A DNA stretch of 27,842 nucleotides from a virus: positions 1-27,842 of IMG/VR virus record IMGVR_UViG_3300037392_000019; one strand, given 5' to 3'. The translations under genes were made by a program, and so were the position numbers. Positions 1 through 27,842 of this stretch are shown here, in pieces; the first letter of the stretch is position 1, and each line of letters begins with the position of its first letter. The notes below the pieces were generated by a model that saw nothing but the letters and a program-made list of their open reading frames with translations, had not been told where the DNA came from and ran no database searches.

Positions 1-182
1 CTTTGTAATAATACGAACCTCTTAGTCTGGAATGCTCCTCGTTTCAACCAAACCCCTTTTGGGGTGGTTTTGAGCACCTCAAACTTAAGGATACGCACCC
101 TCAATATTGAGGGGCCGAGAGAATTATCAAACTCATCCACTCCAGCAGATTCTAAGTAATCTTCCAACCGATACCACGTCAC
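1..182 (-). CDS. Hypothetical phage protein, 3'-truncated by window edge
   Basis: This reading frame starts at GTG 182 and runs leftward off the window, giving 60 codons with no stop. The start directly abuts the TGA of the upstream gene, and a GGAGG lies 5 nt before the GTG, inside the end of that gene. The peptide begins MTWYRLEDYLES and contains the run FEVLKTTPKGVWL followed by a basic stretch and RFVLL. From memory this resembles a class of small phage proteins with a 'TTPKGVWL...RFVL' core; their function is unknown. It is the last visible member of the leftward small-gene operon. Confidence 0.65.
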   Translation of the reverse strand, partial: MTWYRLEDYLESAGVDEFDNSLGPSILRVRILKFEVLKTTPKGVWLKRGAFQTKRFVLLQ

Positions 183-386
183 TCAAACCTCCGTTGGAGG
201 GGAGGGATGATGTCTACGTTTTCTTCCTCCCCCACCGACCTTCTTCGCGGAGTTCCTCCGGGGCTCAAAAGCGGCACAGTAAAAGGTGTCTGGGTTTATA
301 TCACCTTTAATTGGTATTAGTAACTTATCGCAGAAGGGCGATAAATCTGATAAGTTACTACACTCCCTACAACATTTCACCGTCAT
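183..386 (-). CDS. Small Cys-rich protein (putative zinc-binding), 67 aa
   Basis: I chose the ATG at 386 rather than the longer upstream frame because an AAGGAGA lies 6 nt before it. The protein begins MTVKCCRECSNLS and has Cys at 5, 6, 9, 19 and 37, so a CxxC plus two later Cys could hold a zinc ion. The last third is Gly/Arg/Lys/Pro-rich and probably disordered. Many phage early regions encode such one-finger proteins, often nucleic-acid binding, but no family can be named here. It is followed without a gap by the next leftward gene, whose SD lies in its final codons. Confidence 0.7.
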   Translation of the reverse strand: MTVKCCRECSNLSDLSPFCDKLLIPIKGDINPDTFYCAAFEPRRNSAKKVGGGGRKRRHHPSPPTEV

Positions 387-411
387 GTTTGTTCTCCTTT
401 CGTGTGAAAAC

Positions 412-423
412 CTTAACGTTAAG
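412..423. promoter_or_regulatory. 12-bp perfect palindrome between two minus-strand genes
   Basis: CTTAACGTTAAG is a perfect palindrome in the 47-nt gap between the 31-aa membrane ORF (ending 434) and the Cys-rich gene (starting 386). It could be a dimeric repressor operator or a small RNA hairpin. Length and position are the only evidence. Confidence 0.25.
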
Positions 424-433
424 ATCAATCCCA

Positions 434-529
434 TCATTGTGACACCCACTGAAAAAAGATCAATAGAGCTACGAAAACTATCACTCCACATGTCTGTATT
501 ATCTTTTCCTGCAGTTCTTCTTCACTCAT
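434..529 (-). CDS. 31-aa single-helix membrane microprotein
   Basis: The frame starts at ATG 529, which overlaps the last codons of the upstream 57-aa gene, and ends at TGA 434-436. A GGAGGG lies 4 nt before the ATG, inside the upstream gene. The product has an acidic N-terminus (MSEEELQEK), then a hydrophobic stretch of about 14 residues (GVIVFVALLIFF) and a short polar tail. It reads as a one-pass membrane peptide. Position in an early phage operon suggests host-membrane targeting or a small accessory role, which is inference. Its short length makes chance possible; the SD and the coupling overlap argue for a real gene. Confidence 0.5.
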   Translation of the reverse strand: MSEEELQEKIIQTCGVIVFVALLIFFQWVSQ

Positions 530-695
530 ACATCCCTCCATGTTGTTCGTCTGCGTAAAACTGTTGGATGACTAACCACCCCCTCGGCGTCATTACGACA
601 AACGGGTCGTCAGCAAAATGGTTGTTGTGGATATACGTCGTGCCGTATTCCGAGAGCACAGCGTGCTGGAGATCAAGTAAAGTTATTTCCAACAT
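522..695 (-). CDS. Hypothetical 57-aa protein
   Basis: The frame runs from ATG 695 to TGA 522. It sits 9 nt after the preceding gene's stop and has AAGGGGAG just before the ATG. Its last 8 nt overlap the next gene's start. The peptide (MLEITLLDLQHAV...) is an ordinary small soluble alpha/beta-type sequence with a 'FVVMTPRGWLVIQQFY' core that looks like consecutive beta strands. I do not recognise a family. The spacing fits translational coupling through the whole 1085-183 cluster. Confidence 0.65.
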   Translation of the reverse strand: MLEITLLDLQHAVLSEYGTTYIHNNHFADDPFVVMTPRGWLVIQQFYADEQHGGMYE

Positions 696-704
696 ACTCC
701 CCTT

Positions 705-1085
705 TCAAGCTGCTGGTTCTTCTTCTCCTGGAGGTAGTTTATACCCCAGCTTTTCTATCACTCCTTTGAAGTTCTCCATCATCTGTTTGTTCCCGTTGTT
801 CTTCGCCCAGCGGTAGGAGGTGAGATACATCTCAAATTCCTTCTGGTAGGAGAGCTTTCTAAGCTCGGCTTCTTTATTTACCGTTGTTGGGTCTTTTACC
901 TCTTCATCTTTAGGAGGTACTTCCCTCCCAATAGAGATCAACCTTGCTTCCATTCGTATGACCTCCTTCTGCCACATTTCAAGTTTTTCGGTATCGCCAG
1001 CAAGTTTGGCATCTTCTACAGCCCTTCTATACTGCCTTAACCTACTGCAATACGTCTGATATGTGTTATCTTTAATAGGTTTCAC
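705..1085 (-). CDS. Hypothetical charged helical protein, 126 aa
   Basis: The start is a GTG at 1085 with GGGAGGT 6-7 nt upstream. The product is strongly charged and predicted mostly helical: residues about 10-50 (RLRQYRRAVEDAKLAG...MEARL) and 70-110 alternate Lys/Glu/Arg with Leu/Met in a heptad-like way, suggesting a coiled coil or helical hairpin, with an acidic, Pro-containing tail. No catalytic motif is visible. It is the first gene after the AT-rich repeat region at 1086-1460, so its transcription may start or be controlled there. Confidence 0.75.
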   Translation of the reverse strand: MKPIKDNTYQTYCSRLRQYRRAVEDAKLAGDTEKLEMWQKEVIRMEARLISIGREVPPKDEEVKDPTTVNKEAELRKLSYQKEFEMYLTSYRWAKNNGNKQMMENFKGVIEKLGYKLPPGEEEPAA

Positions 1086-1460
1086 TTACGAACCTCCCTT
1101 TTGTGTTACTTTATAATGCCGTAAAAACAATCTTATCACATTTTGCTGCTTAAAGCAAGAGCCAGTGGGAAGGTATGTAAGTTAACAAAGTAAAGTGATA
1201 AACAGTGATGGCAATGCCTCCTATATAGGTCCTAATGTATATCTACACTTACTTACTTATCGACCTGATCTCTATACTATATCTATATATTTATATTATG
1301 TAAAATCACTTTTTAACAATCTAATAATATATAATACATAGATGATGTAAGATATGTAAGTAGGTAAGTAGGTAAGTAACGAAGTAGAAATTACAAGAGG
1401 GTCTAATACAGGCGGCAAAGCACTCACTCTTCTCTACCTCGTTACTTACCGTTTATTTAC
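1086..1460. repeat. AT-rich noncoding region with GTAAGTA iterons (candidate origin or control region)
   Basis: No convincing gene lies in these 375 bases. The sequence is visibly AT-rich, with long runs of A/T at about 1270-1345. GTAAGTA or its complement TACTTAC recurs: 1248-1260, about 1354-1380 (three near-tandem 8-bp units GTAAGTAG), 1441-1450 and about 1455-1464, with related TGTAAG copies near 1174 and 1347. GGTAAGTAACGAAGTAGA at 1371-1388 is an imperfect inverted repeat of 1433-1450 (17 of 18 bases). A 10-bp palindrome CCTATATAGG lies at about 1220-1229. Iterons plus an AT-rich stretch are typical of replication origins and of multi-site operators; which one applies cannot be told here. 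Confidence 0.5.
1290..1319 (-). promoter_or_regulatory. Possible sigma70-like promoter reading leftward
   Basis: On the minus strand TTGTTA (1319-1314) is followed after 18 nt by TATAAA (1295-1290). It would read toward the 126-aa gene at 1085. The region is so AT-rich that chance matches are common, so this is weak. Confidence 0.25.
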
Positions 1461-1658
1461 TTACTCTCCCACCTCCCTAATCTCCACCTCCAACTCTCGC
1501 GGTGGGTGGGTTGTAGGTAGGGCGTAACCATGATCGCCGATCTTAGGTATCGAGATAATCGATGACCGAGCTTGGTTAGGGAATTTGAGTGAGTAGATAT
1601 GATGCTTCTCCGTCTGTCTCACCCAGGTGAGTTTTAACTTCGCGTGAAATTGGGTCAT
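1461..1658 (-). CDS. Hypothetical 65-aa protein
   Basis: The ATG at 1658 overlaps the TGA of the upstream Cys-pair gene (ATGA), and AAGGAGGT stands 8 nt before it, so this start is preferred over a longer frame. The peptide (MTQFHAKLKLTWVRQTEK...) looks like a small beta-rich fold with alternating hydrophobic residues and ends acidic (ELEVEIREVGE). I do not recognise it. It is the last gene of the 3341-1461 run; its stop codon lies within the first GTAAGTA repeat of the noncoding region. Confidence 0.7.
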   Translation of the reverse strand: MTQFHAKLKLTWVRQTEKHHIYSLKFPNQARSSIISIPKIGDHGYALPTTHPPRELEVEIREVGE

Positions 1659-1903
1659 GACGCTGCACCTCCTTCTGGTGACATGAAGAACCTTATCGAT
1701 CCTTCCAGCTTGATAAAACACTCTTTACAAAGGACGATGTAGTCTAGGTATCCTTCGATACCCAAATCTTCAAACACACAATCATCCTCTTCAAGTCTTT
1801 CTGATGTGTGTACGACTAATTGTGACCACACATCGTAGGTATACCAAGTTGGGTATTTCCCCTCTTCCTGAGGGATGAGTTGTTTACACCTCTCGCAGTT
1901 CAT
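1655..1903 (-). CDS. Putative zinc-ribbon protein, 82 aa
   Basis: The protein opens MNCERCKQLIP and has a second pair near the C-terminus (VLCKECFIKLEG), that is CxxC about 55 residues from CxxC, the usual spacing style of a four-Cys zinc ribbon. The middle is acidic and aromatic. A GGGAGAG lies 5 nt before the ATG, and both ends overlap neighbours by ATGA. Such proteins in phage early regions often bind nucleic acid or host proteins; the actual role is unknown. Confidence 0.75.
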   Translation of the reverse strand: MNCERCKQLIPQEEGKYPTWYTYDVWSQLVVHTSERLEEDDCVFEDLGIEGYLDYIVLCKECFIKLEGSIRFFMSPEGGAAS

Positions 1904-2277
1904 TGTTGCTCTCCCTTCGGTTTGTAAACCTCTTGGACGGCCGTTTTAATCTGCTCCTCGGTGGCATTCGCCCATGAAGTATCAGGAAACAACCGTTTAA
2001 ACGCCTCCCTCACCGGTTTTTCCTGGTCGCGGAGTTTCTGGCTCCTCTCTCGATGAGACGTACGCGAATACTCCATCTGATACAACGCACGGTTGACGAG
2101 GGCGACGATCTGATCTGGAGAGAATACGTCCAGCACAGAGTTGTTATCCCTAAGTGAGTTGGATTCATTCCCTAGGTTTGAAAACGCAGGGTCCCCCTGG
2201 GAGTTTCTAGGAATCAACCCCTCCACCTTTTTCAAATCAATAACAACCCGCCGAGTTACATCCTGTTGTCGGCTCAT
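1900..2277 (-). CDS. Hypothetical 125-aa protein
   Basis: The start ATG 2277 overlaps the TGA of the upstream gene, with GAGGT 6 nt before it. The N-terminal half is polar (MSRQQDVTRRVVIDLKKVEG...). The C-terminal half is helical and charged (ALYQMEYSRTSHRERSQKLRDQEKPVREAFKRLFPD). There is no recognisable catalytic or metal-binding motif. It may be a DNA- or protein-binding accessory factor, but nothing in the sequence decides this. Confidence 0.75.
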   Translation of the reverse strand: MSRQQDVTRRVVIDLKKVEGLIPRNSQGDPAFSNLGNESNSLRDNNSVLDVFSPDQIVALVNRALYQMEYSRTSHRERSQKLRDQEKPVREAFKRLFPDTSWANATEEQIKTAVQEVYKPKGEQQ

Positions 2278-2555
2278 GCTTTCACCTCTTTCATCAACCC
2301 AACCTTGATGAGATCAATCTGAAACTTGTGGTGTTTCTCAGAAGCCACACCATTCAACACCTCATGAAGAAAGGTCTTCTCCTTATCCTTCAACTTGAAG
2401 TAATGTCTCCCCTTAAACATCCTCTGTGAGACGAGGTTGAGATACCTTTCAGTTTTGAGTTGAACGTCACTCGGTCTCGATACCGCAGTCAAACTCGACG
2501 TGCTGTGCAACACGGGTTTCCCCAATTTCTTCGTAGTCTTCGACATAAACGTCAT
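2274..2555 (-). CDS. Hypothetical basic 93-aa protein
   Basis: Two starts are possible: ATG 2555, with AGGAG only 3 nt before it, or the Met four codons later, 12 nt from the same SD. The product is Lys-rich (MSKTTKKLGKPVLHS...) with a helical C-terminal half (KEKTFLHEVLNGVASEKHHKFQIDLIKVGLMKE). No family is recognised. A 68-nt gap separates it from the upstream gene; that gap holds a 6-bp inverted repeat (GGTGGA...TCCACC) without a T run. Confidence 0.65.
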   Translation of the reverse strand: MTFMSKTTKKLGKPVLHSTSSLTAVSRPSDVQLKTERYLNLVSQRMFKGRHYFKLKDKEKTFLHEVLNGVASEKHHKFQIDLIKVGLMKEVKA

Positions 2556-2623
2556 TAACTCCTGTGGGTCATCACCACCCCACTTCGTTGTTGGGTGGAT
2601 TCCCGTCCACCTTCGGTTGAGTC

Positions 2624-2818
2624 CTATCGTTCTATAAACACACCAGTCTTCCCTTGTGGGTTAGTAGACGGATCACTCGTCCACGTTATCCCAAAGAAAG
2701 AATGCCAGTTGTCGTAGTCTGGAGGATCCGCTCTATAGGTGTAAATAGAAACCCAATACCATCTATCTACACCCCATCCGTAGAACCTCCCGAAGAGTTT
2801 GATCGTTCGTGAGTTCAT
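2624..2818 (-). CDS. Hypothetical aromatic-rich 64-aa protein
   Basis: The ATG follows the TAA of the upstream gene directly (TAAATG), indicating coupled translation; an independent SD is weak. The protein is very rich in Trp, Tyr and Phe (FYGWGVDRWYWVSIYTYRADPPDYDNWHSFFGITW), consistent with a small beta-sheet protein. The function is unknown. Confidence 0.6.
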   Translation of the reverse strand: MNSRTIKLFGRFYGWGVDRWYWVSIYTYRADPPDYDNWHSFFGITWTSDPSTNPQGKTGVFIER

Positions 2819-3118
2819 TTACTTCGTCACCATCCCTTCCGCCAGCTTGTTAAGTACCTCAATCTTCCCAGCAGCTTGCAGTTTCGCCCGTATCGCCCTC
2901 TGCACGGCGGCCTTCTCCGCGTTCCGCAACTTCCGTGCTGCGATTACCTCGGATCTTAGGTTATAGGATTTTCTATACGCGATACGGTCGAGGTAGGACT
3001 GCACGTCCTTCTCCGCAATCCCGAGTTCAGCGGCGAGGTCCCTTATCGCTCTCACTGGTGCCGCCGCGCTGGTGGTGATTTCGTGTGCCAGTTGGTTCGC
3101 ATTCTTATTATCGGTCAT
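2819..3118 (-). CDS. Hypothetical 99-aa helical protein
   Basis: I place the start at ATG 3118 because AAGGAG lies 7 nt upstream; that SD overlaps the end of the preceding gene. The sequence is Ala/Arg/Lys-rich and helical. Residues 20-45 (PVRAIRDLAAELGIAEKDVQSYLDRIAYRKSY) look like a helix-turn-helix-type arrangement ending in a basic helix, so nucleic-acid binding is possible. No named family is recognised. Confidence 0.7.
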   Translation of the reverse strand: MTDNKNANQLAHEITTSAAAPVRAIRDLAAELGIAEKDVQSYLDRIAYRKSYNLRSEVIAARKLRNAEKAAVQRAIRAKLQAAGKIEVLNKLAEGMVTK

Positions 3119-3122
3119 GTTG

Positions 3123-3341
3123 TTACTCCTTCTGATGCGTTGGTGCATCACTCCTATTATTTATATTGTATATCAAACACGATCGGATTCGCAACAAAAA
3201 GTTTCTAAAATCTTTCTTAGGAATCCGCCTCCTCCCAGTTGTTGGCTCCGCAACAGATGTCCAACTCCCATTCAGGGTCGCTTCCTCAACAGCGTGTGTG
3301 TAAAACATCTCCTTGATATAGATCTCATTGTATATTCTCAT
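3123..3341 (-). CDS. Hypothetical 72-aa protein
   Basis: ATG 3341 is preceded by AAGGAGA at a spacing of 10 nt, and the frame ends in the SD of the next gene (AAGGAGTAA). The peptide (MRIYNEIYIKEMFYTHAVEEATLNG...) is basic in its second half. It is the first coding gene downstream of the GC-rich structured stretch and would be the one controlled by it. No family is recognised. Confidence 0.6.
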   Translation of the reverse strand: MRIYNEIYIKEMFYTHAVEEATLNGSWTSVAEPTTGRRRIPKKDFRNFLLRIRSCLIYNINNRSDAPTHQKE

Positions 3342-3390
3342 CGCAGTCTAATCTCCTTTGTGTTAAAGTTTACTACTATCTACAAACGAA

Positions 3391-3540
3391 ATCACTCTCC
3401 AGTGGGAAGTCGGTGCCTTCGCCGCCTCTCTCACCGCTCTCGTTGGTTCTTTCGTGCCCTACGGACCCCCCGAAGCAGACTTCGCCCTTCCGGGCGTGTT
3501 AGAGGTTTCCCTCAGGGCATCACGGGATAGTCGGCCCTTA
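3391..3540 (-). ncRNA. Candidate structured RNA with GNRA-capped hairpins
   Basis: Read on the minus strand, an outer stem pairs GCCCT (3518-3514) with AGGGC (3460-3456) and continues as CGT/ACG beyond a 3-nt bulge. It encloses GAGG-GAAA-CCTC (3513-3502), CGCCC-GGAA-GGGCG (3496-3483) and GAAG-TCTG-CTTC (3483-3472). The first two loops are GNRA tetraloops only in the minus-strand RNA, which gives the strand. A further stem CGGTG/CACCG pairs 3436-3432 with 3415-3411, and a small hairpin lies at 3404-3393. A second AGGGC at 3538-3534 could compete for GCCCT, giving a switch-like alternative fold. The segment is more GC-rich than its neighbours and holds no well-supported gene. It resembles a riboswitch or attenuator leader, but no known class is recognised. 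Confidence 0.4.
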
Positions 3541-3566
3541 TAGCGTATTAAGTTGTTGTAGTACTG

Positions 3567-3596
3567 TTACTGTGGTGGTGCTCTAATAGCGTTCAT
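3567..3596 (-). CDS. Possible 9-codon leader peptide (MNAIRAPPQ)
   Basis: A near-perfect SD (AAGGAGG, 7 nt spacing) precedes ATG 3596, which opens only nine codons before TAA 3567. The peptide ends in Pro-Pro-Gln, and polyproline near a stop can slow ribosomes. It lies directly upstream of the hairpin-rich segment, the arrangement used by attenuators. Both the coding status and the regulatory role are inference. Confidence 0.4.
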   Translation of the reverse strand: MNAIRAPPQ

Positions 3597-3622
3597 TGTG
3601 TTACCTCCTTACGTTATGTTAC

Positions 3623-3814
3623 CTACTGCTTCTCACTCTGCCTCCACGCCTTGAACTCCTGCCATTGTTGCTTGTTCCTCTTTGTCCGATACGTGAGGTT
3701 ATACAACCCATTATCAATGACTTGGCTGAGTAACTCCGCGTCCGTCTTGTTGGGTCTCGTCGCCTTGAGTTCTTTCATCTTGCTCTGCTGTTCCTTACTC
3801 AGTTCAATGTTCAT
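3623..3814 (-). CDS. Small putative DNA-binding (RHH-like) protein, 63 aa
   Basis: I start at ATG 3814, 6 nt after a GGAG, giving MNIELSKEQQSKMKEL and then a helix-turn-helix-like pair (TDAELLSQVIDNGLYNLTYR). A short N-terminal strand followed by two helices, with an Ala-Glu-Leu-Leu...Val-Ile-Asp-Asn-Gly-Leu pattern, is reminiscent of ribbon-helix-helix proteins, and the C-terminus is basic. The assignment is tentative. Its leader (TGGAGATCA before the ATG) closely matches that of the 57-aa gene upstream. Confidence 0.6.
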   Translation of the reverse strand: MNIELSKEQQSKMKELKATRPNKTDAELLSQVIDNGLYNLTYRTKRNKQQWQEFKAWRQSEKQ

Positions 3815-3854
3815 ATTGATCTCCATGTTTGAATTAGGTATGCTAAGCACACCA

Positions 3855-3879
3855 TAGAGCGGACTGTCACTCCGCTCTA
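3855..3879 (-). promoter_or_regulatory. 9-bp perfect hairpin between two early genes
   Basis: TAGAGCGGA (3855-3863) and TCCGCTCTA (3871-3879) form a perfect 9-bp stem with a 7-nt loop. It sits in the gap between the genes at 3887-4060 and 3623-3814. No T run follows on either strand, so an intrinsic terminator is unlikely. An RNase processing site or mRNA-stability hairpin fits better. Confidence 0.45.
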
Positions 3880-3886
3880 GCTATGC

Positions 3887-4060
3887 TTATCCTATGAACC
3901 TTACCCACCAATAGCCAGCATCTCTAACCTTATTCATCATTAGGATACCTATTATTGGTATTTGAATACATTTGTCAATAGTGTCTTCATTGCTAGGTTC
4001 AGGCTGAGTTATAGTACACTCAACCTCTTCTCCATTTGCTCCTTGTAGATATGCTTTCAT
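3887..4060 (-). CDS. Hypothetical 57-aa protein, first gene of the leftward block
   Basis: ATG 4060 is preceded by GGAG at 6 nt. The protein (MKAYLQGANGEEVECTITQPEPSNEDTIDKC...) reads as a small beta-type domain with a C-terminal YWWVRFIG strand. No family is recognised. It is the first gene seen on the minus strand after the divergent intergenic region (4061-4311), so it should lie nearest the leftward promoter; I could not find a good sigma70 promoter for it. Confidence 0.65.
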   Translation of the reverse strand: MKAYLQGANGEEVECTITQPEPSNEDTIDKCIQIPIIGILMMNKVRDAGYWWVRFIG

Positions 4061-4273
4061 TGTGATCTCCATTCTGATGTAGGTCATCACCCTTATGTTG
4101 GTGTCGGTCAAACGGTCTTCTGCTCTTCCGGAGCCGGGTCCCCAAAAAATCTTGTGTTTGGAACCCTGTATTAAGCACAAACGATAAACACCCCCGGTTT
4201 ACGATTTAAGGCCCGATGAGAAGCAGTATGGCAGTTCTTTTCATTGGGCAGCTGACGTCCCTTCATTATCCCG

Positions 4274-4302
4274 TTGCCGGCCTTTCATTAACCCGTTATA
4301 AT
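4274..4302 (+). promoter_or_regulatory. Sigma70-like promoter for the virion operon
   Basis: TTGCCG (4274-4279), a 17-nt spacer and a consensus TATAAT (4297-4302) predict transcription starting near 4309. The ATG of terS at 4312 is only 3 nt further, so either the transcript is leaderless or another start is used. Such a good host-type promoter suggests that host RNA polymerase transcribes the late genes. Confidence 0.6.
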
Positions 4303-4311
4303 ATAGGGGTT

Positions 4312-4830
4312 ATGGAAGTATTGTCGAGTTCGGAAGAGCTACGGGTAAGGCAGCCGTCGAATGGGAAGCCGACCACTGGACGTTCTAGGGCCAATGAGGC
4401 TGTTAAGGAAGTGATGCTTCGAATGTTGGCTGAGGGGCGGAATATAAAAGAGTGTGCGGCAGCGTTGAATAAGAGTTATCATCTCTGCACCCGTATGGCG
4501 AGAGATCCTGATTTTCAGCAGAAACTGAAGGAACTCAACGCTATGATGTTCTCAAAGTTGGATGCTGAGCTGAAGTTAAAGGCTGAGACGACGGCACAGA
4601 GGATTCAAGAGGTTTCGGATTTGGCGTTGGATAAGGTTTTGGAGTTGATGGAGTGTGCTGACTCCCAGGTAGTACAAGCTAAATGTGCGTTTGATTTGTT
4701 GGATCGGAACCCCGAGACGTCCAAAACGAAGAAGATTGAGAAGACGTCGAAGACACTTCACCTCTCTGCCGAGTTCCTGCACCTTGTCGAAACCTCCGAG
4801 CGAGAGGCGGGCACGACCATAGATGGATAG
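4312..4830 (+). CDS. terS: Terminase small subunit
   Basis: The 172-aa protein should recognise phage DNA and hand it to the large subunit for packaging. An N-terminal basic linker is followed at residues 33-70 by a helix-turn-helix region (LRMLAEGRNIKECAAALNKS, then YHLCTRMARDPDF). Residues 75-135 form a long helical oligomerisation region, and the tail is charged. Position directly before terL with an 8-nt overlap supports the call. The open frame extends to 4216, but that part contains the promoter and lacks an SD, so I prefer Met 4312; AGGGG is just 2 nt before it. Confidence 0.8.
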   Translation: MEVLSSSEELRVRQPSNGKPTTGRSRANEAVKEVMLRMLAEGRNIKECAAALNKSYHLCTRMARDPDFQQKLKELNAMMFSKLDAELKLKAETTAQRIQEVSDLALDKVLELMECADSQVVQAKCAFDLLDRNPETSKTKKIEKTSKTLHLSAEFLHLVETSEREAGTTIDG

Positions 4831-6547
4831 TTTACTCCATACCGCGACGAGCGACCAGGCGCATTTGCTGAGAAGTAAACTACGTCGGAAGTTCCTTGGC
4901 CCGCAGTTAGGATCGTTCTACGTGTTTTGTAAGGCGGTGATGGGGTATAAGGATTTAACTGAAGGCTTCCATCTCCCTCTATGTAACCACATCCAAGCCT
5001 CCCTGCAAGACCTCAAACGTGGTTACCTCGAGCCCCGCGGCAGCTTCAAATCCACGATTGTGGGAAAGTCCTATTGGGCGTGGCGGTTGTTGGGAGGGGG
5101 ATCAGAGCACATCGAAGAGATCCTCTCGCATGAAGATAACGACGCTCTGTTGGCCTTCTACGACGCCAATAAGGATAAGGATCCGAGAAACCATCGCATC
5201 CTAATCCTCTCAGAAGCCCAAGACATCGCCAACAAAGACCTCAAGGACGTCAAGTGGAAGATTGAACATGATCAACAGTTCCAATGGTTGTTCCCCGAGA
5301 TTATCCCAGAGTCGATTACAAAGACGGTCTGGAATGCTGGAGAGATCCTCTTACCGCGCTCGCAGTCATTCGATGAATCAACCGTTACAGCCCTCGGATT
5401 GGAGTCGGCTGGTACTGGCTTCCATTACACCATTATTATCTACGACGATCTCTCAGGGGAGAAGGCAGCTAAGTCTGAACCGCTGATGCAAGCTGGCAAA
5501 GACCGCATAACTGCCGCACCTGGTCTCCTCGTCGACCCTCGGAAGTCCGAAGAGCTCTTCATCGCGACCCGTTGGAAACATGGCACTGCAGACGTTCCTG
5601 GCTGGATGATGAAAGAGATGCCGTATGGGACGACGGAGTCGGGGCGTCCGATAGGGTTTAAATGGCATGTGAGAGCTGCGATCGAAGAGAATGAGGAGAC
5701 TGGGGAGAAACGCGCCACTTTTCCAGAAAAGTACCCGTTAGAAGTTTTAGCCGATCTCCTCCAACGTGAGAAGGAATACCTCTTCAACTGCAATTACATG
5801 AACCGGCCGAGCTCTCCTGAAGGTTCAGACTTCAACCCGAAGTTGTATAAAGAGTTTGAGGTGCAGGAGAGTTCTCCTGGGGTATTGGATTTGTTGGTGC
5901 CGCAAGATGGCACTCCCTCAGTGCGTCTACGCCACCTCTATCGCCTTGGTTTCTACGACCCGTCCTCCGGTGGCAAAACGGCCAAGTGTGAGGGTGCGAT
6001 AGCACTGGTGGGCATGGCGTCCGATCGTCGTGTATTCGTCCTACGCGTCTGGGGTAAAAACTCAGGCTACGACGAAGCGCTGGAGGCCTTTTTCACCTAC
6101 AACGATCAGTATGTTTTGCATCGGAGGCTGTATGAAGCTGTGGGTGCACAGAAGGAAGTTGAGAATTTGGTCTCAATGAAGCGCCAGCTTCAAACGTTGA
6201 ACGGGAGCTGCCCCAAATGCAGCAAGAAACACCGCAACTTCCAAATCGAGGGGTTCAACCCCGGCACCCAAAATAAAGAGGAACGGGTGCGCGCCTTCCT
6301 AGGTCAAACCTACGAACAAGGGCGGTTTTACGTTCGGAAGGGTGAGTTTGAGTTCAAACGGCAGTTGGAGGACTTCCCGCATGGCGATCTGATTGATCGG
6401 CTGGATGCGTGTGCGTCTGCAGTAAAACACCTGAGAGCTCCCCTTTCTGCCGACGAGATTGAGTCTCTACAGACAGAGATGGAAGAGGTTCACATCCCGA
6501 GAGATTCTCGCACTTACACAACGCAGAACTACGGAGGTTATGTTTAA
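4823..6547 (+). CDS. terL: Terminase large subunit (ATPase-nuclease)
   Basis: This 574-aa packaging motor translocates DNA into the prohead and cuts it. The Walker A-type loop is PRGSFKST at residues 71-78 and Walker B is YTIIIYDDL at 202-210, where an Asp-Asp pair replaces the common Asp-Glu. The C-terminal RNase H-like nuclease shows FYDPSSGG (D379), YEAVG (E439) and GDLIDRLDA (D522-D528) as candidate metal ligands. Length is normal for the family. A CPKCSKKH stretch at 463-470 inside the nuclease domain is unusual and could bind zinc. The gene overlaps terS by 8 nt. Confidence 0.93.
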   Translation: MDSLLHTATSDQAHLLRSKLRRKFLGPQLGSFYVFCKAVMGYKDLTEGFHLPLCNHIQASLQDLKRGYLEPRGSFKSTIVGKSYWAWRLLGGGSEHIEEILSHEDNDALLAFYDANKDKDPRNHRILILSEAQDIANKDLKDVKWKIEHDQQFQWLFPEIIPESITKTVWNAGEILLPRSQSFDESTVTALGLESAGTGFHYTIIIYDDLSGEKAAKSEPLMQAGKDRITAAPGLLVDPRKSEELFIATRWKHGTADVPGWMMKEMPYGTTESGRPIGFKWHVRAAIEENEETGEKRATFPEKYPLEVLADLLQREKEYLFNCNYMNRPSSPEGSDFNPKLYKEFEVQESSPGVLDLLVPQDGTPSVRLRHLYRLGFYDPSSGGKTAKCEGAIALVGMASDRRVFVLRVWGKNSGYDEALEAFFTYNDQYVLHRRLYEAVGAQKEVENLVSMKRQLQTLNGSCPKCSKKHRNFQIEGFNPGTQNKEERVRAFLGQTYEQGRFYVRKGEFEFKRQLEDFPHGDLIDRLDACASAVKHLRAPLSADEIESLQTEMEEVHIPRDSRTYTTQNYGGYV

Positions 6548-6569
6548 CATGCAACATTGCCTCCCTGAA

Positions 6570-6656
6570 GTTAAGAAGAGCTGGGTCTTATCTAAATCCA
6601 AGCTCTGTTCCCTAGGGACGAACAACTTGGTCTGGTTACGCTTAGCTCTTCTTAAC
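6570..6656 (+). repeat. Large inverted repeat / RNA hairpin between terL and portal
   Basis: GTTAAGAAGAGCT (6570-6582) is repeated perfectly inverted at 6644-6656. Going inward, four further pairs are possible, three of them G-U. Inside, CCAAG (6598-6602) pairs with CTTGG (6626-6630) and GTTC (6607-6610) with GAAC (6620-6623), so the loop can itself fold. The 221-nt gap between terL and portal is the largest gap in the virion operon upstream of the spike, and this structure fills its centre. No T run follows, so it is more likely an RNA processing or stability element, or a small-RNA-type structure, than a terminator. Confidence 0.55.
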
Positions 6657-6768
6657 CTCGGCTCCTTAACTGTAACCAAGGATAACGTCTCCCACAACTT
6701 ATCCCCCAACACACAACAACCACCCTACCATACTCTATCCCCCACCATGACCAGGTTTGAGGTGCAGT

Positions 6769-8706
6769 ATGCCTAGAACTCTCGTCCCTCTTCAAATCCC
6801 GAAGGAATCCCAACCAAACATCTACGGGAAGTTGTCCGCCTTCCTGAACGAGAAGTTGCAGAAAACCATCGAAGCACGTTCGGTCCAAATCGAACAGAAG
6901 ATGACCCAGTGGGAGAGTAACTACCAAGGGATCCCTAAAACTCAGGGGACTCGCACAACCCCATTCGTGGGAGCAGCCAACTTCGTACCTGGTCTCATCC
7001 GCATGCATGTTGACATTATGCATGCTCGCATCCAAGGTCTCCTCTGGGGGGTTAAGCCCTTCTGGAAACCTACTTGGTACAGCAGTAAGATCAAACATGA
7101 ATGGTTGGATCAGCTTTCGGAATGGATGGATTACAAGTGGTATAATGAGATTGAAGCGTTTGACCCGGTCGATGCAGCTCTCCACGACGTCTCAAAGTTA
7201 GGTGTCTGCATCCTGAAACCTTCCTGGGTCGAACGCCAAAAGTTCTTCTCAACCCAGCCAGGTCAGATTGAAAACAAGACGTTTAAAAAGATGGAGCTGT
7301 ACCCCATCGGGTTTGGTGACTTTCTCCCCTATCCAATCACCGCACGCACCTTGAAACAATGCAGTATCAAATTCCACAAACTCCGTTTCACACGAGAGGA
7401 AGTGGAGTTCAAAAAGAACACCAAGGAATGGAGTGAGGAAGGTGTTCAAGGAGTTTTGAGATCAGCAATTACATCTGAAGGAACGGCAGCCGAAAAGTCT
7501 TCCAACTTTTCTGGTATCTTCCTCTCTCCTGACGTAACACGCCCCTATCAGGTTGTTGAGGCCTGGTTGGAGTATGAACTAACTCCAGGTCAAATGCATT
7601 CAATCGTGGTGGTATTTAACCCTCAGATGAATTCACATCAATCAATCATCAGGGCTTACTACCACCCGATTGGTTTGGATCAGGATGCGTTTATCGATTT
7701 TAGGTTGTTCGTAAAGAACAACTCGTTCTACCCAGATTCCATCCCGCAGATGCTGGAAGATTCACAGGAAGAGAAAGCTCAAATCCACAACACTCGCCGA
7801 GACGCCTCAACAATCGGTAACATCCCTACCTTCGTCAAAAAACGTTTCGCAGACGTTGGCAACCCCAAGGATGAGTGGTACCCTGGCAAAGTCTTTGAAG
7901 TCGACAACATGGATGACCTAAAGATCGACCGAGGTGCCGCATCCTACAACCACATGATTGAGGAAGAACGTTATGTTGATCAAGACGCTGAAAAGCTTGT
8001 GGGCAACCCTCCACCCTCTCAAGGTTTTGCTAGCGGTAGCATGGGTAAGCGTGGTGTATATAATACTCAAGGTACCCTCGCCCTCATGGCTGCTGGTAAT
8101 GATAGGCTTGATAATATTATCCGTCGCGCTCGTTTACCCTTTCACCGTATTGGAAGAGCTATTTATGAAGGTTATCGAGACTTTGGAGACGAAGGACAAG
8201 CCCAGTACGCTGAACCAGATCTTCAGCAAGCTTTCAGTCTCCAACCTCCTCAAGGTTACACCGGAACCTTCTTTGGTCTTGGATGTAGCGATGCAGGAGC
8301 CAATAAGGAGACCCAACGCACGGCCCTTCTCCTTATGGGCAACACGATGGCTGGGTACTACGGGCAAGTTATGCAGCTCCTCCCTCAAGTGGTTCAAGCC
8401 CAAGGCCCAGTCCAAGAACTTATGCTTGAAGTGCTTGATGGAGCAAGGGATCTCGCCACAAGACTACTCACGGCGTTTGACATCCCAGATAGAACCAAAC
8501 TGGTCCCCGATCTGCGAAACGTGTTGGCTGGAAAAGGCACTGGTGACGGACCTCCCCCGCCTAACCGTGCAGGAGTGCCTGGACCTGAAGCGCCTGTTTC
8601 GGAATCCGGATTACAAGACTTATCAGCTTCAGTTGCTGCGATCGCGGGTGCAAGCCGTACGGGAGCTAGCCAAGGCGGGGGCCCCAACGGACGTCCTGTT
8701 GTTTAA
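6769..8706 (+). CDS. Portal protein
   Basis: The 645-aa product is expected to form the dodecameric DNA channel at the head vertex and dock terminase. The region TTPFVGAANFVPGLIRMHVDIMHARIQGLLWGVKPFW (residues 63-99) is the early portal signature I know from short-tailed phages: a 'PF.GAAN...P.I....D..HARI' core. Length, and position after terL and before the scaffold, agree. Start ATG 6769 is chosen over the in-frame TTG 6757 because GAGGT precedes it by 5 nt. The last about 60 residues are Gly/Pro/Ala/Ser-rich, probably disordered, and overlap another gene. Confidence 0.85.
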   Translation: MPRTLVPLQIPKESQPNIYGKLSAFLNEKLQKTIEARSVQIEQKMTQWESNYQGIPKTQGTRTTPFVGAANFVPGLIRMHVDIMHARIQGLLWGVKPFWKPTWYSSKIKHEWLDQLSEWMDYKWYNEIEAFDPVDAALHDVSKLGVCILKPSWVERQKFFSTQPGQIENKTFKKMELYPIGFGDFLPYPITARTLKQCSIKFHKLRFTREEVEFKKNTKEWSEEGVQGVLRSAITSEGTAAEKSSNFSGIFLSPDVTRPYQVVEAWLEYELTPGQMHSIVVVFNPQMNSHQSIIRAYYHPIGLDQDAFIDFRLFVKNNSFYPDSIPQMLEDSQEEKAQIHNTRRDASTIGNIPTFVKKRFADVGNPKDEWYPGKVFEVDNMDDLKIDRGAASYNHMIEEERYVDQDAEKLVGNPPPSQGFASGSMGKRGVYNTQGTLALMAAGNDRLDNIIRRARLPFHRIGRAIYEGYRDFGDEGQAQYAEPDLQQAFSLQPPQGYTGTFFGLGCSDAGANKETQRTALLLMGNTMAGYYGQVMQLLPQVVQAQGPVQELMLEVLDGARDLATRLLTAFDIPDRTKLVPDLRNVLAGKGTGDGPPPPNRAGVPGPEAPVSESGLQDLSASVAAIAGASRTGASQGGGPNGRPVV

Positions 8707-8854
8707 TCAGGGAAGAATACACTTGTTGAAAGCGATCGAAAACATGCCTGCAGAAATCGAAATCGAACTCGAGAAATTCGAGGAAGAGGATAAAAAAGAG
8801 AGGAAGGAAGAACATGCCGGATCCAGTGTTCGGAAGCAACGATCGAGTTGGTGA
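8543..8854 (+). CDS. Overlapping small helical protein between portal and scaffold
   Basis: This 103-aa frame starts inside the portal gene at GTG 8543, 5 nt after AAAAGG, and ends 41 nt inside the scaffold gene. The product has an amphipathic helical pattern (LTVQECLDLKRLFRNPDYKT, LLRSRVQAVRELAKAG, VLLFNQGRIHLLKAIENM) followed by a very charged tail. The 'L..L...P.Y...L..L..R...L.........QG.I..L' layout is one I associate with small phage proteins encoded between portal and scaffold. In the overlap the portal protein is low-complexity, as expected when the other frame bears the constraint. The function is unknown. Confidence 0.6.
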   Translation: MTDLPRLTVQECLDLKRLFRNPDYKTYQLQLLRSRVQAVRELAKAGAPTDVLLFNQGRIHLLKAIENMPAEIEIELEKFEEEDKKERKEEHAGSSVRKQRSSW

Positions 8855-9566
8855 GGGAGCGTTTCCCACCGCTCTACAGTCCCAACTTGAGGGAAAAGAC
8901 GTCAAGGACCACGCGAAGATTATCTCGCAGTACTATGCTGATCGAGAGAATCAGTTATTGACTGAAGCTCGTAAGAGGATTGCTGCCGCTGGGACAGGGG
9001 GGAATAATCCTCCAAATCCTCCTCCTGCTCGCCAAAATCTCAACAGCCCAACTCTCACCAAAGAACAGGTGTGGAATGACCCTGTCAAGGTGATTGATGA
9101 GTTAAAGGCTGGGATGATGTCGAAGGAAGACTTTGCTGCCGCCACGAGTTCTGCACAAAAAACCATCATCCGGATGGCAGAACAGCTTTCGTCAAATGGC
9201 AAAGAGTACTTCCAAAAGTACCGCTCAGAAATCCTCGCAATCATGAACAACCTTCCTGCGGATCAACAGGCTGATCCAGACTATTGGGACACTGCATACA
9301 ACGCAGTGATTGGGCGGCATGTTTCAGAAATTCGTTCTGAAGCGGTAACGCGCGCAACCACAATCTCCGAACCAGGCCAGCCTGCAGCTGGGGAAAATGA
9401 ACCTCCAGTAGATTTATCTACTCTCACCGCAGGAAGTAAGAATAAACTTAAGACGGCTAATGATGTCGTTATAGGTTTAGGTATCACCCCTGACAAATAC
9501 CGCAAAGCAATGAAAGAGATGTATACCGGCACTCTTGGTGTAACGATCTCGAATGTGGGGAAATAA
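8814..9566 (+). CDS. Scaffold-like head assembly protein
   Basis: The 250-aa protein is placed exactly where phages encode the scaffold, between portal and capsid. It has a helical region (residues 30-58), a Pro/Asn linker (NPPNPPPARQ), charged helical segments at about 85-150 and a short C-terminal helical part, which is typical of scaffolds, though there is no conserved motif to prove it. AAGGAAGA precedes the ATG. The C-terminal residues GITPDKYRKAMKEMYTG may bind the capsid protein. Another internal head protein is the main alternative. Confidence 0.6.
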   Translation: MPDPVFGSNDRVGEGAFPTALQSQLEGKDVKDHAKIISQYYADRENQLLTEARKRIAAAGTGGNNPPNPPPARQNLNSPTLTKEQVWNDPVKVIDELKAGMMSKEDFAAATSSAQKTIIRMAEQLSSNGKEYFQKYRSEILAIMNNLPADQQADPDYWDTAYNAVIGRHVSEIRSEAVTRATTISEPGQPAAGENEPPVDLSTLTAGSKNKLKTANDVVIGLGITPDKYRKAMKEMYTGTLGVTISNVGK

Positions 9567-9569
9567 CTT

Positions 9570-10061
9570 ATGTCAACTTCAGCAATTGTATTGACTCCAG
9601 ATCAGCAAGCAGAAAAAGATCGTCTCGCGCGCAAAGCGCGGTATGAAGCTTACCGTAAAAAGCAAGGTCAACCGAAACTGGCTGTGCAGGCTGTCTCTCT
9701 CAAAGGCAAACACTTCTTCTGGGCACCTAACCCCGGCACGTGGAAAGGGGACGACTCCGAAATGGTTCGTCTCGACACGTTGGGGTATGCTCTGGTCAAA
9801 GAACCAGAAGCGAAAGAAATCCTCGCTGGTCAGGATGTTAAAGACCGACTTGTTATAGCAGGTGGTCTACGCCAAGACGGCACCTACGTCATCGGCGATG
9901 TCATCCTCACCTTCTGTGATCAAGAAGTATACGACTTCCATCTGCTCGATGTTGAGGAGAGGTCTGACCAGCTCATCAGTGGAGCTCAAGAGGACTTTAA
10001 AACCGAAGCAGCGAGAGCAGGCATCCCGACGTTCGAAACAACCGGTCGGAGAAAGAACTAA
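9570..10061 (+). CDS. Hypothetical head-region protein, 163 aa
   Basis: It starts 3 nt after the scaffold-like gene stops. The N-terminus is very basic and helical (QQAEKDRLARKARYEAYRKKQG). Residues 38-130 read as a compact domain (KGKHFFWAPNPG..., LDTLGYALVKEP, DGTYVIGDVILTFCDQEVYDFHL), then a charged tail follows. I do not recognise a family. Conservation of such a gene between scaffold and capsid suggests a head assembly or structural role. Confidence 0.6.
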   Translation: MSTSAIVLTPDQQAEKDRLARKARYEAYRKKQGQPKLAVQAVSLKGKHFFWAPNPGTWKGDDSEMVRLDTLGYALVKEPEAKEILAGQDVKDRLVIAGGLRQDGTYVIGDVILTFCDQEVYDFHLLDVEERSDQLISGAQEDFKTEAARAGIPTFETTGRRKN

Positions 10062-10073
10062 CAAGGAGAGAAT

Positions 10074-10682
10074 ATGGCTGCAAGCAGTAACGTAGCGACC
10101 CCAATCCTCCACAAACGCACAAGGTTGGACACCTCATCAATCGCCAACATGAAGCGTATGTTGGAGAAGGCGTCGCAGACGTTTAACAACGATGTCCCGG
10201 TCCAGGTAGAGGCTGCGTCGGGGTTTATTATCGAATGCGCAACGATCAACAGCGCGGCAACAGCAATTATTGCGGGGTTTGCGACTGAACCTGCAAACAA
10301 CCTCACAACGAGTGGTGTTGCGAAAATTCTAGCAACAGGATTTAAGGTAAATAATCAACCAAACGCAGTTGTTAACCCACTCGGTGCGCCTTCCAACGAC
10401 GGAACCATCGGTATGGTCCTCGCGACCGAATCGATGGAGTTTGTTGGTACCTACGGCGATTCAGCGACCGCCGCAAACGCCGTACTCGCCCAAACCCAGG
10501 TAAACGCCATCCGAGGTCTCACCAAAGACGCTGGCAATGGTTTCTGGTACGTCGACAACAACATCACGACCGCAGCAGGTGGTGCGTGTGTACAAATCAC
10601 AGAGCTCGTAGATCCCGTTGGAACCTTGAACGGCAAGGTAATCTTCAAGGTAACCAAAGCGGCACAACAACTGAGCGTATAA
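10074..10682 (+). CDS. Hypothetical head protein, possibly a decoration protein
   Basis: The 202-aa product is Ala/Thr/Asn/Val-rich with beta-type stretches (FIIECATINSAATAIIAGFATEP, IGMVLATESMEFVGTYGD, KVIFKVTKAAQQLSV), consistent with a small beta-barrel virion protein. AAGGAGAG precedes the ATG by 5 nt, and the major capsid gene begins 9 nt after the stop. Head decoration or stabilisation proteins often sit here, so that role is inferred from place and composition only. Confidence 0.5.
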   Translation: MAASSNVATPILHKRTRLDTSSIANMKRMLEKASQTFNNDVPVQVEAASGFIIECATINSAATAIIAGFATEPANNLTTSGVAKILATGFKVNNQPNAVVNPLGAPSNDGTIGMVLATESMEFVGTYGDSATAANAVLAQTQVNAIRGLTKDAGNGFWYVDNNITTAAGGACVQITELVDPVGTLNGKVIFKVTKAAQQLSV

Positions 10683-10691
10683 GGAGACAGT

Positions 10692-11582
10692 ATGCCAGCA
10701 ACACGCGGTGGATTTTCGCAGTTACTTGCTCCCGGGTTGTACTCAGTTATCTACGAAGATCTTGAGATGCACCCGGAAGAGTACATACAGTTTTTCAACG
10801 TCTACAGCAGTTCGAAGGCTTACGAAGAGGACCAACTCTACGCAGGCCTGGCTGCTGTGCCGAGCAAACCCGAAGGCGAGCCGATTAAATTCGACGAGCC
10901 CATGCAGGGTGGTTCGGTAAGGTATCAACACGCAGGGTTTGGTTTGGGATTCCAAGTTACCCGTGAGATGTGGGATGATGATCAGTACGGATTGATGAAG
11001 AAGGTTTCGGGGGACTTCGGTGGGTCGATTCGCCAAACGGTTGAATCGGGCGCAGCGGCTGTGCTGAATAACTCCTTTACCTCCATCAAGACGATCGATG
11101 GTGGAACCTTTATCGGTTCCCATAATCTTATGGGTGGTGGGACTTACTCCAATGCGTCAGCAACCAACGTTGCGTTCGGAGTTACAGGCCTTCAAGAACT
11201 CATTCTCATCTTCGAGAAGATGGTCAACGAACGGGGGCTCATCAAAAGGATGGTCCCCGAATCAATCCTCATCCCGGTCGATCTGCAATTCAAAGCGCAG
11301 GAAGTTCTCCACTCTTCCTACAAACCTTACACCGGTACGAACGAGGTGAACTCAGTCCAGGGTCGTGTCTCCCCTATTACTGACCACTATCTCACCTCAA
11401 CAACAGCCTGGTGGATGTTAGCTCGGAAGAGCGGACACACCCTAAAGGCCTTCTGGAGGACTCAACCGGAATTTGACAGCCAGGACGACTTTGCAACCAA
11501 ATCGGCAGCATTCAGTGTGTGGTTCCGGGAAGTTTTTGGAGTCACTTATTGGCATGGAGTAGCTGGGAGCCCGGGGCAGTAG
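10692..11582 (+). CDS. Major capsid protein (HK97-fold, Mu gpT-like style)
   Basis: The 296-aa protein has the layout of HK97-fold capsid subunits: an N-terminal arm with an acidic Tyr-rich segment (YEDLEMHPEEYIQFFNVYSSSKAYEE), a domain with GFQVTREMWDDDQYGLMKK and GGSIRQTVESGAAAVLN, then a beta-rich end with LIPVDLQFKAQEVL. Position after scaffold and the length agree. The GF..TREM..DD...G pattern is like Mu gpT-type and related capsids. The C-terminus is Gly-rich (YWHGVAGSPGQ). AAGGAGA precedes the ATG by 5 nt. Confidence in the MCP role is high; the family detail is less certain. Confidence 0.82.
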   Translation: MPATRGGFSQLLAPGLYSVIYEDLEMHPEEYIQFFNVYSSSKAYEEDQLYAGLAAVPSKPEGEPIKFDEPMQGGSVRYQHAGFGLGFQVTREMWDDDQYGLMKKVSGDFGGSIRQTVESGAAAVLNNSFTSIKTIDGGTFIGSHNLMGGGTYSNASATNVAFGVTGLQELILIFEKMVNERGLIKRMVPESILIPVDLQFKAQEVLHSSYKPYTGTNEVNSVQGRVSPITDHYLTSTTAWWMLARKSGHTLKAFWRTQPEFDSQDDFATKSAAFSVWFREVFGVTYWHGVAGSPGQ

Positions 11583-11596
11583 AATTAGGAGATAAC

Positions 11597-12031
11597 ATGA
11601 CACATGATCAATTCAAAATCTGGTTAGCTGGATTTTTCGACGGAGAAGGTTCTGTTGGACTAGCTACTGGAAATAATGCTTGTGTTTGGAGATCTCCTAG
11701 AGTTACTTTGACTCAGAAAGGATCAACTGATCTGATTATGAAGATCAAAGAACTATATGGAGGCTCTGTTAGTAAGCACACTCGATCGGGAGTAAATCAA
11801 TGGAACTTAAGTAAGGCAGCTGATGTTATTAAGTTTCTTGAAGATATACTCCCTTATCTTCAAATTAAGAGTGCAAGAGCTGAGGTTATCCTGGCTATTG
11901 CTCAGATTATTGAGAGCGGTAAGTTTCATAACACTTTTGGATATACTCCTGCATCTGAGGAGATAACCCAAAAGAGGATGGAACTTGAGATGGCCTATGA
12001 CTCTCTTGGGCCGTCAAGGGAGAAGAAATAA
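11597..12031 (+). CDS. LAGLIDADG homing endonuclease, free-standing
   Basis: Residues 9-20 read WLAGFFDGEGSV, the LAGLIDADG helix with its Asp/Glu metal ligand, followed by GNNACVWRSPRVTLTQ and KIKELYGGSVS typical of the beta-sheet DNA-binding face. At 144 aa with one motif it should act as a homodimer. AGGAGA precedes ATG 11597; the longer frame from 11519 overlaps the capsid gene and is not needed. Base use is visibly more A/T-rich than in the flanking structural genes, indicating later arrival. No intron or intein was seen around it. It makes no structural sense and is probably a selfish gene next to the MCP. Confidence 0.85.
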   Translation: MTHDQFKIWLAGFFDGEGSVGLATGNNACVWRSPRVTLTQKGSTDLIMKIKELYGGSVSKHTRSGVNQWNLSKAADVIKFLEDILPYLQIKSARAEVILAIAQIIESGKFHNTFGYTPASEEITQKRMELEMAYDSLGPSREKK

Positions 12032-12032
12032 A

Positions 12033-12686
12033 ATGACAGTTCTAACAATCGCAGATACCATTATCGACAATCCTACTTTTAACGACCTAAACCCAACTGG
12101 GTTGGTTCCTCAAGGGGGGCGCTTAATGAGCTCGGCGCCCCACACTGACGGGTTGTACATCGTAGGTCCTGAGGGGTTAGGTAAGGACTCAGCTAACCTT
12201 GCTCTCACCCGAAATGCTAAGGGAGATTGGTCCCTTAACAGAACGGCAGCAGGAGCAGAAACCTACAACGTTAGGACGTACCTCGACCTAATGTTGCGCA
12301 CCGGAGAGAAGTACTTCTTCGACCTGTTTGGGCAAGACAATAAAGTGGCGGCTCCTGATAAGGGAGTAGCCATCACCGACTTCTTCATCATCTATAAATC
12401 AGGGGTGGTTGCTCTCACCTCTGCAACGCTGAGACTCGGTAAAACCGTCTACTCAGCGGTAGGTGGTGGAGCCGCTCAAGTCCAGACAGACCTAATCGCT
12501 GCCGCAGGTATCTCAACAGCGAACACGGCCCAATACCAGTTTCAAAAACTGGCCGGGCCTTCTCCCACAATCTTTCACAAAGATGACTTGGGGCTGATCG
12601 AAGTTGAAGCAGTCATCGTGATGGCAAACACTGGTACCCTACAGATAGCAGCAATGGGTTGTCATTTAAACTTCAACAACAACTAA
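12033..12686 (+). CDS. Hypothetical virion-region protein, 217 aa
   Basis: ATG 12033 comes 1 nt after the endonuclease stop; GGGAGAAG lies just upstream, in the endonuclease end. The sequence alternates beta-type and Gly-rich segments (YNVRTYLDLMLRTGEKYFFDLFGQ, VVALTSATLRLGKTVYSAVGGGA, EVEAVIVMANTGTLQIAAMGC), which fits a structural protein such as a head completion or fibre-base component. I do not recognise a family. The insertion of the endonuclease between MCP and this gene implies the two were once adjacent. Confidence 0.6.
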   Translation: MTVLTIADTIIDNPTFNDLNPTGLVPQGGRLMSSAPHTDGLYIVGPEGLGKDSANLALTRNAKGDWSLNRTAAGAETYNVRTYLDLMLRTGEKYFFDLFGQDNKVAAPDKGVAITDFFIIYKSGVVALTSATLRLGKTVYSAVGGGAAQVQTDLIAAAGISTANTAQYQFQKLAGPSPTIFHKDDLGLIEVEAVIVMANTGTLQIAAMGCHLNFNNN

Positions 12687-12696
12687 CGGAGGGGTT

Positions 12697-12972
12697 ATGG
12701 CGAACAAGCAAACAGACAATCCGTGGTCGCTGGACACCCCTTCATCGGGTGTGGTGATAAACAAAAACTACATCAAAGTCCACCATTTTGAATTTATCGA
12801 CTATACGGTGGATGCTGATACTGCAACACTGAAGAACCAGTTAGGAGACGTCGTTTGGAAGGCAAATGGTGCCTCAGACCTTCGCCCTATCATCTCAGGT
12901 CATATTGGGTGGATAAACGGGTTGATTTACGATGCGGCAACAGCCGGGATAGTGAGAGTGTATGTTGAGTAG
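12697..12972 (+). CDS. Hypothetical 91-aa protein
   Basis: GGAGGGG lies 2 nt before the ATG, in the short gap after the preceding stop. The product is a compact beta-rich domain (VVINKNYIKVHHFEFIDYTVDADTATLKNQLGDVVWKANGASD...IVRVYVE). It may be a small virion or fibre-attachment domain; no family is recognised. Its stop lies within the first codons of the spike gene. Confidence 0.65.
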   Translation: MANKQTDNPWSLDTPSSGVVINKNYIKVHHFEFIDYTVDADTATLKNQLGDVVWKANGASDLRPIISGHIGWINGLIYDAATAGIVRVYVE

Positions 12973-15517
12973 ATGGGGTATTGCACTTTTGATGTTCCTC
13001 TCGGTAGGTTTGGCTTTCGCTCAAACTCCTGTGACTGTGACAGGAGTTGTGCAGGACACAACAGGGGTGTTAGCTACCTCAGGTACTGTGACATTCACGT
13101 TACAACCGCAGAACTCTGGGGTGATCTACTTTGTTGCAGGTACGGGAATTATCGCTCCTCAGACAGGGACGTGTGGAATTGATCTTACGGGGAATATCAA
13201 AAACCTTGCCCTTTCAGGGGCTTGTACTGTTTGGGGAACGGATGTATTACAACCTGGTAACCTCACCTACCAGGTTGCGTTTTTTCCGAACGGGGTGACT
13301 GCCCCAACGAACGTGATTTCTCAACAGTGCATAACAGGTTCTTCATACAGCCTAAACTCCCCGAAATTCTGCCCTGTGATTAAGCCTACTCCTCAGGGCG
13401 CCGTAGTAATAACTTCACCCATTCAAAACAACCTCATCCCGGCAGTTGACGCAGTATTTAACTTAGGCTCTGCTTCATTGAGGTATGGTAACATTTTTGC
13501 AGCTAACGGTACCTTTACAAACAGCATCGTAGCGCCGAACGTCCCTGCAGGAACTGTAAATACTGGCACGGGGACGACAAATACCATCCCTAAGTTCACG
13601 AATGGTGCTACAGGGGTGTTAGGGAATTCAAGCGTTACTGACAACGGCACTACAGTATCAACCTCAGAGATATTCTCTGCGGGTAGTTATGCCAACAACC
13701 TTGGGGCTTTCGCAACTACCACCTCCGCACAACTTAGAGGTGTTATTAGTGATGAAACAGGAACAGGAGCTGCGGTTTTCGCAACTTCCCCAGTTCTAAC
13801 TACTCCCGCTTTGGGTGCAGCGACAGCAACAAGTATAGCTGTTTCTGGCGCGGTTAAATCGTGTGGAGGAACTCCTTGGTTTGATGTAACCTGCACTAAC
13901 TTTGCAGGAGGAGCGAAGTGCGACGCGGTGACAGATGATACAGCAGCCATTCAGGCGGCTTGGAACGCAGCTAAGGCGGTAGGTTCCGGGGCATTCGTTT
14001 TCTTTCCTCCAGAAGCGCTCGATTGCATTGCGGCAGGAACGCTAAATTTTTCAAGCACTAACAGCGTTCGCTTTGGCGGTCTTGGTGGAGGCACTGTTAC
14101 ACTTGCCTCTCCGAGAATTGTATTTACTGGAACCACAGGGCCGTTAGTTAACTGTCAAAACTCCCTTGCTCTTACTTTTCAAAACATTGCATTCAACTAT
14201 AACAACGCCTCTTTTGTTGACAATGTGTTCGACTGTACCTCAGCAGGAATAAGCTCTAACATCCGATGGGAAAATGTTGAGATTGGAGGGTTCTCTACGG
14301 CTAAATCAGCCGCGAACCTAATCCTAGCTCCGGGATGTCATAAATGCGGAGTTTATAACAGTCACTTCGGCTGGTCTATCAATGGCGTTAACTCGCTTAC
14401 GGGCAATGTCTTCACTATAGAAGATAGCGACTTTGGGACTGCCGGAAATGTTATTTCTGGCACGTACATCGTCAACACGACTGCGGGCAGCCGGATCACC
14501 GGGAACAACTTTGAATTCATCAACGCACCGAATACAGCCTCGATTTTCGACAGCTCCGCTGGGGGATGTTTCGGTTGCGAGTTCTCTGGAAACTGGTCAG
14601 GAGATATGCCTGCAGGGTGGGCAGGTACATTGTTGAAGGGCGCGACAGGTGGAATGTCGATCCATGGCAACACTTTTCAAGGAGTAGCCACAGGTACAAT
14701 TCTTACCATCAACGGCGGCCAGAACGGATTGGACTTTACCGGTAATTCGGTGCAGGGGCCATGGGGAACTATCTTTACCGCTAATAATGCTGTGTCAAAT
14801 GTCAACATTACAGGGAATCAATATTCAGGCGCGATCACGAACTTCTGGACTGGTGCTGGGAATATACCCTCGTCTGGGATCGTGACCGATAATAGTGGCA
14901 ACACAACGATCTACGGCGGTAATGTAACGCATAGCGCAGCCACTTTTCCTCTTTTAATGCTGAATGCTCAGGGTGGTGCAGTTGACTCCAAAAACTATCA
15001 AATTTTAGGTACATCTACACAGCTTATATTTCGTCATATCAATGACGCTTTGGGTTCCATCTCCAATGGTATTGTGTTAGATAACGTGGCTAATGTAATG
15101 AGTGATGTGCAGGTTGTACCACCATTAGACTTCCTCGAGCAAGGTGCTCCAACCGCTCGAGCTAGTAATGACAGGTGTTATGGCGATTCGACTTCTCATA
15201 CTTTAAAATGTTCCTACAACTCCGGATCGTTCTTTAACGTGGGTCAGGTTATTGCTAGTGGTACAGCCGTCATGCCGGTTACAGCATTCGGCGCTGCTGG
15301 GTGTAATGCCGCTGTTACCGTAGCCGCGACTGGTGTTCTCACCACCGACACAATTGAATGGGCGTTTAATGTAGACCCTGGTGCTACAACTGGTTACAGC
15401 ACAGGTGTGTTACATATCTACCCCTACCCAACAGCTGGTAATGTGAACTTCCGTCAGTGTTCAAGTGGAGTTATAACCCCTGGCACCGCCACACTAAACT
15501 GGAGAGTTGTGAGATAA
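12962..15517 (+). CDS. Tail spike / fibre with pectate-lyase-like beta-helix and N-terminal signal peptide
   Basis: The 851-aa protein starts MLSRWGIALLMFLSVGLAFAQT, a textbook Sec signal with an AFA|Q cleavage site at residue 20, odd for a virion protein. Residues about 22-150 are a beta-rich domain (GVVQDTTGVLATSGTVTFTL). From about 310 (GGAKCDAVTDDTAAIQAAWNAAK) comes the N-cap of a right-handed parallel beta-helix, as in capsule-depolymerising spikes, with repeated N-rich turns (GNxF, ITGN) to about 670. The last 100 residues, ending ATLNWRVVR, are a separate beta domain. It probably binds or cleaves a surface glycan. It overlaps the previous gene by 11 nt. Confidence 0.75.
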   Translation: MLSRWGIALLMFLSVGLAFAQTPVTVTGVVQDTTGVLATSGTVTFTLQPQNSGVIYFVAGTGIIAPQTGTCGIDLTGNIKNLALSGACTVWGTDVLQPGNLTYQVAFFPNGVTAPTNVISQQCITGSSYSLNSPKFCPVIKPTPQGAVVITSPIQNNLIPAVDAVFNLGSASLRYGNIFAANGTFTNSIVAPNVPAGTVNTGTGTTNTIPKFTNGATGVLGNSSVTDNGTTVSTSEIFSAGSYANNLGAFATTTSAQLRGVISDETGTGAAVFATSPVLTTPALGAATATSIAVSGAVKSCGGTPWFDVTCTNFAGGAKCDAVTDDTAAIQAAWNAAKAVGSGAFVFFPPEALDCIAAGTLNFSSTNSVRFGGLGGGTVTLASPRIVFTGTTGPLVNCQNSLALTFQNIAFNYNNASFVDNVFDCTSAGISSNIRWENVEIGGFSTAKSAANLILAPGCHKCGVYNSHFGWSINGVNSLTGNVFTIEDSDFGTAGNVISGTYIVNTTAGSRITGNNFEFINAPNTASIFDSSAGGCFGCEFSGNWSGDMPAGWAGTLLKGATGGMSIHGNTFQGVATGTILTINGGQNGLDFTGNSVQGPWGTIFTANNAVSNVNITGNQYSGAITNFWTGAGNIPSSGIVTDNSGNTTIYGGNVTHSAATFPLLMLNAQGGAVDSKNYQILGTSTQLIFRHINDALGSISNGIVLDNVANVMSDVQVVPPLDFLEQGAPTARASNDRCYGDSTSHTLKCSYNSGSFFNVGQVIASGTAVMPVTAFGAAGCNAAVTVAATGVLTTDTIEWAFNVDPGATTGYSTGVLHIYPYPTAGNVNFRQCSSGVITPGTATLNWRVVR

Positions 15518-15763
15518 ATGTCCACAGGCAAAGCACAATTCGTTGAGAAAGGGAGGTGTCAAAGATGCTGGAGGGAGTTTCCTGTGACGATGTTGAGGAA
15601 ACAAGAGGGGCAGTTGAGATGTATCATCTCCTGCACCGACGATCTCTCCACTACACGTGAGAGGAGACAGAGGATCATCGACGATAAGATAGCCTCAGGT
15701 AATGAAGGTTCTTCCTCCAAACCGGAGATGTTCTCGGACCCTGGAGAATCGAGGTTCGAATGA
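15518..15763 (+). CDS. Small Cys-pair protein, 81 aa
   Basis: It begins directly after the spike stop codon and overlaps the next gene by ATGA. GRCQRCWREFP has a CxxC pair, and CIISC follows about 20 residues later, so a small zinc finger is possible. The rest is charged and probably disordered (TTRERRQRIIDDKIASGNEGSSSKPEM). No SD is obvious at the ATG, suggesting coupling to the spike. The function is unknown. Confidence 0.6.
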   Translation: MSTGKAQFVEKGRCQRCWREFPVTMLRKQEGQLRCIISCTDDLSTTRERRQRIIDDKIASGNEGSSSKPEMFSDPGESRFE

Positions 15764-16377
15764 GCATTTTCCACAGTGATGATGTAAAACGTTTCGACGA
15801 AATATTATCCGCGCTTCGCGACATCCGCGATATCAAAAAGGAGCTAAAACGTATGGCAACATTGATCGAGCAACTTACACAGGGGGTAGCTGACGAGAAC
15901 ACCGTCATTGATTCCCTCATCGTACTCTTTGACAATTTCGTCAATGCAGCAACAGCTGCCAAAACCGACCCAGTTGCCCTTCAGGCTCTGATCGATACAG
16001 TGGCTGCAGAAAAAGCCAAGATTGTAGCGGATGTGGTAAAGAACACCCCCCAGAGCCCTGTGATTACTTCTTTGCTGCCTAACTCCGGCCCAGTGGGCTC
16101 GACAGTGGTGATTAATGGAAAGGGGTTCGGCAACACCCAATCAAGTTCCAAAGTCTCCTTTAACGGAGTTGACGCCGGCCTGGCAACCGATTGGACTGAC
16201 AACGCAATCACGGTTGCAGTACCTGGAGGGACGACGACGGGGCCTGTGAAGGTGATGTCAAACGTCGGAGGTGGTTCAAACACCGATATGGTGTTTACGG
16301 TTCCTGATGTAGTGCCTCCTCCTGTGGTTGCACCAGCTCCGGCTGTTCCACCTCCTGCAACTCCTCCAGCAGCATAA
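15760..16377 (+). CDS. Coiled-coil plus IPT/TIG domain protein
   Basis: Residues 5-45 form an amphipathic charged helix (VKRFDEILSALRDIRDIKKELKRMATLIEQL), probably a trimeric coiled coil. Residues 99-181 (PVITSLLPNSGPVGSTVVINGKGFG...VSFNGV...AITVAVPGGTTTGPVKVM) are a clear IPT/TIG Ig-like fold. The end is a Pro/Val/Ala repeat (PPPVVAPAPAVPPPATPPAA). The arrangement suits a fibre- or neck-attached adhesin on the virion. IPT domains are common in bacterial and phage surface proteins. The role as an accessory adhesin is inferred. Confidence 0.7.
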   Translation: MSIFHSDDVKRFDEILSALRDIRDIKKELKRMATLIEQLTQGVADENTVIDSLIVLFDNFVNAATAAKTDPVALQALIDTVAAEKAKIVADVVKNTPQSPVITSLLPNSGPVGSTVVINGKGFGNTQSSSKVSFNGVDAGLATDWTDNAITVAVPGGTTTGPVKVMSNVGGGSNTDMVFTVPDVVPPPVVAPAPAVPPPATPPAA

Positions 16378-16385
16378 ACCCCAAC

Positions 16386-16407
16386 GGGAGGGTGTAAAAG
16401 CCCTCCC
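16386..16407 (+). terminator. 7-bp GC hairpin after the IPT gene (weak terminator or stability element)
   Basis: GGGAGGG (16386-16392) and CCCTCCC (16401-16407) pair perfectly around an 8-nt loop, 8 nt after the stop of the IPT gene. It is followed only by TGTTT, so it may terminate partially or act as an attenuator or stability element. Genes resume within 20 nt downstream. Confidence 0.5.
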
Positions 16408-16425
16408 TGTTTAAAGGAGATCGTT

Positions 16426-16587
16426 ATGACAGCTCATGATGTGTTAGTTGGTATCGCATGTCTTTGTTGATTGGCGGGAATGAGGTTTGGATTTAGGGCA
16501 CCCAGTTCTAGTTACCCTAACGGTTCGATTGCAGCAGTTTCAGCTGGTCTGTTGTTCTTCGGTATCTCACTTCTCATAAAGGGGTAA
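16426..16587 (+). pseudogene. Tiny two-helix membrane protein ORF interrupted by an in-frame TGA
   Basis: AAAGGAGA precedes ATG 16426 by 6 nt. The frame gives 14 codons (MTAHDVLVGIACLC), then TGA at 16468-16470, then 38 open codons (LAGMRFGFRAPSS...SIAAVSAGLLFFGISLLIKG) to TAA 16587. If the TGA were Trp (TGG), the protein would be a 53-aa two-helix membrane peptide, like many phage holins. The downstream part also holds the SD of the next gene in its last codons, so its spacing looks undisturbed. TGA serves as a normal stop in many genes here, so reassignment across the genome is excluded. The likely explanations are a nonsense mutation or sequencing error; readthrough or recoding is possible. 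Confidence 0.55.
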
Positions 16588-16589
16588 TT

Positions 16590-17387
16590 ATGAAACCGGA
16601 ATATCAAGCGATCGTGGATGCAGTGACAAATGTATCTAATCTGGATGACGCTAAGGATCAGCTGATTATTCAGCTTAAACAGAAGATTGCTGACCTCACC
16701 CCGCCGACACCGAAGATAGTTACGTTGTCTAGTATCCAGGCAGTTAAGCCGGATAATCAATATTGGTACCAGGCGCGTTCACAGAATGATCCCCATACGG
16801 GGCCACATGGTACTGCTACAATTACTCCCGGTGAGCCGACTGCGGTTGACTTTCATCCCGTCAACCTTGGTGGGCCTTCTGATAATGTCTATCTCCCTCG
16901 AGAGATGTATTCTACACTCACCCCTGCAGAACGTTTGATTATGGAGACTGCTAGTAAGTTTTCTATCGGCTGTACCTGGTTGGTAGACAACTGGGCTTCC
17001 CCTCAAGCATTAGAACTTGACTACCAAATTCGGAAGTCCAGCGGTGTTTTGATCAACATTGGGTTACAGTTTATCCCTCAAGGCTCAAGTTGGTTCCTAC
17101 GTGGGTTTGACTTCGTTGGTAAAAAATGGGTTCAGATGACTGGAGGGATCTCTCCTAAATCTGGGACTGCGATCGCGGTAGGGATTGAAGCCACCTGTGA
17201 TGATAAAACGGTACAGTTCACCCGGGTGCTGATAGATGGTAATCCAACTCCAGTTACATTATCTCACCCTGTGAGTACTGATCAGAAAGGTTCACCTTAC
17301 TGCCGTGCTGCTTACCAACTGGATGGCAAGGCAAACGCTCTGGCTTACAAAGCAACCATTGGTAACCTGACGGTGGCTTTCGCATGA
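16590..17387 (+). CDS. Putative jelly-roll (ConA/LamG-like) virion protein, 265 aa
   Basis: AAGGGG lies 5 nt before ATG 16590. A short N-terminal helix (residues 1-40, VTNVSNLDDAKDQLIIQLKQKIADL) leads to a beta-rich domain with many aromatic strands (YWYQARSQNDPHTG, IGCTWLVDNWASPQALELDYQIRKSSGVLINIGLQF, SWFLRGFDFVGKKWVQMTGG). Their spacing resembles lectin- or glucanase-type jelly rolls. This could be a carbohydrate-binding spike accessory. The function is inferred from fold style only. Confidence 0.55.
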   Translation: MKPEYQAIVDAVTNVSNLDDAKDQLIIQLKQKIADLTPPTPKIVTLSSIQAVKPDNQYWYQARSQNDPHTGPHGTATITPGEPTAVDFHPVNLGGPSDNVYLPREMYSTLTPAERLIMETASKFSIGCTWLVDNWASPQALELDYQIRKSSGVLINIGLQFIPQGSSWFLRGFDFVGKKWVQMTGGISPKSGTAIAVGIEATCDDKTVQFTRVLIDGNPTPVTLSHPVSTDQKGSPYCRAAYQLDGKANALAYKATIGNLTVAFA

Positions 17388-17647
17388 CCGACGCGGTAAC
17401 AGTTGCACTGGTGACCGCAACTACCACAATGATTGTGGGTATAGGACGAATACTCTCTGCGCGTGAACACAAGGAAACCACGAAGAAAATAAATGCCGTA
17501 GCCGAACAGACAGACAAGATTGAGATCAGCATCAACAGCCGTATGACGAAGCTTATCGCGCTGTTAGAAGAGAAGGCCAAAGCTGGTGCTATATCAGCAC
17601 ATGCGGAGGGCGTGCTGGAAGAGAAGGCTCGGCAGGAGAATAAGTAA
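17384..17647 (+). CDS. Holin-like small membrane protein with coiled coil
   Basis: The 87-aa protein has an N-terminal hydrophobic stretch (residues 3-24: DAVTVALVTATTTMIVGIGRIL), then a charged helix (HKETTKKINAVAEQTDKIEISINSRMTKLIALLEEKAKAGAISAHAEGVLEEK). This layout, one anchor plus a 'D..I...N....L' coiled coil, is common in phage small membrane proteins annotated as holin-like. The start overlaps the previous stop (ATGA). No endolysin is adjacent, so the holin role is uncertain. Confidence 0.5.
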   Translation: MTDAVTVALVTATTTMIVGIGRILSAREHKETTKKINAVAEQTDKIEISINSRMTKLIALLEEKAKAGAISAHAEGVLEEKARQENK

Positions 17648-18357
17648 TGGCAACTATTGCACAGAGAACGGGAGATGTAGCGTTGGAGTTGGGAAATCGT
17701 TCTGATATCACCTCAGGTTCCCCCTCACGTGTCGACGTGTGGTATAAAAACTCCTACATCTCTATCGCAATGGGGTTCAACTTCGAACAGTTGGAGGATT
17801 CGTTAGTAGAACAGATGTCTTCTACTTTCCAACTCGCCTTCCCTGCAACCGCTCGTGCGATAAACTCTTTGGTGTTCTACGATCAAAATGGTGGGGTAAC
17901 CAAACCGAAGTTCACGGATATTGAATCGTTACGTCGTTCGGGAGACTTCGCAGGATTGACTTCCACTCCGTTAAACCCGGGAGTGCCTGGGTTGTATACG
18001 TTATATGACGGGAATTTACTCTTCTCTCCCCCGTTTAATGCAGGCCCGTATCAGTTAGTTCTGGATACTTGGGATAAACCGGTGATTGCAAACCCGGTCT
18101 CTGCAACAGTCCTCAACGTCCCCGACGACTGGTTAGAAGCTGTCGACTACGGTGCAATCATGCGTGGGCACGTCTTCCTCGGTGAGCCAGACAAAGCGAT
18201 GAATGTTCAACGACTCCTCTACGGCTACACCGATCCTGGAAGTGGAAAATATATTCCCGGGATGCTGTCCAACCTCCAAACTCGTAAACAAGCAAACGCT
18301 CCCGCGAGAGACTACGGTTTACAACCCCGTGGAAGCAGAGTGAGTTACACCCGATGA
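17647..18357 (+). CDS. Head-to-tail adaptor (connector)
   Basis: The 236-aa product has an N-terminal helical region (DVALELGNRSDI...RVDVWYKNSYISIAMGFNFEQLED), then beta-rich segments, matching the adaptor or tail-tubular-A type connector of short-tailed phages. The VP-DDWLEAVDYGAIMRGHVFLGEPDKAMNVQRLLY segment (residues 158-193) is a helical element seen in such adaptors. Position just before a nozzle-like protein supports it. The overlaps on both sides (TAATG, ATGA) show tight coupling. Confidence 0.65.
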   Translation: MATIAQRTGDVALELGNRSDITSGSPSRVDVWYKNSYISIAMGFNFEQLEDSLVEQMSSTFQLAFPATARAINSLVFYDQNGGVTKPKFTDIESLRRSGDFAGLTSTPLNPGVPGLYTLYDGNLLFSPPFNAGPYQLVLDTWDKPVIANPVSATVLNVPDDWLEAVDYGAIMRGHVFLGEPDKAMNVQRLLYGYTDPGSGKYIPGMLSNLQTRKQANAPARDYGLQPRGSRVSYTR

Positions 18358-19427
18358 CGTACGACCGTTCAAGGCTGATAATACCCCCTTGGGGTGGATG
18401 GAATGATTCCATGCCTTCCCCTTGGCTGCCCCACAACTCGTTTAAAACCATCACTGGGTGGTTGTTTAACAAAGGGAGAATTCAGAGCTACCCGAATTAT
18501 GTAGCATTCTCAAACCCCCCTAACGGGGAGGCGTGGGCGGGGGCTGCTACATTTGAAGACCAGCTGGGAAACCCGCACACTGGGGTGTTGACTAAAGATA
18601 AAGCATATTACCTCAACCAAGCTGGATATGTGGAACAAGGAACAATCACTCCCGCCTCCAACCAACCATTTTCTGTCGAAGTATTCCTCAACCGGATGTT
18701 TTTTGTCAACGGAGCACCCAGGAGCACTTTAGCGTGGTTGGATGGGTCTCAAGGGATTTTAAACAATTCTGATATTCCAGGTACGGGGTTTTTTCTTTCA
18801 AAGCTGAACGGTTCGTTGTTTGTGCTAAACCTCTTTGAGTCCAACCAAAGGTTCCCAATCTCTGGAAGGTTTTCGGCAATCAACAACCATTTAGAGTGGA
18901 ATTTGGCTGTAGACCCAACTGCAGGAAGTTTCATTATACCCGAGGTAGAGGATGAGATTGCGGGTGTTGCAGTAATCCGCGATAACATGGCGATTTATAG
19001 AACGCGTGGGATTTCTATACTTTCCTCTACAGGCGGCTCTCCCCGTTTCTCCATCACCAATTTCAACACAGGCGTGTCGGGAGTTGGAGTGTTTTACGAA
19101 TACACTCTTGCAAACTACGGGGATGTATCTATCTTCGCATCAGAAGATGATATATACTTATTCTCTCTGTCCACCCCAGATAAAATCGGTGGGAATGCAA
19201 AAACCTCCATCTTTAAAGATCTCAATAACACCTCTGGTCGACCTTGGGCGTGTCAAACAGGACAGATAGGAGGAGGAATTGATTACCGAGCTTATTGGCT
19301 CTCCATCCCCCTAAATAACAACACCATCTCTTCCGTCTGGGTTTTTCACTTCGACGACAAATCTTGGGTTAACGAACAGCTCCCATACGGTGCGCTCAAC
19401 TGGATGGGGAATGTGGCGGTGTCGTAA
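18354..19427 (+). CDS. Tail nozzle / stopper-like beta-propeller protein, 357 aa
   Basis: The start is an ATGA overlap. The product begins IIPPWGGWNDSMPSPWLP and continues with repeated beta strands (GNPHTGVLTKDKAYYLNQAGYVEQG, FSVEVFLNRMFFVNG, AGVAVIRDNMAIYRTRGISILSSTGG, DVSIFASEDDIYLFSLSTPDKIGG), consistent with a propeller of the tail-tubular-B / tail plug type. N-terminal Trp/Pro-rich 'PPW.GWND' openings are, from memory, common in podovirus-like tail proteins. This would be the short-tail lumen protein. Confidence 0.6.
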   Translation: MTYDRSRLIIPPWGGWNDSMPSPWLPHNSFKTITGWLFNKGRIQSYPNYVAFSNPPNGEAWAGAATFEDQLGNPHTGVLTKDKAYYLNQAGYVEQGTITPASNQPFSVEVFLNRMFFVNGAPRSTLAWLDGSQGILNNSDIPGTGFFLSKLNGSLFVLNLFESNQRFPISGRFSAINNHLEWNLAVDPTAGSFIIPEVEDEIAGVAVIRDNMAIYRTRGISILSSTGGSPRFSITNFNTGVSGVGVFYEYTLANYGDVSIFASEDDIYLFSLSTPDKIGGNAKTSIFKDLNNTSGRPWACQTGQIGGGIDYRAYWLSIPLNNNTISSVWVFHFDDKSWVNEQLPYGALNWMGNVAVS

Positions 19428-20569
19428 TGCCTATCACCCCAGCCAAACTGGTTGTATCCCCAAGTGGAAGTGTTTCCACTCCGTACAACTTTAGTTCGGT
19501 GGCGATAGGAACGTCTGCGGATATAAATATCACGTTAAGTAATACAGGGGGAACGGATTCTGATCTTGTTTCGGTTACGTTAGGAGTTGGAGCTCCCTAC
19601 TCGATTATTTCCAATCCAGCTCCAACAGGGATTCCCCCTCACACGGCGTTGGCCCCGTTCACGTTGAGGTTTACTCCCACTGTTGCAGGGACGTTTAATG
19701 ATAGTATAACCTTCACATGTGACTCTCTGACAGACGGCTCTCCCAGAACTATCCCTATCACAGGGGTGGCTGCTCCCCCTGCAACAGGCGCGTTGGGATT
19801 TACCCCAGCCGGGGTTTCATTTCCTGATACCTCTTCCGGTCAAACTGCCACACCCATCCCGGTCGTGGTGAAAAACACCGGTACGGCAAACGTAACGATA
19901 AACACCATAGCGTTGGGAGTAGGGGTACCATTTAGCTTGACTGGATTGCCTGCGTTACCGCTAACGTTAACACCCGGTCAGACAACTACGTTTAACGTCA
20001 CATTCAGCCCTAACACAGTAGCATCATTCACCGATGTGATAAACATCGGAACGGCTGCTATTGGGGTAGTTTCGACATCCGTCCAAGGAAACGGGACTGC
20101 GATGGTTCCGGTCGCAATTATCTCGGGTAATTTACGCAGACTAATCTGGTCGTTTGTGTTAGGGAGTATAGCTCCAACCGTTACTACAGAATACCTTGAT
20201 CCGACAAACCTCAACGGTCAACAGGCTGGAGCGATGATTTTTAACGGTACTATCTGGGATAACCCCGGGTTTGAGAAGAAGTTGAGACGAGTACGGTTCT
20301 GGTATGAGAACTATGGGGTTGCCGTGTTGACCGTAACTATATCAGTATGGCGTCCATCAATAAGCCCCGACAATTTTGACGTGAGGGTTGTAGCAGCATC
20401 ATTTGGAACCGTTTCAGCCGACCTTTCCGAACGATCAGGGTTCTTCGACGCGCAAATCTCGGGAGAGGTAATCACCCTTCAAATCTCAAGAGCTGCAGGA
20501 GGGGGACCTGTATCCCTCTTAGGCTTCTTACCCGAGTTTGAAGACGCAGGAGAAAAAGTTGAAGGTTAA
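19427..20569 (+). CDS. Ig-like (choice-of-anchor-D / ASH) repeat protein with C-terminal virion domain
   Basis: The 380-aa protein has two ASH-like repeats: residues about 5-115 (VSPSGSVSTPYNFSSVAIGTSADINITLSNTGGTDSD... TLRFTPTVAGTFNDSITF) and about 120-225 (FPDTSSGQTATPIPVVVKNTGTANVTI...TTTFNVTFSPNTVASF). This is the choice-of-anchor-D style seen in many secreted bacterial proteins. Residues 226-380 are a second, unrecognised beta domain, probably virion-anchoring. Such Ig-like decorations help weak binding to cell-surface glycans. No signal peptide is visible. Confidence 0.65.
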   Translation: MPITPAKLVVSPSGSVSTPYNFSSVAIGTSADINITLSNTGGTDSDLVSVTLGVGAPYSIISNPAPTGIPPHTALAPFTLRFTPTVAGTFNDSITFTCDSLTDGSPRTIPITGVAAPPATGALGFTPAGVSFPDTSSGQTATPIPVVVKNTGTANVTINTIALGVGVPFSLTGLPALPLTLTPGQTTTFNVTFSPNTVASFTDVINIGTAAIGVVSTSVQGNGTAMVPVAIISGNLRRLIWSFVLGSIAPTVTTEYLDPTNLNGQQAGAMIFNGTIWDNPGFEKKLRRVRFWYENYGVAVLTVTISVWRPSISPDNFDVRVVAASFGTVSADLSERSGFFDAQISGEVITLQISRAAGGGPVSLLGFLPEFEDAGEKVEG

Positions 20570-20897
20570 TAGTTTAATACGGGAAGGGATGTCGGATCGT
20601 GAGCTGGTTGATCTATTGTCTAAGATGGTCAAAGCGCTCAACGGAGGTATTGAGTTCGGCAGTCCTACCGTAAAACAGGTAAACATCAATGGGGCCTGGG
20701 TGACGGGAATAACCCCAGGCATAATCAACACTGACTTTGCTTTGACCCATAATTTGGGAAGAATCCCTACGGGATGGTTTCCCGTATGGAAAGATGGATA
20801 CGTAGACTTCAAAATTGGAGCGGGTGTATGGACATCGAAACAAATATTTCTACAAGCGAGCGTAGCGAACGTGAATTACAGGGTCTTCATCTTCTAA
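20559..20897 (+). CDS. Hypothetical 112-aa protein, TTG start
   Basis: I chose TTG 20559, with GCAGGAG 6 nt upstream, as the start; an ATG at 20589 with GGAAGGG immediately before it is the alternative. The product (MKVNSLIREGMSDRELVDLLSKMVKALNGG...) has an N-terminal helix and a beta-rich domain ending WTSKQIFLQASVANVNYRVFIF, like C-terminal fibre or trimeric virion domains that end in a beta strand. It overlaps the Ig-like gene by 11 nt and the GNAT gene by 70 nt. Confidence 0.6.
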   Translation: MKVNSLIREGMSDRELVDLLSKMVKALNGGIEFGSPTVKQVNINGAWVTGITPGIINTDFALTHNLGRIPTGWFPVWKDGYVDFKIGAGVWTSKQIFLQASVANVNYRVFIF

Positions 20898-21376
20898 CAC
20901 CGTTAACGCGGTTGAGTGATCCTAAGTTGATAGAACAAACCTGGGAAAAAATCCGAACCCAGGATTATGCGTTCGACGATTTTACAATCAACAACCCAGG
21001 ATTGTTTCTCGCCGGGATGGTAAGTGAGAACACTTACTATTTCCTGGTTGAGGAAGCGGGCATCGTAATCCTCAACGACCTCTACGAAAACTCAATCTCC
21101 TCCAACATTCACTTCTGTATGTGGGATAAGAAATACCCTCATTCCAAAATCATCCAGGCGGCTAAGGAAGCGTTGGAGTTTGTGTTTTCTTTTAACTGCC
21201 ATAGGGTTACTGCGTTGATCCCTACATACAACCCTTTCGCGAAGAGGCTTGCTACTCAACTGAGATTCCGTTATGAAGGCTGTATGAAGGAAGCCATCCT
21301 CTACAAAAGTAAATGGTATGACGAAGATATCTTCGGGTTGTTACACTCTAACTTTGTGAAACCCGAGGTGCAGTAA
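20828..21376 (+). CDS. GNAT-family N-acetyltransferase
   Basis: ATG 20828 is preceded by GGAG at 7 nt. The 182-aa protein transfers acetyl from acetyl-CoA to an amine, by family inference. Residues 102-160 (KYPHSKIIQAAKEALEFVFSFNCHRVTALIPTYNPFAKRLATQLRFRYEGCMKEAIL) match the C-terminal GNAT half: the 'N..A..L....F..EG..' pattern of RimJ/RimL-type transferases. The acetyl-CoA P-loop region (Q/R-x-x-G-x-G/A) is weak here. It lies between virion genes, and GNATs in this position are common in short-tailed phages. The substrate is unknown. Confidence 0.7.
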   Translation: MDIETNISTSERSERELQGLHLLTPLTRLSDPKLIEQTWEKIRTQDYAFDDFTINNPGLFLAGMVSENTYYFLVEEAGIVILNDLYENSISSNIHFCMWDKKYPHSKIIQAAKEALEFVFSFNCHRVTALIPTYNPFAKRLATQLRFRYEGCMKEAILYKSKWYDEDIFGLLHSNFVKPEVQ

Positions 21377-21936
21377 TGCCAGGATTTGGAGGAAGTAAAC
21401 CAGTAAGCACTCCGTTGAAACTGCCCGCCCCAATCATGCCTGGGATGAATTCGTTATTCCAAAGTTTATTTAATACCGCATCGGGAGCGGGGGCAACTGC
21501 AGTAGGTGCTTTAACGGCTGCTGCTGGGGGCAAAGGAGCAGGAGCCTCAACAGTAACCCCAGAGATGATTGCAGCCATCCGAAAGGGCTCTCAAGCGAAT
21601 CAACAAACGGGGTTTGGTCAGATCCAAAACAAGTTTGCCGCGTCAGGAATGTCGATGTCGTCTGACTTGATGGCTTCGTTAGCGAAGTATAACGTAGACT
21701 ACGGAGCCCAAACTGACGCGACTGTTGCCAATCTTCAGTTTCAAGGAGCTGAGTCGGCAGCTAACCGTCAGATGGGAGCTGCAGGAATACTTGAAGAAAC
21801 CTTCGGTAACGCAGCGATGGCGTTTGCTCCCACAGAGGCCATCGGAGTGCAAGGTGGGTCAAACCTTGGTGGAGCAGCAGTAGGTGGTGCAAGTTCAATC
21901 ATCTCGGCAATGATTATGGCGGGAATGTTCGCATAA
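21376..21936 (+). CDS. Internal virion / DNA-ejection protein (small)
   Basis: The 186-aa protein is Ala/Gly/Ser/Met-rich and low in charge (GAGATAVGALTAAAGGKGAGAS, GMSMSSDLMASLAKYN) and ends in a hydrophobic tail (SSIISAMIMAGMFA). This matches small ejection proteins of podoviruses that form part of the transenvelope channel. The start overlaps the GNAT stop (TAATG), with GAGGTGCAGTA before it, the same motif seen before portal. The role is inferred from composition and place. Confidence 0.6.
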   Translation: MPGFGGSKPVSTPLKLPAPIMPGMNSLFQSLFNTASGAGATAVGALTAAAGGKGAGASTVTPEMIAAIRKGSQANQQTGFGQIQNKFAASGMSMSSDLMASLAKYNVDYGAQTDATVANLQFQGAESAANRQMGAAGILEETFGNAAMAFAPTEAIGVQGGSNLGGAAVGGASSIISAMIMAGMFA

Positions 21937-21945
21937 GGAGTTCAT

Positions 21946-23394
21946 ATGGCAGGTCCGAGTTCTACTTCAGGAGTTGGAGCAAACCTGGGTTTCATACCAG
22001 GTCCGGATTATTCACCGATTGAGAAGAGTATTGCGCAGATTGTTGCGGCGCACGATCAGAAGAAACAGAACGCCGCCCAAGAGTTTGACCGGTTGATGAA
22101 GGCTGTGGATATGGGGCTTCCTGTTGATCCCAAACAGATTGAGGGGACGTTAAAGAAGTCTGGGATCAAACTCATGCAACCGGATGAGATGAAGGCGCAT
22201 TTGCAGGCAAGGCAATCGGGCGCTGCTGATAACCTTTTAAAGCCCCAAACGGGAGCTACAGGTCCGACGGGAGTTGCTGCTGGTGCACAGCCCAACGGTG
22301 GAACGCAGAACCAAACTCCTACAGGAGCTGTAGCAGGGGCAAAACAGACACAGAAACAAGCCCAACAAGGTTTAATAGCTGGGCTTGTCCAACATCGTTT
22401 ACAAATGGCAAAGATGAAGGGGGAGACGGAAGAAAATCAGTTGAAGTTACAAAATACTCTATCTGACCTTCACAACAAAGCGTTGAATGGGGATGCTGAA
22501 GCTTTGGGTAAATTGATGGCTCATAATGATATCCCTTTCAACCTCCAGGCTCAAGCTTGGCAGAAGGGTACCCCTGAACAGAAACAAAAAATGATGGATG
22601 TTGCACGTGGGGCTGAAACTGAAGCTCAGATGGCTGCACGTAAAGACGCCATCTACGGCCAGTTGATGTCTGATGGGCGTTTCAAAGACCCCTCAATGGG
22701 GATGAAGGCTGCCGAGATTATTGTCAAAGGTGGGGAGTTACCAACTGAGGTGCGTAACTCAATGGTTCCCAACACGATGAGTGATCTCGTTAAAGAATCC
22801 CAACTCTCCAACCAACTTATCGAGATGGGTGTGCCTGCAGATCAAGTGGGGACTATTGCTGCCAACGCACAAAAGGTTGGGTTAGCTAACGCTCTACCTA
22901 CCGGGATGAAGCCTTTAGCCACACGCCAGGTTGAGGCAGCCGAGATGAGAACTGGTGTTGAGGTAGCGAGGTTTAAAGCCGAGGAAATGCATTATCAAGC
23001 AATGGCCGCTGCTATGGATGCCAAGATGAAGGAGGAGGGGGCTAAAGCGGACCTGGAGATGTTTAAATCCCTAGCCGAGGTAAAGAAGTTATCCCCATCT
23101 GCAGTTCCCGACGACATGATCAAAGCTGCCCAGAATAAAGCGATGAGAGCGATGGGGTGGACTGAAACCGAAACGAAAGGTTTCTGGAACACTATCACTG
23201 GCGGTTTAATTCCCACAACGAACAGGAGTTTCAGACCTCAGATAACCCCCTCAGGACAATCAACAATCGATCAGTCTATCGGAGGAAGTTCTACTTCAGA
23301 TAAATCCGCCCAGAACACCGTAGGTGCAATCGGCACCGCGATCAAGAAAACTGGTTCAGGAATTGAGAGTGGGGATGAGGGAGGTCCTTACTAA
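21946..23394 (+). CDS. Internal virion protein (medium), 482 aa
   Basis: It is a long, helical, Gln/Ala/Lys/Met-rich protein: HDQKKQNAAQEFDRLMKAV, KQKMMDVARGAETEAQMAARK, EEMHYQAMAAAMDAKMKEEGAKADLEMFKSL. There is a Gly/Thr/Ala linker at about 100-140. It resembles the middle-sized ejection protein of short-tailed phages in size, helicity and place between the small ejection protein and the very large one. No enzymatic motif is visible. AAGGAGTTCAT precedes the ATG. Confidence 0.65.
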   Translation: MAGPSSTSGVGANLGFIPGPDYSPIEKSIAQIVAAHDQKKQNAAQEFDRLMKAVDMGLPVDPKQIEGTLKKSGIKLMQPDEMKAHLQARQSGAADNLLKPQTGATGPTGVAAGAQPNGGTQNQTPTGAVAGAKQTQKQAQQGLIAGLVQHRLQMAKMKGETEENQLKLQNTLSDLHNKALNGDAEALGKLMAHNDIPFNLQAQAWQKGTPEQKQKMMDVARGAETEAQMAARKDAIYGQLMSDGRFKDPSMGMKAAEIIVKGGELPTEVRNSMVPNTMSDLVKESQLSNQLIEMGVPADQVGTIAANAQKVGLANALPTGMKPLATRQVEAAEMRTGVEVARFKAEEMHYQAMAAAMDAKMKEEGAKADLEMFKSLAEVKKLSPSAVPDDMIKAAQNKAMRAMGWTETETKGFWNTITGGLIPTTNRSFRPQITPSGQSTIDQSIGGSSTSDKSAQNTVGAIGTAIKKTGSGIESGDEGGPY

Positions 23395-26300
23395 TGCTGC
23401 AGGCCACTCAATCCCAGCTAAACATCGATCAATGGGCGGAGGGGATCTCTCAGTATGAACAGGGGTCTAAGCCTGATGCACGTAGTGTCAGGAACAACAA
23501 CCCTGGCAATTTGAAGTACGCCAAACAGTTTGGCGCTACGGGATACGACAAAGACGGGTTTGCAGTGTTTGAGAATAAAGAGTTGGGGATGAAAGCGTTA
23601 AAGGAGCAGTTACAGAGGAATTTAGAGCGTCATCCTGACTATACCTTAACTCAACACATGCATGCTTATCTCGGTGGGACTGGAGAGCCAAAGGCGACAG
23701 CTGAAGGAGATCCGATTGCTTACGCCGCCTTCCTCTCTAAACATATGGGGTTGGATCCCGATTCGAGGTTGGTAGCACAGTCTTCTACTCCCTCTGGGGC
23801 TAAACCGTGGTCGGAGATAGCTGCTCAATTCGACCCTATGATGCCTGAAGAGACATACCAACAGATGAAGAAGTTGTATTTTGACAACTTCATCGCTCCG
23901 CATTTGTCTAAAGATGATGATCTTCTAACGTCGTTTAAGTACTTTGATGAACACACAAAACGTCCTCATCTCCTGACTGGCGAGAACCTCGCCAAACTAA
24001 AACCTATCCAGGCTCAAGCTTCCCTAATGCATGGGTTGTATGCTCCGTTTGACCACGAGACAGCAAACAGGTTTAAAGAAATCCAAGATCACATCGCCAC
24101 AATCCAACAGCGTGAGGGTCAAAGTCCCGCCTTCGAACAACTCCCTGGAGAAATGTTAGGAGCCTCTGCGCCTTTGATGTTGGGAACGGAGGGAGCTGAA
24201 CCTTTGGCTGCGAGTGCTGTGGAAGATATCTTCGCATTAACCAAAAGTGCAAATATCGCTCATAGGGCGTTACGAGGCGGTATAGCCTTCGCTGCCTATG
24301 AGGCTGGTGCTGCCGAGGGTAAAGACAAAGGTGTAGCTGCTCTCAAAGGCTTCTTCACAGGAGCAGTGATGGATGGAGGTTTGTCCTTAGGTGGGAGGTT
24401 GATCTCCAAAGGGGTTAAAGGGGATCCCGAAGAGCTGTTAAAGAACGCGTTAGACCCCTCAAAAGGGGTTTCGCTTGACGCCGATCGGGTTATTGCAGAT
24501 CAGATTTTACAAGATCAACATTTGGCCACACAAGAGGGACGTTCTTCCTTCCTTCGTGAAACACATGATGTGAGAGGTGCACAGGTTCAGATTAAACTAA
24601 AAGACGGCCGAGTTATCCAAGAATCAATCCTCTCTAACGACGTTCCCGGTGCGTTAAACAAAACCCAGTTTTGGACACAACTGGGAGGGGAAGTACTCGG
24701 TATTGACTTCCAACCAGGATGGCAAGGGAAGGTGCAGGAGTTTTTGGCGCTACAGAATAAAGCGCAGGAGTCGGGGTACACTACACGTGTGGTTGGGACA
24801 GAGCCGGGAAAAGCTGAACAGGTTGCTGAGGATCTACGTCAAAGCGGCCATCCTGTTGAGGCACAAGGAGGAGATAAGATTGCTATTTCCCAGCCAAAGA
24901 AAACCATACCCTCTCGCGACCAGATTAAAGAAGTCGTCGATCGTTGGGGCAGTAATGATGATAGTTTTAAACAGAATGTGACGAACCAGATACGGCAGAT
25001 CTGGAATGCCCAAGTACCCACGAAGTCGAAAAGACTAATGGTAGATAAACTGGAAGAACTGGTTGGAGAAAAAGCTAACGAGTTACTTCCTGATGAGTGG
25101 AAGATCCAACCAAAGGTTTCTGGGGTTTATAAATCTGAATTCGAGAAGTGGCTCTACTCTCTAGGCGCAATGAAACCTGCAGATATTCGGATGGCCAACG
25201 GTTCTTGGGACTCCCTGATGAATGAAGTAACCATGGGCCATTACTTCCCAGGTCAGTTGGAAGAGTATGTTTCGGATATTGAGAAACGGTTACCCAGAGG
25301 TATTAAAGTCCCAGAACAGTTTCTACCCAAAGAACTTGTGCCCAAACCTGTGGGAGAGATTGAGGTTGAGAAAGCGTTGGGAAATCATGTCTCACCAACT
25401 CAGGAGACGATTCCAACTCTGGATGTAGAGGAATCCCGAACCTCCAAAATGCAGCGCCTCTACAACATCGTGACAGGGCAGGGGTATGGGAAGGGTGGCA
25501 GTATTGACACTGCCGCGGAGAGGTTACTCCAAGACCTCGGTCACGACCCCTACACTGTCGATATGGAGGAATTGGGGTTTGCTCCGAATTTCGAAGCGTT
25601 CCAGTCGGAACTAAAGGGTTATGAAATCATTCAATCCGCCAAAGAGGAGATCAACCAAAAGATCGCACAAACGGGGGTTTCGCTTGAGGAGTCTTCGGCT
25701 CTACAAGAGGCAGCAAGAAAAGGTGAAGTCGAACCCACTTCAGTCAATAACCACATCCCTCCCTCCGAACGTGGATCGTTAGTGATAACTCAAGCTGGCC
25801 CTAAATGGGTTAGGGTAGCTGAAAACCCTGAGCGGATAAGGGTTCAGATGGATCCCGAGATGTTGGAGGAAGGATATCCGGGTTCTGCAGGGTTGACTGT
25901 ATTCCCAAAAACTTCCTACTACGAAGGGATTGTTAAAGCGTTGGGGATTGACGTTGATCCTTTAGACCCTCGTCCTTTACACATCGCGACAGCCCCGAAT
26001 GAGACTTTACTGTGGCATGAGAACCTTCACGCGAGGTTGTATAACATAACCAAACAGCCCTTCGGGATGGTAGAAAAATGGCAAATCTCTCCTAATATTG
26101 GTACTGCTCAAGAAATAGGTGCACAGTTAATGCAACATGTTGCTTATTCTAAAGGAACTACCCCTCAAATGATTGAAGAGGCGTTTGTACATGCGGCGAC
26201 AGCTGTTCGGACAGGGGATGTTAACTATCTCGCCAAGTTAGCCTACTGGGATACCTCAATCGGTAACGTGTTAAGGATGGTTGAGGACTTTAGCGGTAAA

Positions 26301-27842
26301 GCATTGAAGAGAGCTGCGTTAGAAGCCGATACAGTTCCCATTCGTCAAGCGAAACGTGCGTTAGACCACGTTATGGTTAAGGCCTCATCTGATCGTATAG
26401 CTGAACTCGTTCGGCTGGGTAGGGAAACAGATGGGTTAGCTTTCTACTCCCCTGAAGAGCAAACTTGGAAGTACGTTAATGCTGAAGGGAAGTTTCAAAC
26501 CTCAAAGAACTTCGGTAGTCTGGTTGACCACATAGAAGATCTCGCCTCCGGCCAAGACTTCGCTCCTTCCGCCTCCATCTGGGCGGAGATGAGGGGTTTG
26601 AGAGGAGAGATGAATCCTAGGGGGTTAGGCCCCACTGAAAACATGCCTATGCCCGAACACTCCGTGGGGCAGGATCAAAAGTGGGTGGGGTGGAAAGCGA
26701 TGGAGGGGGCGTTCCGACCGATGCTCCCTTGGGTTGCCGATTTGGATACAAAGTTGAACGATGCGTTTGGGAAGACGGGGCAGAGGTTACCCATCTACGA
26801 GAAAGTGAAAGCTGTTGATGATGCATTGAAAGCTGGAGATGATTGGTTGACAAACCAGAAAGAGCTCGCGGCTGACTTCCTAAAAGGAAACCCGAAGAAG
26901 CTATACTCCTACATGGACGCTTTAACCACCACCAAAGAACACTGGACAGGAATGGCCGATAAACTACAGCTCGATAGTAAAGACCTACAAAATCTCTCGC
27001 GAGCCGAGGAGTGGTTGAAAAACTTCCAAAATGATACACACATTCCAGCTTTCAATTACCTTAGAGATCAGCTCCCCCGTCTCCGTGGATTCAATTTCAA
27101 TCCCGATTTCGTGTACGGAAGAGGAGCAAAACTGCCTTCAGACATGTCGTTCTTCCACCGCGCTATTGCGGAAGGGACTTTGGATCCTAAGGACGCACAT
27201 CTCGGAAGGTTCTTTAACTTCCTTATTAGAGAAGGGTTCGAGAAGAAATTCACCGGGGAAGCCATAAATGAGTTGAAGAAGGTAGTGGATTTAAAGGATG
27301 GAGAAGGTAAATACATCCTCGGTACAAACCGCTGGCCGTTGAATAATTACGTCAACTACGTACGAGGTATCCCGGACGTCACTCAACAAGTGATAACTCG
27401 GATGTCAGCTGATTTTGGAAGGACGATAGGAGAACAGTTTAAGAAGATTAACCCTTATCTTCCTGAAGAGTTCAAACTACCTGAGGAGGTAAACTACCCT
27501 GGTTCAATCTTCAACAAACTAATAACGATGTCTTATGTTGGGGCGTTGGGAGCGAGGCCTGCCATCTTTGTTAGGGATGTCTTTCAAGCAGCAACTACAA
27601 CCCTCCCAGTCCTGGGCATCAAAAACTTTATTAAAGGAGCAACCCGAGGTCTAACTTCAGAGGGGTTCGTCCGTGCCGAAGAAGCAGGCGCGCTACTCAA
27701 CAAAAAGAACATAGGAGAGATGTATGGAGATATCTTTAACGAGCTCCCCGCAGGCGGTAATACATTCGACAAAGCTCTTAAACTCAGTTCTAAACTCCTT
27801 GCGCCGTCGAGGTGGGGTCATAACGTCGCCCGAGCCATTGCT
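23394..27842 (+). CDS. Giant ejection protein with NPGNL peptidoglycan-lytic-like and HExxH zincin-like motifs, 3'-truncated
   Basis: The frame is open for 1483 codons from ATG 23394 (TAATG overlap, GGGAGG 9 nt upstream) to the right edge with no stop. Residues 12-75 (WAEGISQYEQG, VRNNNPGNL, GFAVF, ELGMKALKEQL) match the NPGNL-type lytic transglycosylase-like domain used by virions to pierce the cell wall; E16 is a plausible catalytic acid. Residues about 255-345 are Ala/Gly-rich and amphipathic, likely membrane-active. WHENLH at 874-879 is an HExxH zinc-protease-like motif, with E907 27 residues on as possible third ligand. The rest is long and helical, like podovirus giant core proteins. 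Confidence 0.8.
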   Translation, partial: MLQATQSQLNIDQWAEGISQYEQGSKPDARSVRNNNPGNLKYAKQFGATGYDKDGFAVFENKELGMKALKEQLQRNLERHPDYTLTQHMHAYLGGTGEPKATAEGDPIAYAAFLSKHMGLDPDSRLVAQSSTPSGAKPWSEIAAQFDPMMPEETYQQMKKLYFDNFIAPHLSKDDDLLTSFKYFDEHTKRPHLLTGENLAKLKPIQAQASLMHGLYAPFDHETANRFKEIQDHIATIQQREGQSPAFEQLPGEMLGASAPLMLGTEGAEPLAASAVEDIFALTKSANIAHRALRGGIAFAAYEAGAAEGKDKGVAALKGFFTGAVMDGGLSLGGRLISKGVKGDPEELLKNALDPSKGVSLDADRVIADQILQDQHLATQEGRSSFLRETHDVRGAQVQIKLKDGRVIQESILSNDVPGALNKTQFWTQLGGEVLGIDFQPGWQGKVQEFLALQNKAQESGYTTRVVGTEPGKAEQVAEDLRQSGHPVEAQGGDKIAISQPKKTIPSRDQIKEVVDRWGSNDDSFKQNVTNQIRQIWNAQVPTKSKRLMVDKLEELVGEKANELLPDEWKIQPKVSGVYKSEFEKWLYSLGAMKPADIRMANGSWDSLMNEVTMGHYFPGQLEEYVSDIEKRLPRGIKVPEQFLPKELVPKPVGEIEVEKALGNHVSPTQETIPTLDVEESRTSKMQRLYNIVTGQGYGKGGSIDTAAERLLQDLGHDPYTVDMEELGFAPNFEAFQSELKGYEIIQSAKEEINQKIAQTGVSLEESSALQEAARKGEVEPTSVNNHIPPSERGSLVITQAGPKWVRVAENPERIRVQMDPEMLEEGYPGSAGLTVFPKTSYYEGIVKALGIDVDPLDPRPLHIATAPNETLLWHENLHARLYNITKQPFGMVEKWQISPNIGTAQEIGAQLMQHVAYSKGTTPQMIEEAFVHAATAVRTGDVNYLAKLAYWDTSIGNVLRMVEDFSGKALKRAALEADTVPIRQAKRALDHVMVKASSDRIAELVRLGRETDGLAFYSPEEQTWKYVNAEGKFQTSKNFGSLVDHIEDLASGQDFAPSASIWAEMRGLRGEMNPRGLGPTENMPMPEHSVGQDQKWVGWKAMEGAFRPMLPWVADLDTKLNDAFGKTGQRLPIYEKVKAVDDALKAGDDWLTNQKELAADFLKGNPKKLYSYMDALTTTKEHWTGMADKLQLDSKDLQNLSRAEEWLKNFQNDTHIPAFNYLRDQLPRLRGFNFNPDFVYGRGAKLPSDMSFFHRAIAEGTLDPKDAHLGRFFNFLIREGFEKKFTGEAINELKKVVDLKDGEGKYILGTNRWPLNNYVNYVRGIPDVTQQVITRMSADFGRTIGEQFKKINPYLPEEFKLPEEVNYPGSIFNKLITMSYVGALGARPAIFVRDVFQAATTTLPVLGIKNFIKGATRGLTSEGFVRAEEAGALLNKKNIGEMYGDIFNELPAGGNTFDKALKLSSKLLAPSRWGHNVARAIA

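Follow-up and report, generated by a model that had tools for sequence, protein, structure and literature searches.

A conserved block in a phage early region with an IRAPP minigene, a small structured RNA and a promoter

The block and its relatives

The window, i.e. the whole stretch of DNA analysed, is a linear phage contig from IMG/VR of 27,842 bases; up to ~4.2 kb its minus strand carries small genes, and the plus strand carries terminase, portal-like and virion genes. A non-coding gap of ~280 nt (3342-3622) lies inside the tight minus-strand gene array, and the GC content of positions 3350-3574 is 0.54-0.55, compared with 0.42-0.47 on both flanks; a first-pass annotation of the sequence had pointed out both properties, and both hold. 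Read leftward, the order of features is early genes, a minigene with an arrest motif, a structured RNA, one or more promoters and the next genes (Table 1). The first-pass annotation had described the RNA without the minigene that precedes the fold by ~29 nt, and had also missed the promoter that makes up the 3' third of the block. The product of the LAHE gene gave weak, sub-threshold matches to helix-turn-helix and small-terminase families, and a fold search with it returned no significant match. A search of the block for tRNAs found none, and named phages searched with it yielded a single 29-nt chance match (E 0.7).

Table 1. Features of the block and of the neighbouring genes, in the direction of leftward transcription
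Feature	Positions	Strand	Description
MNIELSKEQ gene	3623-3820	-	Upstream of the block; 65 aa, function unassigned, conserved
Shine-Dalgarno of minigene	3604-3610	-	AAGGAGG
Minigene	3567-3596	-	9-codon ORF, MNAIRAPPQ then stop; predicted ribosome-arrest peptide; directly 3' of the MNIELSKEQ gene
Spacer	3542-3566	-	Minigene to fold; ACTAC-(C)AACAA-rich, conserved; 31-35 nt counted from codon 8
P1 hairpin	3514-3538	-	AGGGC 3538-3534 / GCCCT 3518-3514; 5 bp, 15-nt loop with conserved ACTAYC
P2 hairpin	3502-3513	-	GAGG-GAAA-CCTC; GNRA loop GAAA 3509-3506
P3 hairpin	3483-3496	-	CGCCC-GGAA-GGGCG; GNRA loop GGAA 3491-3488
Possible pseudoknot	3478-3532	-	P1-loop GACT 3532-3529 / AGTC 3481-3478; pairs in the window, L003, L004 and L007
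Variable tail	3409-3477	-	49-66% identity; further hairpins differ among relatives
Block promoter	3367-3408	-	TTCCCACTGG 3408-3399, -35-like GTGATT 3395-3390, N17, -10 TAAACT 3372-3367
Variable small gene	3123-3341	-	3' of the block promoter; non-homologous among relatives, missing in L007 and L055
LAHE own promoter	3165-3194	-	TTGCGA-18-TACAAT; present in relatives too
LAHE gene	2819-3118	-	Conserved next gene; 99 aa, all-helical

A terminase query returned seven loci, and an alignment query added one more distant phage, L055, whose terminase is 81% identical. The block is kept at the same place, 3' of the MNIELSKEQ gene and 5' of the LAHE gene, in six further contigs (L002/L005, L003, L004, L007 and L055); these represent five distinct sequences, L002 and L005 agreeing across the block. 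Four of the six distinct sequences (window included) are nearly identical in the core, the divergent ones being the window and L055 only. The small genes that flank the block are not homologous from one phage to the next, where they are present at all, and its persistence while neighbouring genes were exchanged indicates that it is under selection of its own. The spot between the block promoter and LAHE, which holds non-homologous small genes at 3123-3341 and at the corresponding places of L002, L003 and L004, is a hot spot for the exchange of small early genes. The first-pass annotation would have given up its RNA if the segment proved to be coding in relatives; instead, all six frames carry stops in every relative, with an 8-9-codon ORF as the sole exception.

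Queries with the terminase, LAHE and the small genes found no additional relatives of the block. Larger relatives of these phages, L063/L064 (IMGVR_UViG_3300021403_000018) and L067 (IMGVR_UViG_3300009093_000016), encode QueC, QueD-type (PTPS) and GTP cyclohydrolase I proteins according to Pfam, a QueE-like ORF recognised by eye, and a DNA polymerase A whose N-terminus carries a fused UDG domain. Such a set of Que and GTP cyclohydrolase genes is known from phages with 7-deazaguanine in their DNA (PMC6884629), and from their gene content L063/L064 and L067 probably carry the same modification. LAGLIDADG-like ORFs (LAGFFDGEG), probably homing endonucleases, lie near virion protein genes at different insertion places in the window (11519-12031, plus strand) and in L068 (8376-8795, plus strand). 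The window also contains a long AT-rich intergenic stretch (1230-1470, minus strand) with repeated AAGTAAGTAAGT / TTACTTACCTACTTACC tracts and possible inverted repeats.

The folded RNA

When compared with dinucleotide shuffles, the 170-nt region originally proposed to be structured folded no better than expected, with z = 0.04 on one strand and -0.15 on the other, which is the outcome that the first-pass annotation had said would refute its RNA; positions 3450-3540 did no better than their shuffles (z = -0.72). The 63-nt core at 3541-3479, in contrast, escapes this refutation: it folded with -24.4 kcal/mol and z = -2.77 on the minus strand (3/200 shuffles), the plus strand giving z = -1.25. 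Both GNRA hairpins predicted for the minus strand were found (P2 and P3 in Table 1). The outer stem that was thought to enclose them was not recovered, since no relative has an equivalent of its 3' arm (AGGGCA near 3460-3455). Two copies of AGGGC are indeed able to pair with the single GCCCT, as had been noticed, but the two-state switch derived from this is unconserved: the pairing that is kept, P1, involves the copy at first regarded as the competitor, and since the AGGGC of the outer stem occurs in the window only, the switch is peculiar to this single sequence.

P1 is kept in all relatives, and in L055 one of its pairs has changed from G-C to C-G with pairing retained. The stem of P2 is 4 bp long in the window and L055 and 3 bp long elsewhere, both arms changing length together around an unchanged GAAA loop. 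P3 occurs in five distinct sequences, the relatives having the loop GGGA, which is still of the GNRA class, and is lost in L055. Of the compensatory changes that the first-pass annotation had asked for, P1 shows one pair and P2 the paired change in length, and P3 is broken in L055; the covariation score, obtained from only four distinct core rows, was reached by 29 of 500 shuffles, so that the covariation is suggestive but not conclusive. The P1 loop could in addition form a pseudoknot in part of the sequences (Table 1), with one mismatch in L002 and no equivalent in L055, and it is not claimed here. Synteny in six contigs, the compensatory pair in P1, the length change in P2 and the z-score of the core (-2.8) support the view that the block contains a conserved, strand-specific structured RNA outside known Rfam classes.

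A covariance model of the element gave one match per phage, in these phages only (E 6e-19 to 2e-12), and on the other fetched loci it produced only weak matches in sequences selected by pattern (E 0.018 or worse). Searching bacterial genomes with the P1-loop pattern gave 17 matches, about the level expected by chance; the one with the best covariance-model score, L012, lies, as judged by eye, inside a polysaccharide-deacetylase-like ORF. A P1-independent pattern retrieved the known loci and unrelated sequence from viral contigs, and nothing else. No Rfam family was matched at the gathering threshold (best E 2.5 for the window and 0.56 for L055, the latter to Hammerhead_II and below threshold), in keeping with the earlier remark that no known class has this layout. 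Since the window and two relatives matched nothing in Rfam at permissive thresholds, a riboswitch or other known non-coding RNA was rejected; of the functions initially suggested, the riboswitch finds no support, and a role resembling that of an attenuator, or one that depends on translation, would be plausible. HK022 put is a phage antiterminator RNA with small hairpins in early transcripts. The present element would likewise be a small hairpin RNA of early phage transcripts, but it shows no sequence or Rfam match to put and is preceded by an ORF with an arrest motif.

The minigene and its IRAPP motif

In every relative the minigene is preceded by a G-rich, Shine-Dalgarno-like stretch at the corresponding position (AAGGAG, or GCAGG in the case of L055). 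The encoded peptides are MLHIRAPP in L002, L003 and L007, MLHIRAPPK in L004 and MNTIRAPP in L055, each followed by a stop codon, RAPP thus lying near the C-terminus in all six distinct sequences. Codons 2-3 vary freely, whereas in codons 4-8 the four variable nucleotide columns are all synonymous (Ile ATT/ATC/ATA, Arg AGA/AGG/CGA, Pro CCA/CCG) and IRAPP is invariant. Four randomly placed changes would keep the IRAPP peptide with P about 0.003, a value that comes from a small sample and treats sites as independent. Judging by this substitution pattern, IRAPP is selected at the peptide level. When the window and the large contigs were scanned for tiny ORFs of RAPP/RGPP type with a Shine-Dalgarno-like sequence, these minigenes were the only ones found.

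RAPP is an experimentally established arrest motif (PMC10951233, PMC12992588). In ApdP the sequence at the arrest site is Ile130-Arg131-Ala132-Pro133-Pro134, and the stalled ribosome holds RAP in its P site and Pro in its A site (PMC10951233). Both RAPP and RGPP cause arrest behind many different N-terminal sequences, EF-P does not relieve them, and proteomes avoid them (PMC12992588). The IRAPP of the minigene is identical to ApdP 130-134 and, as in ApdP and ApdA (PMC10951233, PMC7897499, PMC10987492), stands at the C-terminus of an upstream ORF; those ORFs, however, have >100 codons, whereas the minigene has 8-9, lacks a localization signal and belongs to a phage in which it is not beside sec/yidC, and its arrest is predicted only. 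A minimal RxPP motif is sufficient for arrest according to work cited in PMC10951233, while in PMC12992588 RAPP alone was insufficient and an N-terminal region was needed; residues upstream of RAPP contribute to arrest in both accounts (PMC12992588, PMC10951233). On these conflicting accounts the three residues that precede IRAPP in the minigene might or might not suffice, and the nascent chain of 7-8 residues, shorter than in the RAPP peptides studied, counts against arrest. With three residues only before IRAPP, and an N-terminal localization or sensor domain absent, the product of the minigene would not be a Sec/YidC-type monitoring substrate. On the strength of motif identity and conservation, it is nevertheless strongly suggested that the minigene stalls ribosomes.

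Similarities with other regulatory ORFs are partial. CruR (PMC9426467) also ends its regulatory uORF with RAPP and has a long untranslated stretch behind it, but it includes a metal-binding protein part that the minigene lacks, it acts by Rho-dependent termination in an unstructured, C-rich rut region whereas the phage transcript is G-rich and structured, and in the phages the block's own promoter follows. E. coli SecM, which controls secA, ends in IRAGP (i.e. Ile-Arg-Ala-x-Pro) and has structured RNA downstream of the arrest ORF; the minigene differs in having no long N-terminal sensor, and pairing of its RNA with the next Shine-Dalgarno was not found. ermCL and ermDL, like toiL, are short sensory leaders that stall on drugs. 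toiL itself (PMC12121999) shares with the minigene a very short leader ORF with a predicted stall near its end, but in leaders of this type the stall is drug-induced and the RNA refolds around the next Shine-Dalgarno, whereas the motif of the minigene needs no drug in the cases known, and the computed folds here predict no refolding.

Promoters and a possible role for the block

The promoter at the end of the block belongs to a class, TTCCCACTGG-N26-TAnAnT, that is common to all these phages and occurs across the early region, nearly always on the minus strand. A -10-like hexamer is found at exactly +36 in 18 of 32 CCCACTGG sites, with 0-5 at other offsets, and a -35-like xTGxxx often lies 17 nt ahead of the -10; the reversed pattern of TTCCCACTGG, used as a control, gave no sites. 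The distance from box to -10 is thus fixed, as in a sigma-70-like phage promoter class. The -10 of the block promoter reads TAAACT in the window; L002 has TACAAT, and L007 and L055 both have TAGAAT. The TTCCCACTGG box lies immediately 5' of the -35 and might bind an activator or a repressor. Promoters of this class were also seen in L003, L007, L004, L005 and L055, and the window has a second TTCCCACTGG site at 1171-1162 (minus strand; promoter 1171-1130). An AT-rich hairpin on the minus strand of L007 (6490-6460) and L055 (8195-8150), TTCTAAGAAAAA...TAGAA with TTATTTTGTTGC behind it, overlaps the promoter -10; it is weak (-1 to -4.5 kcal/mol) and is possibly a remnant terminator.

What is observed in the block is the ORF and its conservation as coding sequence, the fold of P1 and P2, and the layout of the promoter. 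Our main reading of these, to which we give a probability of roughly 0.45, is that the block is a compact control region at the junction of two early leftward units, in which an arrest minigene and an RNA act in cis, with a promoter behind them. Ribosomes translating the minigene would come to a halt as they do on ApdP, the P site holding Ile-Arg-Ala-Pro and the A site Pro. The conserved RNA of ~60 nt starts ~40-44 nt after the P-site codon, and the RNA and the arrested ribosome would jointly affect the leftward transcript in cis; the module would mark the point at which transcription and translation coming from upstream stop, pause or go on, before control passes to the downstream promoter. 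We infer the direction in which the block would regulate. It is tentatively proposed, too, that a minimal, drug-independent IRAPP arrest peptide and a hitherto undescribed RNA of ~60 nt (P1, its conserved 15-nt loop and two short hairpins) form a two-part module of early regulation that has been kept despite the exchange of neighbours. Points against the main reading are that the downstream genes have promoters of their own, that only the window and L055 diverge in the core, and that L055 keeps neither P3 nor the pseudoknot; the in silico folds and the transcript composition described below weigh against it too.

A role in cis at this junction has two main rivals: that the RNA serves as a 3' end or a small RNA, and that the block is a strict attenuator. 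The shortness and stability of the fold, the position of the downstream genes' promoters behind it and the closeness of the minigene to the upstream gene would all suit a stable 3' end of the upstream early transcript, or a small RNA derived from its 3'-UTR, with the minigene as a last, weakly constrained cistron and the promoter behind starting the next unit; this is unlikely, however, as an intrinsic terminator was not found directly behind the fold and the coding conservation of IRAPP would go unexplained. A strict attenuator of the SecM/TnaC/CruR kind, in which the stalled ribosome remodels the RNA or blocks Rho and so switches downstream readthrough or translation, would agree with the order of RAPP ORF, structured or untranslated RNA and next gene, which resembles secM-secA and cruR-bfrG (PMC9426467) and toiL (PMC12121999). 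Yet P1 lies ~24-28 nt past the edge of the stalled ribosome, and when the minigene was blocked in silico the folds were little changed and the probability of P1 showed no systematic change (single-strand prediction; L003 left out), for which reason ribosome-driven refolding was rejected. Sequestration as in SecM was set aside as well, since the next Shine-Dalgarno pairs in the computed folds with nearby bases only and not with the element. A CruR-like Rho/rut site is unlikely because the transcript is G-rich and not C-rich (the plus-strand GC skew is negative) and the core is structured. The motif and the RNA are each well backed as conserved elements; set against the standard models, however, folds and composition leave the classical attenuators unsupported by computation, and a strict attenuator seems improbable.

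That the inverted repeats act at the DNA level, as binding sites of a phage regulator of the TTCCCACTGG promoter, would fit the fact that the element abuts the promoter in every relative; but the GNRA loops are kept in the minus-strand sense only, the core beats its shuffles on that strand only, and the other TTCCCACTGG promoters are without the element (a single covariance-model match per genome), making such sites quite improbable. Last, a very short ORF with a strong Shine-Dalgarno in a phage early region recalls minigenes that act by peptidyl-tRNA drop-off or ribosome sequestration, as lambda bar does, and not by regulatory arrest. With positions 4-8 conserved as protein and positions 2-3 free, and since minigenes of the lambda bar type are not known to need a conserved IRAPP, there is very little to be said for this explanation.

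RAPP arrest peptides have so far been described in bacterial genes, mostly those coding for long proteins equipped with a localization signal or a sensor, and some of the papers on these peptides that were searched make no mention of phages. The present results suggest that a ribosome-stalling signal reduced to a minimum is used in phage early genes. If this is true, the eight-codon phage version would show how little arrest needs, and the minigene would be a convenient model for the role of the residues before RAPP; it would also connect arrest peptides with a new small RNA of phages and with the control of their early genes. The TTCCCACTGG promoter class, in turn, provides a first regulatory map of these phages with deazaguanine genes.
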